This document shows, piece after piece, positions 1 to 64,000 of a stretch of DNA of 64,000 nt. The DNA lies in the NCBI GenBank assembly GCA_024349765.1, contig AP026073.1, positions 4,154,001 through 4,218,000 of the forward strand. The letters are read 5' to 3'. This stretch comes from Streptomyces nigrescens (GTDB lineage: Bacteria; Actinomycetota; Actinomycetes; Streptomycetales; Streptomycetaceae). The translations under genes and the position numbers were made by a program. The first letter of the stretch is position 1, and each line of letters starts with the position of its first letter. The notes under the pieces were generated by a model. The model saw only the letters and a program-made list of their open reading frames with translations. It was not told the origin of the DNA and searched no databases.

Positions 1-1173
1 GACCGCGAGACGGCGGCGCAGCCCGTCGAGTCCGCCGCCGGCGCGCTCGACGGCACCGCCGCGGCCGTCGTCCGCCACCTCGACGACGAGGTCGGTGCCG
101 TCCAGGGCGAGGGAGATCCGGGCCCGGGTCGCGCGGGCGTGCTTGACCGCGTTGGTCAGCAGTTCGGCGACACCGAAGTACACGGCGGACTCGATCGGCG
201 GGTCCAGGCGGAGCCGGAGGTCGGCGCTGACGTCCGCTTCCAGCGGGCTGTCCAGGGCGAGGGCGCGCACGGCGTCGACGAGCCCCCGCTCGTTGAGCAC
301 CGGCGGGTTGATGCCCCGGACCAGTTCGCGCAGCTCGGTCAGTGACGTGGCGGCGCCGGCCCGTGCCTCCCGCATCAGCGCCTTGGCCCGGTCGGGGTCG
401 GTTTCCATCAGCTTCTCCGCGGTCGCCAGGGAGAGCCCGAGCGAGACCAGGCGGGCCTGCGCGCCGTCGTGCAGGTCCCGCTCGATCCGGCGGATCTCGG
501 CGGCCTGCGCGACGGTCGTGTCCGCGCGCTGGGCCGTCAGTTCGTCCACCCGGTCCGCCAGTGCCATCGCGGGCGACGGGCGCAGGAAGCGGACGGCCAC
601 CGGCTCGACGGACCGCCAGGCGTACGGGGCGCCCGCGACGGCCACCGCCAGGCCGAGCACCCCGGCGAGGCGCACGAGGAGCTCCGACTGCCCGAGGCCG
701 AGGACCGCCGCCGCGACCCCGGCCGGCGGGACGGCCGCGAGCACACCCATGGTGAGCGGCGCGATCGCCATGAACCGCAGGTCGCGCCAGGTCGCGGGAT
801 CGCTCCACCAGAGCCGCCACCGCTGCTCCTGGCGGGCGTCCCGGCTGCTGCGCCGGTAGGAGAACCCGTTCCACCAGTATCCGGTGGACATCCGCACCAC
901 CGGCTCGGCCTGCCGGTACCCGGCGGGGATGACGGTGCCCGTCCACCTGGCGACGAGCCGGCGGACCGTCCGGCACAGCGGCCGGGACACGGCGAGCGTG
1001 CCGATCGCCGCCCACACGAACACCGCTGTCCACGCCCACGGGTTCCCCGCCCACCAGACCCCCAGCACGACGGCCGCCCACCCGGCCGGCACCAGCATGC
1101 TGACGGCCACCACCACGCACGCCCGGACGAACCCCACCCCGGCATCCGCCGCCCACGACCCCAGTTTTCGCAT
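1..1173 (-). CDS. Sensor histidine kinase, C-terminus cut by window edge
   Basis: Two-component sensor kinase of the HisKA_3 (NarL-partner) class. The N-terminal half has hydrophobic segments near residues 12-40, 45-65 and 125-180, so it is membrane bound. The dimerisation motif DLHDGAQARL carries the phospho-acceptor at about H235, and the ATPase N box (ELLTNAVKHA) and G1 box (DDGRGG, about residue 368) follow. The reading frame runs open to base 1, so only the last residues of the ATPase domain are missing. ATG 1173 is chosen over 1179 because AAGGGA lies at proper spacing only from 1173. The partner response regulator is expected just off the window. Confidence 0.9.
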   Translation of the reverse strand, partial: MRKLGSWAADAGVGFVRACVVVAVSMLVPAGWAAVVLGVWWAGNPWAWTAVFVWAAIGTLAVSRPLCRTVRRLVARWTGTVIPAGYRQAEPVVRMSTGYWWNGFSYRRSSRDARQEQRWRLWWSDPATWRDLRFMAIAPLTMGVLAAVPPAGVAAAVLGLGQSELLVRLAGVLGLAVAVAGAPYAWRSVEPVAVRFLRPSPAMALADRVDELTAQRADTTVAQAAEIRRIERDLHDGAQARLVSLGLSLATAEKLMETDPDRAKALMREARAGAATSLTELRELVRGINPPVLNERGLVDAVRALALDSPLEADVSADLRLRLDPPIESAVYFGVAELLTNAVKHARATRARISLALDGTDLVVEVADDGRGGAVERAGGGLDGLRRRLAV

Positions 1174-1327
1174 GACCATCCCTTGTCGCTTCTCGTTGCC
1201 AGTGCGTCCACTGTGCGCTGCCCACAGCCTGATCCCCGCCGGTTCGGCCCGGTAGTGGGTCTGGCCCCACTCACCAGTACGTCCAGGCTCATACCGGGCC
1301 GCTCGTGCGCTCCCTAGCGTCGACACC

Positions 1328-1825
1328 ATGACGACGACACGCAGCACGAACGACAGCAGCACGCAGGACAACAGCACGCACGGCATGGGCACCACCGGCC
1401 ACCTCACGGCCGCGACGGCCCACCTCCACCCTCCGCGCACCCGGCGGGCCTTCGGCACGGCGAAGAAGCTCGTCGCGGCCTACGGTGCGCTCAGCGCGGC
1501 CGTCCTCATCACGGTCGCCGTCCTGGCGCTCACCGGACACCAGGTGACCTCGTTCATGTGGGGCCGGTCGGGCGGGGTGCTCGCGAGCGCCGCGGTGATC
1601 TACTGGATGACCGTACTCGCCGCACGGGGAACCCGATGGGCCTATCTCCGGGTGCGCATCCTCTCGGTCCTCATGCCGATCGTGATCGTGGGCATCGACA
1701 TGATCCCCGGCGTCTGCCCGCCCTGGTTCGCCCTGATCCAGGCCGTCTCCGCGGTCCCCCTCGCCGCGGCCGCTTTCCTCAGCAACGGGTCTCAGCTGCG
1801 CGCCGCCTTCCCCAAGGGCTCGTAG
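1328..1825 (+). CDS. Four-helix hypothetical membrane protein
   Basis: A 165-residue protein with a Thr/Ser/His-rich cytoplasmic-looking N-terminus (about 40 residues) followed by four hydrophobic segments near residues 48-68, 77-97, 107-125 and 130-150. No catalytic motif is visible and I do not recognise the family. It is divergent from the sensor kinase gene with 154 bases between starts, so it may be a target of that two-component system (inference). It converges on metE with a strong hairpin between them. Confidence 0.75.
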   Translation: MTTTRSTNDSSTQDNSTHGMGTTGHLTAATAHLHPPRTRRAFGTAKKLVAAYGALSAAVLITVAVLALTGHQVTSFMWGRSGGVLASAAVIYWMTVLAARGTRWAYLRVRILSVLMPIVIVGIDMIPGVCPPWFALIQAVSAVPLAAAAFLSNGSQLRAAFPKGS

Positions 1826-1851
1826 GAAAGGCTCTTCCGGCAATGCGGTCG

Positions 1852-1898
1852 GGGCCCCACGTCCGGCGCGTTGCCGTGCCGCAGCGGACGTGGGGCCC
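1852..1898. terminator. Bidirectional terminator hairpin
   Basis: Perfect 14-bp inverted repeat, arms 1852-1865 (GGGCCCCACGTCCG) and 1885-1898, loop of 19 bases. It sits between the convergent membrane-protein gene and metE, so it can end transcription from both sides. No T tract follows, as is usual in Streptomyces. Confidence 0.75.
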
Positions 1899-1911
1899 GC
1901 TCACCGGGTGC

Positions 1912-4299
1912 TCAGGAGGAGCTGGCGGGAAGCGTGGCGCGGACGGTGCGGGCCGCGGTGACGAGGTTCTCCAGGGAGGCCCGCACTTCGGCCCAACCGC
2001 GGGTCTTCAGGCCGCAGTCCGGATTGACCCACAGCCGCTCGGGCGGGAGCGCCGCCAGCCCCTTGCGCAGGAGCGCCGCCGCCTCGTCGGCACCGGGGAC
2101 GCGGGGCGAGTGGATGTCGTAGACGCCGGGCCCGGCCTCGCGGGAGTAGCCGGCCTCGGCGAGTTCGCCGGCGATCTGCATGTGGGAGCGGGCGGCCTCC
2201 AGGCTGATGACGTCGGCGTCGAGGTCCTCGATGGCGGCGAGGATGTCGCCGAACTCTGCGTAGCACATATGGGTGTGGATCTGCGTGGCCGGGCGTACGC
2301 CGCCGGTGGTCAGCCGGAACGCCTCGGTGGCCCAGGCCAGGTAGGCCGGGCGGGCGTCGGCGCGCAGCGGCAGGGTCTCGCGCAGCGCGGGCTCGTCGAC
2401 CTGGATGACCGAAGTCCCGGCCTTCTCGAGGTCGTTGACCTCGTCGCGCAGGGCCAGGGCGACCTGCCGGGCGGTGTCGGCGAGCGGCTGGTCGTCGCGG
2501 ACGAAGGACCAGGCGAGCATGGTGACCGGGCCGGTGAGCATGCCCTTGACGGGGCGGCCGGTGAGCGACTGGGCGTACGTCGTCCAGCGCACGGTCATGG
2601 GTTCGGGACGGGCGAGGTCACCGGCGAGGATCGGCGGGCGGACGTAGCGGGTGCCGTACGACTGGACCCAGCCGTGCTGGGTGGCGAGGTAGCCGGTGAG
2701 CTGCTCGGCGAAGTACTGGACCATGTCGTTGCGTTCGGGCTCGCCGTGCACCAGGACGTCGAGCCCGGCCTTCTCCTGGAAGGAGATCACTTCCTGGATC
2801 TCGGCCTTGATGCGCTCCTCGTAGGCGACGGCATCGATGCGCCCCGCCCTCAGGTCCGCCCTGGCGGTGCGCAGTTCGCCGGTCTGCGGGAAGGAGCCGA
2901 TGGTGGTCGTCGGGAGCAGCGGCAGCGAGAGGTGGGCGCGCTGCGCGGCGGCCCGCCGGTCGTACGGCTGCGAGCGGCGGGTGTCCCGGTCCGTGACGGC
3001 CGCGGCCCGGGCGCGTACGGCGGGGACGCGGGTGATCGGCGAGGCGGCACGGGAGGCCAGGTCGGCACGGTTGGCGGCCAGTTCGGCGGCGATGGTTTCC
3101 GTTCCCCGGCCGAGGCCACGGGCCAGGGTGACGACCTCGGTGGTCTTCTGGCGGGCGAAGGCCAGCCAGCGCAGGATCTGCGGGTCGATGTCGTGTTCGG
3201 CGGCGGTGTCGAGGGGGACGTGCAGGAGGGAGCAGGACGCGGCGACATCGACGTGGCCGGCGAGTCCGAGGAGGGTGCCGAGGGTGGCCAGCGACTTCTC
3301 GAGGTCGTTGATCCAGATGTTCCGGCCGTTGACCACGCCGGCGACCAGCCGCTTGCCGGGCAGTCCGCCGACGGCGGCGAGGTCGTCGAGGTTTCCGGCC
3401 GCGGCCCCGGTGAAGTCCAGCGCGAGTCCGTCCACCGGGGTGCCGGCCAGTACGGGCAGCGCGTCGCCGAGCCGGTCGAAGTACGAGGCGACGAGCAGTC
3501 GGGGCCGGTCGGTCAGGCCGCCGAGACCGCGGTAGGCGCGGGCGGCGGCGTGGAGCTCGGCGGGGGTGCGGTCCTGCACCAGCGCGGGCTCGTCCAGCTG
3601 CACCCACTCCGCACCGGCGGCCCGCAGTTCGGCGAGCACCTCGGCGTACACCGGCAGCAGCCGGTCGAGCAGGGTCAGCGGGTCGAAGTCCGCGGCCACC
3701 CCGGGCGCGGGCTTGGCCAGGAGCAGATAGGTGACCGGGCCGACCAGCACCGGGCGGGGTCGGTGGCCGAGCGCGAGGGCCTCGCGCAGCTCGGTGACCT
3801 GCTTGCCGGGGTCGGCGCGGAAAACGGTGCCGGGGCCCAGTTCAGGCACCAGGTAGTGGTAGTTGGTGTCGAACCACTTGGTCATCTCCAGCGGCGCCAC
3901 GTCCTGCGTGCCGCGCGCCATGGCGAAGTAGCCGTCGAGGGAGCATCCCGCGCTCGGCCGAGGCCGGGAGCTGGGAGCAGGGTCCGCCTCGGCGGCGGCG
4001 CGGTGACGTTCGGGAACGCCACCGACCATGACGGTGGTGTCCAGCACGTGGTCGTAGTACGAGAAGTCCCCGGTCGGCACCTCATGGATCCCGGCGTCGG
4101 CCAACTGCCGCCAGTTCGCCCGACGCAGCTCCGCCGCGGTCCGGCGCAGCTCATCGGCGGTGACCCGGCCCTTCCAGTACCCCTCGACGGCCTTCTTCAG
4201 CTCCCGTTCCCGGCCCTGCCGGGGGTAGCCGTACACGGTGGCCCGAACGGTCGCGGCCGCGGACTGCCCGGCCCCGGTCCCTGTCGCTGTCTCGGTCAC
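1912..4299 (-). CDS. metE: Cobalamin-independent methionine synthase
   Basis: 5-methyltetrahydropteroyltriglutamate-homocysteine methyltransferase, 795 residues, full length for the family. The N-terminal half holds the Meth_synt_1 barrel starting with GYPRQGRERELKKA, and the C-terminal half holds Meth_synt_2 with the zinc ligands H677 and C679 (THMCYAEF) and C762 (NPDCGLKTRG). It makes methionine in the cytosol without vitamin B12. Start is GTG 4299 preceded by GAAGGAGA. The roughly 180-base gap to the upstream cobalamin riboswitch fits B12 repression of this enzyme, used when B12-dependent MetH cannot work. Confidence 0.97.
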   Translation of the reverse strand: MTETATGTGAGQSAAATVRATVYGYPRQGRERELKKAVEGYWKGRVTADELRRTAAELRRANWRQLADAGIHEVPTGDFSYYDHVLDTTVMVGGVPERHRAAAEADPAPSSRPRPSAGCSLDGYFAMARGTQDVAPLEMTKWFDTNYHYLVPELGPGTVFRADPGKQVTELREALALGHRPRPVLVGPVTYLLLAKPAPGVAADFDPLTLLDRLLPVYAEVLAELRAAGAEWVQLDEPALVQDRTPAELHAAARAYRGLGGLTDRPRLLVASYFDRLGDALPVLAGTPVDGLALDFTGAAAGNLDDLAAVGGLPGKRLVAGVVNGRNIWINDLEKSLATLGTLLGLAGHVDVAASCSLLHVPLDTAAEHDIDPQILRWLAFARQKTTEVVTLARGLGRGTETIAAELAANRADLASRAASPITRVPAVRARAAAVTDRDTRRSQPYDRRAAAQRAHLSLPLLPTTTIGSFPQTGELRTARADLRAGRIDAVAYEERIKAEIQEVISFQEKAGLDVLVHGEPERNDMVQYFAEQLTGYLATQHGWVQSYGTRYVRPPILAGDLARPEPMTVRWTTYAQSLTGRPVKGMLTGPVTMLAWSFVRDDQPLADTARQVALALRDEVNDLEKAGTSVIQVDEPALRETLPLRADARPAYLAWATEAFRLTTGGVRPATQIHTHMCYAEFGDILAAIEDLDADVISLEAARSHMQIAGELAEAGYSREAGPGVYDIHSPRVPGADEAAALLRKGLAALPPERLWVNPDCGLKTRGWAEVRASLENLVTAARTVRATLPASSS

Positions 4300-4477
4300 A
4301 AGAAACTCTCCTTCGCGAGCTTGTCTCCTACAGATCCCGGAGACGGAACGGGGGCGCGAAGGACGAACGAACCGGACGGAGCAGCTCAGGAGTTCAGCAA
4401 CGGCGAGCCACTGTCCGATCTGTACGCCGACCCGCCCTCGAAGGTCACCGGAATGTCCGCACGCGATCCCTCACGCG

Positions 4478-4690
4478 CGGGCAACGGGCAGGTCTTCGGA
4501 CTCGCGGGCACGTCCACCGATGGAACTCTGGCAGGCGGACACCTACTGGCCGTCGCTTCCCAGACCCGTCCGGGCCCAGTGCGTATGACGGCGATCGTTC
4601 CCACTCACCGCTGCGGGGCAGTCCCGGAATCCCACCGGGTTCCCTCTTACGACGCACCTGTCTGGCGGACAGGGCGAACCAGCTGCCCGA
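4478..4690 (-). promoter_or_regulatory. Cobalamin riboswitch in metE leader
   Basis: On the minus strand, the core GAGGGAACCCGGTGGGA...CCGGGACTGCCCCGC (4608-4647) is followed by the B12 box GAGTCCGAAGACCTGCCC (4486-4503), matching the Rfam Cobalamin consensus at 17 of 18 positions. It lies directly upstream of metE on the same strand. Adenosyl- or methylcobalamin binding should switch off metE. The expression platform between 4300 and 4478 lacks a T-rich terminator, so ribosome-site masking or Rho-type control is more likely (inference). Ends are approximate. Confidence 0.93.
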
Positions 4691-4713
4691 CCAGCGTAAC
4701 GCCTCCTCCGTGG

Positions 4714-7293
4714 CTAGCGGCCCGTCGCGGCCGGTCGGTATTCGGTGAGCAGGAGGGCGATGTCGTCGGCGCGGTAGGAGGAGCGTTGGGCGTGCTGGAG
4801 GAGGCGGTCGGCGAGCTCGTCCAGGGAGCCGGCGCGGGCGTGGGCCAGGGAGCTGCGGAGGTGGTCGATGCCCACGTCGATGGGGGTGCCGCGCTCCTCG
4901 ACCAGGCCGTCGGTGTAGAGGGCGAGCACGGAGCCGGGTGGGAGGTCGACGGGGGTGCGCGGGTAGTCGCTTGCGTGGTCCACGCCGAGGAGGGGGCCGG
5001 TTTCCAGGTCCAGTACGTCGGTGTGCCCGTCGGGATGGCGGAGCAGGGGCGGTGGGTGGCCGGCGCGGACGGCCCAGGCGCGGTGGCCGGCCGGGTCGAG
5101 GTGGAGGTAGCAGCAGCTGGCGAGGAGGCCGGTACCGAGGTCGATGAGGGTGCGGTTGGCGCCCGCCAGGACGTCGCCCGGGGCGTGCCCCACTGCCACG
5201 AACGCCCTTACCGCGCTGCGCAGTTGGGCCATGGTGGCGGCGGCCGCGATGCTGTGTCCCTCGACGTCTCCGATGACCAGGGCCACGCCCTCGGCGGCCG
5301 GGATGACGTCGTACCAGTCACCGCCGATGTCCATGCCGCTGGTGCAGGGGAGGTAGCGGGCCGTCGTGCGCAGGTCGGGGAGGACGGGCAGCCGGTGCGG
5401 CAGCAGGGCCTGCTGGAGGCCGCGGGCGAGGGCGAATTCGGAGTCGTAGAGCCGGGCGCGTTCCAGTGCCTGGGCGATCAGGCCGGCGAGCGCGGTCAGG
5501 ACGCTGCGGTCCTTGGCCGTGAAGTGGTGGATCTCGTCGAAGCCGAGGACGCAGGTGCCGGCGGGGCGGCCGGAGGCGATCAGCGGGAGGTACGCCCAGG
5601 AGTTCACGCCGCCGATCGGGATGCCGGGGTAGCCCTGGGAGAGGCTCTGCTGTGACTCGATGAAGAGCGGGATGCCGGAGGTCAGGGTTTCCGTGCCGGG
5701 CAGGGGTGCGCGCAGCGGCATGCCGTCCAGCCAGTCGAGGAAGCCCTCGTGGTGGCCGGTGTGGAAGATCAGGTGCATCGTGCCGTCACGGACCGCGTAG
5801 AGGGCGAGTTGCTGGCCGCCGAAGGCCGGGAGGAGCTGGTGGGCGACGACTTCGCAGACCTGGTGGGTGGTGACCGCCTCGGTCAGCGCACTGCCCAGTT
5901 GCAGGACGTGGTACATGACGCCCAGTCGGGCCGGTGCGGCGGCCGCGGTGGTGGAGGGGGCCGGAGGGGTCGGCGCCGCGGCCGCAGAGGCCGGCTGTGG
6001 CGGTGCGGTCACGGTGGGCGGCTCGGCGAGGTCAGGGGCGGCGTCGGGGCGTCCGGTGGGGACGACGCGGCCGGTGACGCCGTTCGGGTCGGGGTGGAGG
6101 GAGAAGGCGAGCCACTGGTCGGGCGGGCGGCGGACGAGGAAGGACGTCGGCGTCTGCGAGACCATCGCGGAGCGGTGCTGGTACTCGATCGCGGGATCGG
6201 ACAGCCACGGCAGGGCGTCCCACAGGCACTGCCCGACCAGGTCCTCGCCCCTGACATCCAGCAACTGCTCCAGGCTGCGGTTGGCGTAGCTGACCCGGCC
6301 TTCGGGGGTGAGGGAGAACAGTCCGTCCCGCAGGCGCTCGACCGCCGCAGCCGCCGCGCGGCCGGCCCGCGCGTCGACGACCACTCCGACGAGGTGGGCG
6401 CGCGCCCGGTCGTCGTCCGGCAGATCCGGCACCCGGCCCCAGAGCACCACGCTGCGGTACCCCTCGCCGCTGCCGTGTCCCTCACCGGCGCCTTCCGCGC
6501 CACCGCCCGGCCCGGCGCCCGCGCCCTCGCGTACGCGCAGGGTCCGGGACACGATCCGCCCCTCGGCGGCCGCCGTACGGGCCGCGGCACGGAACGCCGC
6601 GCGGTCGCCGGGGTGGAGACGGGAGGCCAGGGTCTCCGCCCGCGCGTCGAAGGTTCCGGGGTCGAGGCCGAAGATCGCGCAGAAGTCGTCGTCCGCGGTG
6701 AGGGTGGAGGCGGACAGGTTCCAGTCGAACAGGCCGGCCCGTACGGCCGGGGCGGAGGGGGCCGGAGTCTCGACCGGGGCCGTGCGCGCATCGCCCTCCA
6801 GGGGGTCGCCGCTGCGGTCGCGGCAGGCCGCCAGGGAGGCGCCGAGGCGGTTGGCCAGGGCCCGAAGATGGCGCCGTTGGGTCTTGGTCAGCCCGTCGCT
6901 GCCGGGCGGCGCGGCCCATACGACCGCGAGCGCACCGAAGGTCTCCCCGCCCGCGCCCACCGGTACGGAGCAGGAGCCGAAGGCGTACGGCAGGGCCACC
7001 GCGAGCTGGGGAAAGCGGCGCATGGTCTCGTCGGCGTCGGCCAGGTGGATCGTGCGCCCGGAGCCGTACGCGACGGCGACCGGTATCGGGCTGCTCACCG
7101 GAACGAGGCTCCAGCCGCCCAGCTGGGACGGCGGTACCCCGCAGGTCGCGGCGAGCACCAGGGAGCGGCGGTCGCGGGAGCGCAGGAAGATGCTTCCGGC
7201 GTAGGCGCCCGCCCCCTGAACGGCCTTGACGACGGCTGCCGCCAGCAGGTCGTCGCGCTCCGCCGTCTCCTCGCGCACGGTCGACCGGCCCAT
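4714..7293 (-). CDS. GAF/PAS-regulated SpoIIE-type serine phosphatase
   Basis: PP2C-family phosphatase of the RsbU/RsbP class, 859 residues. Order: GAF (about 10-165), PAS (about 195-275, AGLFDWNLSASTLTADD), second PAS (about 320-405), proline-rich linker, second GAF (about 460-620) and SpoIIE phosphatase domain (about 640-855) with GGDWYDVIPA, IGDVEGHS and ALYTDGLVEE metal-binding motifs. Such enzymes dephosphorylate an anti-sigma-factor antagonist in response to a sensed ligand. No partner anti-sigma gene is adjacent. The usual GDVMGHG box reads GDVEGHS, still with the key Asp. The metE leader starts just after its stop codon. Confidence 0.93.
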   Translation of the reverse strand: MGRSTVREETAERDDLLAAAVVKAVQGAGAYAGSIFLRSRDRRSLVLAATCGVPPSQLGGWSLVPVSSPIPVAVAYGSGRTIHLADADETMRRFPQLAVALPYAFGSCSVPVGAGGETFGALAVVWAAPPGSDGLTKTQRRHLRALANRLGASLAACRDRSGDPLEGDARTAPVETPAPSAPAVRAGLFDWNLSASTLTADDDFCAIFGLDPGTFDARAETLASRLHPGDRAAFRAAARTAAAEGRIVSRTLRVREGAGAGPGGGAEGAGEGHGSGEGYRSVVLWGRVPDLPDDDRARAHLVGVVVDARAGRAAAAAVERLRDGLFSLTPEGRVSYANRSLEQLLDVRGEDLVGQCLWDALPWLSDPAIEYQHRSAMVSQTPTSFLVRRPPDQWLAFSLHPDPNGVTGRVVPTGRPDAAPDLAEPPTVTAPPQPASAAAAPTPPAPSTTAAAAPARLGVMYHVLQLGSALTEAVTTHQVCEVVAHQLLPAFGGQQLALYAVRDGTMHLIFHTGHHEGFLDWLDGMPLRAPLPGTETLTSGIPLFIESQQSLSQGYPGIPIGGVNSWAYLPLIASGRPAGTCVLGFDEIHHFTAKDRSVLTALAGLIAQALERARLYDSEFALARGLQQALLPHRLPVLPDLRTTARYLPCTSGMDIGGDWYDVIPAAEGVALVIGDVEGHSIAAAATMAQLRSAVRAFVAVGHAPGDVLAGANRTLIDLGTGLLASCCYLHLDPAGHRAWAVRAGHPPPLLRHPDGHTDVLDLETGPLLGVDHASDYPRTPVDLPPGSVLALYTDGLVEERGTPIDVGIDHLRSSLAHARAGSLDELADRLLQHAQRSSYRADDIALLLTEYRPAATGR

Positions 7294-7415
7294 GCCTCCA
7301 GTGTGCGCAGAGGCGGGCCCGGCGGCCCAGAGGATTACTCAGGGCGATGGATGCGCTACCGGGCGCACGCTCCGGGCCGCCGGCGAGCCGCGCCCGTCCG
7401 GTTCCCGGCGGCGCG

Positions 7416-8000
7416 TCAGGGCCGGAAGGGCGCGGAAGAGCTTTCCTTGTCGGCCGCCGCCTCGCGGGCGTTGTCCAGTTCCCGCCCTCGGAACGTGAAG
7501 AACACGATCAGGACGCCGCCGCAGACGATGGCCCAGTCGGCCAGGTTCATCACGCTGAAACCGCGGACCGAGATGAAGTCGACCACCGCGCCCTGGAGTT
7601 GGCCGGGCGTCCGGAAGAGGCGGTCCGTCAGATTACCCAGTGCACCGCCCAGCAGGAGGCCCAGGGCGATCGCCCACGGGACGCTGTAGAGACGGCGCGC
7701 CAGGCGAACGATCGCCAGGGCGACGGCCACGGCAATCACCGTGAACACGAGGGTGCTTGCGCTGCCCATGCTGAAGGCCGCTCCGGAATTGCGCATCACC
7801 CGCAGCTGCAGCCAGGTGCCTATGACGTTCACCGGGTCGTGGTGTTCCAGCTTCGCCACCACGGCCAGTTTGCTGAACAGGTCGATCGCATAGGCCAGGC
7901 ACGCCACCATCAGGAGCAGCGGGATTCGTCGTGTGCCCCTGGCTTCCCTCCCCCCGCGCTCGCTCTCGCCACCCGCCGCGCCCCGCCCCGGATCCGTCAC
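7416..8000 (-). CDS. lspA: Lipoprotein signal peptidase II
   Basis: Membrane aspartyl protease that cleaves prolipoprotein signal peptides. 194 residues with four hydrophobic helices and the conserved blocks [16 protein letters not shown] and VMNLADWAI; the two catalytic Asp residues are in the last two. I chose GTG 8000 because GAGGGG lies 8 bases upstream; the frame stays open further but that extension is Arg-rich and not family-like. A charged N-terminus before helix 1 is typical of actinobacterial LspA. It is not linked here to the usual ileS/rluD genes. Confidence 0.93.
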
Positions 8001-8122
8001 GTTCGGTCCCCTCGAAGTCCGTATGTCCCGCCTCATGATCGCGCATGCCGTCCGCCGGGGCAGGTCATACCCCCGCGAGGAGCGGCCACGGAGCCGTCTC
8101 CGCTCCACCCTGTCCACACACC

Positions 8123-8160
8123 TCCGGCCTGCCTTCCGGAGAACCGAAAGACAGGCCGGA
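8123..8160 (-). terminator. Terminator of gap
   Basis: 17-bp stem with a 4-base loop, arms 8123-8139 and 8144-8160. The only two non-Watson-Crick positions become G-U pairs in the minus-strand RNA, so the hairpin is strongest as the end of the gap transcript, whose stop is 40 bases upstream. Confidence 0.75.
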
Positions 8161-8201
8161 TCCAAGAGATCGGAGCGGTGCGACCGGACGGTCCGCCGGG
8201 A

Positions 8202-9650
8202 TCAGACCGCCGGCGGCGCCGGGTAGGTCGGGTACTCCACCCCGGAGACGTGCTGGACGACGCGGATGACCTGGCACGAGTAGCCGAACTCGTTGTCGTA
8301 CCAGAGGTAGAGGATCGCGTTGTCGCCGTCGACCTTGGTGGCGCCGGCGTCCACGATCGAGGCGTGGCGCGAGCCGACGAAGTCCATGGAGACGGCGTCG
8401 GGGGCGGTGGTGAAGTCGATCTGGCGCTTCAGCGGCGAGTGCAGGGAGACGTCGCGGAGGTAGTCCAGGACCTCCTCGCGGCTGGTCTCGCGGCCGAGCC
8501 GCAGGCTGAGGATCGCGATCGAGACGTCCGGCACCGGCACCCGGATCGAGCTGCCGGTGATCGGCGCCTTGAGGTCGGGCAGCGCCTTGGCGACGGCGGA
8601 GGCGGCGCCGGTCTCGGTGATGACCATGTTGAGCGGCGCGGAGCGGCCCCGGCGGTCGGCCTTGTGGTAGTTGTCCAGCAGGTTCTGGTCGTTGGTGAAC
8701 GAGTGGACGGTCTCCACGTGACCGCGCAGCACGCCGTACTCGTCGTCCATCGCCTTCAGCGGCGGCACGATCGCGTTGGTGGTGCAGGACGCGCAGGACA
8801 GGATCTGCTCGTCCGGCTTGATCGTGTCGTGGTTGACGCCGTGCACGATGTTCGGGACGTCGCCCTTGCCCGGAGCGGTCAGCACGACCTTCTCGACGCC
8901 GGGGCGCAGGTGCTTCGACAGGCCCTCGCGGTCGCGCCACTTGCCGGTGTTGTCGATGAGGATGGCGTCCTTGATGCCGTGCGCCGTGTAGTCGACCTCC
9001 GACGGGTCGTTGGCGTAGATCACCTTGATCGCGTTGCCGTTGGCGATGATCGTGCTGTTCGCCTCGTCAACGGTGATCGTGCCCTGGAACTGGCCGTGGA
9101 TGGAGTCCCGGCGCAGCAGCGAGGCCCGCTTCACGAGGTCCTGCTCGCCGCCCCCACGGACGACGATGGCGCGCAGCCGCAGGCCGTTGCCCGAGCCGGC
9201 CTTCTCGATGAGCAGGCGCGCGACGAGGCGGCCGATGCGGCCGAACCCGTACAGGACGACGTCACGGGGTGCGCAACGCTCGATCTTGTTGGCACCGGTG
9301 GCACCGGCGACGGCCTCGGCGGTGAACTCCGCCACCGAGAGACCGCGGTCGTCGGCCTTGTACGTCGCGGCGAGCATGCCGAGGTCGATCTGGGAAGGGC
9401 CGAGATCGAGCGTGGTGAGGGCCTGCAGGAACGGCATCGTCTCGGTGACCGAGAGCTCCTCACCCGCGATCTGCCGGGCGAATCGGTGGGTCTTGAGGAT
9501 GCTGACCACCGACTTGTTCACCAAGGAGCGGCTGTGAAGCAGGACCGTGACGTCCCGCTCCCTCTGCAGCTTCCCGATGATCGGGATCATCGACTCCGCG
9601 ATCTCCTCGCGGTTTATCCAGTTGGTGAACGAGTCGTCGTTGACAGTCAC
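8202..9650 (-). CDS. gap: Glyceraldehyde-3-phosphate dehydrogenase, long form
   Basis: 482 residues. Residues 1-125 are an extra N-terminal domain absent from ordinary 330-residue GAPDH; the NAD-binding GFGRIGR follows at 135-141 and the catalytic SCASCTTN has Cys289. The C-terminal domain ends with the conserved YDNEFGYS. The enzyme interconverts glyceraldehyde 3-phosphate and 1,3-bisphosphoglycerate. Long-form Gap proteins are known in Streptomyces beside a standard glycolytic copy. Start GTG 9650 has only weak Shine-Dalgarno pairing, with GATAAT just 3 bases upstream; the downstream hairpin gives it its own terminator. Confidence 0.95.
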   Translation of the reverse strand: MTVNDDSFTNWINREEIAESMIPIIGKLQRERDVTVLLHSRSLVNKSVVSILKTHRFARQIAGEELSVTETMPFLQALTTLDLGPSQIDLGMLAATYKADDRGLSVAEFTAEAVAGATGANKIERCAPRDVVLYGFGRIGRLVARLLIEKAGSGNGLRLRAIVVRGGGEQDLVKRASLLRRDSIHGQFQGTITVDEANSTIIANGNAIKVIYANDPSEVDYTAHGIKDAILIDNTGKWRDREGLSKHLRPGVEKVVLTAPGKGDVPNIVHGVNHDTIKPDEQILSCASCTTNAIVPPLKAMDDEYGVLRGHVETVHSFTNDQNLLDNYHKADRRGRSAPLNMVITETGAASAVAKALPDLKAPITGSSIRVPVPDVSIAILSLRLGRETSREEVLDYLRDVSLHSPLKRQIDFTTAPDAVSMDFVGSRHASIVDAGATKVDGDNAILYLWYDNEFGYSCQVIRVVQHVSGVEYPTYPAPPAV

Positions 9651-10042
9651 AGGATTATCTTTCGAGCTAGGCGGTGCTCATATGCTAACCCCTCGGCTTT
9701 TTGATCATCCAAGCGGTCCCACCTGAACGGGATCCCGCCATCACCCTCATGACTACGAGGTGGGCGAAATGTCCCGCTTTGCCACGCAAGTCCGTTGCCT
9801 TTTGGGGTGATTAGCCCCCTCGGCGCGGGGACCGAAAACGACGTTGCGCCGGCCCCCGATGATCACTAAGGTCAGCCGGGTGACTGCCGGGTCGGCCATG
9901 GGCCATTCCACCGTGAGGCTCCCGGCCTCGGCGTGAGTTCGAGGCGGGCAAGAGCCCCGCCCCTCCTCCGTGTCTTCTCGCTCCGGCGCCCCCCACGCGG
10001 CGCCCTTCCCAGCACTTCCCCAGACCCGGAGACACACCACCC
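9651..10042. other. Divergent intergenic region gap / VOC gene
   Basis: 392 bases between two outward-facing starts. The gap-proximal part (9660-9710) is AT-richer than the surroundings and probably holds the gap promoter. I see no credible gene here and no clear operator. Confidence 0.5.
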
Positions 10043-10471
10043 ATGCCGTACGACCAACAGCACGCCCACACCTCCGAGCTGCCGACCACCCTCGCCCGGC
10101 TCAACCACACCGCCGTCTACGCCAGTGACCGCCGGCTCTCGGCCGAGTTCCTCGCCGCGATCCTGGGCCTCGCGGTCAGCGCGCCGTTCGGCCCCTTCCT
10201 CCCCGTCGACCTCGGCAACGGCGTCACGCTCGACTACTTCGAGAAGCGCGACGAACCGATCCAGCCGCAGCACTACGCCTTCCTCGTGCCGGACGCGCAG
10301 TTCGACGCCATGATCGCCCGTCTCGAAGCGGTCGGCGTCACCTACTTCGCCGACCCCCACCACACCGAACCCGGCCGGATAAACCGCCTGTTCGGCGGCC
10401 GCGGCGCCTACTTCGCCGACCCCGACGGCCACAACATGGAGATCATGACCCGGCCCTACGCCCGCCCGTAG
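10043..10471 (+). CDS. VOC (glyoxalase/dioxygenase fold) protein
   Basis: 142 residues covering one vicinal-oxygen-chelate unit of two beta-alpha-beta modules. RLNHTAVYASD at the start and the terminal YFADPDGHNMEIMTRPY give the metal-ligand pattern (His of LNHTAV, Glu of NMEIM). Substrate unknown; relatives include fosfomycin/bleomycin resistance-like proteins and glyoxalases. It stands alone and converges on the MerR gene, with a hairpin between. Confidence 0.88.
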   Translation: MPYDQQHAHTSELPTTLARLNHTAVYASDRRLSAEFLAAILGLAVSAPFGPFLPVDLGNGVTLDYFEKRDEPIQPQHYAFLVPDAQFDAMIARLEAVGVTYFADPHHTEPGRINRLFGGRGAYFADPDGHNMEIMTRPYARP

Positions 10472-10487
10472 GCGCGTCGCCACGCCT

Positions 10488-10515
10488 GCCGTCCCGGATC
10501 AGCACCCGGGACGGC
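10488..10515. terminator. Bidirectional terminator hairpin
   Basis: Perfect 10-bp stem GCCGTCCCGG / CCGGGACGGC (10488-10497 and 10506-10515) with 8-base loop, between the convergent VOC and MerR genes. Confidence 0.75.
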
Positions 10516-10526
10516 CGGGCCGGTCC

Positions 10527-12119
10527 TCAGCCGATGCTGCGGCCCAAGTAGGCGGCCAGGCGGTCGAGAGGGCTCGCGTCCTCGGGGGCCGGCTGCGGCG
10601 GGGCGAAGGAGCCTGCGTCGGTGCGCGGCAGATCGCCGTAGATCTCCTGGACGACCGGGAGGGCGAGCTCGGCCAGGTGCTGGACGTCGTCGAAGGGGTG
10701 CCCGATGGCCCGGGCCAGGTCCCAGCCGTGGAGCAGCATCTCGATCACGACTTGCTCGACGAGCCGTCGCCCGGGTGCGGGGCCGTAGCGCTGGTCGAGC
10801 ATGCCTGGGCGGCCGAAGGCGGACCGGGTGGACCGGGAGGCGAGACGGAACGCCTCGATGTGGTCGTCCCCGAGGTGATCGGCGGTGAAGTCGGAGCGGG
10901 GAGTGCCGTTGGCCAGAGCGGTCCAGAGCAGGTTCTCCCGGACCAGGTGGTTGAGCAGGGTGCGTACGTCCCAGTCGGCGCAGGGCGTCGGTTGGCCGAA
11001 CTGGGCCGGGACGACCGCGGAGACCAACCTGCTGACGGCGTTGAGGACGTCGTCGCAGGCCTGGAGTACGCCTGCCGGCCCCCAGGTGTCCTGCCCCGCG
11101 TCGGCGTCGTACATCGTGTGGAGTTCCGCGGCTCGACTGCCTGGTGTGGGGTTGGCCCGCAGTGCGGTTCTCAGCCACTGGCCGGCGGCGGCCATGCTCG
11201 GCCGCGCGGTTCCGCCGTTGATGAGGCACAACAGGTGCCAGTACCGCTCGACGTGCGGGTCGGAGGCGACCTCCAGCTGTTCCAGGAGAAGCCGTCTGGC
11301 CCGGGCGTCGTCGACGGGCCCGACCGGGTGCGGATCGCCGGCCGGCGCAGTCTGTGTGGGTATCCATGCCGTCACGATGGCGGCGACGACGGGGTCGGCC
11401 GCGGGTGAGTCGGGGGCGATCCCCTGCTTCCTCGCCGTTTCCACCCGCCGCAGCCAGTCATCGGTGAGCCGTTCCGCCGCCTGGAGCGCGGCCGGGTCGT
11501 GTTCTCCTGGCCGGTGGTCGGCGGCGTAGCGGGCCATGCGGCGCATACCGGCCCGTAGAGCGGGGTCCTGGACGAGTGCGCCCAGTTCCAGCCAGGCGTC
11601 GACCTGCTCGTCGCTGGGGTCGGCCGGGAGGTCGGGGGTGGCCGCCAGCAGGCCCCTCCGGTAAGTGGGGACGTCCAGCTCCCCCAGGGTCTCGGTGACG
11701 AAGTCCTGGATGATGGTGCGGCGTTCGGCGTCGGACATGCGCGCCAGCTCGGTCATGGTGGTGAGTCCCTCGGCAGTGGTGTCGCGGCGGATGACGGAGC
11801 GCAGCACGGCCTGCTGCGATCGCAGCGTGCGGATCTGCGCCTCCAGCGCGTCGATGTGGGTCGCGGCCACCTGCGTCAAGGTGTCCTCGCGCTCCAGCAC
11901 GTCCCGGATGGTCGCCAGCCCCAGGCCCAGCCCGCGCAGGGTCCGCGCCAGTTGGAGGCGGGCCAGGGCCTCGGTGCCGTAGAGCCGGTAGCCGCCGGGC
12001 GTCCGGCGCGCGGGAGGCACGATCCCGAGGTCGGACCAGTGCCTGATCAGCTTCACCGTCAGCCCGGTCTTCCGGGCGACCTCTCCGATGTTCCAGAACG
12101 TGTCTTCGCCGACGCGCAT
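10527..12119 (-). CDS. MerR regulator fused to TIGR03086-type domain
   Basis: 530 residues. Residues 1-75 form a MerR winged helix (FWNIGEVARKTGLTVKLIRHW, then PPARRTPGGYRLYG) followed by the dimerisation coiled coil (about 80-120). A helical middle region follows, and residues about 350-530 match the TIGR03086/mycothiol-dependent maleylpyruvate isomerase-like fold (QPTPCADWDVRTLLNHLV). That domain may sense a ligand or metal (inference). ATG 12119 is used; in-frame GTG 12128 is possible. Its gene sits 25-34 bases after the dienelactone hydrolase gene but behind its own MerR-type promoter. Confidence 0.9.
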   Translation of the reverse strand: MRVGEDTFWNIGEVARKTGLTVKLIRHWSDLGIVPPARRTPGGYRLYGTEALARLQLARTLRGLGLGLATIRDVLEREDTLTQVAATHIDALEAQIRTLRSQQAVLRSVIRRDTTAEGLTTMTELARMSDAERRTIIQDFVTETLGELDVPTYRRGLLAATPDLPADPSDEQVDAWLELGALVQDPALRAGMRRMARYAADHRPGEHDPAALQAAERLTDDWLRRVETARKQGIAPDSPAADPVVAAIVTAWIPTQTAPAGDPHPVGPVDDARARRLLLEQLEVASDPHVERYWHLLCLINGGTARPSMAAAGQWLRTALRANPTPGSRAAELHTMYDADAGQDTWGPAGVLQACDDVLNAVSRLVSAVVPAQFGQPTPCADWDVRTLLNHLVRENLLWTALANGTPRSDFTADHLGDDHIEAFRLASRSTRSAFGRPGMLDQRYGPAPGRRLVEQVVIEMLLHGWDLARAIGHPFDDVQHLAELALPVVQEIYGDLPRTDAGSFAPPQPAPEDASPLDRLAAYLGRSIG

Positions 12120-12126
12120 GCCCTCC

Positions 12127-12157
12127 ACCCTTGGGTCTCCCACGGTGGGAGAGTCAA
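12127..12157 (-). promoter_or_regulatory. MerR-type promoter and operator
   Basis: On the minus strand: TTGACT (-35, 12157-12152), 19-base spacer, AAGGGT (-10, 12132-12127). The spacer holds the perfect palindrome TCTCCCAC-C-GTGGGAGA (12136-12152). A 19-bp spacer filled by a dyad is the hallmark of MerR-activated promoters, so autoregulation is likely. ATG 12119 lies 7 bases past the -10 box, which would give a nearly leaderless mRNA. Confidence 0.65.
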
Positions 12158-13008
12158 CCGGCCGGGGTGGCCGGGGCGGTGTCGTGTCCCTCCAGCAAAC
12201 GGTTGCGGAACAGGTCGAGTACGTCGTCCAGTGCTGCCCGGGTCGGCTGGCCCGGCGCGTCGATGAGGTGCTCGGTGAGTACGGAGTGCGGGCGCAGCAC
12301 CGCGTCGGGGTTCGCGGCGTCGTCGTCGAGTTCGACGGCGACGAACGCGTCGCCGAGTTCGCGGCGGAGGAAGGCGAACCGGTCGCCCGGCACCAGGCGG
12401 TCCGAGCGGAAGCGCAGCCCCATGACCTGAAGGCCGTCACGTGCGCAGCGGGTGCGGACGGCGGCGAGGTCTTCGCTGGAGATGTCGATGCCGCCGGCCC
12501 GGCCCCTGGTGACGGGCAAGGGCAGCGAAGGCTGGGACAGGACGGGGGCCACGAGGCGCTCGTCGACGGCCATCGCCAGGGCGAAACCGCCGGTGAGGCA
12601 CATGCCGACGGCGCCGACGCCGGGGCCGCCGCAGCGCTGGTGCTCATGGGCGGCCAGGGCCCGTAGCCAGGTCACCACGGGGGAGGACTTCCCGGTGGCG
12701 AGCATGGTGAATTCGCGGCTCACGCACACCTTGCCCAGGGAAGAGGCCACGTACGTGGCGGACTTGAGCCGGCGGCCGGCCGCGAAGTCGGCAGGGCGGC
12801 CGGGCGTGCCGAAGAGCACCGGGAGGACGGCGGTGCAGCCGATGGCGGCCACCCGTTCCGCGAAGTCCAGCACCTTGGGCGTGATCCCCGGGATTTCCGC
12901 CATCACGATCACCGCGGGACCGGTACCGCGACGCAGGACCTCGCGGGTGACTCCGTCGTGGGTGAAGGTGTCGCGGTGAAAACCGGTCGGGTGCTGTTCC
13001 GCTGCCAT
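12154..13008 (-). CDS. Dienelactone hydrolase family protein
   Basis: 284-residue alpha/beta hydrolase. The nucleophile motif GMCLTGG carries Cys, as in dienelactone hydrolases, in place of Ser. VIVMAEIPGITPKVLDFAERV is the typical N-terminal strand-helix with the oxyanion region, and the catalytic Asp and His lie in the C-terminal third (SDRLVPGDRF; His of LRPHSVL or nearby). Cytosolic; substrate unknown. ATG 13008 has GAGG 7 bases upstream; ATG 13020 is an alternative. It lies between the PAS-LuxR and MerR genes on the same strand. Confidence 0.9.
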   Translation of the reverse strand: MAAEQHPTGFHRDTFTHDGVTREVLRRGTGPAVIVMAEIPGITPKVLDFAERVAAIGCTAVLPVLFGTPGRPADFAAGRRLKSATYVASSLGKVCVSREFTMLATGKSSPVVTWLRALAAHEHQRCGGPGVGAVGMCLTGGFALAMAVDERLVAPVLSQPSLPLPVTRGRAGGIDISSEDLAAVRTRCARDGLQVMGLRFRSDRLVPGDRFAFLRRELGDAFVAVELDDDAANPDAVLRPHSVLTEHLIDAPGQPTRAALDDVLDLFRNRLLEGHDTAPATPAG

Positions 13009-13121
13009 GGAGTGCCTCATCCTGTCCTGATCAAGTCGGCGTAGTGCCACAAGAGTTGGATCAGGATGCCGGTCCTGCGACGAGAGCGCAGCGGTGAGGA
13101 TCACGTCGGCGCCCTCTCGCC

Positions 13122-14501
13122 TCATGTGGCGCTCTGTGGATGGCCGGCCGTTGCCGAGCGGGGTGGCCAGGACTGGGGCGCGAGGATGCCGAGGACGTAG
13201 GCGCGGGCGACCAGGGCGCATCGGGTGGGGGCGTTGAGGATGTCGCGCAGGCGGCTGAGGTGGTAGTCGACGGTTTGGCGGGAGAGGCGGAGGGAGGTGG
13301 CGATCTCGGCGTTGCTGCGGCCCGCGGCCAGGAGGGAGAGGATGCGTACCTGACTGGCCGTCAGCGCGGGATGGGGTTCGTGGGCGAGGCTCTGGTGGGT
13401 GATCACCGCCCAGACACTGGCGGCGCGGGACGGGCCCCGGCCCACGGTGGTCAGGTGCAGTTGGGCGCGGCGCTGGCGGCCGCGGCCGTCGACGAGGACG
13501 GCGGAGGTCTGGATGCGCCGGCTGCGGCGGGCTATCAGGGCGTGCCAGCCCTTCCGGAGTGCGGGTAACTCCGGGGCGGGGGCGAGCAGGGTGTGTGCCC
13601 GGCGGCCCACGAGGTCGGAGAGCCGGGTCTGCAGGAGTTCGGCGGCTGCCGCGCTGGCCTGGAGGATCCTTCCGCCGGCGGAGATCAGGGCACACGGCAG
13701 TCCGCTGTGGTCGCGCAGCGCGTACAGGTTCTCCTCGGCCTGCTGGCGCTGGTGGAGGGCGCGGGTGTGGTCGCTGATGTCGATATAGATACCGGCCACG
13801 CAGGTCTGGGTGCCCTCGCGTACCGGGAAGCGGTGGCCGGCCGCGTGGCCGGTGGCGCCGTCCGCGCGGTGGTAGGTGAGGGTGTGCCGCACCGGTTTGC
13901 CGCGGGCCAGCACCTCCTGGTCCAGGGCGAGCACCCGGTCGGCGTCGGCCGGGGCGTCGACCTCGCGTACGTCCTTGCCGATGACGTGCTCCGGGGTCGT
14001 TCCGTAGAGGTGCGCGTAGGCGTGATTGGCCCAGAGGTAGCGGCCATCGGGGTCACGGATGAAGGCGGCGGCGGGGGCGAGATCGGCGAAGGCGTCGTAG
14101 CGGCGGGCGGCGGCGGGAAGGGGAACGGCGGGAGCCGGGGACGGGGCCGGGTCGCGACCCTCCCCGGACACCTCGACGGCGATGCCGCGGAGGCGGTCCT
14201 GCCGGGGCGGGTCCAGCGGCCAGTTCACGTCGAAGAGCCGGCCGTCGAACCGTGCCCGCCGGTGGTTGCCGGCGGGCAGGTGGTCGGCTGCCCGTTCGTG
14301 CTCGGTGACCTGCGACGCATCGGTGGCGTGCGGCTGGTCGACGGCCTGCCATTGGTCCGTGACGGTGTCGAGGAAGCGCTGGGCGGTGCGGGTGTCGTCG
14401 AAGGCCCCTCCTCCGCTGTCGATCACCCGTAGCTCGCGGTCGGCTTCCCACCAGGACACCGGGAGGTGTTGGAGCAGCGACTTCAGACCGGTCTCGTCCA
14501 C
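13122..14501 (-). CDS. PAS-domain LuxR-family regulator
   Basis: 459 residues. A PAS domain at about 130-235 (YDAFADLAPAAAFIRDPDGR ... GIYIDISDH) is followed by a second PAS-like region (about 250-345), and a C-terminal LuxR helix-turn-helix at about 385-440 (LTASQVRILSLLAAGRSNAE, then VDYHLSRLRDIL). It should bind DNA as a ligand-responsive regulator in the cytosol. Start is GTG 14501 with GAGAGG upstream. It is divergent from the ATP-grasp/dikinase operon, making it the best candidate local regulator (inference). Confidence 0.9.
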   Translation of the reverse strand: MDETGLKSLLQHLPVSWWEADRELRVIDSGGGAFDDTRTAQRFLDTVTDQWQAVDQPHATDASQVTEHERAADHLPAGNHRRARFDGRLFDVNWPLDPPRQDRLRGIAVEVSGEGRDPAPSPAPAVPLPAAARRYDAFADLAPAAAFIRDPDGRYLWANHAYAHLYGTTPEHVIGKDVREVDAPADADRVLALDQEVLARGKPVRHTLTYHRADGATGHAAGHRFPVREGTQTCVAGIYIDISDHTRALHQRQQAEENLYALRDHSGLPCALISAGGRILQASAAAAELLQTRLSDLVGRRAHTLLAPAPELPALRKGWHALIARRSRRIQTSAVLVDGRGRQRRAQLHLTTVGRGPSRAASVWAVITHQSLAHEPHPALTASQVRILSLLAAGRSNAEIATSLRLSRQTVDYHLSRLRDILNAPTRCALVARAYVLGILAPQSWPPRSATAGHPQSAT

Positions 14502-14859
14502 GACGGCCTCTCTGTGACGAAGAGACGGAGAGATGGGCGGGGCGTTCGGCTACCTCGCGTCCCGGCCGGCTCGCGCGCCGGGCCCCCTCGCCCTTGGCAT
14601 GCGTATCCCCCGCCGCTACGCCGTATGCCCGGTTCTCGGCCGATCTGGTGGGCGCCGGGCTCCATACGGCATCACAGAACCTTCACAGCCGCTCGGCGAA
14701 CTCCACAACTCTGGCGTTTGCCTGAGCGTTCGGCGCCCATGACAGCGAATCGGGCACCGCCGGGCTGGTTCTCTGGAGGTACCGCGTCGAGGCGTCAGCC
14801 GCCGCGTCATCAACGGCCGTTCCCACGGCCCTCCCCGCCTGTGAAGGAGACGGATTCCA
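14502..14859. promoter_or_regulatory. Divergent control region with long inverted repeat
   Basis: 358 bases separating the PAS-LuxR gene from the ATP-grasp operon. It holds an inverted repeat with arms GCCGTATG-CCCGG (14620 onward) and CCGGG-CTC-CATACGGC (to 14670): 8 and 5 paired bases with a 3-base bulge. It could be an operator or an RNA hairpin. The ATP-grasp gene has GAAGGAGA before its GTG. Confidence 0.45.
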
Positions 14860-16341
14860 GTGAGCACGGTGCTGTTCGTGTATGCCAAGGGCGGGCCGCC
14901 CTTGGGGTATGCCCTGTCACGGGTCGCCGCTCGGTCGGCAGTGCACCTGCTGGCACTCAGCACGCTTCCGCCCACCGTCGCCGCCTCCGCCGAGCGCCGG
15001 TGCGCGTCCGTACGGACCGCCACCGGCCCCGAGCGGGGCGACCTGGTGTCCCTGATCGTCTCCCGGGCCCAGGCCGTGGGCGCGGACGCGGTCATCACCT
15101 TCTCCGAGTACGCCGTCGTCGCGGTCGCCGAGGCCTGCGAGAAGCTCGGCCTGGCCGGCGCCGGTGCCTCCTGTGCGCTCGCCCGTGACAAGCGGCTGAT
15201 GCGCCGGACCTGGGGCCGGCGGGGCATCTCGCAGCCGCGGTTCCGCCCGGTGGCCGACGAGCGGGAGCTGCACGACGCGGCCGCCGAGCTCCGCCTCCCC
15301 CTGCTGCTGAAGGCCGCCTGGAGCGCCGGCTCCACCGCGCACCGGATCATCCGTTCCGCCGAGGAGGTACCGGCCGCCTGGCAGCGGGCCCGCGAGGTGA
15401 TGGCCGAATCCGCCGAACTGGGCTACGCCGAGCTGCACGTGGCCGACGCCGGGGCCGACTTCCTGGTCGAGGAGATCGTGCCGGGCACCGCGGGCGGCTG
15501 GTTCGACCAGCCGGGCTGGGGAGACTACGTCAGCGTCGAGGGCGTCGTCGTCGACGGCGTGTTCCGACCGGTCTGCCTCAGTGGCCGGATGCCGACGGTG
15601 GAACCGTTCACCGAACGCGCCGGCATCACCCCGGCCGCGCTGCCGACCGACGCCCAGCAGCGCGTCGTGGCCCTCGCCCGCGAAGCCGTCGACGCGCTGG
15701 GCCTGGAGAACTGCGGTACGCACACCGAGATCAAGCTCGGTGCCGACGGCCGGATGTGGGTCATCGAGACCGCGGCCCGGTTCGGCGGGGCGATGACCGT
15801 CCCGCAGATCGAGGAGGTCTTCGGCCTGGACCTCATCGGCATGCTCGTCGACCATCTGCTGGGCCGCCCGGTGACCTGGCCCGCCCGGGCCCTCACCCCG
15901 CAGGAGGCGCGCGGCGCGGCCGGCTCCTTCGTCGTATTGGCCGTGGACGGCGCCGGTGACGCCTGGCCGGACCGCCGTCGGTGGGACTTCCCGACCGTAC
16001 GGGACGCGGTGCCGCTCAGCGCCGGCAGCCGGCTGTCCGTGGTGGCCGAAAACTCGCTCCCGGACGGATCGCCGGTCCCGGTGTACGACCCGGCCGCGGG
16101 CGCCAACACCATGGCCGCGCTGTGCCTGTTGTCCGCCGCCGACCCCGAAACCGTGCTCCAGGACTTCCGGACCCTGATGGACGCACTGCCGTCGGTGCTC
16201 CCCCAGGCGGAGAGCCACAAGGAGACGGAAACAGACGCGGAGACGAAGACGGAGACGAAGACGGAGACGAAGACGGAGAAAGCCGAGAAGGACGAGAAGG
16301 ACGGGCAGTGCAAGGCCGAGACCGTGGAGGCACGCTCATGA
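14860..16341 (+). CDS. ATP-grasp carboxylate-amine ligase
   Basis: 493 residues of the BacD/carnosine-synthase-like ATP-grasp group, which join a carboxylate to an amine through an acyl phosphate. Preatp-grasp region about 1-105; ATP-grasp about 105-320 with RDKRLMRRTW, LLLKAAWSAGS, FLVEEIVPG and the metal-binding ENCGTHTEIKLG...VIETAARFGG. The last 45 residues are a charged KTET/KTEK repeat tail with no conserved look. Start is GTG 14860. Its TGA overlaps the ATG of the dikinase by four bases, so the two are translationally coupled. Substrates unknown. Confidence 0.9.
   Translation: MSTVLFVYAKGGPPLGYALSRVAARSAVHLLALSTLPPTVAASAERRCASVRTATGPERGDLVSLIVSRAQAVGADAVITFSEYAVVAVAEACEKLGLAGAGASCALARDKRLMRRTWGRRGISQPRFRPVADERELHDAAAELRLPLLLKAAWSAGSTAHRIIRSAEEVPAAWQRAREVMAESAELGYAELHVADAGADFLVEEIVPGTAGGWFDQPGWGDYVSVEGVVVDGVFRPVCLSGRMPTVEPFTERAGITPAALPTDAQQRVVALAREAVDALGLENCGTHTEIKLGADGRMWVIETAARFGGAMTVPQIEEVFGLDLIGMLVDHLLGRPVTWPARALTPQEARGAAGSFVVLAVDGAGDAWPDRRRWDFPTVRDAVPLSAGSRLSVVAENSLPDGSPVPVYDPAAGANTMAALCLLSAADPETVLQDFRTLMDALPSVLPQAESHKETETDAETKTETKTETKTEKAEKDEKDGQCKAETVEARS
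16240..16275 (+). repeat. 12-nt tandem repeat, three perfect units
   Basis: Three copies of GAGACGAAGACG inside the 3' end of the ATP-grasp gene, encoding a Lys/Thr/Glu-rich tail. Confidence 0.9.
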
Positions 16342-18794
16342 CCCTCGCCATGACCATCGCCACGACCACCGCCCCCGACCCCACGGCAGTTGACGACAGC
16401 ACGGCAGTTGACGGCCACTCGACAGCCGAAGACCGTACGGCCATCGGCGCGCAGCTGGCCCTCCCGCTCTTCCACACCCTCTGCGGCACCCTGGCCGGCC
16501 ACCCCTACGTGAAGGTCGTGGTCGACCGCGTCGAGAACACCTGGCACCTGCTGGACGCCGCCGTCCACCCCTTCCACGTCGACTACATCGCCACCCGTGT
16601 CCTGGGTATGGAGCTGGCGGAACTCGACTCCTGCCTGGACGCGTTCAACGCCTCGGTCTACGCCGCCCCGGAGCGCAGGTTCCTGTTGGGCGTGCTCTCC
16701 CTGCACACCGACATGGGCGCGGGGACGGCCGGTGCGGGCACCCGGATTCCCACCGGCCGCCGGGCGCGTCCCTTCCTCGTACTGGAGACGACCGAGGCCG
16801 ACACCATGAGCGGCCCGATGCTCCAGGAGTTCTACACGTTCGTTCGCCACCGGCTCGACAGCCGGCTGCCGCTGCTGCTGAAGCCCGCGAACCACGGTCA
16901 GGAACACGCCCTCACCGCGATCAGCGACGTCCGCGTGCCGCGGATCCTCAGCCACCAGCTGTTCGGCAGCCGCACCCGCACCCCGCTCAACCCCGGCGAG
17001 GCCGTCGGCCGGCTGCGCCACTTCCGCACCGCCCGGGAGTACGAGGTCTACGCGGCCGGCGCCGGCACGCTCGGCGGGTCCGACATCGTCGCCATGCCGT
17101 GCCTGCCCGACGACGTACCGAGGGTCGCCGGCTTCATCAACACCGCGCCCACCACGCCACTCTCGCACACCAACGTCCTCGCATCCGGCTGGGGCATCCC
17201 CAACGCCATCATCCGCGACCTGGACCAGCTGATGGAGGCGGAGGGACTCGCGGACGCGGACGCATGGGTCCGCTACGAGGTGCGGGACGACGACATCGCC
17301 CTCGTACGGCTCTCCCAGCCACCGGCCCCGACGCTCACCCCGTCGCCTTCCCCGTCGTCTGCGGCGGGCGCCCAGACGTCGACGATGGATGCGTCGGACC
17401 CACGCCCCTCGCACCCGATCCGGCTGGAACCCCCGCTCCTGCACGCCGACATACCCGCGCTGCCCCTGCGCCAACTGCGCCGCACCGACCAGAACCGCTA
17501 CGGCACCAAGGCGGCCAACCTCGGGGAACTGCATCACGTCCTGGCCGGCGACACGGCTGAACAGCCTGCACGGGCCGGACTGACTGGACCGGCTGGACCG
17601 GCTGGACCGGCTGGACCGGCTGGTGAATCGTCCAGCCGCTCCGTCGACCTGACCGCGTACTACGGCCGCCCCAGGCCGCCCCGCGCCGATCTCTACGCCC
17701 ACCTCACCACCCGCCTGGGCCTTTCCGGACGTCCTGGCCTTCCTGACCTTCCCGAGGGCACGCGGGGCGCGCAACTCCGCGCCGCCGCACGGGACTTCGT
17801 CCGGGCCACGGTCACCGCTCCCGACGGCATCGCCCTTCCGTTCGCCCTGCAGCACCGCTTTCTCACCTCCTCCCCCGCCATACAGCAGGCCATCAGCGAG
17901 CTGAAGGCCGTCCTGGAGCGCGAAACGGCCGTCACGGTCGACGTCATCGACCCGCTCTGTCGGCGACTTCAGGACCTCGTCCAGCACACCGCCCCGATGC
18001 CCGACGACGTGGCCCGTGCCATCACCGCCGCCCTCCGGGGGCTGTCCTCCGGCCCGTCCGGCGCTGCCGGTCGGCTCGTGGTGCGCTCGTCCTCCAACGC
18101 CGAAGACCTGCCCGGGTTCTCGGCAGCGGGGGTGTACGACTCGGTCACGGCGGTGCACGGTGCGGACGAGCTCGTCGCCGCGGTACGTCAGGTGTGGGCT
18201 TCCCTGCTGTCGCCGCGCAGCGTCCGGCTGCGCCACCAGGCGGGCATCTCTCCCGACGACACCTACATGGGCGTGATCATCCAGCGCTATCAGCCCGCGG
18301 ACCTCGGCGGCGTGCTGGTGACCTGCAACCCGACCCGGCGCGCGGACTTCCGCAACGTCTACCTCAACTGCTCGCCCGGTTCCCCGGAGAACGTCGTCGA
18401 CGGCACCGCGCTGCCGCTGCAGTACCTCTACAACACGGTCGAGGGCGGTGGCCGCACCGTCGCGCTGGGCTCGTCCGCCGAGGACCTGCCGGCCGCCACC
18501 CGCGAACGACTTGCGGACCTCGCCCTGACCGGCCGGCTGCTGCAGTCCCACTTCAGCGGCACCGCCCCCAGCCGTGTGGGCTCCGGTGACGCGCACGTGG
18601 ATGTGCACCGGAACGTTGGCGCGGATGTGGACGTGGACGTGGACCAGAACGTTGGCGTGGACGTGGACATGGGCCAGAACGTTGGCCTGGACGTGGACAT
18701 GGCCCCGGACGTAGACCGGCCGCTGGACATCGAATGGCTGATGACCGATCAGGGCGCCTTCCACCTGGTCCAGATCCGCCCCTACGCCCGGTGA
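16338..18794 (+). CDS. Dikinase with glucan-water-dikinase-like domain order
   Basis: 818 residues. An N-terminal domain of no recognised family (about 30-230) is followed by a phosphohistidine swivel domain with TPLSHTNVLASGWGIPNA (phospho-acceptor about H277), then a PPDK/PEP-synthase ATP-binding domain at about 380-818: YGTKAANLGEL, VVRSSSNAEDL (about 581), VYDSVTAV and the closing DIEWLM...VQIRP. In PEP synthase the ATP domain comes first; here the order His-domain then ATP-domain matches plant glucan water dikinases. No PEP-binding barrel is present, so the phospho-acceptor is unknown. Two low-complexity inserts, Gly-Pro-Ala repeats (about 413-428) and Asp-Val repeats (about 753-796), interrupt the ATP domain. 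Confidence 0.87.
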   Translation: MTLAMTIATTTAPDPTAVDDSTAVDGHSTAEDRTAIGAQLALPLFHTLCGTLAGHPYVKVVVDRVENTWHLLDAAVHPFHVDYIATRVLGMELAELDSCLDAFNASVYAAPERRFLLGVLSLHTDMGAGTAGAGTRIPTGRRARPFLVLETTEADTMSGPMLQEFYTFVRHRLDSRLPLLLKPANHGQEHALTAISDVRVPRILSHQLFGSRTRTPLNPGEAVGRLRHFRTAREYEVYAAGAGTLGGSDIVAMPCLPDDVPRVAGFINTAPTTPLSHTNVLASGWGIPNAIIRDLDQLMEAEGLADADAWVRYEVRDDDIALVRLSQPPAPTLTPSPSPSSAAGAQTSTMDASDPRPSHPIRLEPPLLHADIPALPLRQLRRTDQNRYGTKAANLGELHHVLAGDTAEQPARAGLTGPAGPAGPAGPAGESSSRSVDLTAYYGRPRPPRADLYAHLTTRLGLSGRPGLPDLPEGTRGAQLRAAARDFVRATVTAPDGIALPFALQHRFLTSSPAIQQAISELKAVLERETAVTVDVIDPLCRRLQDLVQHTAPMPDDVARAITAALRGLSSGPSGAAGRLVVRSSSNAEDLPGFSAAGVYDSVTAVHGADELVAAVRQVWASLLSPRSVRLRHQAGISPDDTYMGVIIQRYQPADLGGVLVTCNPTRRADFRNVYLNCSPGSPENVVDGTALPLQYLYNTVEGGGRTVALGSSAEDLPAATRERLADLALTGRLLQSHFSGTAPSRVGSGDAHVDVHRNVGADVDVDVDQNVGVDVDMGQNVGLDVDMAPDVDRPLDIEWLMTDQGAFHLVQIRPYAR
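17586..17621 (+). repeat. 9-nt tandem repeat, four units
   Basis: Four copies of GGACCGGCT inside the dikinase gene, encoding a short Gly-Pro-Ala stretch in a loop of the ATP-binding domain. Confidence 0.9.
18595..18715 (+). repeat. About 30-36-nt coding repeat, three units
   Basis: Imperfect repeats each containing an AACGTTGGC core followed by GTGGAC runs. They encode QNVG plus Asp-Val blocks inserted just before the conserved DIEW motif of the dikinase. Confidence 0.8.
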
Positions 18795-20272
18795 GCGGCC
18801 ATCTCCCCGGCTCCCGGGGCCTCCGTCGTGCGGGCGGGCGCGCGAAGAGTTCGACGGACGCGCCGCCCCTGCCGCCCCGGGCCCGCCGCATCATCCGCCT
18901 GAACAACGGCTTCCAGCTCCTGTTCAACCTGCTCTGGTGGATGCCGGTGTTCTACGCCTACCAACGACAGGCGGGCCTCACCGACGGCCAGATCTTCGGC
19001 ATCCAGAGCATCTACTACACCGCGTTCTGCCTCTTCGAGATCCCCACCGGACTGGTCGCCGACCGCATCGGCACCCGCAACTGCCTGCGGGCCGGCGCGG
19101 TCGTCATGACCGCGGCCAACCTCGCCCCGGTCTGGGCCCCCAGCTACACCGGCTTCCTCGTCCACTTCCTGCTCATCGCCGCCGGCCGCTCCCTGACCTC
19201 CGGTGCCGCCAGTGCCTACCTCTACGAGGGTCTGCGGGCCGAGGGCGCGGGCGCCCACTACCTGAAGGCCGAGGGACAGGCCCGCGCGCTCGGCCTCGCC
19301 GCGAAGGTGCTGTGCTGGCCGCTGCTCGGTCCGCTGATGGCCATGGCGCACTCCGCCCCGTACGTCCTGAGCGCGGCCAGCGCGGGCGGTTCCCTCGTCT
19401 GCGCCGTACTGCTGCCCCGCCAGGCCGCGGCCGTCCCCGCCGCGGGCCGGAAGCGCGCCACGAGCCACGAGGCGGCCGCCGCCCTGCGCGCCGTCCGCAG
19501 CACGCCCTGGCTCGCCCTGGTCATGGTGCAGGGGGTGGCCCTGTTCACGCTCTCCCGTATCTGCCAGGTCAACCTCTTCCAGCCGGTACTGCTCGACCAC
19601 GGCATCGGCGAGAGCTCGCACGGCACCGTACTGGCCGCCATGACCGTCGCGGAGGCGGTGGCCTCGGCCCGTCCGCAATGGCTCACCTCGCGGCTCTCTC
19701 CAGTGGCATGGGTGTCGCTGCTCAGCCTCGCGATGGCGGCGGCCCTGGCGGGCAGCACGCTCGGCGGCCCCTGGACGACCGTCGCGCTGCTGTGCGTGTT
19801 CGCCGCCGTGACCGGTCTGGCGTCTCCGCTCCAGCGGAAGCTGGTCAACGACGCGGTACCCGCGGGCGCGCCCCGGGCCACCCTGCTGTCGGTCGAGAGC
19901 CTCGTCGACCGCGCGGTGTGCGCCCTGGCGGCCGTCGCTGCGGGCGCGTACCTCTCGGCGCACCGCCTGGACGCCCTGCTGTGGCACAGCGCACTGGCCA
20001 CCGCCGTCCTGCTGGCGGTCCTCCACCTGCTCCTACGACGACATCATGGCCGGGCCCGTACGGCGGAAGGCGGGGCGCATAGGGAGACCCGTGGGATCCG
20101 TGCGGAGGACGGCAGGGCACATACGGAGAGCCGTGGGGTCCGTACGGCGGAAGGCGGGACGGAGAGCCCTGGGGCCCCTTCGGCGGAAGGCGGGGTACAC
20201 ACGGAGGGCGGCCGGGCGGAAACGGGCCGTACCGACGAGATCCGGCCGGTCGCCACAGCAGGAAAGCCCTGA
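18791..20272 (+). CDS. MFS transporter with repeat-rich tail
   Basis: Major facilitator of about 12 helices (residues about 40-425), 493 residues. The A-motif region reads GLVADRIGTRNCLRAG between helices 2 and 3. The frame stays open upstream, but GTG 18791 overlaps the dikinase TGA by four bases, so I take it as the coupled start. The last 65 residues are a hydrophilic imperfect repeat (TAEGG, HTE, TRG) unlike any MFS domain. It probably exports, or imports a precursor of, the compound handled by the ATP-grasp ligase and dikinase (inference). Confidence 0.9.
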   Translation: MSGHLPGSRGLRRAGGRAKSSTDAPPLPPRARRIIRLNNGFQLLFNLLWWMPVFYAYQRQAGLTDGQIFGIQSIYYTAFCLFEIPTGLVADRIGTRNCLRAGAVVMTAANLAPVWAPSYTGFLVHFLLIAAGRSLTSGAASAYLYEGLRAEGAGAHYLKAEGQARALGLAAKVLCWPLLGPLMAMAHSAPYVLSAASAGGSLVCAVLLPRQAAAVPAAGRKRATSHEAAAALRAVRSTPWLALVMVQGVALFTLSRICQVNLFQPVLLDHGIGESSHGTVLAAMTVAEAVASARPQWLTSRLSPVAWVSLLSLAMAAALAGSTLGGPWTTVALLCVFAAVTGLASPLQRKLVNDAVPAGAPRATLLSVESLVDRAVCALAAVAAGAYLSAHRLDALLWHSALATAVLLAVLHLLLRRHHGRARTAEGGAHRETRGIRAEDGRAHTESRGVRTAEGGTESPGAPSAEGGVHTEGGRAETGRTDEIRPVATAGKP

Positions 20273-20294
20273 CCCCCGCGCCCATACTGGAGGG

Positions 20295-21200
20295 GTGCGT
20301 ACTGGAGGGGTACGGCGGTCGGACGGACCGGCCGAACCGGTTGGGCCTCCTGGGGGTGCTGGGCCTGCTCGACCGGCTGGACCGGCCGAACCGGCTACCG
20401 GGCACTACGGCGAAGAAGCCTTCCGTCCCGAGGAAGCCGGCGAGGCCGACCGCATCGACCTGGGAGCACTCGCCTACGACACGGTGAGCACCGCACGGCT
20501 GACGGCGCTGGGCGCCGGCCCCGGCTGGCACTGCCTCGACGTAGGCGCCGGGACCGGCACCATCGCCCGGTGGCTGGTGGAGTCGGCGGACGTCACGTCC
20601 GTCCTGGCCGTCGACCGTGACACCCGCTTCCTCACCGCCGATGCCCCGCCGGGGCTCGTGGCCCAGACCGCCGACGTCACCGCACTCGACTTCGACCCCG
20701 GCCGCTTCCACCTCGTCCACGCCCGCTTCGTCCTGATGCATCTGCGCCCGTGGCGACGCATGATCAACCAGCTGAGCTCACTGCTCGCCCCGGGCGGCGT
20801 ACTCGTGCTCAGCGACGCCGTCGACCTGACCACCTCCTCCGCCCCGGCCACCCCGTACACCCGGGTCATGCGCGCGATGTGGCAGGCCCTGCGCACCACG
20901 ATCGGTACGGACACCTCCTGGGTGCCCGACTACCCCTCCTTCCTGCTGGAGGAGGGCCTGCACTCCGTTGCCGCCGAGATCCACGTTCCGCCACTACTGC
21001 CCGGCAGCCCCATCAGCCGCTTCTGGGAGGACACTTGGCAGCGCACCCACGACGCCATCCTCGCCACCGGCCAGGTGGACGAGCCCCAACTCGAACAGGC
21101 CCGCCGGTCCCTGTCCTCCCCACACTCCGCCGCCCTCTCCCCCGGCATGCTCACCGCCTGGGGCTGGAAACCCCGGCACACCGCCTCCCCACCCCCGTGA
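20295..21200 (+). CDS. Class I SAM-dependent methyltransferase
   Basis: About 301 residues if started at GTG 20295. Motif I LDVGAGTGTIARWL, an acidic loop VLAVDRDTRFL, motif II-like TALDFDPGRFHLVHARFVLMH and motif III LLAPGGVLVLSDAV show a small-molecule-type methyltransferase. It follows the MFS gene by 22 bases, so it is the likely fourth operon member. The start is uncertain: the purine-rich site sits too close to the GTG, and the frame is open far upstream into the MFS repeat region. Pro/Ala-rich residues before the core also come from repeated DNA. Confidence 0.85.
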   Translation: MRTGGVRRSDGPAEPVGPPGGAGPARPAGPAEPATGHYGEEAFRPEEAGEADRIDLGALAYDTVSTARLTALGAGPGWHCLDVGAGTGTIARWLVESADVTSVLAVDRDTRFLTADAPPGLVAQTADVTALDFDPGRFHLVHARFVLMHLRPWRRMINQLSSLLAPGGVLVLSDAVDLTTSSAPATPYTRVMRAMWQALRTTIGTDTSWVPDYPSFLLEEGLHSVAAEIHVPPLLPGSPISRFWEDTWQRTHDAILATGQVDEPQLEQARRSLSSPHSAALSPGMLTAWGWKPRHTASPPP

Positions 21201-21233
21201 TCCGGTGGCAGGCGACCGCACACCGTTACACCG

Positions 21234-21315
21234 TTGGCCCGTTGGATCACCGGAACCTTGGCCCGTTGGATCACCCGCCCCTTGGCCCGTTGGATCACCG
21301 GACGCTTGGCACGTT
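21234..21315 (+). repeat. 24-nt tandem repeat, 3.4 units
   Basis: Units TTGGCCCGTTGGATCACCGG plus four variable bases at 21234, 21258 and 21282, with a decayed fourth. The array fills most of the gap upstream of the GNAT gene, so it could overlap its promoter. Confidence 0.92.
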
Positions 21316-21386
21316 GCCCGTGAGAAGATCCGTTCCCCCATCGGCCGGTTCCCGGCAGCCGAACGTGGAAGGTGTGGAAGGTAACG

Positions 21387-21965
21387 ATGTACGCAATACC
21401 CCTGGGTGACGACGGTGCCAACGGCGGCAGCCGCGCCGAGCTGCGTCCGCTGGAGCCGTGGCAGGCCGAGGAATTCCTCGCCCACATCGACCGTGGACGG
21501 GAGTTCATCGGGCAGTACATCGGGCTGGCGGACCTGATCGTGGACCTGGACGCGAGCCGCGCGTACCTCCACTCGTACGTGGAGAAGGCCGCCGCCGACA
21601 CCGGCCGCCTCTGCGGCATCTGGCTGGACGGCCGGCTCGTCGGCGGGGTCCTCTTCCGCACCATGGACGTCCATCAGGGCACTGCCGAGGCGGGCTGCTG
21701 GCTGGAGCCGTCGGCCGCGGGCAAGGGGCTGGTGACCCGAGCCGTACGCGTGCTCATCGACTGGGCCGTCGAGGAGCGGGGCATCCACCGTGTGGAGTGG
21801 CTGGTCGCGGCGGGCAACGAACCCAGTATCGCGGTGGCCCGGCGACTGGGAATGACCAAGGACGGCGTGCTGCGCGAGAGCTATCTGTACCGGGGCCGGC
21901 GCCACGACATCGAAGTCTGGTCGGTACTGGCCCCGGAGTGGCGCGCGGCCAAGCGCGGCGCCTAG
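21387..21965 (+). CDS. GNAT N-acetyltransferase (RimJ/RimL type)
   Basis: 192 residues. Motif order LRPLEPWQAEEFL, LVGGVLFRTMD, then the acetyl-CoA loop (AGKGLVTRAVRVLIDWAV) and IHRVEWLVAAGNEPSIAVAR match ribosomal-protein Ser/Ala acetyltransferases. The GN of AAGNEPS and the R/Q-x-x-G-x-G/A loop (here SAAGKG) support CoA binding. ATG 21387 has GGAAGG 5 bases upstream; an in-frame GTG at 21372 is less likely. Cytosolic; acceptor unknown. Confidence 0.92.
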   Translation: MYAIPLGDDGANGGSRAELRPLEPWQAEEFLAHIDRGREFIGQYIGLADLIVDLDASRAYLHSYVEKAAADTGRLCGIWLDGRLVGGVLFRTMDVHQGTAEAGCWLEPSAAGKGLVTRAVRVLIDWAVEERGIHRVEWLVAAGNEPSIAVARRLGMTKDGVLRESYLYRGRRHDIEVWSVLAPEWRAAKRGA

Positions 21966-22046
21966 GAGCCAGGAGCCCAGGCGGCCCACTCATCCCCTCA
22001 CCGCCCTCGGCCCCTCACCGGTCTCACCCCTCACCGGGCTCGCCCC

Positions 22047-22766
22047 TCACCGCGTACGGAAGGAGACCATCAGGATGTACGTACTGGTGGCCAACATCCA
22101 GAGGGGAAAGACCAGTTCGGTCCAAGGGACGGAACCGACGACGAAGAGCAGCACGAGCGCGGCCGCATAGCCGAGCCAAGCGAGCCAGCGCGGGAAGACC
22201 CGCAAGGCGAGTCCGATGGTCGTGGTGGACAGCGTGAACACCGCGGCCATCCGCATGGCGTAGCTCGCCAGCAAGGTGAGCGTCGCCCGCCCGTAGGTCC
22301 ACAGGTCCTGCGCACCGGCCGGGACGTTGCCGGTGATGGCGAGCAGGCCGCCGGCGGCGGCCCCCGCCGCGAGCACCAAGGCGGTGAACATCAGCCCGCT
22401 GCACAGGAAGAGGGTCGCGAAGAACCTGTTCTCCGCCCGCTCTTCCTCAGTTCCCGAGCCGGCGTTCGCCGGACGCCCGATGTCCCGCTCCGTGCGCCCG
22501 ATGTGATCCCGTACGGCGCCCATGAACCACAGGAAGAAGATGCCGGCGAACGGCAACAGGCCCAGGGCGACTTCCAGGATCTGACGGTGGGACGATCGTG
22601 ACGGCCACTCCCCCGCGCGGGCCGGGATCGGGGAGGGCAAGCTGATGCGGATGATCATGAGTACGGCGGCCAGCAGCAGCGCAGCCAGCACTCCGGCCGC
22701 ACCAGCCGCCCGCGGCGTACGCAGCGCCCCGCCCGGCGTGACCTCCAGAGAGTCTCTCTCCTCCAT
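22047..22766 (-). CDS. Hypothetical membrane protein
   Basis: 239 residues from ATG 22766 (MEERDSLEV). Hydrophobic segments lie near residues 24-45, 64-84, 112-142, 155-180 and 185-235, so about six helices. The Glu-rich loop after helix 2 (GTEEERAENRFFATLF) is polar. I do not recognise the family, and no catalytic motif is visible. The start lacks a clear ribosome site; the frame is open to 22832. It converges on the GNAT gene. Confidence 0.75.
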   Translation of the reverse strand: MEERDSLEVTPGGALRTPRAAGAAGVLAALLLAAVLMIIRISLPSPIPARAGEWPSRSSHRQILEVALGLLPFAGIFFLWFMGAVRDHIGRTERDIGRPANAGSGTEEERAENRFFATLFLCSGLMFTALVLAAGAAAGGLLAITGNVPAGAQDLWTYGRATLTLLASYAMRMAAVFTLSTTTIGLALRVFPRWLAWLGYAAALVLLFVVGSVPWTELVFPLWMLATSTYILMVSFRTR

Positions 22767-22964
22767 CGCCCCATCGTGGCGCCACCTCGCCCCCGACCGG
22801 CTGCACAGCCACCCGGCGTCCCTGACGGCCACTGAGATGGCTTACAGCCTCTGGGCACCGAGGCACGGCACAGCACTTCACCTCACTTCACCTCCCTTCG
22901 CTTCACCTCACCACTACGCATCACACCACTCTCCAACCTTCCCTACTTTCCTCAAACTTCCTCA

Positions 22965-22993
22965 TTGCACTGACGAATAGAGGAGGTTAAGGT
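22965..22993 (+). promoter_or_regulatory. Candidate leaderless promoter of HTH gene
   Basis: TTGCAC (22965-22970), 17-base spacer, TAAGGT (22988-22993), then six bases to ATG 23000. The geometry predicts a transcript starting at or next to the ATG. An AGGAGG is also present but 12 or more bases from the ATG, so a leadered mRNA from a promoter further up is possible. Confidence 0.5.
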
Positions 22994-22999
22994 ACTTTC

Positions 23000-23458
23000 A
23001 TGCCTGATCGTTTCTACTCCGTGGAGCAAGTAGCGGAGCACCTGGGCCTGCATGTCCGCACCATCCGGAACTACGTGCGGGACGGACGTCTGCACGCGGT
23101 GCGCATCGGCAAGCAGTACCGCATCGCCCACGAGGACCTGGAAGCCTTCACCGGCCGCCCGGCACCCGCACCTCCGGGCGACGCGGACGAACGGCGACCG
23201 CACCAACAGAAGCAACAGAAGCAACAGCACACCGAGGTCTGCAGCATCGTCGAGATCGACGCGATCACCCCCGAGAGGGTCGACCGCCTGACCAACCTCC
23301 TGATGAGCGTGGCCACCGACCGCGGTCCGGGCCATGCGCCCCTGCGGATCGAGACGGCCCACGACAAGGAGAGGGCCCGGCTGAAGGTCATCGTCCTGGG
23401 CGGTCTCGCCGACACGGCCCGGGTGCTCGAATGCATGGACGGAGTGCTCGCGACATGA
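23000..23458 (+). CDS. Excisionase-type helix-turn-helix protein
   Basis: 152 residues. Residues 1-52 are an HTH_17/MerR-like domain (YSVEQVAEHLGLHVRTIRNY, then GRLHAVRIGKQYRI). A Gln/Lys-rich linker made by a 9-nt repeat follows, then a C-terminal alpha/beta domain (about 85-152) that I do not recognise and that may bind a ligand. The alpha/beta hydrolase gene begins 34 bases after its stop, so the two probably form an operon with the HTH protein as local regulator (inference). Confidence 0.85.
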   Translation: MPDRFYSVEQVAEHLGLHVRTIRNYVRDGRLHAVRIGKQYRIAHEDLEAFTGRPAPAPPGDADERRPHQQKQQKQQHTEVCSIVEIDAITPERVDRLTNLLMSVATDRGPGHAPLRIETAHDKERARLKVIVLGGLADTARVLECMDGVLAT

Positions 23459-23492
23459 GCACGAGGACGAACACACGAGGACAAACAGGAGC

Positions 23493-24362
23493 ATGAGCGC
23501 GAGCACCAACGCCCCCACCAGCACCAGCACGATCTACAAGACCGAAGCCGGTGCGAGGGAGATCCAGCAGCGTTACCGGGAGATGCTCCAAGACTGGCCG
23601 GTCCCCGCCGAGGAGGTACGGATACCGACCCGCGAAGGCGAGACCTTCGTCCTCGCCTCCGGCCCGAAGGACGCGCCGCCCGTACTACTGCTCCACGGAT
23701 CGGGAGCGAACACGACGATGTGGCTGGACGACATCGCCTCGTGGTCGCAGCACTTCCGGACGTACGCCCTGGACCTCATAGGCGAACCGGGCTTGAGCGC
23801 CCCCTCCCGCCCGCCCTTGTCCTCCGACGCCCATGCGCTCTGGCTGGACGAGGTGTTGGAGTATCTGGGCGTGAGCCGAACGGCGATCGTCGCCACTTCC
23901 CTGGGCGGATGGGTGGCACTCGACTACGCCACCCGCCGGCCGGACCGAGTGACCCGTCTGGCCCTGCTCTGCCCCGGCGGCGTGGGCCGGCAGAAGGTGG
24001 CCTGGCTGTTCAAGGCCGTGCTCCTGCGCGCGGTCGGACGCCGGGGGGTGCGCCGGTCAACCGCGGCCGTCACCGGCCTGAGCGCCCCCGAGACCCAGCA
24101 TCTCCTCGATCACGTCATGCTGACCTTCACTCACTTCAAGCCCCGCACCGAGCGGCTCCCCCTCTTCCCCGACAGTGCGCTGCGCCGCCTGACCATGCCC
24201 ACGCTGGTGACGGTCGGCAGCCGCGACGCCATGTTCGACTCCGAGGGCACCGTCCGGCGCGTACGCCAGTGCCTCCCCCACGCGACCGTGAACGTCCTCC
24301 CCGAGGCCGGTCACGCCCTCCTCAACCAGACCGACTCGGTCCTCACGTTCCTCCGCGGCTGA
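23493..24362 (+). CDS. Alpha/beta hydrolase
   Basis: 289 residues. LLLHGSGANTTMW gives the oxyanion loop, ATSLGGWVAL the Ser nucleophile, GSRDAMFD the acid and EAGHALLNQ the catalytic His, so the triad is complete. Relatives hydrolyse esters, lactones or carbon-carbon bonds; no signal peptide, so cytosolic. It is co-directional with and 34 bases downstream of the HTH regulator gene. Confidence 0.92.
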   Translation: MSASTNAPTSTSTIYKTEAGAREIQQRYREMLQDWPVPAEEVRIPTREGETFVLASGPKDAPPVLLLHGSGANTTMWLDDIASWSQHFRTYALDLIGEPGLSAPSRPPLSSDAHALWLDEVLEYLGVSRTAIVATSLGGWVALDYATRRPDRVTRLALLCPGGVGRQKVAWLFKAVLLRAVGRRGVRRSTAAVTGLSAPETQHLLDHVMLTFTHFKPRTERLPLFPDSALRRLTMPTLVTVGSRDAMFDSEGTVRRVRQCLPHATVNVLPEAGHALLNQTDSVLTFLRG

Positions 24363-24697
24363 CCGGCTTTCCGAAATAGCACCGCGCCCATCCCGGCGCA
24401 ACCATCACACGACACCGGACGGACGGTGGACTGTGGTGACCGGCACCATGACGCGCCGTAGTGGCCTTTTCGTACGGTGACCAGCAATCCAGCGGTGTCC
24501 CCGCACGCAGACCTGTGGCCGGGCACCTTCACACCGGCCTGCGCCCGCGCGCAGACACGGCACACCGCTGGGTCGCGGGCCCGACCGGTCCCTACGGTCC
24601 GACCGGCTCGTACCGTCGCCACATCGCCACATCGCCACATCGTCACGTCGCCACATCGTCATGTCTCCACGTCGTCACGTCGCCACAGGAGGTCACG
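24363..24697. other. Upstream region of esterase gene
   Basis: 335 bases with no convincing gene. The frame of the esterase stays open to 24461 but the translation is low-complexity and lacks family features. The last 80 bases are an 8-nt repeat array ending at the ribosome site. Confidence 0.5.
24616..24687 (+). repeat. 8-nt tandem repeat, nine units
   Basis: Nine back-to-back units of TCGCCACA and close variants (TCGTCACG, TCTCCACG) from 24616 to 24687. The array abuts the AGGAGG ribosome site of the esterase gene. Confidence 0.9.
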
Positions 24698-25798
24698 GTG
24701 ACGCTCCCCCCACCGCACACACCGTCCCACCAGCAGACTCCCGCGTCCCCAACCGCTCCAGCACAGCGCCGCCGCCCACGCGCACGCCTGACCCGGCTGG
24801 CCGCCACCTGCCTGATAGCCGCGGGCACCGCAGCGTTACTCACCCCCACGCCCGCCGCAGGAATCAACAACCACCACACCAACACCGCCGCGACGGAACG
24901 GCCGACCACCACCCTGGAGAAGATCGCCAACTTCGGCGCCAACCCGGGCAACCTCACCATGTACGTCTACCGACCGCCCCAACTCCCGTTACATCCCGCC
25001 GTGGTTGTCGCCTTGCACGGCTGCACCCAGAGCGCCCGGATCTACGCCGACAATTCCGGGCTGACGACCTTCGCCGACCGGTACGGCTTCCTCCTGGTCT
25101 TCGCCGAGACGACCTCCGCGAACAACCCCGGCCAGTGCTTCAACTGGTTCCAACCCCTCGACAACCAGCGCGGCCAGGGAGAAGCCGCCTCGATCCGGCA
25201 GATGGTCGCGTACGCCAATACCGCCTACGGCACAGACCGCTCACGCACCTACGTCACCGGCCTGTCGGCGGGCGGCGCCATGACCTCGGTGATGCTGGCC
25301 ACCTACCCCGACGTCTTCACGGCGGGCGCCGTCGTCGCCGGCCTCCCCTACAACTGCACCAAGGACACCGGGCCGTTCACCTGCATGAACCCCGGCGTCG
25401 ACGGTACGCCCGCCGCCTGGGCACAACGCGTCCGCGACGCCTACCCGTCGTATTCCGGCCCCTGGCCCCGCGTGGCGATCTGGCACGGTGACAACGACAC
25501 CACGGTCGCCCCGAGGAACGCCGACGAACTACGCGACCAATGGACCGCCGTCCACGGCCTGAGCCAAACCCCGGACCGCACCTCCACCATCGGCCCGAAC
25601 GCCACCCGCAGTCAGGAATACCTGGCCACGGACGGCACCGTAGCCGTCCAGGTCAACAAGGTGCCGGGCATCGGCCACGGCACTCCGGTCGACCCGGGCA
25701 CGGGCCCCCAACAGTGCGGCCGGACCGGAACCGCGAACTTCATCGCCTCCATCTGCTCCAGCTACTGGATCACCAAATTCTTCAACCTCGGTTCCTAG
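24698..25798 (+). CDS. Secreted PHB-depolymerase-type esterase
   Basis: 366 residues from GTG 24698, preceded by AGGAGG at 5 bases. The Arg-rich N-terminus, hydrophobic core (LAATCLIAAGTAALLTPTP) and AAG indicate export. The mature part belongs to the PHB depolymerase/feruloyl-acetylxylan esterase group: VVALHGCTQSA (oxyanion), VTGLSAGGAM (Ser nucleophile), WHGDNDTTV (Asp) and PGIGHGTP (His). It should cleave polyesters or plant-wall esters outside the cell. Its stop overlaps that of the convergent EamA gene (CTAG). Confidence 0.93.
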   Translation: MTLPPPHTPSHQQTPASPTAPAQRRRPRARLTRLAATCLIAAGTAALLTPTPAAGINNHHTNTAATERPTTTLEKIANFGANPGNLTMYVYRPPQLPLHPAVVVALHGCTQSARIYADNSGLTTFADRYGFLLVFAETTSANNPGQCFNWFQPLDNQRGQGEAASIRQMVAYANTAYGTDRSRTYVTGLSAGGAMTSVMLATYPDVFTAGAVVAGLPYNCTKDTGPFTCMNPGVDGTPAAWAQRVRDAYPSYSGPWPRVAIWHGDNDTTVAPRNADELRDQWTAVHGLSQTPDRTSTIGPNATRSQEYLATDGTVAVQVNKVPGIGHGTPVDPGTGPQQCGRTGTANFIASICSSYWITKFFNLGS

Positions 25799-26811
25799 CA
25801 GGGCGGTTCTCTCGACTGCCGGGCGCGCACGTGTCCGTCGACAGAACTGCCCACTCTCCTCCTGGGACCGGCGCGTCCCGGGGCGCGGGTGGCACCGATG
25901 GAGGCGAGGGCCACGGCGAGGACACCGGCCCATTGGGGGACGGCCAGGTGCTGGCCGAGCAGGACGAGGCCGATGAGGGCGCCGACGGCGGGTTCGAGGC
26001 TGGTGAGGACGCCGAAGGTGCGGGGCGGCAGCCGGCGGAGGGCCTCGAGGTGGAAGGTGTAGGGCAGAACGCTGGAGAGGATGGCGACGACGGCGGCCAG
26101 GGCGAGGGTGGTGGGCTCAAGAAGTCTGGAGCCCGCCTGGGCGATGCCGTACGGGAGGCTGAGGAGGGCGCCCCAGGTGACGGCGAGGGCCAGACCACGC
26201 CCGTCCGGGACGCGTTCCGCGAGCCTCTTGCCGACCAGGATGTAGCCGCCCCAGCAGCATCCGGCGAGGAGGGCACAGGCCAGTCCCGCGGTGTCGAGCG
26301 GAATGCCGGAGTGGCTGAGCAGCACGACACCCGCCGCGGCCAGGCAGGCCCACAGCAGATCGGCGGCCCGGCGCGAGCCGAACAGCGCGATGGCGAACGG
26401 GCCGAGGAACTCCATCGTGGTGGCGGCGCCCAAGGGGAGACGGTCGACCGCTTCGTAATAGCTGAGGTGATGGACGGCGAGCAGGGTGCCGGCGGCGGCC
26501 GCGACGCCGAGGGTGGTCCGGTCCCAGCGCAGCCCGGGGCGCCACAGGGCGGTGAGGACGACGGCGGCCAGGCACAGGCGCAGGCTGACCACTCCCGCCG
26601 GACCCACGACGGGGTAGAGCCGGGTGGTCAGCGCGGCCCCGCACTGCAGACCGAGCACGCCACCCATGACCAGACCGGGGGCGGGCACTGCGCCCAATCC
26701 CCGGCTGATCACGGCAATGGCTTGCGCACGGCGACTGACGAGCTGACTGATGGCACCCTCCGTCCCTCCGCCCGTCCGCCCGGTGGCGTCTGGCCGGACG
26801 GGGAATCGCAT
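25795..26811 (-). CDS. EamA/RhtA-type DMT exporter
   Basis: Ten-helix drug/metabolite transporter, 338 residues from ATG 26811. Two EamA repeats are seen: GLQCGAALTTRLYPVVGPAG...ATTMEFLGPFAIAL and CWGGYILVGKRLAERV...LPYTFHLEALRRLPPRTFG, a pattern of threonine/homoserine exporters. Inner membrane; exports amino acids or similar. The start is uncertain because no clear ribosome site is present and GTG codons lie downstream. The stop codon shares CTAG with the convergent esterase gene. Confidence 0.88.
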   Translation of the reverse strand: MRFPVRPDATGRTGGGTEGAISQLVSRRAQAIAVISRGLGAVPAPGLVMGGVLGLQCGAALTTRLYPVVGPAGVVSLRLCLAAVVLTALWRPGLRWDRTTLGVAAAAGTLLAVHHLSYYEAVDRLPLGAATTMEFLGPFAIALFGSRRAADLLWACLAAAGVVLLSHSGIPLDTAGLACALLAGCCWGGYILVGKRLAERVPDGRGLALAVTWGALLSLPYGIAQAGSRLLEPTTLALAAVVAILSSVLPYTFHLEALRRLPPRTFGVLTSLEPAVGALIGLVLLGQHLAVPQWAGVLAVALASIGATRAPGRAGPRRRVGSSVDGHVRARQSREPPC

Positions 26812-27137
26812 CGCCCGGTCGCACCGACCTGCAACATGGCACAGCGAAAATGGCATGGCGACAACATGGCCACAACCCCCGACGATCAACGAAATCCGCA
26901 TCACTCCGGGCCCGTTGACCTGGCGAATCGGCAGCCGCGCCGCACATGGCAGCTGCGTCCACCTGTCAGGTTTCCGTGGGAGGAGGAGGACAGCCGCATC
27001 AGGTCTTTGCGGGGACTTTGCAGGACCCATGGAGTCCGCCCCGTCCGGCCCGTGGGCCCCGTCCGGCCCGTGGGCCCCGTCCGCCCAGTGCGCTCGGTGC
27101 GCCCCGTGCGCCCCGTGCGCCCCGTGCGCCAGGCAGC
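26812..27137. other. Non-coding gap with GC-rich repeats
   Basis: 326 bases upstream of the EamA start and downstream of the ClpN-domain gene, both on the minus strand. I see no gene; the right-hand 100 bases are tandem repeats. Confidence 0.5.
27043..27130 (+). repeat. 18-nt and 9-nt tandem repeats
   Basis: Two perfect copies of GTCCGGCCCGTGGGCCCC (27043-27078), then three copies plus a partial of GTGCGCCCC (27097-27130), directly after the stop of the ClpN-domain gene. Confidence 0.92.
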
Positions 27138-27839
27138 TCAGCCGCAAAGACGAGGACGGCCGTCAAGTGTCGCCGCATCCACTCCGGCCTCACTGAGCAC
27201 CCCGGCGGCCACGCCACGACCGATCTGGGCGAGCCCCAGAAGCAGGTGGTCGCAGTCGATACCTGCCGAACCCGCCGCCTCGGCCCGCTCCTCCGCGATC
27301 GCGATGGCCTTACGGGAGTAGGGCGTCCAGGCAATCCGCTCCGCCGCTTGCGACGCCCCCATGCTCAGCCGCGCCCCGACGGCCTTGTGCAGGTCCTCGG
27401 GCGATACGTCGGCGGCCCGCAGCAGACGCGTTGCCGTGTTGTCCTCCGCGGTGAGGCCCCAGAGCAGGTGTTCCGTCCCGATGTAGTTGTTGCGGTGATG
27501 CACCGCGGCCTGCTTCACATGCACCATGGCCTGGCGGAGGTCGTCCGTCATGGTCTCGGGCCCGTAGCGCTTGTGGGGTGCTTGAAAGCGCTGCTGCACG
27601 GCTTGCCTGGTCACGCCCAGCGCCGTACCGATGTCCGTCCACGAGCTGCCGTGCATCCGGCAGTGCTCGACATAGTCCTCGACCAAGTCGTCTGCCAGTG
27701 CTTGCAGTTGACCGGCAAGGTTCGCCGCCACCGTGAGCAGTGCGAGCCAGTCCGGCTGTTCTTGTCCACCGGGCCGGTGCGCGGCATCGCAGGTCCTGTC
27801 GACTTCCGCTATCAGGTCGTCCAAGTCTGGGAGAGGCAT
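27138..27839 (-). CDS. HTH plus ClpN-domain regulator, paralogue 1
   Basis: 233 residues. Residues about 45-75 hold a helix-turn-helix (SWTDIGTALGVTRQAVQQRF), and residues about 90-230 two ClpN repeats (NNYIGTEHLLWGLTAED and IDCDHLLLGLAQIG). No AAA ATPase part is present, so it is not a chaperone; it looks like a DNA-binding protein whose ClpN part senses a partner or ligand. It is paralogous to the protein at 55.5 kb. ATG 27839 lies 35 bases from the -35 box and no ribosome site precedes it, so the mRNA may be leaderless. ATG 27854 is an alternative. Confidence 0.88.
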   Translation of the reverse strand: MPLPDLDDLIAEVDRTCDAAHRPGGQEQPDWLALLTVAANLAGQLQALADDLVEDYVEHCRMHGSSWTDIGTALGVTRQAVQQRFQAPHKRYGPETMTDDLRQAMVHVKQAAVHHRNNYIGTEHLLWGLTAEDNTATRLLRAADVSPEDLHKAVGARLSMGASQAAERIAWTPYSRKAIAIAEERAEAAGSAGIDCDHLLLGLAQIGRGVAAGVLSEAGVDAATLDGRPRLCG

Positions 27840-27841
27840 GA

Positions 27842-27886
27842 GGCAAGTACGCATTGACAATTCCCGTTTGTCAAGGCGCACTTGCC
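27842..27886. promoter_or_regulatory. 45-bp imperfect palindrome over the promoter
   Basis: Core TTGACAA (27854-27860), 7-base spacer, TTGTCAA (27868-27874), perfect. The dyad extends outward to 19-bp arms with two mismatches (27842-27860 and 27868-27886). On the minus strand TTGACA is placed as -35 for the ClpN-domain gene; on the plus strand it could serve the gene at 28000. It is a candidate operator for the HTH of paralogue 1. Confidence 0.65.
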
Positions 27887-27999
27887 TTCCTGTCCCCCCA
27901 ACGTCACGTACGCTGCCGGATATCCAGCACGCACCCCACCTCCCACCTCCCACCTCCCATCCCCCACCTCCTCCCATCCGCTCCGAACGGCCCGGCACA

Positions 28000-29241
28000 G
28001 TGATCACAAACGAACCCCCGCACCTCCCGTCGCCCGACGTTCTCTGGTCCCACGCCGCCACCCTCGCCGCCTGGAGTAGCGAGCAACAGCTCCCCGTTCA
28101 CAACTACCGCCTTGACGAGACCGGACTGCGCTCCGCGGACGTGGGGAACGGTTGGTGGGCCCTGTCCTGGGTCGAGGGCGGACGAGCCGTGCTCTACGGC
28201 ATCGACCACGACTACAGCGACACCGTCGGCCTGGCCCCGCCCGTCGACCTGCTGGCCGACGGACCCTCCTGGCTGCCATGGCAGTGGCTCGACGACGTCA
28301 TCACCGGCGGCGAGGAGATCGGTTTTGTGTACTGGTGGGACGGCCGGGAGTGGGCGCGGGCTCCGCACCCCGTCGAGGTGCACGACGACGGCGTGCACAG
28401 CATGGTCCCGGCGGACGACAGCGAGGTGCGGCAGGTCTGCGATGCCCTGGTGACCGACGGCGCGGACCCGGCCGCCGTACGCGAGCGCGAGGCGGCACAC
28501 CGACGAACCGCTGCCGCCCCGGTCCCGAACGGGGCCGCCGTGTTGCCGGCCGGCCAGGGCGAGCCCACCGACCGGAGGGTCCCGTGCTGGCTGCCTGAGC
28601 AGCACGCCGCGGTACTCGCCGTGGAGATGAGGGCAGCCACCGAACTCAACCGCCCGGCACCGCCGGCCACGCCGGAACGGGACCGACTGATCGCCTGGCT
28701 ACGCGCCAACGGCCCCCGGACGGAGGGGAGTTCGGCGCTCTCGGCAACGTTCGTGGACGCCGAGGACACCGATTACGGCCGCGGCGCGGACGGATTCCTG
28801 GACGTGCTGGGCCGACGCATCTTCGGCGAGGCAGCCACGCTGCTGGCCGCCCTGCGGAACGCGGAAGCCGACCCCGAACGGGGCCGCTGGCTATACATCC
28901 GCATAACAGTGACCAACTCCGACACCGACTCTGACATCGACACCGGCACCGGCACGAACACCACGAGCACCATCGAGCGCGGCTACGACTGCCTGCCGGA
29001 CTGGTGGCCGGCCAGACGTGGAATCGTCGCCACCCTCCCCCACACCGTCCGCCTCGAAATGGCACGCCGAGCGGCCCACTGGCGCCCGAACTGGGCCAGC
29101 CTCCTCGACGAAGACATCCGCCGCGACGGCACCCCGGCCCGGCTTTGCCGGGTGGAACTGGCACCACCCCACATCTCGGCTGCGAACGCGCACGCGGATG
29201 CGCATATGAATGCGGCCGCGGATGCGGAGCCAGGTTCGTAG
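28000..29241 (+). CDS. Hypothetical protein with acidic repeat
   Basis: 413 residues from GTG 28000. The first 110 residues are Trp-rich (WWALSWVEGG, WLPWQWLDD, VYWWDGREWARA), as in SMI1/SUKH-like or other small beta-sheet domains, but I do not assign a family. A second part (about 190-400) ends with ARRGIVATLPHTVRLEMAR. An Asp/Thr-rich run (about residue 305-325) is low-complexity. The start lacks a clear ribosome site. Divergent from the ClpN-domain gene across the shared palindrome. Confidence 0.7.
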   Translation: MITNEPPHLPSPDVLWSHAATLAAWSSEQQLPVHNYRLDETGLRSADVGNGWWALSWVEGGRAVLYGIDHDYSDTVGLAPPVDLLADGPSWLPWQWLDDVITGGEEIGFVYWWDGREWARAPHPVEVHDDGVHSMVPADDSEVRQVCDALVTDGADPAAVREREAAHRRTAAAPVPNGAAVLPAGQGEPTDRRVPCWLPEQHAAVLAVEMRAATELNRPAPPATPERDRLIAWLRANGPRTEGSSALSATFVDAEDTDYGRGADGFLDVLGRRIFGEAATLLAALRNAEADPERGRWLYIRITVTNSDTDSDIDTGTGTNTTSTIERGYDCLPDWWPARRGIVATLPHTVRLEMARRAAHWRPNWASLLDEDIRRDGTPARLCRVELAPPHISAANAHADAHMNAAADAEPGS

Positions 29242-29256
29242 GGAGTTGGCACTGCC

Positions 29257-29577
29257 GTGGTGCGCTGGCCGGGAGCCCCGGAGGATGTGGAGCGCGGACA
29301 CCACGTCGAGTGGACCGTCGAGGAGGACATCGCCTGGGCCGGCAACACCCGACCGACTGCCGACACCACGCCCGCACTGCACGAGGACGGCGACCAGATC
29401 GTCCTCCGAGGCCGACTGAACCTCACCGGAGACGGAGCGGCCTTCCTGGACCTGGGCAGCGGTACCCAGATCCTCTTCGACCTCGCCGACCCACCTCCTC
29501 CGGACGAAGTCCATGGGACATGGGTCGAGATCCGCGTCAGGCGGGAGAGCGTCAGCCTGTGGCCCTACCTCGTCTGA
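29257..29577 (+). CDS. Small hypothetical protein
   Basis: 106 residues, acidic, predicted mostly beta (IVLRGRLNLTGDGAAFLDLG, TWVEIRVRRESVSLWPYLV), not recognised. It follows the previous gene by 15 bases and is probably co-transcribed. GTG 29257 is the first start, with AGGGAG further upstream. Confidence 0.65.
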   Translation: MVRWPGAPEDVERGHHVEWTVEEDIAWAGNTRPTADTTPALHEDGDQIVLRGRLNLTGDGAAFLDLGSGTQILFDLADPPPPDEVHGTWVEIRVRRESVSLWPYLV

Positions 29578-29745
29578 AGTGGCCAGAGGGGTCTCTGCTG
29601 GTGGGCGGCGGTGGTGGGCGGCGGGGCTCTGTCGTATCGACGACGGGCCCCGGTGGAGGTGAGACGCCCCCGCCGTGGTGGTCACCGGTCAACTTCTGCA
29701 GAGTGCTCGCGCTTCGTCCGCGGAGGGCGTGGTGCGTGCCGGCGA

Positions 29746-30000
29746 TCACGGCCTGACCTCCTCAGGCTCGGGCTCGAGCTCCCAGGTCTGCTGCTTGAGC
29801 GCCATGCGGGCGGCGGGCGCCCGGCCGGGGATGCTCGCCCAGTACGGGTGCGTGGCGATCCGCACCGACAGCTGCTGCAGTCTGCGGCGCAGCACCGTGG
29901 TCTGGGATGGGTTTTCCTCGCACGAAAGCTCTCGGTACGCGGTGTACCAGGCGCGCTGAGCCTGCACGAGATCTTCGGGGAAGGCATAGGGAGGAGTCAC
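29746..30000 (-). CDS. Small conserved-looking hypothetical protein
   Basis: 84 residues, GTG start at 30000. The protein begins VTPPYAFPEDLVQAQRAWYT and is mostly helical with Trp and Gln/Glu residues. Similar short proteins occur in many Streptomyces, to my knowledge without a known role. GC bias at third positions supports coding. It stands alone between two unrelated genes. Confidence 0.65.
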   Translation of the reverse strand: MTPPYAFPEDLVQAQRAWYTAYRELSCEENPSQTTVLRRRLQQLSVRIATHPYWASIPGRAPAARMALKQQTWELEPEPEEVRP

Positions 30001-30096
30001 ACGAAGATTGCATCACATGTTCGAATTGCGGTGCAGCACACGTACGAGTGAATCCGGCCCTCTCCCTCATTGAGCCGGTGGGCCGCCACCCGACGC

Positions 30097-30750
30097 CTAC
30101 GTGGCAGCCGAGGCAGCCGACCGCTGAGCGCGCGCCCGGGCCTGGTCCGGGTACCACCTCGTGAAGCGGACCGCGCCCACGAGCAACGCGATCGGAATGA
30201 TCCAGTTGAGCCAGTCCGCCCCTGACGTGGTGTGCAGGGCGAGGACGCCAAGCAGGGCCGTCACCAGGAACACCGCTCCCCACACCGCCGTCAGTACCCG
30301 GTTGACGTGCCGGAAGAGCGGGCTCCCCCAGTACGCGCGGGGCACGGACTCCCGGGCGTACTGCTCGGTGAACGGCATGAAGGCGAGGGAGGTGAGGGCC
30401 ACAACGGCCAGCACCCCGGCGGACAGGGTCTGGGCGTATGTCTCCAGCCAGATCAGGGCGTGGCGGTCGAGGACCAGCGACAGGGTGCAGATGACGGCGA
30501 AGAAAAGCATGCCGGCGATGTCCAGGATCTTCAGGCTGCGCCGCCTGATGTCGGGGATGCTGGCCCCGATCGCCGTGATGAGCGCGGCGAGTGCGGCAAA
30601 CCCCCACGAACTGGGGCTCGCCACCACGGCGAAAATGATCCAAGGGGCGAAGCCGAGGAAGAGGTTGAGACCGCGTGTGGCGTCGGGGCGTCGCGGGTCG
30701 CTCGGTGACGGCGCGTCGTCGGGCTTGGGCGTCGTGTCAGGGTGGGTCAT
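30097..30750 (-). CDS. Hypothetical membrane protein
   Basis: 217 residues from ATG 30750 with GGAGG at 6 bases. After a 25-residue polar N-terminus there are about seven short hydrophobic stretches in three pairs (FLGFAPWIIFAVVASP, FAALAALITAIGASIP, ILDIAGMLFFAVICTLSLVL and more). The end is Arg/Ala-rich. No known motif seen. Confidence 0.8.
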   Translation of the reverse strand: MTHPDTTPKPDDAPSPSDPRRPDATRGLNLFLGFAPWIIFAVVASPSSWGFAALAALITAIGASIPDIRRRSLKILDIAGMLFFAVICTLSLVLDRHALIWLETYAQTLSAGVLAVVALTSLAFMPFTEQYARESVPRAYWGSPLFRHVNRVLTAVWGAVFLVTALLGVLALHTTSGADWLNWIIPIALLVGAVRFTRWYPDQARARAQRSAASAAT

Positions 30751-30829
30751 ACGAAACCTCCGGTCGGCTCCGTCCGGTCCGGCATCCCTGCTGCCATGCT
30801 GTGCTCCACGGACCGGAGTCGCATCCGGT

Positions 30830-31043
30830 GCGCACCTCGACTCGGCGAACCCGCCACTACGGCGAGTGGCCGTTGCTCGACGACGAGCAACACCCCGAGC
30901 AAGGATTCGACGACGAGATCCCCGAGCCGGTCGACGAGGAGCCTCCATACCCACGCCGGGGCTCACTGATGTTGAGTTCCGCTCTCTGCATGGTGAGTTC
31001 CGCTCCCTGCCAGTCGTTCAGCGTTCGACCTTCGGCGCTTTAA
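30830..31043 (+). pseudogene. Possible gene remnant
   Basis: From GTG 30830 a 43-residue stretch with strong coding bias (RHYGEWPLLDDEQHPEQGF, then DDEIPEPVDEE) stops looking coding at about 30965, where a direct-repeat element begins; the frame closes at 31043. It may be the front of a lost gene or a very short acidic protein. Only composition supports it. Confidence 0.25.
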
Positions 31044-31100
31044 GATCACGGACGATCGCCGTGCATCAAGCCGTTCGGATCGGCGTTTCAGGGAGCGGAA
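30973..31100. promoter_or_regulatory. Three-copy repeat element upstream of DUF4419 gene
   Basis: TGAGTTCCGCTCTCTGC (30973-30989) recurs with one change at 30994-31010, exactly 21 bases (two helix turns) apart, and 12 bases of it return inverted as CAGGGAGCGGAA at 31089-31100. The spacing suggests a protein-binding site controlling the gene at 31125. Confidence 0.45.
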
Positions 31101-31124
31101 GCGGAGGGGGACCGAGGGGGACCG

Positions 31125-32627
31125 ATGGCATACGAGATAGACCTGCCGCTGGACGAACAAGGCGGGAAGGGCGGAGAACGCAGAGAAGACGCTGCAGGTG
31201 AAGTAGGCCGAGCAGCAGGTGAAGTAGACCGAGCAGACAACGAGGCCGCCGGGCTCGCCGCGGAACTCACCGAACTCGGCAACGATGGCTTCCTACGGGC
31301 GACGCTCCGCGACCAGCCACCGGCACACTTTCACCACCGCAGCACCGACCACCTCCTAGGCTGGCCCTCCGGCGCCCCGGACATCGCCGAACCCACCTCC
31401 AGCCTCCTGCTCCGCGCCCTGCACACCTGCTTCACCGCGCACCTCCCCCTGAGCCTCTCGCCCGATGTCCTCTGGTACGCCGTCGTGCACGAGGTAGCCG
31501 TACACATCCGGCTGAACCCCGAAACGTACGAGGGCATCTTCACGGAGACGCCCGGACACCGGCAGACCATCGTCGTACGGGACGATTCGGCCCCGCTGGA
31601 CTGGGAGCGCTCGATCAACCTCGTCCAACAGCCACTGCGCGCCCGGATCGGTGACGAGGTCGCCGACCTCTTCCAGCCCACCTTCTCCACCACCACGGAC
31701 ACGGACGCCACGGCCATGCTGGTGGCGCTGATGGACGTGGTCAGCCCGTACTACCGCTTTCGGTGGCAGACCCTCTGCGGCATTCCGCGAATCCGGTTGG
31801 AGGGCACGGACCGGGACTGGCGTCTGCTGGCGGCCCGGGTGCGGGAACTGGCGGAGTGGTTCGAAGGGCTGCGGCCGTGGTTCACGGCACTGCAGCCGGT
31901 ACTGGACGCGATCTGGGCGACGGCCTCGGGTTGGGGTGTCGACCTCGACTTCTGGCGTTCCCTCTACAAGTGGGAGTCGGCCTCGGGCGGCGACCGGGTC
32001 ACGGGCTGGATCACCGCGTTCTTCGCCCACCGGTACACCGACGACGGTCCGCGCCCGAAGCCGTCGTTCGGGCCCGGCACGACCGCCGAGGACGACTTTC
32101 CCTCGCACGTCTCCCAGGTCCCGTTCCGTTGGGAGACCCCCACGGGAACGTTGGACATGGCGTTCCTCGGAGGCATCCTCGGTATCGAGCGCGAGGGAGA
32201 GTGGATCCGACCCCAACTCGGCCACGTAGTAGCCGAGTTGGCTCCCACAACCAAGCCCAGCCCCAACGCCAAGCCTGCCACCGAGCCGGACGGCGCACCG
32301 CATGCCGAACCGGACGGCGAACGAGCGGACAGACCGTACGCCGACGCGCGCCTGCCCGAGCCCTGGACATGGGCGGACGTCCAGCGCCTCACCGGCTGCC
32401 CGCAGGCCCATCCGCTCACCACCATCGGCACCGTCACCCACAACGGCAGCCCCCTCCAGGTCGACTACGCGATCAACCTCAACGGCATCTGCGCGGTCCG
32501 GGCCGGCGACCGGAATGACGACGGCGACGGCAACTGGTATCTGGGCGATGTCGTCTCCGACGCCGGGGACATCCAGTGCTGGGCCTCCTACGGCCCGGAC
32601 CTCGGCGACGCCTTGCGCGCGCTCTAA
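31125..32627 (+). CDS. DUF4419 domain protein
   Basis: 500 residues. Residues about 55-370 match DUF4419, with LSPDVLWYAVVHEVAVHIRL, the family signature LCGIPRIRLEGTDRDW and LDFWRSLYKWESASGGDRVT. A low-complexity Lys/Pro/Asp linker (about 375-405) joins a C-terminal domain with WTWADVQRLTG and WYLGDVVSDAGD. DUF4419 proteins have no established role that I know of; some occur near defence or toxin loci. AGGGGG at 4-9 bases supports ATG 31125. The first 30 residues are a charged low-complexity stretch. Confidence 0.88.
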   Translation: MAYEIDLPLDEQGGKGGERREDAAGEVGRAAGEVDRADNEAAGLAAELTELGNDGFLRATLRDQPPAHFHHRSTDHLLGWPSGAPDIAEPTSSLLLRALHTCFTAHLPLSLSPDVLWYAVVHEVAVHIRLNPETYEGIFTETPGHRQTIVVRDDSAPLDWERSINLVQQPLRARIGDEVADLFQPTFSTTTDTDATAMLVALMDVVSPYYRFRWQTLCGIPRIRLEGTDRDWRLLAARVRELAEWFEGLRPWFTALQPVLDAIWATASGWGVDLDFWRSLYKWESASGGDRVTGWITAFFAHRYTDDGPRPKPSFGPGTTAEDDFPSHVSQVPFRWETPTGTLDMAFLGGILGIEREGEWIRPQLGHVVAELAPTTKPSPNAKPATEPDGAPHAEPDGERADRPYADARLPEPWTWADVQRLTGCPQAHPLTTIGTVTHNGSPLQVDYAINLNGICAVRAGDRNDDGDGNWYLGDVVSDAGDIQCWASYGPDLGDALRAL

Positions 32628-32640
32628 CAGCCGGCCAGGG

Positions 32641-33582
32641 TCAACGGAAGTCGGCAGCGTGGTCAACGGCCCACTGGTGCAAGGTCCGTGCCGGCCCTCC
32701 GGCCACCTCCTCGACCGTGGTGGTCGTGACCGGCCGCGGGGCATCAAGCATCTCGGCGTACCCGTCCAGCAGGGTGTCCACGAAGGAGTCGGGGAAGGTG
32801 TCGTCGGCCAGCAGCTGCTGGCGGGCGGCCTCCCGCGACAGTTCCTCCCACCGGAGAGGCCGTCCGATGGCCTCTCCGATGATGCGCACCTGATCGACCT
32901 GGGTCAGGATCTCGGGCCCGGTCAGCGTGTAGACCGCCTTGTCGTGGCCCTCCTCGGTCAAGGCGCGTACGGCGACGGCGGCGATGTCGGCCTCGTGCAG
33001 CAGAGCCATGGGCACCGCCCCGTAGGCGCCGCGCACCACGTCGCCGGTGCGGATCTGGTCGGCCCACCAGAGGGTGTTGCTGGCGAAGGTGCTGGGACGT
33101 AGATGCGTCCAGCCGAGTCCCGACCGTTCGATGAGGCGCTCCACCGCGGCGTGGGAGCGGCCTACCGGGTGCCGCTGTTGCCCGGGGGCGAGCCCGTCCT
33201 GGACGGCCCCCGAGGAGAGAAAGACCACGTGCTCCACGTGCCGCCGTAGCGCATCGACGACAGCGGGCGCGGCGTCAGCCGTATGAAAGGGCCACATGAG
33301 GAAGGCCCGGTCGACGCCCTCCAGGGCCTCTTCCAGGCCGCGGGCGTCGGCCAGGTCGCCGGCCCGTACCTCGACGCCGCCGTACGCCAGGCCGGCCGAG
33401 TCCGGGTGCCGGGTCAGGGCCCGTACATGTACACCTACACCTACATCAGTCGCCAACAACTGGGTGACGACCTGGCGGCCCACGTTTCCCGTCGCGCCAA
33501 TAACCAGCACGGTGCGCTCCGCCGCGCCCTCCGCCGCACGGTTCATGGCCGCACCCGTGTCCATCGCGGTATCCCTGTCCAT
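32641..33582 (-). CDS. NmrA-like NAD(P)-binding oxidoreductase
   Basis: 313 residues from ATG 33582, with GAGGGAG at 7 bases. Rossmann motif VLVIGATGNVGRQVV, then VRALTRHPDS, GDLADARGLEEAL and a YxxxK-less active site, as in NmrA/HSCARG-like NAD(P) sensors and quinone reductases (LRPSTFASNTLWW). Cytosolic redox enzyme or redox sensor. It converges on DUF4419 with 13 bases between stop codons. Confidence 0.9.
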   Translation of the reverse strand: MDRDTAMDTGAAMNRAAEGAAERTVLVIGATGNVGRQVVTQLLATDVGVGVHVRALTRHPDSAGLAYGGVEVRAGDLADARGLEEALEGVDRAFLMWPFHTADAAPAVVDALRRHVEHVVFLSSGAVQDGLAPGQQRHPVGRSHAAVERLIERSGLGWTHLRPSTFASNTLWWADQIRTGDVVRGAYGAVPMALLHEADIAAVAVRALTEEGHDKAVYTLTGPEILTQVDQVRIIGEAIGRPLRWEELSREAARQQLLADDTFPDSFVDTLLDGYAEMLDAPRPVTTTTVEEVAGGPARTLHQWAVDHAADFR

Positions 33583-33740
33583 CGCGCTTCTCCCTCTGCA
33601 GGCGGCGTCTGTCCCGCTTGTCACCGCCCACAGTGCGCAACGGAGCGCCGGGGCCAACCACCAATGCGGGGATGTTGGCGGATACCAGCATGTCGAGGAC
33701 GATGACGACGGATACCGTCATGACAGGCGGAGACAGGCCA

Positions 33741-33780
33741 GGACCGGTGGAGCCGGGTCAGGACCGGTGGAGCCGGGTCA
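33741..33780 (+). repeat. 20-nt tandem repeat, two perfect units
   Basis: GGACCGGTGGAGCCGGGTCA at 33741-33760 and 33761-33780, in the gap between the NmrA-like and MscS genes. Confidence 0.92.
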
Positions 33781-33871
33781 GGAGGCGCACCGGCACCCGC
33801 GCCAGGCGCAGGCGAGGACCCAACCGCCACCCGATCCCCGCCCCCGCCCCCGCCTCACCTCACCTCACCGC

Positions 33872-34948
33872 CTACAACACCGGGTCCGACGTCCCCCGTT
33901 GCTGCGGTATCGCCACGCCCTCCGGCTGCTGTAGTGCCACCGTCCGTGTCGGCGCGGGAATCCTGATTCCCTCGTCCCGGTACCGCTGATGCAGCCGCTT
34001 GATGAATTCATGCTTGATCCGATACTGGTCGCTGAATTCACCCACTCCCAGAATCACCGTAAGGCCGATCCGAGAGTCCCCGAAGGTGTGGAAACGAACG
34101 GCCGGTTCGTGTTCCGGAACGGCGCCACTGACGTCGGTCATCACGCTCTTGACGACCTCCAGGGTGACCCGCTCGACGTGTTCGAGGTCACTGTCGTAAC
34201 CGACCCCAACCTGGACGAGGATCGACAACTGCTGTTCCGGCCGGGTGAAGTTGGTCATGTTGGTGCCGGCCAGCTGCGCATTCGGGATGATCACGAGATT
34301 GTTGGAGAGCTGGCGGACCACGGTGTTACGCCAGTTGATGTCGACGACGTATCCCTCCTCCCCACTGCTGAGCCGAATGTAGTCACCGGGCTGCACGGTC
34401 TTCGAAGCCAATACGTGTACGCCCGCGAAGAGGTTGGCGAGGGTGTCCTGCAATGCCAGGGCGACCGCCAAGCCGCCCACGCCGAGCGCCGTGAGCAGAG
34501 GGGCTATGGAAATGCCCAGGGTCTGCAGGATGACCAGAACGCCCATTGCCAGCACCACGATGCGGGTGATGTTGGCGAAAATGGTGGCCGATCCGGCCAC
34601 GCCGGATCGTGACTGGGCCAGCGACCTCACGAGTCGGGTGATCATCCGGGCCGCGGTCAGTGTGACGACCAGGATGAGCAGCACGGTCAGCGTGCGGTTG
34701 ACGTTCCGTCCGACCGTAGGCGTCAGCGGCAGCGCAGCGGCCGCAGCCGCCAGACCACCGGATATCGCCGCCCAGGGCACCACGGATCGCAGTGAATCGA
34801 CAATGACGTCGTCGCCGCTCCATCGCGTTCTGCTCGCGTGCTTTCCCAGCCACCGCAACACCGCTTTGCACAACAGTCCGGCGACGATACCGGCAATCAG
34901 CGCGGCACCGGCAACGATCAGGTCATGCAGCGTGACATCACGGTTCAC
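33872..34948 (-). CDS. Small mechanosensitive channel (MscS family)
   Basis: 358 residues. Four hydrophobic helices precede the pore helix TM3-like region (LLTALGVGGLAVALALQDTLANLFAG), a classic MscS pore with alternating Gly/Ala, and the cytoplasmic beta domain (VQPGDYIRLSSGEEGYVVDINWRNTVVRQ, then PNAQLAGTNMTN). It lets solutes out on osmotic downshift. GTG start. The tail (about 335-358) is non-conserved. Confidence 0.94.
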   Translation of the reverse strand: MNRDVTLHDLIVAGAALIAGIVAGLLCKAVLRWLGKHASRTRWSGDDVIVDSLRSVVPWAAISGGLAAAAAALPLTPTVGRNVNRTLTVLLILVVTLTAARMITRLVRSLAQSRSGVAGSATIFANITRIVVLAMGVLVILQTLGISIAPLLTALGVGGLAVALALQDTLANLFAGVHVLASKTVQPGDYIRLSSGEEGYVVDINWRNTVVRQLSNNLVIIPNAQLAGTNMTNFTRPEQQLSILVQVGVGYDSDLEHVERVTLEVVKSVMTDVSGAVPEHEPAVRFHTFGDSRIGLTVILGVGEFSDQYRIKHEFIKRLHQRYRDEGIRIPAPTRTVALQQPEGVAIPQQRGTSDPVL

Positions 34949-35469
34949 CGGTCAACCCCCGCTCCCGGGAACTGCAGCCCTGCCACTGCCACGCATCGCA
35001 TGTGATGCTCCATCATTCGGTTTTACCTGCTTGTCTCTAGGACTTCGAATGCGCCGGGGCCCGACCGCAGACGTGTGCGTGTACGTGTACGTGTCCATGT
35101 ACGTAGACGAAGACGTGAAGGTCCCGCAAGTCGTGGTCGTCCTGACGCGATCAGCCATCCTGCCGCACGCGACGCGATACGCAGCGAGCACCCCAGGAGA
35201 AACCAACCACCCCTGCCCGCCCGCCTCCATCAGGCATGCGCTCACTACGAACCCCACCCCACACTCCGCGCCCCGATCTGGCCCATTCTGCCGTCACCCA
35301 CACGTGCGGTGCTGCGCATGGACGATTCCGCGAAGGGGAGTCATGCGAAGCCGCACGCGTCGACCGATACACGGCGGCGGACCAACTGGTGTTTTGAGAA
35401 GGGCCGACTTGAGCCGTGAGAACGAACAACGACACCAAGTCGGGTCAGCGTCCTGAGGAAGGGTGTTCC
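34949..35469. other. Long gap with alternating GT/AC run
   Basis: 521 bases between divergent MscS and DUF6355 genes, with no gene supported by family or ribosome site. Bases 35071-35104 are a purine-pyrimidine alternation (GTGTGCGTGTACGTGTACGT) that could adopt Z-DNA. Promoters of both genes must lie here. Confidence 0.5.
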
Positions 35470-35751
35470 ATGCGCCGCTTTGCCGCCCTCATGCTCGGTG
35501 CCGCCGCATTCTGCGGAGCGGTCACCGCCGCGCCTGGTCAGGCCATCGCCCTGGCCAAAGAACCATGTGGCTTCTACAAGACAGGCAGTGATGCGTACTA
35601 CCGCCACTGCACCACGGACGGTTCGAACGTCGTGATCAAGGTGGAGGTCGCCTGGGCCCCCGACTACCAGCGCTGCGTCGGCCCGGGCCGTACGTGGCTG
35701 GGCTCCGCCTCCAGGATCCAGGGCGCGCACTACGTCGGGCGCACCTGCTGA
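35470..35751 (+). CDS. Secreted DUF6355-type small protein
   Basis: 93 residues from ATG 35470 with GAAGGG at 6 bases. A signal peptide (MRRFAALMLGAAAFCGAVTA...AIA) precedes a roughly 60-residue domain with four cysteines and GFYKTGSDAYYRHC, WLGSASRIQGAHYVG, which I recognise as the DUF6355 (natural-product-biosynthesis-associated) family. Disulfides are likely. Function not known; it stands alone. Confidence 0.85.
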   Translation: MRRFAALMLGAAAFCGAVTAAPGQAIALAKEPCGFYKTGSDAYYRHCTTDGSNVVIKVEVAWAPDYQRCVGPGRTWLGSASRIQGAHYVGRTC

Positions 35752-35803
35752 CCGGCCACGAGCTGTCCCTCCTGCTCCGGCCCGTTGCGACGACTCGTCC
35801 GCC

Positions 35804-35859
35804 AGCCGTCAGGCCGGCAACCGGCAGCCGTCAGCCTGGCAACCGACAGCCGTCGCAGC
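35804..35859 (+). repeat. 22-nt tandem repeat, 2.5 units
   Basis: AGCCGTCAGGCCGGCAACCG with two further bases at 35804-35825, a variant at 35826-35847 and a partial third. It lies between convergent genes. Confidence 0.85.
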
Positions 35860-35887
35860 ACACGGGAATTACGGAGCCTCGGGCGAC

Positions 35888-36160
35888 TCAGAAGGGAACG
35901 GCCACCCCAGCCTCTCTCATTCGACTCAGGGCACGGCCCATACACTCGGCGACCGAGGCGCCGTCAGCTCTCATCGGCGGCAACGGCCCGCCACCGGCGG
36001 CGAAGGTCCACGCTGGCCGGCCTTCGCGCAGGCGCTCCGCATCGATGCGAATCATGGCTCCAATCCCCTGCTCACCGAGCCACTCCAGGATGAGCAGCGT
36101 CGCATCCTCGACGCCGCTGTCCAGATCTACCGTGGGCCACCGCCCCATCCCCTTGCCCAT
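35888..36160 (-). CDS. Small conserved Streptomyces protein
   Basis: 90 residues from ATG 36160 (MGKGMGRWPTVDLDSGVEDA). Composition is acidic, with a Gly-rich middle (WTFAAGGGPLPPMRADG) and no membrane part. Near-identical-looking proteins are, as far as I recall, widespread in Streptomyces without assigned function. The frame stays open upstream, but the start at MGKGMGRW is the first giving normal composition. Confidence 0.75.
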   Translation of the reverse strand: MGKGMGRWPTVDLDSGVEDATLLILEWLGEQGIGAMIRIDAERLREGRPAWTFAAGGGPLPPMRADGASVAECMGRALSRMREAGVAVPF

Positions 36161-36276
36161 GGCCGCAACCCTACTGGGCCGGTCGGGACTACGACGTGGG
36201 TGCGCTCGGGCGAGGAGGCAGCCCAACAGGCATGGGGCGTAGGCGGATAGGCAGGGGGCGTGGGCGTAAGCGCAAG

Positions 36277-36318
36277 CGGCAAGCGGTAAGCAGCAAACGG
36301 CAAGTGGCAAGTGGCAAG
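36277..36318 (+). repeat. 7-nt tandem repeat, six units
   Basis: Units CGGCAAG/TGGCAAG with variants (CGGTAAG, CAGCAAA) from 36277 to 36318, between two minus-strand genes. Confidence 0.85.
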
Positions 36319-36402
36319 TGACGTTGTCCAGATTGCGCAGGCGCTGGTGTCCGTCAAGGGTGCCGTCGTAGGTGCGGGGCCTGCACCAGCACGGGCGGAC
36401 CG

Positions 36403-37320
36403 TCAGGTGGCGGTGCCTCCCGGTGTCGGCCCTTGCTCCCCCGCCCCGGCCCCTCCGCCCTCCTCCCTCTCGTCTTCCATCTGGACCCTTGGCAGGATGA
36501 GCACGCCCCAAGTGACCAGCACTGCCCCGATCGCCTCCGGGATCAGCCACCATCCGGTGCGTACGCGGTCCCCGTAGACCACGATGCCCAGGGCCAGGCT
36601 GACGAGGGCCTCTCCCAGGGTGAGGACGGGCTGGGAGACCACCAGCGGGCCGGATTCCAGCGCGTTGGCCAGCAGAAACAGTGCGCATGCCCCGGCCGCC
36701 ACAAATCCGTAGGTCTGCCAGGAGGCGAAGAAGGTGCTCGGGCCGTGCCGGTTGAACGTGTCGGTCGCGGACTTCATCAAGGTCGCCGTCAGGGCGTAAC
36801 CGATCGCGGAGGCGGCGCTGAAGAGGGCCGCGCGGGCCTTCCCCCGCGGGCGAGACGCCGCTGCCGCCGCACACAGCGTGATGGCACCAACGGTGGCCAG
36901 CAGCGTCACCACCCACGTGGCCGACGAGACCTCGGTGCCCGCTCCGGACGGTGCGGCAGCGGCCAGCGCCAGACCGAGGCCGACGGCGACGCTCAGGGAA
37001 CCGGCCCAGCCGGCCGCCGGCAGCCGTCGGCGGGACAGCGCGCAGGCGATCACGAGCGCCAGGGGCAGTTCGGTCACCAGGATCGGCTGGACCAGGACAA
37101 GCGAACCCAGTGCCAGGGCCAACGCCTGGCACGCCGCGGCGCCGACCACCACGGCGATCCCGCCGAGCCATGCCGGATTACGCACCAGGTGCCGGACCAG
37201 CCTGGGACTGAAGGCATCACCCTCCGGTACGGTCCGTGCAGCCAGGCGCTGGAGCACGGTACCAGTGGCGTTGCCCACGGCCGCCAGCAGCGCGAACAGC
37301 GCAGACAACACAGCCGCCAC
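36403..37320 (-). CDS. DMT family transporter
   Basis: 305 residues from GTG 37320, preceded by GAGGGG at 8 bases; an earlier start at 37443 is possible. Nine to ten hydrophobic helices resemble the magnesium/nucleotide-sugar (NIPA-like) DMT group (LFALLAAVGNATGTVLQRLA, LVLVQPILVTELPLALVIA, GEALVSLALGIVVYGDR). The C-terminus is Gly/Glu-rich and repetitive. Substrate unknown. Confidence 0.88.
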   Translation of the reverse strand: MAAVLSALFALLAAVGNATGTVLQRLAARTVPEGDAFSPRLVRHLVRNPAWLGGIAVVVGAAACQALALALGSLVLVQPILVTELPLALVIACALSRRRLPAAGWAGSLSVAVGLGLALAAAAPSGAGTEVSSATWVVTLLATVGAITLCAAAAASRPRGKARAALFSAASAIGYALTATLMKSATDTFNRHGPSTFFASWQTYGFVAAGACALFLLANALESGPLVVSQPVLTLGEALVSLALGIVVYGDRVRTGWWLIPEAIGAVLVTWGVLILPRVQMEDEREEGGGAGAGEQGPTPGGTAT

Positions 37321-37756
37321 CGTGCGATCCCCTCGGGTCGTGAGGCCATTGGTTCCTGGCAGCAACCGTGGCAGAGCAACCCGCAACGCGCGGAGCACGG
37401 CACGCCACCAGATGAGAACGACGGCCACACCACGGCCGCGCACTTCCCTCCGTTAGAGGCCTGGCCTTCCCCCGCCCCCTTTCCCTTCCCCCATCTCCTC
37501 CCTCCCCCGCCTCGTCCTGGGCCGTCCCGGCGTAAAGCGACCCGGCGTGTGGGCATGAACCGTGGGTGTGGTCCGTGGCTGGTGCCTGGGCTGAGCCGGT
37601 GGCCGCTATGGGGAAGGCAACAGGCGGCGTCGTTGGTCTGGGGCAGGCCGTGGCTGTCGGTACCGGAAGCCCCAAGGCGGTAGGCACACGTACGGGTCGT
37701 GGGCGCATGGGCAGCACGGCGGCCGATATGTAGACGGCGTGGTGGCTGACCGCTGC
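37321..37756. other. Gap without a supported gene
   Basis: Sequence between two minus-strand genes. Its right part may carry the promoter of the DMT gene; a run of C/T-rich DNA (37466-37510) is seen. I see no credible gene. Confidence 0.5.
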
Positions 37757-38503
37757 TCATGAGCCAAGGAGGGATATGCCGTGGCGCCTGCGGAAGGCGC
37801 GGCTGTGGTGCACGGTGAGTGCCACCGTGGCGGCCAATATGCCGAGGGACTGGAAGCGGCCGATCACTGGCACCAGGTCAACGGGCAGCGCCACTGCTTC
37901 GACGGTGCTCAATACGGCGTCGAGCAGTTGCGCGGTGCCCCACAGCACCGTGAGTCCGCGGAGCGCCGCACGGAAGTCCGGCCGCTCGCACCACATGCGT
38001 TCCGCCGCTTCCTCCGCACCCGGCCCGCCTAGTCGGCGTCCGAACTGGAACGCCAACGGACGGGCGGCGAAGAGCGAACCCAGGACCCAGACCCCTAGGA
38101 CGGCGGGGATGGCAGCGTCCTTCAGGAGCAGTATCCGCGGGCTGCCGCTGATCAGTGAGGTGACGGCCGACACGACCAGCAGGGCGAGCACCACTAGATC
38201 AACGAATTCGACGCGTCGGCGTATCACGGCGGTGCCTACTGCGTGCGCCGCCGGAATGGCACCGCTCAGCAGCAGCGCCTGCCACTGGGCGACGTCCTGT
38301 GCGCGTAGCACGTAGTACACGACGAAGGGCAGGAGGATGTTGACGATCAGCGGGATGAGGAAGGCGCGCCTTCGGTGTGTGCCGTCCGTACGCGTGGCTT
38401 CCACGCCTCCCGTGGCTGCTGCGCCATCGACGGATTGCCTGGCCTCCGCGTCCTCCATGCTTTTCATGCCCTCCATGGATTTCCTGCCTTCCACGGTGTT
38501 CAT
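37757..38503 (-). CDS. VC0807-family membrane protein
   Basis: 248 residues from ATG 38503, with GGGGGA just upstream. After a 50-residue polar N-terminus (with repeated MEGMKSMED-like residues) there are six helices. LIVNILLPFVVYYVLR, LSGAIPAAHAVGTAVIRRRVE and GVWVLGSLFAARPLAFQFGR fit the VC0807-type membrane protein family. Role unknown. Confidence 0.8.
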   Translation of the reverse strand: MNTVEGRKSMEGMKSMEDAEARQSVDGAAATGGVEATRTDGTHRRRAFLIPLIVNILLPFVVYYVLRAQDVAQWQALLLSGAIPAAHAVGTAVIRRRVEFVDLVVLALLVVSAVTSLISGSPRILLLKDAAIPAVLGVWVLGSLFAARPLAFQFGRRLGGPGAEEAAERMWCERPDFRAALRGLTVLWGTAQLLDAVLSTVEAVALPVDLVPVIGRFQSLGILAATVALTVHHSRAFRRRHGISLLGS

Positions 38504-38785
38504 GAGTCCCCCAGCGATCCGAACGAAGTAGAGATGACGAGGTGTCGGCCGTGCGGCACAACCGCTCACGACCACTTGCCTCGACGTTAGGAGTTGGGAG
38601 GGTGGAGAGGCGTCGGCCCCAGGGTTGGTCCGGCGGTCGTGGCTCTCCACCCGTGCTCCTCAACCGCTGGGTGGACCTCGACCTGCTGGCCGGTCCACTT
38701 CGGCAAGATGACGATGGCCATCGCCTGCGGCAGGCCTACGGCAGTGCTCGACACTGGCGCCGGGACGGGCACCGGCCCCGACTCT

Positions 38786-39268
38786 TCAGAGCATGACGGA
38801 GAGCAGCAGCGGCACTACCGACGCGGAGGCTGCGGTACCGACCCAAGCGACCGAAAGCCGCGCCTTGCGCCAACGCATGGTCCAGGGGAAGGCGAAGGAG
38901 AGTAGGGCGAGGCATGCGCCGGTCGCGTAGAGGAAGGGAGCGCTGATCAGGGGGACGGTCACGTTGGCCGGACAAAGATCCGGGCCGCAGGAATCCGTGG
39001 CCATGGTGGCGAAGGCGTAGAGGGTGAAGGCCGGGATGTAGAGACCGCCGATCACCCCGACGGCGACCAGCGGCGGGCACCACCACAAGGGGTCACGGAG
39101 CCGCCGTGCCGGGGAGGGGACGGGATGGGGCAGGGGCAGGGGCAGGGGCACGGCAGGGTGGGGCGGCGGGGGCACGGTGGCCGGTGCGGCGTGGCGGTGG
39201 GCGACGGGCTCTGGCGCGTATGCGGTGGGGGCAGGGTGAGGCGGCAGAGCAGTTGCGTCGTCGGTCAT
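38786..39268 (-). CDS. Hypothetical membrane protein
   Basis: 160 residues from ATG 39268 (a TTG at 39280 is the alternative). Residues 1-60 are Pro/His/Ala-rich and unfolded-looking; three to four hydrophobic segments follow (PLVAVGVIGGLYIPAFTLYAF, LISAPFLYATGACLALLSFA, VGTAASASVVPLLLSVML). Not recognised. No good ribosome site. Confidence 0.7.
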   Translation of the reverse strand: MTDDATALPPHPAPTAYAPEPVAHRHAAPATVPPPPHPAVPLPLPLPHPVPSPARRLRDPLWWCPPLVAVGVIGGLYIPAFTLYAFATMATDSCGPDLCPANVTVPLISAPFLYATGACLALLSFAFPWTMRWRKARLSVAWVGTAASASVVPLLLSVML

Positions 39269-39408
39269 GGGGTGAGTCAACGTGGCCGGAGAGCGTGGTT
39301 GCCAGAGGGCAGGTACTCAGATGGGCTGAGGTGGGGTGGGGCTCCGTACTTAACCGTCGAGCGGCTGCCGGTCCACGTAGCGCCCGTCAGCACGAAGCAC
39401 CGAACATC

Positions 39409-39472
39409 GAGCACCGGGCACCGAGCACCGGGCACCGCGCGCCGAGCAGCAGCATGGCCGAGCAGCAGCATG
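39409..39472 (+). repeat. 14-nt and 16-nt duplicated units
   Basis: GAGCACCGGGCACC twice (39409-39436), then GCCGAGCAGCAGCATG twice (39441-39472), in the divergent gap upstream of the SixA-type gene. Confidence 0.9.
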
Positions 39473-39539
39473 AGCGACAGCGCCAACCGGGCCGGGCTCC
39501 AAGGCCCGCGCCCACCGTGACCCGGAGGACAATGAAGGC

Positions 39540-40097
39540 ATGACGCCGCCCCTTCCTGCCCGGCTGGTGGTCCTGCGCCACGCCAAGTCCGCCTGGCCGC
39601 CGGACGTGCCCGATCACGAGCGCCCGCTGGGCAAGCGCGGCCGCAGGGATGCGCCGGCGGCCGGGCGCCGGCTGCTGGCGGACGGGTGCGTGCCCGACCT
39701 CGTCCTGTGCTCCACGGCCCGCCGCACCCGCGAGACCTGGGACCTCGTCGCACCGGAGCTCGGCGCCCGACCGGAGGTGGTCTTCGAGCCGCGGGTGTAC
39801 GGAGCGAGCGCCGCCGAGCTGCTCGATGTGGTGCGCGAGGTTCCGGAGCAGCGGCGGACGGTGCTGTTGATCGGCCATCAGCCGGGCGTCCAAGACGTGG
39901 TGCTGGCGCTGGCAGGACAGGAAGAGGGAGAGCGGGGCAGGGACGCGGACGGGGAGGCGTTGGGGCGGGTGCGGGCGAAATTCCCTACGTCGGGGATTGC
40001 GGTCCTGGCCCTGCGGGGCGCCTGGGCGGACCTCGCGCCGGGCACCGCCACCCTCACGGACTTCACCGTCCCGCGCGGCGAAGCTCCTGGGAAGTGA
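39540..40097 (+). CDS. SixA-type histidine phosphatase
   Basis: 185 residues. RHAKS (catalytic His in LVVLRHAKSAW) at the N-terminus, a second Arg in CSTARRTRETW, and the acid/His in LLIGHQPGVQDVV give the phosphoglycerate-mutase-like phosphatase core. E. coli SixA removes phosphate from a phosphohistidine protein; Streptomyces homologues are uncharacterised. It is cytosolic. GGAGG at 39522-39526 serves ATG 39540. Confidence 0.93.
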   Translation: MTPPLPARLVVLRHAKSAWPPDVPDHERPLGKRGRRDAPAAGRRLLADGCVPDLVLCSTARRTRETWDLVAPELGARPEVVFEPRVYGASAAELLDVVREVPEQRRTVLLIGHQPGVQDVVLALAGQEEGERGRDADGEALGRVRAKFPTSGIAVLALRGAWADLAPGTATLTDFTVPRGEAPGK

Positions 40098-40157
40098 CCC
40101 GGAACGCTCAGCTCACAGCTACTTCCCTCTTCACCGACCACCGATCACCGACCACCG

Positions 40158-40204
40158 CCTGCTGCCTGCTGCCTGCTGCCTGCTGCCTGCTGCCTGCTGC
40201 CTGC
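40158..40204 (+). repeat. 7-nt tandem repeat, 6.7 units
   Basis: Six perfect copies of CCTGCTG and a partial, in the short gap between convergent genes. Confidence 0.95.
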
Positions 40205-40235
40205 CGGCCACCGGCCCTCAGCCACCGACCGGTAA

Positions 40236-41297
40236 TCACCGCTCCCCGCCCCCGAACATCGCCGCCCCTTCCACACCCGTCGCCTGGTTTTCCGCTACGT
40301 ACGGCCGCAGCTCCGCCTCGTAAGCGGCGAAGGCGGTCGTGTGGTCGCCGTTCGCTCCGGCCAGGTGTCGGGCCAGGGTCCGGGCGCCTATCAGGGCCTG
40401 GGAGGTGCCCATGCCACTGGTGGGCGCGGCGCAGTAGCCCGCGTCGCCGAGCAGGGCGATCCGGCCCTGCGACCAGCGGTCCAGGTGGACCTGGCAGGCC
40501 GAGGAGAAGTAGAAGTCGTCGGCCTCGGTCATGGCGTCCAGCAGTCGCGGCGCTTCCCAGCCGCGTCCCGCGAACGCCGTGCGCAGCGCCTGCTCCTGTT
40601 CCTCCCGGCCGCAACGGTCCAGCGCGGGCGTCGGGGTGGCGAACGAGAGGCTGACCGTCAGCCGGTCCGCGTCGCCCGCGCTGAACGCGTAGATCGCCGT
40701 GTCCGGTGCATGCTGCAGCACACCGCTGTGGTCGAGACCGAGGTAGTTCGCGGTGCTGAAGCCGGCGCCGGAGAGGCCGAGGTGGCGCACCGCGTCGGCG
40801 TGCGGGCCGAACGCGAGCCGCCGGACCTTCGAGTACACCCCGTCCGCCCCTATGACGAGGTCGAAGGTACGGGGCGCGCCGCGCTCGAACTCGACGGCGA
40901 CGCCGGAGTCGTGCTGGGTGAGCGCGCTGATCGAGTCGTTGAAGACGTACTCCACGTCGTGCGTGGTGATCCGGTGCAGGATCCGGGTCAACTCCCGCTT
41001 CGGCACCTCCAGTTCACCGGCGAAGGCTTCGGCCGGCAGCATCCCGGTCTCGCTGCCGGCCTCGTTCATCAGGGCGGTGCCGCGCATCTTGGTCTCATGG
41101 CGGCGCACCTCGGTGAGGATGCCCAGGTCGTCGAGCACGTCGAACGCGGCGCCGCGGAAATCGACCGCGTATCCGCTGTCCCGGAGGTCCGGGGCGCGTT
41201 CGACCACGGTGACGTCGTAGCCGTCGCGGTGCAGGAAGTAGGCGAGGGCGGGTCCGGCCACGCTCGCGCCCGAGATCAGAACCGTTGCGTGAGTCAT
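40236..41297 (-). CDS. FAD-dependent aromatic-type monooxygenase
   Basis: 353 residues. N-terminal FAD motif VLISGASVAGPALAYFL with VVERAPDLR as the ribose-binding acid, then VIGADGVYSKVR (DG motif) and GRIALLGDAGYCAAPTSGMG (GD motif), the three fingerprints of PHBH-type hydroxylases. It uses NAD(P)H and O2 to hydroxylate an unknown substrate, or may inactivate an antibiotic like TetX/Rox enzymes. ATG 41297 lies 7 bases from TATGGT and has no ribosome site, so a leaderless mRNA is likely. Divergent from a TetR gene. Confidence 0.93.
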   Translation of the reverse strand: MTHATVLISGASVAGPALAYFLHRDGYDVTVVERAPDLRDSGYAVDFRGAAFDVLDDLGILTEVRRHETKMRGTALMNEAGSETGMLPAEAFAGELEVPKRELTRILHRITTHDVEYVFNDSISALTQHDSGVAVEFERGAPRTFDLVIGADGVYSKVRRLAFGPHADAVRHLGLSGAGFSTANYLGLDHSGVLQHAPDTAIYAFSAGDADRLTVSLSFATPTPALDRCGREEQEQALRTAFAGRGWEAPRLLDAMTEADDFYFSSACQVHLDRWSQGRIALLGDAGYCAAPTSGMGTSQALIGARTLARHLAGANGDHTTAFAAYEAELRPYVAENQATGVEGAAMFGGGER

Positions 41298-41304
41298 GGG
41301 AATG

Positions 41305-41356
41305 ACCATATCCAGGGTTTGACCAAATGGGCAAACCGTTTGGATAAACCATTTGG
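41305..41356 (-). promoter_or_regulatory. Monooxygenase promoter with three CC-N4-GG sites
   Basis: On the minus strand TTGCCC (41334-41329), 18-base spacer, TATGGT (41310-41305), then 7 bases to the ATG. Three 8-bp CC-N4-GG sites at 41323, 41336 and 41349 repeat every 13 bases, and the first and third are exact reverse complements (CCAAATGG and CCATTTGG). This is the best candidate operator for the divergent TetR protein. Confidence 0.55.
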
Positions 41357-41368
41357 ACAAGAACGCAC

Positions 41369-41576
41369 GGAGCAGTGGATGGATCCCGTCGGACGGAGCA
41401 GTGGATGGATCCCGTCGGACGGAGCAGTGGATGGATCCCGTCGGACGGAGCAGTGGATGGATCCCGTCGGACGGAGCAGTGGATGGATCCCGTCGGACGG
41501 AGCAGTGGATGGATCCCGTCGGACGGAGCAGTGGATGGATCCCGTCGGACGGAGCAGTGGGTGGATCCCGTTAGGG
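41369..41576 (+). repeat. 26-nt tandem repeat: seven perfect units plus one variant
   Basis: Seven identical units of GGAGCAGTGGATGGATCCCG plus TCGGAC from 41369 to 41550, then a diverged eighth to 41576. There are no spacers, so this is not CRISPR. The array fills the gap between the divergent monooxygenase and TetR genes. Confidence 0.98.
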
Positions 41577-41580
41577 TCGA

Positions 41581-41632
41581 CCAAGCGGATGAACCAAGCG
41601 GATGAACCATGCGGACAACCCTCGGATACGCT
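41581..41632 (+). promoter_or_regulatory. TetR-side 13-nt repeats and -10 box
   Basis: CCAAGCGGATGAA twice (41581 and 41594) and CCATGCGGACAAC at 41607, again at 13-base period and CC-N4-GG form, followed by TACGCT (41627-41632) and six bases to ATG 41639. It mirrors the arrangement at the other end of the array. Confidence 0.5.
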
Positions 41633-41638
41633 GCGGAC

Positions 41639-42127
41639 ATGGGAAATCGAGAGGACCTCCTCGCCGGCGCGAAGCAGTGCCTGATCGAACGCGGCTGGGC
41701 GCGGACCACCGTCCGGGACATCGCGGCAGCGGCCGGAGTCAGCCATGCCGCCATCGGCTACCACTTCGGGTCCCGGGACGCGCTGCTCACCCAGGCGCTC
41801 GTGAAGGCCGTGGACGAGCTCGGTGACGAGCTCGCGAGTCGCGCGCCCGAAGGAACGCCGGAGCAGCGCTGGCAGGCGCTGATCGACAGCTTCACCACGC
41901 ATCGGGCCCTGTGGGTGGCCCAGTTGGAGGCCGCGGTGCAGGCCGAACGGTCACCGGAGGTACGGGCGCACCTCGCCGAGGGGCAGCGCATGGCGCGGGA
42001 GGGGCTCGGGGGCTCGGTACCGCTCGCCCTGCTGAGCGGTCTGATGCTGCAGTGGCTGGTGGACCCGGAGAACGCGCCGTCGGGCGCGGAAGTCATCACG
42101 GAACTGCGCTCGACGTCCCTGGATTGA
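41639..42127 (+). CDS. TetR family repressor
   Basis: 162 residues from ATG 41639; an in-frame ATG at 41609 is possible. Residues about 8-50 form the TetR helix-turn-helix (WARTTVRDIAAAAGVSHAAI, then GYHFGSRDALL), and the C-terminal 110 residues the ligand/dimer domain. It is divergent from the FAD-monooxygenase gene, a frequent drug- or substrate-inducible arrangement. No ribosome site; a TACGCT six bases upstream suggests a leaderless message. The last codons fall inside a repeat array. Confidence 0.92.
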   Translation: MGNREDLLAGAKQCLIERGWARTTVRDIAAAAGVSHAAIGYHFGSRDALLTQALVKAVDELGDELASRAPEGTPEQRWQALIDSFTTHRALWVAQLEAAVQAERSPEVRAHLAEGQRMAREGLGGSVPLALLSGLMLQWLVDPENAPSGAEVITELRSTSLD

Positions 42128-42237
42128 CGTCCCTGGATTAGCCTCCCTGGATTGGCCTCCCTGGCTGACGTCCCTGGATTGACGCCTATGGGTTGGCCCC
42201 CACGAGGTAGCCCCCACGGGTCGGCCCCCACGGGTCG
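42112..42237 (+). repeat. Two 14-nt repeat arrays after TetR
   Basis: Five units of GACGTCCCTGGATT or close variants (42112-42180), the first containing the TetR stop codon, then three of GCCCCCACGGGTCG type (42196-42237). Both have a 14-base period. Confidence 0.9.
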
Positions 42238-42627
42238 GCCACTCCAAAGCCAACGTATGGCCGTGCCCCGCCTCGCCGGACGGCCGGGGTCCCTGCCAGA
42301 CACATATCGTCGTCACCCTGGTGGACGATGACGGCCGGGACATTCCCGTGGGGCCGGGTCGGCGTTTCTTCTGCGCGCCGGAGGAGACCGAGCCGGTCGG
42401 CGCGCCCCCGATGGTCCGCGCGTTATTGACCGCCGCCACGCTGACCGCCCTCGCCTTCAGCGCGCCCGACGCGGTGCGCTACCTCAAGATGGACATGAGG
42501 TCAGAGACCATCCGAGGACGGTGGGCCGGTGAGCGAGGGAACGGCAGAGGATCAACACCCGCGTCGCCTCGCGGAAATTCGCCCCCCGGTGCAGCCTCCC
42601 CACACCCACTCGAAGGAACGCTGACCG
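42238..42627. other. Gap upstream of hemerythrin gene
   Basis: About 390 bases. The middle has coding-like composition (see the small candidate at 42411), but no gene can be closed with confidence. Confidence 0.4.
42411..42503 (+). pseudogene. Possible broken DUF6893-like micro-protein
   Basis: From ATG 42411 the frame gives one hydrophobic helix followed by DAVRYLKMDM, the pattern of the 30-35-residue single-helix proteins (DUF6893 type) of Streptomyces. Where those end, the frame runs on into low-complexity sequence, with TGA present only in the +1 frame. A recent frameshift or chance are both possible. Confidence 0.25.
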
Positions 42628-43260
42628 ATGGGCCCCGTCTCGGACGCCCCAGACACCCCGAACGCGCCAGACACCTCCGATGCCCGGGACGCCCCGGACG
42701 CCCCGGACGTCATCGAGGAGCTCACCGCCGATCACCGCGCGGTACAGCGGCTGTTCGACCGTATCCGCGCCGCCGCACCGGGAAGTGCCGCCCGCAAGGC
42801 CCTCGTCGAGCAGGTGTCCGCCGCCCTGGTCCGGCACTTCGTCGTGGAGAAGGCGTACCTGTACCCCGCCGTGCGGGACTACGTGGCGGACGGGCGGCGG
42901 TGGGCCGAGAAGGAGTTGTCCGACCACGGGCACATCGAGGAGCTGCTGCACGAGCTGGAGCAGCGAAAGTCGCAGGACGAGGACTTCACCGCCCTGGTCC
43001 TGGCCCTGTCGACCCGGGTGACCGGTCACCTCCTCGACGAGGAACAACGGCTCTTCCCCCGGCTGCAGGCCACCTGCCCCGCGCACACCCGGCGGGAGCT
43101 CGGCGAGAAGGTCCGGCGGGCGAGGAACGGTGCCCCGACCCACCCCCGGCCCCACGCCCCGGACTCCGCCCTGGCCACCCGGGCGGTGAGCCCCGGCCTC
43201 GGCCTGCTGGACGGCGTACGGGACTTCCTCACCCGGCGGGGCCGCACCCGGCGCTCCTGA
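42628..43260 (+). CDS. Hemerythrin HHE-domain protein
   Basis: 210 residues. After an Asp/Pro/Ala repeat stretch (1-27), four helices carry iron-ligand His/Glu in ADHRAVQRLFDRI, VRHFVVEKAYLYPAVRDY, SDHGHIEELLHEL and VTGHLLDEEQRLFPRLQ. Such diiron proteins bind O2 or sense redox state. The C-terminal 60 residues are Pro/Arg-rich and look unordered. GAAGGAAC precedes the ATG. The respiratory genes further right suggest an oxygen-related setting (inference). Confidence 0.93.
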   Translation: MGPVSDAPDTPNAPDTSDARDAPDAPDVIEELTADHRAVQRLFDRIRAAAPGSAARKALVEQVSAALVRHFVVEKAYLYPAVRDYVADGRRWAEKELSDHGHIEELLHELEQRKSQDEDFTALVLALSTRVTGHLLDEEQRLFPRLQATCPAHTRRELGEKVRRARNGAPTHPRPHAPDSALATRAVSPGLGLLDGVRDFLTRRGRTRRS

Positions 43261-43264
43261 GGGG

Positions 43265-43369
43265 CGGCCGGACAGTCCGGACGAGCGGCCCGACAGTACG
43301 GACGGCCGGCCCGACAGTCCGCACGAGCGCCCCGACCAGCCGGACGAGCGGCCCGACAAGCCGTCGTCC
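43265..43369 (+). repeat. 21-nt tandem repeat, five units
   Basis: CGGCCCGACAGTCCGGACGA(G)-type units at 43265, 43286, 43307, 43328 and 43349 directly after the hemerythrin stop codon. Confidence 0.88.
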
Positions 43370-43512
43370 TGGCCGGCGCCCGGACCGCGGCCATGCGCAG
43401 GAAAGCGGCGTGCCAGGCGGGTGGCAGCGGCGCCCGTCCCGTTTGGCCGTGCCGTGGAGGTGTTACGGCTAGGCGGTGCGCTCGTGGTACGCGTCGAGAA
43501 AGGGCTCGTGTG

Positions 43513-43639
43513 ATGGCCGAGCAGCATCCGGACCAAAACGGTGGCGTACCCGATCCGCCGGACCAAGACGGTTGCGTACCCGATCCGCCGGACCCCGCGG
43601 GCAGGTTCTCCGGGGCTGCGGGACGGTTGATCCGAGGAG
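43513..43639 (+). pseudogene. Frameshifted N-terminus of holin-like gene
   Basis: From ATG 43513 the frame encodes a short polar leader with a 10-residue duplication and then GRFSGAAGRLIR, after which it runs into Gly-rich nonsense. Adding one base near 43634 would read GRLIREEVATLVQAELERAR, joining it to the next feature. This is the start expected for the Holin-X family. Either a real frameshift, a sequencing error or programmed frameshifting. Confidence 0.55.
43531..43590 (+). repeat. 30-nt tandem duplication
   Basis: Two 30-base units (43531-43560 and 43561-43590) differing at two positions, coding for a Pro-Asp rich 10-residue repeat. Confidence 0.92.
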
Positions 43640-43960
43640 GTGGCCACCTTGGTCCAGGCGGAGCTCGAACGGGCGAGGGACGAACTGACCGCAAGGGCCC
43701 GCGAGACGCGCCTGGGCTCCCTGGCCCTGGCCGCCGGCGGTGTCTGCGCCTCGCTGGCGCTGCTGTCGGCCCATGAGGCGGTGCTGCGCGCGGCGGAACG
43801 CCACTGGCCGCCACCGCAGCGGGCCGCCGCCACCATGGCGCTCGGCTACGCCTCGGGCGCCGCGGCGCTCGCCTCGTTCGGCTGCTGGCGGCTGCGGAAG
43901 GCCCGCGCCGCCTCGCGCGGGGCGGTGGTGCAGATGATCCCCGACCGGACGGCCGACTGA
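43640..43960 (+). CDS. Holin-X-like membrane protein, frameshifted
   Basis: 106 residues in the downstream frame: an amphipathic start (ATLVQAELERARDELTARAR) and two hydrophobic helices (LALAAGGVCASLALLSA and AAATMALGYASGAAALASFG), typical of the actinobacterial Holin-X/phage-holin superfamily III proteins. GTG 43640 directly follows GAGGAG, too close to serve as a ribosome site, and a stop lies four codons upstream, so this part probably belongs to the gene starting at 43513 in another frame. Confidence 0.65.
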   Translation: MATLVQAELERARDELTARARETRLGSLALAAGGVCASLALLSAHEAVLRAAERHWPPPQRAAATMALGYASGAAALASFGCWRLRKARAASRGAVVQMIPDRTAD

Positions 43961-44100
43961 GCCCGTACGCCAAAGAGTGCAGGTGGCGGCCGTCGGGCCC
44001 GGGCTCGATCGGCTCCGCGCGGTCGGGTGCCCGGGTCCGTGATCGTCGGTGCGGCACCGGGCGCAGGGAGGCACCCGCAGGGGCGAAGAGGGAGTGGAGC

Positions 44101-45753
44101 ATGCTGTTCCAGAAGCGGAAGGCCCGGCTTGCGGCGCAGGCCCGCGAGGCGGCCGTCACCAGCTACAGCGCGCTGGACCGCCGGGCCCCGGTCTCCGAAC
44201 TGGCGAAGGAACTGCTGCGCAAGGCCTTCCCGGACCACTGGTCCTTCCTGCTGGGCGAAATCGCGCTGTACAGCCTCGTGGTGCTGGTGCTGACCGGAAG
44301 CTATCTGACGCTGTATTTCGAACCCAGCATGAGCCAGAGCACGTACCACGGTGCGTTCCACCCGCTGGACGGGCTCGTGATGACGGACGCCTATGCGTCG
44401 ACCCTGGACATCAGTTTCGATGTCCGGGGCGGGCTGCTGATCCGGCAGATGCACCACTGGGCGGCCCTGGTGTTCGTGGCCGCGCTGGGCGTGCACATGC
44501 TGCGGGTGTTCTTCACCGGGGCCTTCCGCCGTCCCCGCGAAGGCAACTGGATGATCGGGGTGACGCTGTTCCTGCTCGCCCTGCTGGAGGGATTCGCCGG
44601 TTATTCGCTCCCCGACGACCTGCTGTCCGGCACGGGGCTGCGCACCGCGAACACCATCGTGCTGTCCATTCCCGTCGTGGGGACGTATCTGAGCTATTTC
44701 CTGTGGGGCGGGTCGTACCCCGGCCACATCCTGATCGCCCGGCTGTACACGGTGCATGTGCTGTTCGTGCCCGCGATTCTGATCGCCCTGCTCGGTGCGC
44801 ATCTGGTGATGGTGGTCTATCTGAAGCACACTCAGTGGTCGGCCAGGGGGAAGACCAATCGGAACGCCGTCGGGCAGCCGATGTTCCCGCAGTTCACCGC
44901 CAAGTCCACCGGTCTGGGCCTGATGGTCTTCGGGGTGGTGGCCTGGCTGGGGGCGGTCGCCCAGATCAACCCGGTGTGGGACTACGGCCCCTACGTGGCG
45001 GACCAGGCGTCCACCGATGCCCAGCCGGACTGGTACGTGGGCTTCCTCGAAGGGGCGTTGCGGCTGATGCCCCCGTGGGAGACCAATGTGGCGGGGCACA
45101 CCATCATGTGGAACGTGCTCCTCCCGGCGGTGGTGCTGCCCGGTGTGCTCTTCCTCGTGCTCTACCTGTACCCGTACTTCGAGAAGTGGGTGACGGGTGA
45201 CCTGATGGAGCATCACCTCTGCGACCGGCCGCGCGACCGCCCCACCCGTACGGGCCTGGGAGTCGCCGCGATCGTCTTCTACGCCGTGTTGCTGGTGGCC
45301 GGCGGCAACGACGTGGTCGCCGCGGTCTTCGAGGTCTCGGTCGAGGCGCTGACCTGGATCTTCCGCGTCGCGGTGATCGTCGGCCCGATCCTCGCGTTCC
45401 TCATCACCAAGCGCTTCTGCCTGGCCCTGCAGGCCCATGACCGTCAGCTGCTGGAGGAGGGCGAGGAGACCGGCCAGATCAGCCAGAACGTCTACGGCGG
45501 GATCGGCGAGAGCAACCGGCCGCTCGACACCGACCAGCGTTACCGTCTCCTGGTGCGGGACGTTCCCGCGCCGCTGGAGCATCCGGGCGGGCGGGCACCG
45601 CGCCGGCAGCGGCTACGCGCCGTGCTGAGCGCCTGGTACTACCGCGACCGGGTCGAGATGCCGGCCACCGCGGAGGAGCGTCTCCAGATTTCCGGAAAGA
45701 CGATGGACCCGGTGGCGGGCGCGGGCCGCGCGGGCGAGGAAGAGACTTCCTAG
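44101..45753 (+). CDS. qcrB: Cytochrome bc1 complex, cytochrome b subunit
   Basis: 550 residues. Heme-ligand His pairs lie in QMHHWAALVFVAALGVHMLR and YTVHVLFVPAILIALLGAHL; the quinol-site motif is QPDWYVG, with PDWY in place of PEWY as is usual in actinobacteria. Long C-terminal extension (about 430-550), also actinobacterial. It moves electrons from menaquinol in the membrane. qcrA and qcrC, normally upstream, are absent, so this is a second, orphan copy. It is convergent with ctaF/ctaD. Confidence 0.95.
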   Translation: MLFQKRKARLAAQAREAAVTSYSALDRRAPVSELAKELLRKAFPDHWSFLLGEIALYSLVVLVLTGSYLTLYFEPSMSQSTYHGAFHPLDGLVMTDAYASTLDISFDVRGGLLIRQMHHWAALVFVAALGVHMLRVFFTGAFRRPREGNWMIGVTLFLLALLEGFAGYSLPDDLLSGTGLRTANTIVLSIPVVGTYLSYFLWGGSYPGHILIARLYTVHVLFVPAILIALLGAHLVMVVYLKHTQWSARGKTNRNAVGQPMFPQFTAKSTGLGLMVFGVVAWLGAVAQINPVWDYGPYVADQASTDAQPDWYVGFLEGALRLMPPWETNVAGHTIMWNVLLPAVVLPGVLFLVLYLYPYFEKWVTGDLMEHHLCDRPRDRPTRTGLGVAAIVFYAVLLVAGGNDVVAAVFEVSVEALTWIFRVAVIVGPILAFLITKRFCLALQAHDRQLLEEGEETGQISQNVYGGIGESNRPLDTDQRYRLLVRDVPAPLEHPGGRAPRRQRLRAVLSAWYYRDRVEMPATAEERLQISGKTMDPVAGAGRAGEEETS

Positions 45754-45769
45754 AGCTCAGCGGGCCCGT

Positions 45770-46159
45770 TCAGTCGTCGCGGCGGGCGAATTCGAAGACC
45801 ATTCCGAAGATGGCGGACACGGTGACGCCGAGCCCGATGAGGAGCAGCCACACCGCGTAGACGAGGCCGAGTCCCGACAGTGCCACGCCCAGTGCGACCA
45901 CGATCGGATAGCCGCTGTGCGGCGGGAAGAAGTCGAGTGGGCCGCTGCGCTCGTGGATCTCGGATTCCTGCCGGTCCTCCGGCCGTTCGCCCTTGCGGCG
46001 GTAGTTCACGGCACAGAAGAACGAGATGACGACCGCCATGAAACAGGACACCGTGAGCGCGGCGATGCCGGCCGGTTCCCGGGCGAACCAGATGTACACC
46101 GCGTCGGTGAGCAGGAAGAAGAGGGCGACGCCCGCGAAGAGAAACGCCTCGGCTTTCAC
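45770..46159 (-). CDS. ctaF: Cytochrome c oxidase subunit IV
   Basis: 129 residues, GTG 46159, overlapping the ctaD stop by four bases (GTGA), so translation is coupled. Four hydrophobic helices and the [15 protein letters not shown] segment are typical of the actinobacterial CtaF protein. It is a structural subunit of the aa3-type oxidase. The gene order ctaD-ctaF without ctaC/ctaE shows a partial second cluster. Confidence 0.93.
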
Positions 46160-47874
46160 TTCTGCTCGTCTCCCAAGGTGTCCGGGGTCGGTTCGGACGT
46201 TCCGCGTTCACTTGGGGCGAGTTCGAGGTACTGGGGATGATGGAGGTCGAAGGCGGGCGAGTCGGAACGGATCCGGGGAAGCGCCACGAAGTTGTGACGG
46301 GGCGGCGGACACGAGGTGGCCCATTCCAGCGACCGTCCGAATCCCCATGGGTCGTCACTCTCCACCCCGGGCGCGTATTTCGCGGTCTTCCAGACGTTGT
46401 AGAGGAAGGGCAGGGTCGACAGGCCCAGCAGGAACGCACCGGCCGAGGAGATGGTGTTCAGGAGGGTGAAGCCGTCGGCGGCGAGATAGTCGGCGTAGCG
46501 GCGCGGCATGCCCATCTCACCGAGCCAGTGGTGGACGAGGAAGGTGGTCTGGAAGCCGATGAACAACGTCCAGAAGTGAATCTTCCCCAGTCGCTCGTCG
46601 AGCATCCGGCCGGTCCATTTCGGCCACCAGAAATAGAAGCCGCCGAACATCGCGAAGACGATCGTGCCGAACAGCACATAGTGCAGATGCGCGACGATGA
46701 AGTAGGTATCGGTGACCTGGAAGTCCATGGGGGGTGAGGCGATCAGCACACCGCTGAGGCCTCCGAGGAGAAAGGTCACCATGAATCCGACGGCCCAGAG
46801 CATCGGCGTCTCGAACGACAGGCTGCCCCGCCACATCGTCCCGATCCAGTTGAAGAACTTCACCCCGGTCGGTGCCGCGATCAGGAAGGACATCAGGGAG
46901 AAGAACGGCAGCAGCACCGCGCCCGTGGCGAACATGTGGTGCGCCCACACCGCGGCGGACAGCATGGTGATGGCGATCGTCGCGCCGACCATGCCGACGT
47001 ATCCGAAGACCGGTTTGCGGCTGAAGACGGGCACGATCTCGGTCACCACACCGAAGAACGGCAGCGCGACGATATAGACCTCGGGGTGGCCGAAGAACCA
47101 GAAAAGGTGCTGCCAGAGCAGCGCCCCGCCATTGGCCGCGTCGAAGACGTGCGCACCGAGCCGCCGGTCGGCCAGCAGCACGAGGAGTGCGGCGGTGAGG
47201 ACCGGAAAGGCGAGCAGCGCCAGGATGGAGGTGAAAAGGATGTTCCAGGTGAAGATCGGCATCCGGAACATCGTCATTCCGGGGGCGCGCAGCGTGATGA
47301 TGGTGGCGACGAAATTGACCGAGCCGAGGGTGGTGCTGAGACCGGCGACGACCAGGCCCGCCGCCCACAGGTCGCCGCCGGCACCCGGCGAAAACACCTC
47401 GCTGTTCAGCGGTGCGTAGGCGAACCATCCGAAGGGGGCCGCACCGCCCGGCACGACGAATCCCGACACCACCATCAGCCCGCCGAAGAGGAAGAGCCAG
47501 TACGTCAGGGCGTTGAGCCGGGGAAAGGCGACGTCGGGTGCGCCGATCTGCAGGGGCATGACGGCATTGGCGAACCCGGCGAACGTCGGGGTCGCGAAGA
47601 GCAGCATCATGACCGTGCCGTGAATGGTGAACAGTTGGTTGTACTGCTCATTGCTGACGATCTGCAGGCCCGGTCGGGCCAGCTCCGCGCGCATCAGCAT
47701 CGCGAGAACTCCGGCGAACAGGAAGAACCCGAAGGCCGTGACGAGATACATATTGCCGATCACCTTGTGATCGGTGGTCGTCACATACTTCCGGATCCTG
47801 TTGCCTGCCTTGACGCGCGGATTCTGGGAGGCGTCCAGCGGCTCCCGCCGCCGGTCGTGGTCCAGCTGCGACAT
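46156..47874 (-). CDS. ctaD: Cytochrome c oxidase subunit I
   Basis: 572 residues, ATG 47874 after GGAGGGG. Heme a ligand in FTIHGTVMM, CuB ligand and cross-linked Tyr in [10 protein letters not shown] (Glu of the D-path also here), the HH pair in [10 protein letters not shown], and heme ligands in [12 protein letters not shown], so all catalytic residues are kept. The K-path Lys of PTGVKFFNW is present too. It reduces O2 to water and pumps protons. A second copy next to orphan qcrB. Confidence 0.97.
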
Positions 47875-48147
47875 CGCCCCTCCGAGACACTGGCGGCCGG
47901 CGGCGGGTTCCGGCCCCTCACCGCGCCTCACTGTGTAGCCGCAACCGTTGGCCGCCAAACCTTCTGTCGACCATCCAGACCCGCCCCCATGGCCCACCGC
48001 ACGTCATTGCGATATCACGTCCGAATACCGCCAGCCCCGGTGCGGCACACAGCGCAGACTTTTCCCTGGATGAGGAATCCGATGACGACACATTCCATGA
48101 CGTCGCATCTCCATGATGCTGATTCCTCGGGAAAGGAATGAGCGACC

Positions 48148-48657
48148 ATGACGCTCTACACCACGATGGACAGCCCGCTCGGCGAGCTGCTGCTGGTCGG
48201 CGAGCGGTCCCGGACCGCGCGCGGAGGCACCGCGCTGGCCTCGCTGTCGGTGCCCGGCCAGAAGGGCGGCGTCACCGTCCGGGACGGCTGGACCGGGGAC
48301 GCGGCGGCGTTCGCCGAGATCACCGGCCAGCTGCGCGCGTACTTCGACGGCACCCGCACCCGCTTCGACCTCACCTACGTCCCCTCCGGCAGCGCGTTCC
48401 AGCGGCAGGTCTGGGCGGCGATCGAGACCGTCCCGTACGGCACCACCACGACCTACGGCCGGATCGCCGACCGGATCGGGGCCCCGCGCACCGCGGTCCG
48501 CTCGGTCGGCGCCGCGATCGCCGCGAACCCGCTGCTCATCGTCCGCCCCTGCCATCGCGTGATCGGCGCGAACGGCGCCCTCACCGGCTACGCGGGCGGC
48601 CTGCAGCGCAAGCAGCGACTGCTGCTCCACGAGGGCGCCGCCCAGGCGGCCGCCTGA
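48148..48657 (+). CDS. ogt: Methylated-DNA-protein-cysteine methyltransferase
   Basis: 169 residues. Active-site PCHRVI with the alkyl-accepting Cys, preceded by the helix-turn-helix-like GTTTTYGRIADRIG and RSVGAAIAANPLLIVR, and N-terminal Ogt domain. It directly repairs O6-alkylguanine in DNA. GGAAAGGA lies about 12 bases upstream. It heads an operon with a 2OG-Fe(II) oxygenase. Confidence 0.95.
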   Translation: MTLYTTMDSPLGELLLVGERSRTARGGTALASLSVPGQKGGVTVRDGWTGDAAAFAEITGQLRAYFDGTRTRFDLTYVPSGSAFQRQVWAAIETVPYGTTTTYGRIADRIGAPRTAVRSVGAAIAANPLLIVRPCHRVIGANGALTGYAGGLQRKQRLLLHEGAAQAAA

Positions 48658-48701
48658 GTGACCGGCTCCAGAGCGACGCACACAGAACGAAGGAACCCAC
48701 C

Positions 48702-49448
48702 ATGACCCCCGCCACCACGACCGAGGCCACCTCACCGGACGGCAGCCTCACCGCACGGGTCGACGCCGCCGACTGGGGCGCCCTCACCGACGAGGTCAAC
48801 GAGTACGGCAGCGCGCTGACCGGGCCGCTGCTCACATCCGGCCGGTGCCGCGAGATCGCCGCCCTGTACGACGACGCCGAACGGTTCCGCACCACCGTCG
48901 ACATGGCCCGCCACCGCTTCGGCTCCGGTCAGTACCGCTACTTCACCCATGACCTGCCGGACGCCGTCCGCGAACTGCGCGAGGCGTTCTACCCGCATCT
49001 CCTGCCGATCGCCCGCGACTGGGCCGCCAAGCTCGGGCGGAGCGCCCCGTGGCCGGACGATCTCGGGCGGTGGCTCGCTACGTGCCACCGGGCCGGGCAG
49101 GCCAAGTCCGCCCAGATCCTGCTGCGTTACGGCGCAGGCGACTGGAACGCGCTGCACCGCGACGTGTTCGGCGAGATGGTCTTCCCGCTCCAGGTCGTCA
49201 TCGGCCTCGACGCACCCGGTGTCGATTTCACCGGCGGCGAGTTCCTGATGACCGAACAGCGGCCCCGCGCCCAGTCCCGGGGCTCGTCCGCCACGCTCCC
49301 CCAGGGACACGCGCTGGTCTTCACCACCCGCGACCGCCCGGTGGCCTCCCGGCGCGGCTGGTCCGTCGGGCCGATGCGGCACGGCGTGAGCACCGTCCGC
49401 TCCGGGGTGCGGCGGACGCTCGGCCTCGTCTTCCACGAGGCGTCATGA
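48702..49448 (+). CDS. 2OG-Fe(II) oxygenase family protein
   Basis: 248 residues from ATG 48702, with GAAGGAACC upstream. The double-stranded beta helix has iron ligands in ALHRDVFGEM (H-x-D) and MRHGVSTVRSG (distal His plus the 2-oxoglutarate Arg). ILLRYGAGDWNALHRD is the family's entry strand. It follows ogt by 44 bases; I infer an alkylation-damage role like AlkB although overall it resembles other prolyl-hydroxylase-type proteins. Its TGA overlaps the next ATG. Confidence 0.9.
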   Translation: MTPATTTEATSPDGSLTARVDAADWGALTDEVNEYGSALTGPLLTSGRCREIAALYDDAERFRTTVDMARHRFGSGQYRYFTHDLPDAVRELREAFYPHLLPIARDWAAKLGRSAPWPDDLGRWLATCHRAGQAKSAQILLRYGAGDWNALHRDVFGEMVFPLQVVIGLDAPGVDFTGGEFLMTEQRPRAQSRGSSATLPQGHALVFTTRDRPVASRRGWSVGPMRHGVSTVRSGVRRTLGLVFHEAS

Positions 49449-49978
49449 ACGGCCCCACCACGGGTCCCCAGCCGGGTACGCGGGAGGTGCCCGCTCCGCA
49501 CACCGAGGCAGAGCTGGCCGCCCTGATCGGCCTGCTGACCGGGCACCGCTCGCGGATCCGGTCCGTCGCGGTCGGCCACGGCCGGGACGGGAGTTCCCGC
49601 GCCGCCGCGCAGGCGTTCACCGCGGCCTGGCAGGCGCTCGGCAAGGACGTCCTCGCGGTCGTCGACTGGCCCGAGCACGCGGCCTCGTGGCTGCGGCCCG
49701 CCCGGCGACTGACCGCCCAGACCCCGGACGCCTGGGTGTTGGCCGGCGCACCGGCAGGCGTCGCCCCACTGCTCCGGCGCCTGCGCCGCTCCACCGACTG
49801 GGACCCCGCTCGCACCGTCGGCTTCGCCTCCCTCGGCACGCCCCGACTCGTCGAACTCGCCCGTGCCGACACCGTCCACGGGTTGCGCGGCGCATCGCGG
49901 GACGGCGGCACCTGGGATCTGCGCCGGGGCTGGACCACCCACTACCTGCCCGCGGTGGCGGCCGACGCCCAGCGGTGA
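49445..49978 (+). CDS. Hypothetical protein of repair operon
   Basis: 177 residues, overlapping the oxygenase by four bases, so coupled. The fold looks alpha/beta with a SIS-like or P-loop-free GHGRDGSSRAAAQAFTAAWQ segment, then VVDWPEHAASWLRPARR, DAWVLAGAPAGVAPLL and a WDPARTVGFASLG strand. Similar to substrate-binding/SIS-type sensor cores at a glance; not assigned. Being third in the ogt operon suggests a role in alkylation response or its signalling. Confidence 0.75.
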   Translation: MNGPTTGPQPGTREVPAPHTEAELAALIGLLTGHRSRIRSVAVGHGRDGSSRAAAQAFTAAWQALGKDVLAVVDWPEHAASWLRPARRLTAQTPDAWVLAGAPAGVAPLLRRLRRSTDWDPARTVGFASLGTPRLVELARADTVHGLRGASRDGGTWDLRRGWTTHYLPAVAADAQR

Positions 49979-50159
49979 CCCGCTCTTTTCGGCCCCGGTC
50001 AGGGGCGGTCCTGCTCCGTTCGACCGGCTCCACCGGACTCCCCCGGGCCGCAGCCCTCATACGGCAATTGTGCGCGCTGGTCGACGAGTTGGTCGCCGAT
50101 GAGGAACCCAGCGCGGCACCCGGGGCGCGCGGAGTCCGGTCGTATCGGGCATCCGTCCG

Positions 50160-50735
50160 TCAGTGGTCGACGTGGGTCAGGCAGAGCGTGGTGTCCCCGA
50201 GCCTGCCGCCCCTCTCCTCGTACTGGGTGAACTCAGCGGGGCACTCGCCGCTGGGTCCGGGCGTGAACCGGATCTTGTAATCCGCTTGGGGATCGGTGCA
50301 GTTGATGGTGAACAGCACCGGCTTGGCGTGCGTGCCCCGGTTTTCCAGGCAGTCCCCGACCTTTGCCTCACGGGCGGTCTTCGCCGGCTCCTTGCCGTCG
50401 CTGAGCAGCCAGAACACCGTGCCGAGAGCGGCCACGACAGCCAGCGCGATCACCGGCCTGAGCCACTGCCGGGGATTCGGCCCGGTAGGCACGAACACGG
50501 GAGCGCCCGGCGGCGGCTGGTTCTGCCCCCACTGCTGCCGGCCCCACTGCTGCGGAGTGGGTGGCCCGTACGGAGCGGGCGCGGGTGGCCCGTAGGGGGC
50601 CGCCGCGGGTGGCCCGTACGGGGCGGGGCCGCTCTGCCCGTAGGGAGTCGGTCCGGGCGGCGGGCCGTAGGGGTTCGGGCCGTTGTGGTCATGCGGGGAC
50701 GGACCGCCGGGAGGCGGCGGTGTGTACGCGGACAG
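50160..50735 (-). CDS. Proline-rich single-span membrane protein (LppU-like)
   Basis: 191 residues if started at CTG 50735, which has GAGGGGG seven bases upstream and is the only start with a ribosome site; the frame remains open to GTG 50837 inside the divergent methyltransferase gene. A Pro/Tyr/Gly-rich N-terminus (YGPP repeats) precedes one helix (VIALAVVAALGTVFWLL), then a 65-residue extracellular domain with four cysteines (VGDCLENRG, INCTDPQAD, GECPAEF, TLCLTHVD), typical of LppU/SCO3897 family proteins. Confidence 0.85.
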   Translation of the reverse strand: MSAYTPPPPGGPSPHDHNGPNPYGPPPGPTPYGQSGPAPYGPPAAAPYGPPAPAPYGPPTPQQWGRQQWGQNQPPPGAPVFVPTGPNPRQWLRPVIALAVVAALGTVFWLLSDGKEPAKTAREAKVGDCLENRGTHAKPVLFTINCTDPQADYKIRFTPGPSGECPAEFTQYEERGGRLGDTTLCLTHVDH

Positions 50736-50824
50736 AGTGTTCCCCCTCGCCGTTCGATGTTCGGTACGGCAGGCTACGCCCCCGCCCGTTCGACGATTCG
50801 GCGAGGGGGTTACCGTCCTCGACC

Positions 50825-51481
50825 ATGAGCGAAACACCCCATCTGCACGCCGTTCGCACGGCCTACGACACCGTGGCCGTCGACTACGAGCGGCTGCTGC
50901 GCGACGCCTTGCGGGCCAAGCCGCTGGACCGGGCGATGCTGGGCGCGTTCGCCGAAGCCGTACGGGCCGATGACGCGGGCCCGGTCGCCGACCTCGGCTG
51001 CGGCCCCGGCCGGGTGACGGCGCACCTGCACGGCCTCGGCGTCCCCGTCTTCGGCATCGACCTGTCGTCAGAGATGGTTGCCGTCGCCCGCCGGACGTTC
51101 CCGGGCCTGCGGTTCGACGAGGGGTCGATGACGGCCCTGGACCTGGAGGACGGCGTTCTCGGCGGCATCGTCTCCTGGTACTCGATCGTCCACACCCCGC
51201 CGGAGGTGCTGCCGACGGTCTTCGCCGAGTTCCACCGGGTGCTGGCCCCGGGCGGTCATCTGCTGATCGCGTTCAAGGTCGGCAACCAGCTCCGCCACCT
51301 GGAGAAGGCCTACGGCCACGCGCTCTCGCTCGACGTCTACTGGATGCCGCCGGAGGAGATCGCCGAGCTGCTGAGCGCGGCCGGGCTGGTCGTGGACGCC
51401 CGGCTGATCCGCGAACCCGACGACCAGGAGCGGCCGACGCAGGGCCGGCAGGCGTACTTCCTGGCCCGCAGGCCCGGCTGA
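50825..51481 (+). CDS. Class I SAM-dependent methyltransferase
   Basis: 218 residues. Motif I VADLGCGPGRVTAHLHGLG, acidic residue in GIDLSSEMVAVARR, motif II in GGIVSWYSIVHTPPEV and motif III in VLAPGGHLLIAFKV. A small-molecule-type methyltransferase of the ubiquinone/SAM-11 group; substrate unknown. Divergent from the LppU-like gene with 90 bases between. Confidence 0.93.
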   Translation: MSETPHLHAVRTAYDTVAVDYERLLRDALRAKPLDRAMLGAFAEAVRADDAGPVADLGCGPGRVTAHLHGLGVPVFGIDLSSEMVAVARRTFPGLRFDEGSMTALDLEDGVLGGIVSWYSIVHTPPEVLPTVFAEFHRVLAPGGHLLIAFKVGNQLRHLEKAYGHALSLDVYWMPPEEIAELLSAAGLVVDARLIREPDDQERPTQGRQAYFLARRPG

Positions 51482-51565
51482 CGTGACGGTGAGCCGACGT
51501 GCTTGACGCGGCCTGCGCCCCGTCGGTGCGGAACCGCCGTGCCCCGCTCCGCGTGATCACGAAGT

Positions 51566-52492
51566 ATGGTCCGGAAGACTGAAGCGGGGCGCCTCGTCGC
51601 CCACCTCGCGGCCGTTGCGTTCGTCGGCTGTGTGCTGACCGCCGTCCAGTTCCAGGCGGTGCTGATCGCGCTCTTCACCGGCCGCGCCGCGGCACTCGTG
51701 GCCGTCCTGGTCGCCGGGCCGGCCCTCGGCATGGCGTCGCTCGCCGCCCTCGCCACCTCCGTCCGCACGTTCGTGCCGCTCACCCGCCGGGCGCGCGGAC
51801 GGTGGGCCTGGGCGGCGGGCGTGTACGCCTGCGGCACGGCGGGTGCGGTGGCAGCCGTCGCGGCGAACCTGCGCGACGACGGGTTGCACCTCACCGTTCC
51901 GCTCTATCCCTGGGGCGGCCTCTGTTACGCGCTGGGCGCCGCCTACTTCCTCCCGGGCACGCGGACCCGGCTGGCCACGCTCGCCGCCGCGGCCCTGCTC
52001 GCGGCCGGCGGCTCCTACCTCGCCTGGGACGCCGCCCAGCCACCCACGCTCACCGAGTGGCTCACCGCCAACGGCGTCGACCGCGGCCTGCTGCGGGTCG
52101 GTCAACCGCCGTCCGGATACGCGCTGGAAGACGTCGGCGCGAGCGAGAGCGCCTTCGGCGCGACCTACGCCCGCCCCGGCGCCCCGGACCTGCACCTCTC
52201 CGTGGAGCGGAGCGGGCACGACACCCGGCGCACCGATGCGCGCGGCTGTCCCGTCCCGTTCGGCGAGACGCTCCACTGCGCGGACGACGGGGACGGCCGC
52301 CAACTGGTCTCGTACGAGGGCGGTTACGCGCGGCGGGAACTGCGTCTGCGCCGCAACGGGCTGGTCCACACGGTGACCGTCCAGGGAAGCGGCCGCGCCG
52401 GCCTGTCCGCGGCCCGGCACCTGCTGACGACCCTCAGGCCGGCGACCGATGCCGAGCTCGCCCCGCTCCTCGACCGGCCGATGCGCAGCTGA
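51566..52492 (+). CDS. Membrane protein with extracytoplasmic domain
   Basis: 308 residues. Five hydrophobic segments near 12-33, 40-62, 74-95, 106-122 and 136-155 precede an exported-looking region (about 160-308) with two cysteines (DARGCPVPFGETLHCADDG) and Ser/Arg-rich strands. Not recognised. It sits between two methyltransferase genes without close coupling. Confidence 0.8.
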   Translation: MVRKTEAGRLVAHLAAVAFVGCVLTAVQFQAVLIALFTGRAAALVAVLVAGPALGMASLAALATSVRTFVPLTRRARGRWAWAAGVYACGTAGAVAAVAANLRDDGLHLTVPLYPWGGLCYALGAAYFLPGTRTRLATLAAAALLAAGGSYLAWDAAQPPTLTEWLTANGVDRGLLRVGQPPSGYALEDVGASESAFGATYARPGAPDLHLSVERSGHDTRRTDARGCPVPFGETLHCADDGDGRQLVSYEGGYARRELRLRRNGLVHTVTVQGSGRAGLSAARHLLTTLRPATDAELAPLLDRPMRS

Positions 52493-52570
52493 CGCCGTAC
52501 ACCCCGCGCCCGAGACCGGGCCGGCGAAATTGAGCAGCGCCGGGAAGCGGCTCCGCAGTACGGTCGCGCG

Positions 52571-53353
52571 ATGGATGAAGTGGATGAAGTAGGCGATACG
52601 GACGGGTATTTCGGAGAGCGGGTCGCCGCGAGGTACGACGAGTCGTCGGGGGACATGTTCGCCCCGGACGCCGTGGCCGAAACGGTCGACGTGCTGGCGG
52701 CCCTGGCCGGCGACGGCCGCGCCCTCGAACTGGGCATCGGAACGGGGCGGATCGCCCTGCCGCTGGCGCGTCGCGGGGTTCGGGTGCACGGTATCGACAT
52801 GTCACGGGCGATGGTCGCGCGGCTGCGGGACAAGCCGGGCGGTGACGCGATCGGCGTGACGATCGGCGACTTCGCGGCGACGCGCGTACCGGGGACGTTC
52901 TCCCTCGCGTATCTCGTGTTCAACACGATCATGAATCTGACGACACAGGCGGCACAGGTGGCGTGCTTCCGCAACGTCGCGGCCCACCTCGAACCGGGAG
53001 GCTGTTTCGTCATCGAGGTCGGGGTTCCGGAGCTGCGGAAGCTCCCGCCCGGGCAGAGCGCCGTGCCCTTCCATGTGAGCCCGACCAGTTGGGCCTTCGA
53101 TCTGTACGACGTCGCCACCCAGACCATGAGCTCGAACTACGTCGATGTCGTCGACGGCCGCGGGGAATACCGGTCGATCCCCTTCCGGTACGTCTGGCCC
53201 GCGGAGCTCGATCTGATGGCTCAGTTGGCGGGGCTGCGGCTGCGTGAGCGGTGGGACGGTTGGGGGAAGGGCCCCTTCACGAGCGAGAGCCACCGACACG
53301 TCTCCGTATGGGAGAAGCCCGCCGACTCCGTTGGGGAGGAGCCCGCCGACTGA
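52571..53353 (+). CDS. Class I SAM-dependent methyltransferase
   Basis: 260 residues. Motif I ALELGIGTGRIALPLARRG, then VHGIDMSRAMVARLRDKPG, motif II GTFSLAYLVFNTIMNLTTQ and motif III LEPGGCFVIEVGVPEL. The N-terminal YFGERVAARYDESSG is usual for this DUF-free subgroup. It may begin at ATG 52571 or 52580 (MDEVDEVG). Substrate unknown. The tail is Pro/Glu repetitive. Confidence 0.92.
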   Translation: MDEVDEVGDTDGYFGERVAARYDESSGDMFAPDAVAETVDVLAALAGDGRALELGIGTGRIALPLARRGVRVHGIDMSRAMVARLRDKPGGDAIGVTIGDFAATRVPGTFSLAYLVFNTIMNLTTQAAQVACFRNVAAHLEPGGCFVIEVGVPELRKLPPGQSAVPFHVSPTSWAFDLYDVATQTMSSNYVDVVDGRGEYRSIPFRYVWPAELDLMAQLAGLRLRERWDGWGKGPFTSESHRHVSVWEKPADSVGEEPAD

Positions 53354-53457
53354 CCGCGCGCGTCCCGTCCCGGGTCGACGCCGGCGTGGTGCAGCCGCTG
53401 CCGGCCCGGGGCACAGCCGGGTGTCCGCAAGACGCCGCACTGCGGGACAAAACCTGT

Positions 53458-53494
53458 CAAGAAACGGTCCGATTCGTAAATTCGTAGTTTCTTG
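53458..53494. promoter_or_regulatory. Inverted repeat upstream of M4 protease
   Basis: Perfect 8-bp arms CAAGAAAC (53458-53465) and GTTTCTTG (53487-53494) with 21 bases between, in an AT-richer stretch about 140 bases before the protease start. Arm centres are 29 bases apart. A candidate operator. Confidence 0.4.
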
Positions 53495-53632
53495 CTTGTT
53501 GAACATCTGTCAATCGATCTCAACTCGTGGCAATCTTCGGTCGATTCACTCCTCCACCGGGCACCCCACCCCTCGGCTGCCCGGACCACTTCTTGGGTCC
53601 GCGACCCCGCGGCCCTCACAAGGGAGACCGAG

Positions 53633-55252
53633 TTGAGACGGATCTCGTCCACCCCCCGCAAGAACACCCTGCGCGCTGCCGCCCTGGTCGCCTCCGCCGC
53701 GATGGTCGCGGTCGGCGTCCAGGCCGGATCGGCCAGTGCGCAGGCGGACCGCGCGACCGGCGCGTCGGCGGTCCAACTCTCCGCAGCGCAGCGGGTGTCC
53801 GCGCTGCAGGAGGCGCAGAGCAGCGCGTCCACGATCGCCGCCAAGATCGGCCTTGGCGCGAAGGAGAAGCTCGTCGTCCGGGACGTCATCAAGGACGCGA
53901 ACGGCACGGTGCACACCCGCTACGACCGCACCTACGCCGGCCTGCCCGTTCTGGGCGGTGACCTGGTGGTGCACCAGGCCGGGAACGGCACCCGCAGCGT
54001 CACCAAGGCGACCAACGCCCGGATATCCGTGGCCAGTACGACCGCCGCGCTCGCCCCCTCCGCCGCGAAGAAGAGCGCCCTCAGCGCTGCCGCGGCGAAG
54101 AAGGACACCAAGACCGGCACCTCCAGCACGCCGCGCAAGGTGATCTGGGCCGCCTCGGGCAAGCCGGTCCTCGCGTACGAGACCGTCGTCACCGGCACCC
54201 AGAAGGACGGCACCCCCAGCGCACTGCACGTCATCACGGACGCGGCCACCGGCAAGAAGCTGTTCGAGGACGAGGCGATCGAGACCGGCACCGGGACCAG
54301 CACCTACAGCGGCAAGGTCTCGCTGACCACCACGAAGAGCGGCTCGACCTACCAGCTCACCGATGGCGCCCGCGGCGGCCACAAGACGTACGACCTCAAC
54401 CAGAGGACGTCCGGCACCGGGACGCTGTTCACCGACGCGGACGACGTGTGGGGCGGCGGCCGGCAGACCGCCGGCGTCGACGCCCACTACGGCGCGGCGG
54501 TCACCTGGGACTTCTACAAGAACACCTTCGGCCGCAACGGCATCCGCAACGACGGCAAGGGCGCGTACTCCCGCGTCCACTACGGCAACAGCTACGTCAA
54601 CGCGTTCTGGGACGACGGCTGCTTCTGCATGACGTACGGCGACGGCAGCGGCAACACCCACCCGCTGACCTCCCTCGACGTGGCCGCCCACGAGATGAGC
54701 CACGGCGTCACCGCGGCCACCGCCGGCCTCAACTACAGCGGTGAGTCCGGTGGCCTCAACGAGGCCACGTCCGACATCTTCGGCACCTCGGCCGAGTTCT
54801 ACGCCAAGAACTCCACCGACCCGGGCGACTACCTCATCGGCGAGAAGATCGACATCAACGGCGACGGCACCCCGCTGCGCTACATGGACAAGCCCAGCAA
54901 GGACGGCGGCTCGGCGGACTACTGGTCGAGCACGGTCGGCAACAAGGACGTGCACTACTCGTCCGGCGTCGCCAACCACTTCTTCTACCTGCTCTCCGAG
55001 GGCAGCGGCGCCAAGACGATCAACGGCGTCAGCTACAACAGCCCCACCGTCGACGGCTCCAAGGTCACCGGCATCGGCCGGGACAAGGCCGAGCAGATCT
55101 GGTACAAGGCCCTCACCACGTACATGACCTCCACCACCAACTACAAGGCCGCGCGCACCGCGACCCTGAAGGCGGCCGGTGACCTGTACGGCACGACCAG
55201 CGCCGAGTACAAGGCGGTCGGCGCCGCCTGGGCGGGCGTGAACGTGAAGTAG
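53633..55252 (+). CDS. Secreted M4 (thermolysin-like) metalloprotease
   Basis: 539 residues from TTG 53633, which has AAGGGA at the right spacing; longer frames lack this. Signal peptide (LRAAALVASAAMVAVGVQAG...ASA), an FTP/PepSY propeptide (about 60-220), then the M4 catalytic domain with AAHEMSHGVT (HExxH, H353/E354/H357), third zinc ligand E377 in GGLNEATSD and the C-terminal GVANHFFYLLSEG. It digests proteins outside the cell. Hairpin-prone sequence follows the stop. Confidence 0.96.
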   Translation: MRRISSTPRKNTLRAAALVASAAMVAVGVQAGSASAQADRATGASAVQLSAAQRVSALQEAQSSASTIAAKIGLGAKEKLVVRDVIKDANGTVHTRYDRTYAGLPVLGGDLVVHQAGNGTRSVTKATNARISVASTTAALAPSAAKKSALSAAAAKKDTKTGTSSTPRKVIWAASGKPVLAYETVVTGTQKDGTPSALHVITDAATGKKLFEDEAIETGTGTSTYSGKVSLTTTKSGSTYQLTDGARGGHKTYDLNQRTSGTGTLFTDADDVWGGGRQTAGVDAHYGAAVTWDFYKNTFGRNGIRNDGKGAYSRVHYGNSYVNAFWDDGCFCMTYGDGSGNTHPLTSLDVAAHEMSHGVTAATAGLNYSGESGGLNEATSDIFGTSAEFYAKNSTDPGDYLIGEKIDINGDGTPLRYMDKPSKDGGSADYWSSTVGNKDVHYSSGVANHFFYLLSEGSGAKTINGVSYNSPTVDGSKVTGIGRDKAEQIWYKALTTYMTSTTNYKAARTATLKAAGDLYGTTSAEYKAVGAAWAGVNVK

Positions 55253-55283
55253 CACCAACCGCCTCACGGCATCGGGCACCAGG

Positions 55284-55351
55284 GCGTCCCGGCACCGCGC
55301 GGACATCGATGGGCATGACGCACATCGAGGTCGGCGTCGGTGCCGGGACGC
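55284..55351 (+). terminator. Long-loop terminator-like hairpin after M4 protease
   Basis: Perfect 14-bp arms GCGTCCCGGCACCG (55284-55297) and CGGTGCCGGGACGC (55338-55351) with a 40-base loop that itself holds short inverted repeats. It lies 32 bases after the protease stop. Confidence 0.55.
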
Positions 55352-55407
55352 TCGCGTTGGGGACGTGGTGGGGGCCTCAGCGGCCGGCGGCATCACCCTT
55401 CACCACC

Positions 55408-55455
55408 GTCAACCACGGGTTGACACTCGCTCGCCTGTCAACCTAAGGTTGTCAC
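55408..55455 (+). promoter_or_regulatory. Promoter-operator of ClpN-domain paralogue 2
   Basis: GGTTGACA (55418-55425), ten bases, TGTCAACC (55436-55443), perfect. A further half-site GTCAACC (55408-55414) forms a second perfect dyad with GGTTGAC. TTGACA as -35 and TAAGGT (55444-55449) as -10 with 18-base spacing put ATG 55456 six bases on, so the mRNA is likely leaderless. The dyad overlaps -35 and spacer, as a repressor site would. Confidence 0.7.
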
Positions 55456-56220
55456 ATGACGAATCCAGGCGGACCCACCCATCCCGTACGCCTCGACGAC
55501 CTGATCGAGGCCATCAAGAAGGCCCACCCGGACGCCCTCGACCAGCTCACCGACGCGGTGATCGCCGCTGACCACCTCGGCGACATCGCCGATCACCTCA
55601 TCGGCCACTTCGTGGACCAGGCCCGGCGCTCCGGCGCCAGCTGGACGGACATCGGCAAGAGCATGGGCGTCACCCGCCAGGCCGCTCAGAAGCGGTTCGT
55701 GCCGAAGACGTCGGGCGACTCGGACCTCGATCCGAGCCAGGGCTTCAGCCGGTACACCCAGCGGGCGAGGAGCGTCGTGGTGGCCTCCCAGAAGGAGGCC
55801 CATGCGGCGGGCAACGGTGAGATCGGCACCGTGCACCTCGTCCTCGGGCTGCTCGCCGAACCCGATGCGCTCGCGGGGAAGATGATCCTCGCGCAGGACG
55901 TGTCGCTGGAGGCCGTCCGGGAGGCGGCGACAGCGGCCCTGCCTCCCTCCACCGGGCAGGTCCCCGCGCTCATCCCGTTCGACGCCGAGGCGAAGAAGGT
56001 CCTCGAACTCACCTTCCGTGAGGCCCTGCGCCTGGGCCACAACTACATCGGCACCGAACACATCCTGCTGGCACTCCTGGAGCACGAGAACGGCTCGGGG
56101 CTGCTCACCGATGTCGGCATCAGCAAGGCCGCGACGCAGGAGCACGTGGAGGCCGCCCTGGAGGTGCTCAAGCGGATGAGCGGAGCCCCGGCGGACGGGC
56201 AGGGGAAGGCGGGCGCATAG
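55456..56220 (+). CDS. HTH plus ClpN-domain regulator, paralogue 2
   Basis: 254 residues. Helix-turn-helix SWTDIGKSMGVTRQAAQKRF (about 57-76), then two ClpN repeats (about 95-235: SRYTQRARSVVVASQKEAHA, HNYIGTEHILLALLEHENG). No AAA ATPase domain follows, unlike ClpC. HTH and both ClpN repeats align with the protein at 27.1 kb. Probably a DNA-binding regulator whose ClpN part binds a partner, a damaged protein or a Clp adaptor (inference). A palindrome covers its promoter. Confidence 0.9.
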   Translation: MTNPGGPTHPVRLDDLIEAIKKAHPDALDQLTDAVIAADHLGDIADHLIGHFVDQARRSGASWTDIGKSMGVTRQAAQKRFVPKTSGDSDLDPSQGFSRYTQRARSVVVASQKEAHAAGNGEIGTVHLVLGLLAEPDALAGKMILAQDVSLEAVREAATAALPPSTGQVPALIPFDAEAKKVLELTFREALRLGHNYIGTEHILLALLEHENGSGLLTDVGISKAATQEHVEAALEVLKRMSGAPADGQGKAGA

Positions 56221-56272
56221 CGGGGCCTGCGCTTCGGCCCCCGGCCGGCAGCACAGCAGAAGGCAACGCGAA

Positions 56273-56314
56273 AGCCGATGGGTCCGGCCGGAGAACCGGC
56301 CGGACCCATCGGCT
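56273..56314. terminator. Strong bidirectional terminator
   Basis: Perfect 19-bp stem (arms 56273-56291 and 56296-56314) with AGAA loop, between the ClpN-domain gene and the convergent APC permease gene. Confidence 0.88.
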
Positions 56315-56346
56315 CCTGGTGTCGCAGGCGGAGGGGTTGGGTGCGG

Positions 56347-57984
56347 TCAGTGGCCGCCCTCGTCCACGACCGCGACCTCCTCGATGTTCTGCTCGATGGC
56401 CTCGGTCGAGACGGCGGTGCTGCGGGCCCAGTAGTAGATCCCCAGCGAGAACACCGTGACGATGGCCATGTCCCACCACAGCGGGATGTGACCCTGACCG
56501 CCGAAGCCGCCCTGCCAGGCGATGAGGCCCATGCCGATCAGGTAGACCGGCAGCCACTGGGCGGCCTTCCAGTCCAGCCGGGGCGCGTTCGGCAGCTGCT
56601 TCTTCGTCGCGTACCAGGCGTAGCTGCCGAGCAGCACGTACCCGATGACGATCGCCCAGCCGAGCCGCTGCAGGGTGCTCCAGCCGGCCCAGTAGATGAT
56701 CAGGCTGGCCACGATGAAGGACAGCGGCGAGATGATGTTGCCGCCGGGCAGGCGGTACGGACGCTCACGGTTCGGCAGGCGGTCGCGGAACACACCGAAC
56801 GCGAGCGGGGCGCCGGCGTACATCAGGACGCTCGCCGAGGTGATGAAGGAGACCAGCTCCTGCCAGCTCGGGAACGGCAGGAAGCAGATCACGCCGGTCA
56901 GGAAGGAGATGATCAGGCCGAACCACGGCACACCGCGCTTGTCGATCCGCTCGAACAGCCGGGGTGCGTAGCCGTTCTTGCTCAGACCGTAGGAGATGCG
57001 CGAGGTGGACGTGGTGTAGATGAGGCCGGTGCCGCCGGGGGACACGATGGCGTCCGCGTACAGGACCCAGCCGAGCCAGCCCAGGCCGATCACGGTGGCC
57101 AGACCCGCCCACGGACCGCTGATGCCGACGTAGTCCAGCTTGGCCCAGCCGTGCGCGAAGGAGGCCAGCGGCAGCGCGCCGATGTAGACCACCTGCAGGA
57201 GCGTGTAGATGACGGCGCCGATCACGACCGAACCGATCGTGGCGCGCGGCAGGTCACGCTTGGGGTTGCGGCTCTCGCCGGCCAGCTGGATGGCCTGCTC
57301 GAAGCCGAGGAGCGCGAAGATGATGCCGCTGGTGCTGATGGCGCTGAGCACGCCCTTGGCGCCGAACGGTGCGAAGCCGTGCGAGGTGAAGTTGTGCGGG
57401 TGGAAGTTGGTCGCCGCGATGACGAAGATCGCCCCGAGGGGTACGGCGATCTTCCACCAGGTGGCGGCGCTGTTGGTGTGGGCGAGCACCTTCACACCGA
57501 GGAAGTTCACCGCGACGAAGATCGCCATCAGGATGACGGCCACGATGAAACCGCTGGTGGTGAGGGTGCCGTTGGCGTGCAGGAAGCCCTGGGCCCAGGA
57601 CCAGTGACCGGCGTAGCCGATCATGGCCTCGACCTCGATGGGAGCCACGGTCGCGGCCTGGAGCCAGGAGAACCAGCCGAACGACATCCCGGCCAGGCCG
57701 CCGAAGGCGTAGTGCGGGTACCGCGCCGTACCGCCGGCCACCGGGAACAGTCCGCCGAGCTCGGCGTGCACCAGCGCCAGGAGCACGATCGCGACCGCGC
57801 CGATGCTCCAGGAGATGATTGCGGCCGGGCCCGCCACGACCACGGCCTTCTGGGCTCCGTACAGCCAACCGGAGCCGATGATCGAACCGACCGAGGCCCA
57901 CATCAGGCCGATCAGTCCAACGTCCCTGCGGAGGGAGCCCGGATCGCGTGTCTTCAGGGGAGCGATCTGGTCAACGCTTGCCAT
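56347..57984 (-). CDS. APC family amino-acid permease
   Basis: 545 residues from ATG 57984. Helix 1 motif GLIGLMWASVGSIIGSGWLYG is the substrate-binding break of APC transporters, with helix 6 IIFALLGFEQAIQLAGES and GGTARYPHYAFGG. About 12-14 helices. It imports an amino acid or amine by proton symport. The C-terminal tail is Glu/Val-rich. A long AT-richer leader lies upstream. Confidence 0.93.
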   Translation of the reverse strand: MASVDQIAPLKTRDPGSLRRDVGLIGLMWASVGSIIGSGWLYGAQKAVVVAGPAAIISWSIGAVAIVLLALVHAELGGLFPVAGGTARYPHYAFGGLAGMSFGWFSWLQAATVAPIEVEAMIGYAGHWSWAQGFLHANGTLTTSGFIVAVILMAIFVAVNFLGVKVLAHTNSAATWWKIAVPLGAIFVIAATNFHPHNFTSHGFAPFGAKGVLSAISTSGIIFALLGFEQAIQLAGESRNPKRDLPRATIGSVVIGAVIYTLLQVVYIGALPLASFAHGWAKLDYVGISGPWAGLATVIGLGWLGWVLYADAIVSPGGTGLIYTTSTSRISYGLSKNGYAPRLFERIDKRGVPWFGLIISFLTGVICFLPFPSWQELVSFITSASVLMYAGAPLAFGVFRDRLPNRERPYRLPGGNIISPLSFIVASLIIYWAGWSTLQRLGWAIVIGYVLLGSYAWYATKKQLPNAPRLDWKAAQWLPVYLIGMGLIAWQGGFGGQGHIPLWWDMAIVTVFSLGIYYWARSTAVSTEAIEQNIEEVAVVDEGGH

Positions 57985-58757
57985 AGGAGGCCTTTCAAGA
58001 CAGGGCTGGCCGAAAAGTTGCCTCAGACTAGAGAGCATTCAGAGCCCTGCAAAGAGCCGTTGACTGAATAGTTACATTCGGCGGAAATGCATGCCCAATA
58101 CAGAGATTTGACGTCCGGCCTTTCGGGCGGCACGGGGCGCCCGGTTGAGCCTCACAGCCGCCCCGGCACACCGGAGAGCTACCGGTCGATTACTCGTACG
58201 GGCCGGCAATTCGAGGAATTCGAGTTGGGGAAAATTTGAACATTCGCGGCGGATAAATTGGCCTTGAGGGTATTGCCCGGGGTCGACATTCGGGGTAGTT
58301 GCGGCGCTGCGGCGGGTTCATCGCCACGCCGCCCGGAGAGGCAGTCCTGGCGATCAACACCGGCGTGCGAGCACGACACGGCGCCCGAGGGAATAGCGAA
58401 CCCAACCCCCGTAACTTTTCCGCAAGTTGAGGCGTGGCGAGCTCACGACACCCCGAAAAGACGGGTCCGGCCGCGACACAGGCACCTCCCGCGCACGGAC
58501 TCGATCACCCGCCCTGGGGCCGGATGCCGCCACGAACCCCGCTTTGTCCGTTTTTGGTATTGCCTGGTGGACTCGTACACCTCAGTGTCGATTCGGTCAG
58601 CCGCTGATCACGTCCCGGGAGGACACCGATCAGCAGCCACCGCGCCCGGCCCTCCCCCGCCGGCACGCCGTCGGCCTCCCTGAGGTAGGGGACGCATCCG
58701 GCCCGCCCGCGCCTGGTGGCATCAAGCGCTCACATCCAGCCAAGGCAAGGTCTCACG
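57985..58757. other. Long divergent intergenic region
   Basis: About 770 bases between the APC permease and YqcI-type starts. The middle (58180-58300) is AT-richer than the window, with near-repeats AATTCGAG-GAATTCGAG at 58209-58225. I see no gene. It is large enough for several promoters or a small RNA. Confidence 0.5.
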
Positions 58758-59486
58758 ATGACGGAACCCGATACCGCTCTGCACAGCGCCGCAGCCGTAC
58801 GCAGCGAACTGGACCGCTTCATTCAATCCCGGGAGTTCAGCTGTCTGGGCGCCCGCGCCGCACTGAAACGCGACACCATTACGCACCGGCACTACCAAAG
58901 AATGGGCAACGAGAGATCAGCCCAGGAGAATTACCGCGACCTCCTTGAATACGTGGCGGCGCTACGGCCGCTGCTGTCGGACCAGAGCTTTCGCACGTTC
59001 GTCGCGACGTTCGACGAGCCGGGGAACGTGGACGAGCTCGCCTACGAGGGGCTGATATGGCAGCACCTCCAGCTCATGCATGACATCGACAGCCGGACCT
59101 TCGGCCTGGACGACGGCGCCTCGTCCGATCCCCGCACGCCGAACTTCGGATTCCACACGGGCGGTCACGCGTTCTTCGTCGTGGGAATGCACCCGGGCGC
59201 CTCCAGGGCGAGCCGTCGCTTCTCGACGTCGGCGATCGCTTTCAACTCCCTGGCGCAGTTCGTGCTCCTCGGCGAGAAGTTCTACTCGATGCAGGGCGCC
59301 ATTCGCCGCCGTGAGGCCAAGAACAACGGTTCCGTCAATCCGAGCTTCACCGTGTATGAATACGAGCAGCCCGCGCGGCACTTCTCCGGTCGGTTCACGG
59401 AGGAGGACTGGACGTGCCCGTACGCCTCGCGGCACGCCCCGGCGACCGAGGACTTCACCGAGGGGCTGCTCCAGCACGGGCGGTGA
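58758..59486 (+). CDS. YqcI/YcgG family (GntA/DcsA-type) protein
   Basis: 242 residues. VVGMHPGASRASRRFSTSAI, AFNSLAQFVLLGEKFYSMQ, AIRRREAKNNGSVNPSF and ARHFSGRFTEEDWTCPY are the linear signature of the YqcI/YcgG family. Characterised members GntA (guanitoxin pathway) and DcsA (cycloserine pathway) are heme-dependent enzymes that N-hydroxylate arginine-type substrates. This protein could do likewise, but its substrate is unknown. AAGG lies 7 bases before ATG 58758. No pathway genes are adjacent. Confidence 0.88.
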   Translation: MTEPDTALHSAAAVRSELDRFIQSREFSCLGARAALKRDTITHRHYQRMGNERSAQENYRDLLEYVAALRPLLSDQSFRTFVATFDEPGNVDELAYEGLIWQHLQLMHDIDSRTFGLDDGASSDPRTPNFGFHTGGHAFFVVGMHPGASRASRRFSTSAIAFNSLAQFVLLGEKFYSMQGAIRRREAKNNGSVNPSFTVYEYEQPARHFSGRFTEEDWTCPYASRHAPATEDFTEGLLQHGR

Positions 59487-59518
59487 GACAGGGCCCGGTC
59501 GGTGAGACGGGCGGAGGA

Positions 59519-59546
59519 CCCGGGGGCCCCGGGCGGGGCCCCCGGG
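59519..59546. terminator. Bidirectional terminator hairpin
   Basis: Perfect 12-bp stem CCCGGGGGCCCC / GGGGCCCCCGGG (59519-59530, 59535-59546) with 4-base loop, between convergent genes. Confidence 0.88.
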
Positions 59547-59570
59547 GGATGCGCAGGCTCCGCCCGGTCG

Positions 59571-60479
59571 TCAGCCGTGCTGCGCCTGCTGGTACGCCGC
59601 CTCGGCCGTGGCGCCCAGCACGGGACCGTACATGTGGGTGCCGGTCTCCGGGCCGTCGCCGTGGCTGTTGACCGAGATCAGCACGCCCTTGCCGGTCGCA
59701 CGGTTGAAGTCGGTCAGCCAGGGGCCACCGCTTGCGCCTCCGCCCAGGTCACACGGGACGGCCTGCTCGTTCCCGGGCGCCGGCTTCGCCGTACCGGTGC
59801 AGTGCAGAAGCTCCTCGCCGCGCTGCGGACGAGTGGCCGGGTAGCCGAAAGCGACGGTGTTCCCACCGACCCGGCGGTGGAAGGCGATGCGCTGGCCGCC
59901 CACCACATCGGCCAGCGCACGCCCCTTGGCGTCGGTGTCCACGGCCAGTGCCGCGACGTCGTTGACCCCCTCCTCGGCCCAGGTCCGCGGCGTGAACGTC
60001 GCCCGGACCGGGAAGGCGCCGTACGGTCGCTTCCCCTTGCTGTAACCGGGCACGAAGACCATGTCGACGTAGGTGTTGACCGGCGACGCCGGGCGCCGTA
60101 CGCAGTGCCCCGCGGCCATGACCACGGAGCGGTTGGCGCCGTTGACGGAGGTCGCGGTGCACCAGGTGTCGGCACCGTCACCGTTGACGAAGAAGAGCCG
60201 CCCGACGGCCTTCATCGCCGCGCCTCTCCACGGCCGGGACTTCGGCCCGGTCGGCCCGAGGTCCACGGACTTCCCCACGGCCTTCATCCGGGCCGGCGTC
60301 CAGTAGGCGAGGGCCGCTCGGCGTTCCTCGGCGGTGTAACCGACCTTGAGCACGGCCGCACTTGGGGCCTTCGGGACGACGGCCCCGGCCCCCGGAGCGG
60401 CGACGAGCGAGAGCGCGAGGCCGCTGACGGCGGCGCCGAGAGCGGTGAGGCGGACGGGGAGGGCGGACCTGGCGGACAT
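59571..60479 (-). CDS. Secreted trypsin-like serine peptidase
   Basis: 302 residues from ATG 60479 with CAGGAG at 9 bases. Signal peptide (SARSALPVRLTALGAAVSGLALS...AGA) and an approximately 50-residue propeptide-like part precede the protease fold: MAAGHCV (His), GVNDVAALAV (Asp) and GGGASGGPWL (Ser) form the triad. The first Cys pair surrounds His. Exported; substrate unknown. A 20-nt repeat fills its upstream leader. Confidence 0.92.
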   Translation of the reverse strand: MSARSALPVRLTALGAAVSGLALSLVAAPGAGAVVPKAPSAAVLKVGYTAEERRAALAYWTPARMKAVGKSVDLGPTGPKSRPWRGAAMKAVGRLFFVNGDGADTWCTATSVNGANRSVVMAAGHCVRRPASPVNTYVDMVFVPGYSKGKRPYGAFPVRATFTPRTWAEEGVNDVAALAVDTDAKGRALADVVGGQRIAFHRRVGGNTVAFGYPATRPQRGEELLHCTGTAKPAPGNEQAVPCDLGGGASGGPWLTDFNRATGKGVLISVNSHGDGPETGTHMYGPVLGATAEAAYQQAQHG

Positions 60480-60491
60480 GACGATCGACTC

Positions 60492-60571
60492 CTGAAGGGA
60501 CGGGAAGGAACCTGAAGGGACAAGAAGTGACGTGAGGGGACGGGAAGCGATGTGAAGGGCCTTGGCGGAAC
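60492..60571 (-). repeat. 20-nt imperfect tandem repeat, four units
   Basis: CTGAAGGGACGGGAAGGAAC and three variants at 60492, 60512, 60532 and 60552, in the leader of the trypsin-like gene. The first unit abuts its ribosome site. Confidence 0.85.
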
Positions 60572-60769
60572 GGGGCATCGGCCCCACCGTCGATGACGGG
60601 CTGACGCGATGCCAGGTTTCACCCGAAGCAGGGTGGATGTCCGTTGCGGTGGGGAACGACCGGCGCAGACGCCGCGACGCGCTCCCCCACACCTGCCGAG
60701 CAACGGCGCGTAGAGTCCCGGCCGGTAAGAGGTCCCGGAAGCCGCACGTCAGAGAGCGGGAAACACACC

Positions 60770-61462
60770 ATGCTGAGTTCCTTCACCGAGCTGTCCACGC
60801 CGCTGGTGGCCGACGCGTGTCTCCGCTGCGGCGTACCGCTGCGCACCGCACCGGCCGGCATCGCCCCCGTCGTCCCCGGGCAACGGGTCGCCGGCCGCGC
60901 GTTGCCGGTGCGGCACTACGGCAGCGTGGACGTGTTCCTGGAGGCCTTCGCCCAGGCCGAAGCGGGCGACGTGCTGGTCATCGACAACGGCGGGCGGACG
61001 GACGAAGCGTGTATCGGTGACCTGACGGTCCTGGAGGCCGAAGCGGCGGGCGTGGCGGGGCTGGTGGTGTGGGGCCTGCACCGCGACACACCCGAGCTGG
61101 TGGAGATCGGCCGCCCGGTGTTCAGCTACGGCGCCTGTCCGCCCGGCCCGGTACGGCTCGACGAGCGGGAGCCCGAGGCGCTCGCGACGGCACGGTTCGG
61201 GGAGCATCTGGTCGGCCGCGACGACCTGGTATTCGGTGATGACGACGGGGTGGTGTTCCTCGCCGTCGAGCATGCCGAAGAGGTCCTCGCCACGGCCCTC
61301 CGGATCCGGCGGACGGAACGCGAACAGGCCCGTAAGATCCGCGCGGGCCAGACCCTGCGCCACCAGACGGCCTTCGACGACTACCTGGCCCGCCGCGGCA
61401 CCGACCCCACCTACACCTTCCGGCAGCACCTCCGCCGCATCGGCGGTGCCATCGAGGAGTGA
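60770..61462 (+). CDS. RraA-like family protein
   Basis: 230 residues. [44 protein letters not shown] and [14 protein letters not shown] follow the RraA/HMG aldolase signature with a metal-binding GD-x-DG-like [11 protein letters not shown]. Relatives are 4-carboxy-4-hydroxy-2-oxoadipate aldolases or regulators of RNase E. The usual RD of the aldolase site is seen in LHRD. The DinB gene follows closely. Confidence 0.9.
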
Positions 61463-61491
61463 GCCCCGCCCTCTGTGCGAAGGTGTGTCCC

Positions 61492-62031
61492 ATGGTCATG
61501 ACACCCGACGGACGCACCGTACCGCCACCACACGCCGATGAACGTGCCACGCTGGAAGCCTGGTTGGAATTTCACCGCGCCACGCTCCCCCTCAAGTGCG
61601 AGGGGCTTGACGACCGTCAGCTACGGCTGGCCTCGGTGCCGCCCTCGTCGATGACACTGCTGGGCCTGGTGCAGCACCTGGCCGAGGTGGAACGCAATTG
61701 GTTCCAGCGGGTGTTCGCCGGCCAGGACGTGCCCGCGGTATTCGCCGAGGACAGCGGCCAGGGAGAGGGCGCTGGCTTTGATCTCGTTCCCGGGCGCGGG
61801 ATCGACGAGGCGCTGGCCGTCTGGCGGGCGGAAGTCGCCCGGAGCCGCGAGCTGATCGCGGGCCGTTCCCTGGACGACTCCGGGCGGCTCTCGGAACAGG
61901 AGGCCGGCCACGTCGGCGACAAGGGCGTTTCCCTGCGCTGGATCCTGGTCCACATGATCGAGGAGTACGCGCGCCACAACGGTCACGCGGATCTGCTCCG
62001 GGAGCGCATCGACGGCGTCACGGGGGCGTGA
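61492..62031 (+). CDS. DinB family (DUF664) protein
   Basis: 179 residues from ATG 61492 with GAAGG at 8 bases; a GTG at 61459 overlapping the RraA stop is an alternative. Metal-ligand His residues lie in [18 protein letters not shown] and [17 protein letters not shown], the DUF664/DinB four-helix pattern. Thiol- or mycothiol-dependent enzymes are relatives. Probably co-transcribed with the RraA-type gene. Confidence 0.92.
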
Positions 62032-62075
62032 GCCGCCGCGGGGCCCGACACCGCGGACCCCGCACCACAGACCGC

Positions 62076-62108
62076 GGGCGGGGCGGCCGACAACCGGCCG
62101 CCCCGCCC
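62076..62108. terminator. Bidirectional terminator hairpin
   Basis: Perfect 14-bp stem GGGCGGGGCGGCCG / CGGCCGCCCCGCCC (62076-62089, 62095-62108) with 5-base loop, between convergent genes. Confidence 0.88.
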
Positions 62109-62190
62109 ACGTGCCCGCCTTCAGGACCGCGAGTTACCTCGCCTGGCCGGGCACCTCACCTCGACGCGTCATTCCACGTCGACGTGGTCA

Positions 62191-63054
62191 CTACTGCACG
62201 TCGACGTAGTCACTCGTGGCCGTCGCCACCGACGACGTCGGCGTGCCGGCGAAGACGTAGCGCCAGTAGCCGTCGGCCGACGCCTTCACGGTCGTCTTCA
62301 GGTTGCCGCGGCTGTCCGACGTCACGGTCTTGACGGTGCTGTAGCTGCTGGCGCCCTGCTTGCGGAACTGCAGCTGCACGGACTGGTTGCCGTACCCGCC
62401 GTACGTGTCGGTGTCCCAGTTCGCCCGGGTCAGGGCGCCGGTGACGGTGAGGGTCGCGCCCGTCTTCACCGGCTCGGGCCCGGCGTTCGTGGTCAGCTTG
62501 GAGGCGCGCTTCACCCAGCCGGACTTGTAGGTGTCCTTGATGGTGTAGTCACCGTCCTTGCCCACCGCGGCCGCGTAGACGTGCCACCTGCCGGCGAGGA
62601 GGTTGCCGTAGATCGTGGAGGCGGGGTCGGCGACCAGGGTGACCGAGCAGGTGGAGGTCGTGGCGTTGACCTGCTTGCAGCTGCCGTGGTCGGTGCTCGG
62701 GGTCATGGCACCGTCGACACCGGTCTTGGAATCCAGGTCGGTGCCGTGCCACAGGAAGGCGTAGCCGTCGTAGATTCCGGCCGGGTCGGTGGCGGTGACC
62801 GAGACGGTGTACGTCTTCTTCAGGCTGGTGCCGACCACGATGTCCTTACCGCCGTTGACGGTGACGTTCGTGATCTTGGTGTCTCCCTGTGCGTCGTCCG
62901 CGCCGGCGACGGCGGGGGACTGCGCGGCGAACGGGGTGAGCTGCGCCTTGGCGGCGCCTGCGCCCGGGGCGTCCGCGGCCTGTGCGGCCGGGATGGCGAG
63001 GGCGGATATGGCCAGGGCGCCGGACAGTGCGGCGGCAGTGGCACGAATGCGCAT
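62191..63054 (-). CDS. Secreted beta-sheet protein of unknown function
   Basis: 287 residues from ATG 63054, with GAGG upstream. Signal peptide (MRIRATAAALSGALAISALA...AQA). Two immunoglobulin-like beta domains follow: about 60-190 (KITNVTVNGGKDIVVGTSLK, YAFLWHGTDLDSK) and about 205-287 with GPEPVKTGATLTVTGALTRA, typical of secreted Streptomyces proteins that carry this calcium-free sandwich. No catalytic site seen. Confidence 0.88.
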   Translation of the reverse strand: MRIRATAAALSGALAISALAIPAAQAADAPGAGAAKAQLTPFAAQSPAVAGADDAQGDTKITNVTVNGGKDIVVGTSLKKTYTVSVTATDPAGIYDGYAFLWHGTDLDSKTGVDGAMTPSTDHGSCKQVNATTSTCSVTLVADPASTIYGNLLAGRWHVYAAAVGKDGDYTIKDTYKSGWVKRASKLTTNAGPEPVKTGATLTVTGALTRANWDTDTYGGYGNQSVQLQFRKQGASSYSTVKTVTSDSRGNLKTTVKASADGYWRYVFAGTPTSSVATATSDYVDVQ

Positions 63055-63233
63055 GTGTTCCTCGGAAGGAGAAAGGGGAACCGCCGGCGTGGAAGACGGC
63101 CGGCGGGACCCGGATCGGTCGTGGAGTCCACTGACTCCGATCACGAGACCCGTGAAGGATGTGAAGGGTTGTACGTTCAACATGGAGTTCTTGTGCCTGC
63201 ATGCACACGGCACTCTCGGGCACGCGACCTCCC

Positions 63234-63632
63234 ATGGGACTCCTGAAGCAGATGGAACAGGTAGTGGAGGAGTACGAGAGCGCGCTGATCGCCAAGGTCA
63301 CCGGGAACGACCCCGTCGAGCTGTGCGACGACCTGCGGCGTGAATGCGACGACCACGCGATCGTCTGCAACCAGCACCGCGTCCTCGTACCCAATGAGTA
63401 CACGGTCGAACTCGCACCGGAGGTGCACGACGAACTGGCCGCGCGGGGCGGGCAGGTGGGGCAGCGACTCACCGACGTACTGGCCCAGCACGCCGCGAAA
63501 CGCGACTACGAGTGGGCCGGCCCGCTCACCGTCCACATCACCGCGGCGGACGTGCCGAACGGCCGCTACCGGGTCACCAGTACGGCCAGCACCCACATCC
63601 CCGCCGGCGCCCTCACCTCACGGACAACGTGA
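63234..63632 (+). CDS. Orphan FhaA-type DUF3662 domain protein
   Basis: 132 residues from ATG 63234 (MGLLKQMEQVVEEYE); ATG 63201 is possible. The fold matches the DUF3662 N-terminal domain of FhaA (PVELCDDLRRECDDHAIVC, VLVPNEYTVELAPEVHDEL, LTVHITAADVPNGRYRV), but neither the linker nor the FHA domain follows: the stop comes at the domain end. FhaA binds peptidoglycan-synthesis partners in mycobacteria; this stand-alone domain may bind the same partner. No Shine-Dalgarno site visible. Confidence 0.85.
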   Translation: MGLLKQMEQVVEEYESALIAKVTGNDPVELCDDLRRECDDHAIVCNQHRVLVPNEYTVELAPEVHDELAARGGQVGQRLTDVLAQHAAKRDYEWAGPLTVHITAADVPNGRYRVTSTASTHIPAGALTSRTT

Positions 63633-64000
63633 GCCTCTCCAGGACGCCGCTCCCCCGGACACCGCCCCTTCCTCCCCGGCAGCTTTACGCCGACACCTGC
63701 GACGATGTCACGCTTTGCCGGGATCCGGCCATGGACGCCCGCGCGGCCGCTCACCGTTTCCCGCCGAGGGGCGGGCCCCGCAACTCCTCGCTCACGCCCT
63801 GATCACGACGCAACCGTCAGGGCAAACACTCCGCCTCGGCGGGGAATTCACCGGGCCGCCCCCGTCCCCGTCACCGCCGCCCCCTATCCTCTCCCGCCCG
63901 GCCCCGCATACTGACGACCGAGTACTGGCCGGAAATTCTCCGCATTCGGCCGAACCGGCCGGCGTTCCGCAGGGACGGCCTTCGGCCAGGCCGAATTCCC
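63633..64000. other. Terminal intergenic sequence
   Basis: 368 bases with no supported gene. The end is rich in GGCC inverted motifs (GGCCGAACCGGCC, GGCCTTCGGCC), perhaps part of a terminator or upstream element of a gene beyond the window. Confidence 0.5.

Follow-up and report, generated by a model that had tools for sequence, protein, structure and literature searches.

Two genes for helix-turn-helix Clp_N proteins

The window (the whole 64,000-nucleotide stretch of Streptomyces nigrescens DNA that was analyzed) contains two genes, here called A and B, which lie ~28 kb apart and encode proteins of a common build, in which an N-terminal helical part is followed by a helix-turn-helix (HTH) and two Clp_N repeats (PF02861, two stretches each, E 3.9e-21 and 1.1e-22), with no AAA+ part (Table 1). 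The HTH likeness of the two proteins, pointed out in an earlier note on this DNA, is real: they are 34% identical overall and have SWTDIG..xGVTRQA in common. Elsewhere in the 9.33-Mb, two-contig genome, Clp_N occurs in three frames of ATPase size and a weak one of 419 aa. The start of A was set at ATG 27839 because another in-frame ATG, at 27857, is absent from a 97% identical relative (L042). An AlphaFold2 model of A predicts helices at residues 67-74 and 78-85. The HTH of A matched no Pfam HTH model above the cut-off, and since comparison by VIA-align barely probes residues 1-90, its predicted fold rests on the model and the sequence.

Table 1. Positions of the genes, protein domains and predicted regulatory sites (window numbering unless a locus is named)
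Feature	Position	Strand	Remarks
Gene A, 233-aa HTH + double Clp_N protein	27138..27839	(-)	ClpC2-like, separate clade; start placed via orthologues
HTH of A, residues 66-86, SWTDIGTALGVTRQAVQQRFQ	27582..27644	(-)	recognition helix ~ residues 78-85
Double Clp_N domain of A, residues 95-226	27162..27557	(-)	
A operator (predicted), promoter-proximal dyad, TGTCAATGCGTACTTGCCT	27841..27859	(-)	1 nt before ATG
A operator (predicted), distal dyad, AGGCAAGTGCGCCTTGACA	27869..27887	(-)	holds -35-like TTGACA at 27869-27874
B distal operator (predicted), GTCAACCACGGGTTGAC	55408..55424	(+)	exact ClpC2 operator core
Putative leaderless B promoter	55420..55449	(+)	TTGACA 55420-55425, 18 nt, TAAGGT 55444-55449, ATG 6 nt on; read from sequence
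B proximal operator (predicted), GTCAACCTAAGGTTGTC	55437..55453	(+)	2 nt before ATG
Gene B, 254-aa ClpC2 homologue (HTH + double Clp_N)	55456..56220	(+)	
HTH of B, residues 62-81, SWTDIGKSMGVTRQAAQKRF	55639..55698	(+)	
Double Clp_N domain of B, residues 97-236	55744..56163	(+)	cyclomarin contacts kept
MFS transporter of genome G117	L259:11115-12545	(-)	A-type operator about L259:12588-12630
Split-operon HTH protein, 69 aa	L206:1275-1484	(-)	separate Clp_N protein downstream

B resembles the mycobacterial ClpC2 (Rv2667 and its M. smegmatis orthologue, described in PMC10030653) in length, domains, cyclomarin contacts and a tandem operator 2 nt 5' of the ATG. It matches the N-domain of Rv2667 (8ada) over residues 3-72, the N-terminal dimer/HTH domain (E 1.8e-32), and PDB chains named ClpC2 (9p2p, 7.8e-56; 8ad9, 3.6e-39; no AAA+), and in the alignment it retains all four cyclomarin contacts (Q94, F96, F172 and E181) and both arginines R185 and R189. 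By its sequence, B is the Streptomyces ClpC2, of the Rv2667 type. The “ClpC2” of the Streptomyces Clp literature, a Clp ATPase working with ClpP (PMC9765437), has only the name in common with it. Both A and B differ from the N-terminal domain of ClpC1/ClpC in lacking an ATPase part and in being fused to an HTH. The RelI antitoxin (Rv2664; PMC13284704) has a related HTH region (8e-7 with the N-terminal part of B, 1.7e-4 with A); unlike A and B, it is described as an 84-aa chain without Clp_N, and its authors report finding neither an upstream inverted repeat nor signs of DNA binding (PMC13284704).

A tree built without a named Rv2667 row places the ClpC2-type rows of other Actinomycetota among B, whereas A falls outside the ClpC2 clade, in a clade of its own (14 rows, support 100/100, stem 2.6). 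A is like ClpC2 in its domain order, its double-dyad geometry and its dimer salt-bridge residues (D46-R57, both retained), and unlike it in its GNCAAG operator and in five residues, which in the window are changed from F96 to P, F172 to W, E181 to A, R185 to E and R189 to A. Three cyclomarin contacts of ClpC2 (F96, F172 and E181) are thus missing in A, and neither R185 nor R189 is found in any of the 8 aligned A rows. Known here from its sequence, A is a rarer relative of ClpC2, with its own operator version and a predicted altered sensor pocket. Its distribution is patchy, with A-like matches of at least 76% in 9 of 150 genomes, the source genome included; a broken copy in G049 (L021/L097) was matched as two separate pieces, with no operator before the gene. 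No strong conserved neighbor was found for A (the best shared families occur in 9 of 55 loci, by a neighbor ORF filter that recovered the A gene itself in only 37 of the 55), and A is therefore treated as a stand-alone unit.

A third Streptomyces clade of HTH-Clp_N proteins, C (L022-L026 and L028; 233-234 aa), has tandem GTCAAY dyads. Phospho-arginine binds ClpC via a GTEH-type motif, and a GTEH motif is present in both Clp_N repeats in two aligned C rows, in repeat 1 only in the window A and in repeat 2 only in B.

Tandem dyads at the two promoters

As the earlier note observed, the promoter region of A contains TTGACAA-N7-TTGTCAA (27854-27874) within a palindrome, whose 45-bp core at 27842-27886 belongs to a 47-bp inverted repeat at 27841-27887, with two 19-nt arms (17/19 matched) and a 9-nt center. 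Repeats of this kind give 6 overlapping matches at 3 places in the window, compared to 1 in total in twenty first-order Markov copies of it. A further inverted repeat with 19-nt arms (17/19) lies at 1852-1898, and a perfect 19-bp stem with a 4-nt loop at 56273-56314 separates the 3' ends of B and a convergent permease-like gene and resembles a bidirectional terminator. The dyad of the paralogue, TTGACA-N10-TGTCAA, lies at 55420-55441 before the B ATG at 55456, and the two dyads stand at the same distance from their start codons (35 and 36). In the whole 9.33-Mb genome, TTGACA-N7..12-TGTCAA occurs at exactly two places, the A and B promoters (reversed control 0). Each of these dyads proved to be the inside of a larger arrangement of two dyads in tandem, spaced 28-29 bp and ending 1-2 nt 5' of the ATG; the unit described earlier joins the inner halves of both operators.

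The layout at B is GTCAAC-CACGG-GTTGAC, 12 nt, GTCAAC-CTAAG-GTTGTC, 2 nt, ATG, with 12/12 and 11/12 matches to GTCAAC-n5-GTTGAC in dyads 29 bp apart. These dyads match the published operator of the ClpC2 autorepressor, CGTCAAC-n5-GTTGACG (PMC10030653). The circuit, which the author of the earlier note had not seen described, is thus already known in mycobacteria, for which self-repression by ClpC2, by EMSA and a reporter assay, and its relief by cyclomarin were described in 2023 (PMC10030653). The layout at A, AGGCAAG-n5-CTTGACA, N9, TGTCAAT-n5-CTTGCCT, 1 nt, ATG (consensus operator AGGCAAG-n5-CTTGACA-N9-TGTCAAG-n5-CTTGCCT), has the same double-dyad geometry in a sequence other than GTCAAC-n5-GTTGAC. 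A itself has the HTH, the double Clp_N domain and, beside its start codon, tandem dyads spaced 28-29 bp, the features of a wider kind of putative HTH-Clp_N autorepressor.

A consensus promoter scan listed no promoter at A or B, and A has no clear -10 element. A search for a regulon across the genome found none: the pattern GTCAA-N7-TTGAC was located at 2 places only (reversed control 1), the B promoter and 1844614; the latter was taken as a chance match, in a stretch that looks by eye like a cobalamin riboswitch. A single A half-operator with 1 mismatch was useless as a genome search pattern, giving 56 matches vs 105 in the reversed control.

Conservation and specificity of the A operator

The search for loci related to A gave 78 loci, and upstream DNA was inspected for 56 of these (L042-L097). 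The upstream alignment comprises 50 loci and the window (51 rows); it omits L059 and L095, whose start is altered and before which no operator was seen, L077, with just 39 nt of upstream DNA, and L088, L093 and L097, whose match stops short of the start. At least 13 of the 19 arm positions are paired (Watson-Crick) in 48 of the 51 rows, and the dyad is thus conserved upstream of orthologues; the remaining three, by alignment L074, L081 and L092, comprise two with 6 and one with 11 of 19 paired. The arms covary, with 11 of 19 pairs changed on both sides when G-T is counted as a pair, a number reached in 0 of 500 shuffles (which ignore shared ancestry) and by no slid version. The n5 spacers of A also covary (3.63 of 5 vs 3.09 shuffled, maximum 3.33 in 2000), whereas covariation of the spacers in 20 B promoters is not clear (2.35 of 5 vs 2.11 shuffled, maximum 2.45). 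The covariation in A can be explained both by selection that keeps a double operator symmetric and by repair of quasi-palindromes through template switching.

The operator is not indispensable, since L074 and L081 have intact A reading frames with an operator ruined except beside the ATG, L059 has none before its altered start, and that of L092 is weak (11 of 19). L074 and L081 are natural candidates for unrepressed expression.

Among 392 Streptomyces genomes, the full A-type operator was located at 22 places, spread over 21 genomes, and its reversed control gave 0 in every row. Of these places, 21 lie directly 5' of an A gene (identity 76-100%). A genes with decayed operators, e.g. in G033, escape this exact pattern. 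The 22nd place, in G117, lies before an MFS_1 transporter gene (PF07690, 2.9e-53), ~9 kb from the A gene of that genome. Terpene synthase and P450 genes are located between the two.

Which domain reads the DNA

For mycobacterial ClpC2 it has been proposed that Clp_N, and not the HTH, contacts the operator via R185 and R189, with the N-terminal part serving only for dimerization. The R185A/R189A exchange weakens DNA binding, and in M. smegmatis the corresponding double mutant gives 2.0-fold higher expression (PMC10030653); B, too, keeps both arginines. However, both are gone in all 8 A rows, and D stands at the second position in the two aligned C rows, with dyad geometry unchanged in both groups. 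In a split operon found at L206 and L229-L258, a 69-aa protein carries the HTH and a second protein, encoded next, carries Clp_N, and yet tandem dyads one base shorter, GTCAAC-n4-GTTGAC, are present twice in all 30 loci examined (28 framed loci together with L237 and L254, which lie at contig ends). The L297 operon carries GTCAAG-n5-CTTGAC twice, with the ATG 3 nt on, and encodes two proteins, a putative membrane protein (119 aa) and a ClpC2-type HTH protein (147 aa), with no Clp_N seen. Finally, the crystal chain of the Rv2667 N-domain stops at residue 72, just short of the recognition helix. The loss of the arginines in A and C, the split operon, L297 and the end of the crystal chain together argue that the HTH rather than Clp_N would read the operator, and contact through the two arginines is improbable. 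The published arginine mutant may act via stability or non-specific contacts.

The mechanism is largely known already. This domain assignment is newly testable, and the family offers a natural experiment on it, in which A lacks the arginines of the published model, HTH-only proteins cannot carry them, and the operators persist.

Proposed mechanism and alternatives

The operators, their conservation and spacing, the family relations and the residue changes are direct observations. With them in hand, A and B very probably belong to one family of self-repressing sensors, with tandem-dyad operators and a double Clp_N body that would be released by ligand. In the proposed scheme, a dimeric HTH head binds the two tandem dyads over the promoter of a putatively leaderless gene, keeping it off. 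The double Clp_N body, as a copy of the substrate-binding domain of ClpC1, would bind a ClpC1-type ligand, candidates for which are misfolded protein, a phospho-arginine-type degron or a toxin mimicking one. Ligand binding would lift the repressor, leading to more protein, which would in turn soak up the ligand as a sponge.

For B, this scheme is carried over from its mycobacterial homologue ClpC2. ClpC1 is targeted by natural antibiotics, including cyclomarin A from a Streptomyces, for which ClpC2 is presented as a mycobacterial counter-measure (PMC10030653). According to a 2026 report, unfolded protein or cyclomarin relieves repression by ClpC2, and neither ecumicin nor ilamycin induces it (PMC12913811). 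The earlier suggestion that the Clp_N part could be a sensor agrees with what is published for ClpC2 (PMC10030653). Self-repression of A through its dyad, as first proposed, is strongly supported by the conserved, covarying operator. A would most likely follow the same scheme with another ligand, which probably differs from that of ClpC2 because the pocket differs. The altered pocket suggests a ligand of its own, which the A promoter could serve to find.

The earlier note also raised the possibility of mutual repression, which would link A and B in a circuit of two. The common core half-site GNCAA, the same spacing and the proximity of the genes (~28 kb) would fit such a circuit, but the outer halves differ (GGCAAG vs GTCAAC), and B was not detected in four of the nine further genomes that have A (G002, G021, G088 and G139, the last in about 1010 contigs) with residues 1-89 of B as the query at E 1e-8. 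All four keep a full A operator, so that cross-regulation is not needed, and we consider it unlikely. Slightly less probable still is an RNA hairpin, formed by the 47-nt palindrome in a leader of A and controlling translation. Its arms do pair over 19 nt and covary, but they reach to ~1-2 nt from the ATG with no ribosome-binding site between, a -35-like TTGACA sits inside the repeat, the spacers of homologues with the same layout do not clearly covary (the B values given above), and a double operator or template-switch repair of quasi-palindromes would account for the symmetry equally well. Very improbable is a reading in which another regulator, such as the Clp regulator ClgR, acts on both promoters and the HTH-Clp_N proteins act elsewhere, which would suit the lack of a Pfam match for the HTH of A, but not sites that track the genes, being absent elsewhere in the source genome and lying at A genes in all but one of 22 places in 392 genomes, nor an A-type operator that is kept where B is not detected.

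The wider family

The tandem-dyad arrangement extends to relatives of A and B. Among 38 promoters compared from the best-matching loci (20 B, 6 Streptomyces clade C and 12 other Actinomycetota), the two dyads of the ClpC2 and C types are 28 or 29 bp apart, center to center, in all 38. Both have at least 10/12 matches in 37 (the exception, L160, has 9), and the ATG follows 2-3 nt after the dyads in 36, with L146 and L153 starting further down. The split form was reached from tandem sites in A-bearing genomes. Its two frames overlap or are at most 2 nt apart in the 28 framed loci, and the HTH frame is longer outside Streptomyces. At E 1e-6, a split-type HTH turned up in 36 of 51 related genomes, including 23 of 31 of the same genus, and none was found in the source genome. 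By these predictions, sensors of at least four kinds occur in the genus Streptomyces (A, B, C and split), each with a matching operator. A search of titles and abstract starts in open-licence PMC for a short HTH-Clp_N protein or split operon in Streptomyces found none, which is weak evidence of absence.

A recognition-helix code, pairing VTRQAV with GTCAAG (A type) and VTRQAA with GTCAAC (B type), was considered and dropped because L057 and L068 combine VTRQAA, and L297 VSRQAA, with GTCAAG.

We tentatively suggest, as a possibility that falls short of an even chance, that the ClpC2-type HTH is a portable operator-reading head, which actinomycetes fuse to, or encode separately from, varied sensors (Clp_N kinds and a small membrane protein) and which acts on one type of double-dyad promoter next to the start codon. 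A would then be an insulated branch whose ligand is a different ClpC-binding molecule, either a natural product or a degron resembling phospho-arginine, and which would govern an MFS exporter as well in one genome.

The tandem-site pattern occurs at at least 75 distinct places in 111 genomes, in a search whose reversed control gave 1 or 2 matches in several genomes. Of the 75 listed, 60 are at genes or operons with a ClpC2-type HTH: 31 ClpC2-type (B), 24 split-type HTH (including L279 and L289, where the HTH alone is visible), 4 A and the L297 operon, with part of the B and split assignments resting on coordinates. The other 15 places, in 14 loci, have no relative beside them by tblastn. For seven of these loci this is the tblastn result (L272, L273, L277, L293, L295, L299 and L304), and in the other seven (L266, L271, L282, L292, L298, L300 and L302) no ClpC2-type HTH was recognized by eye among the neighboring frames. 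In L266, L271 and L282, an XRE-type-looking regulator is located nearby.
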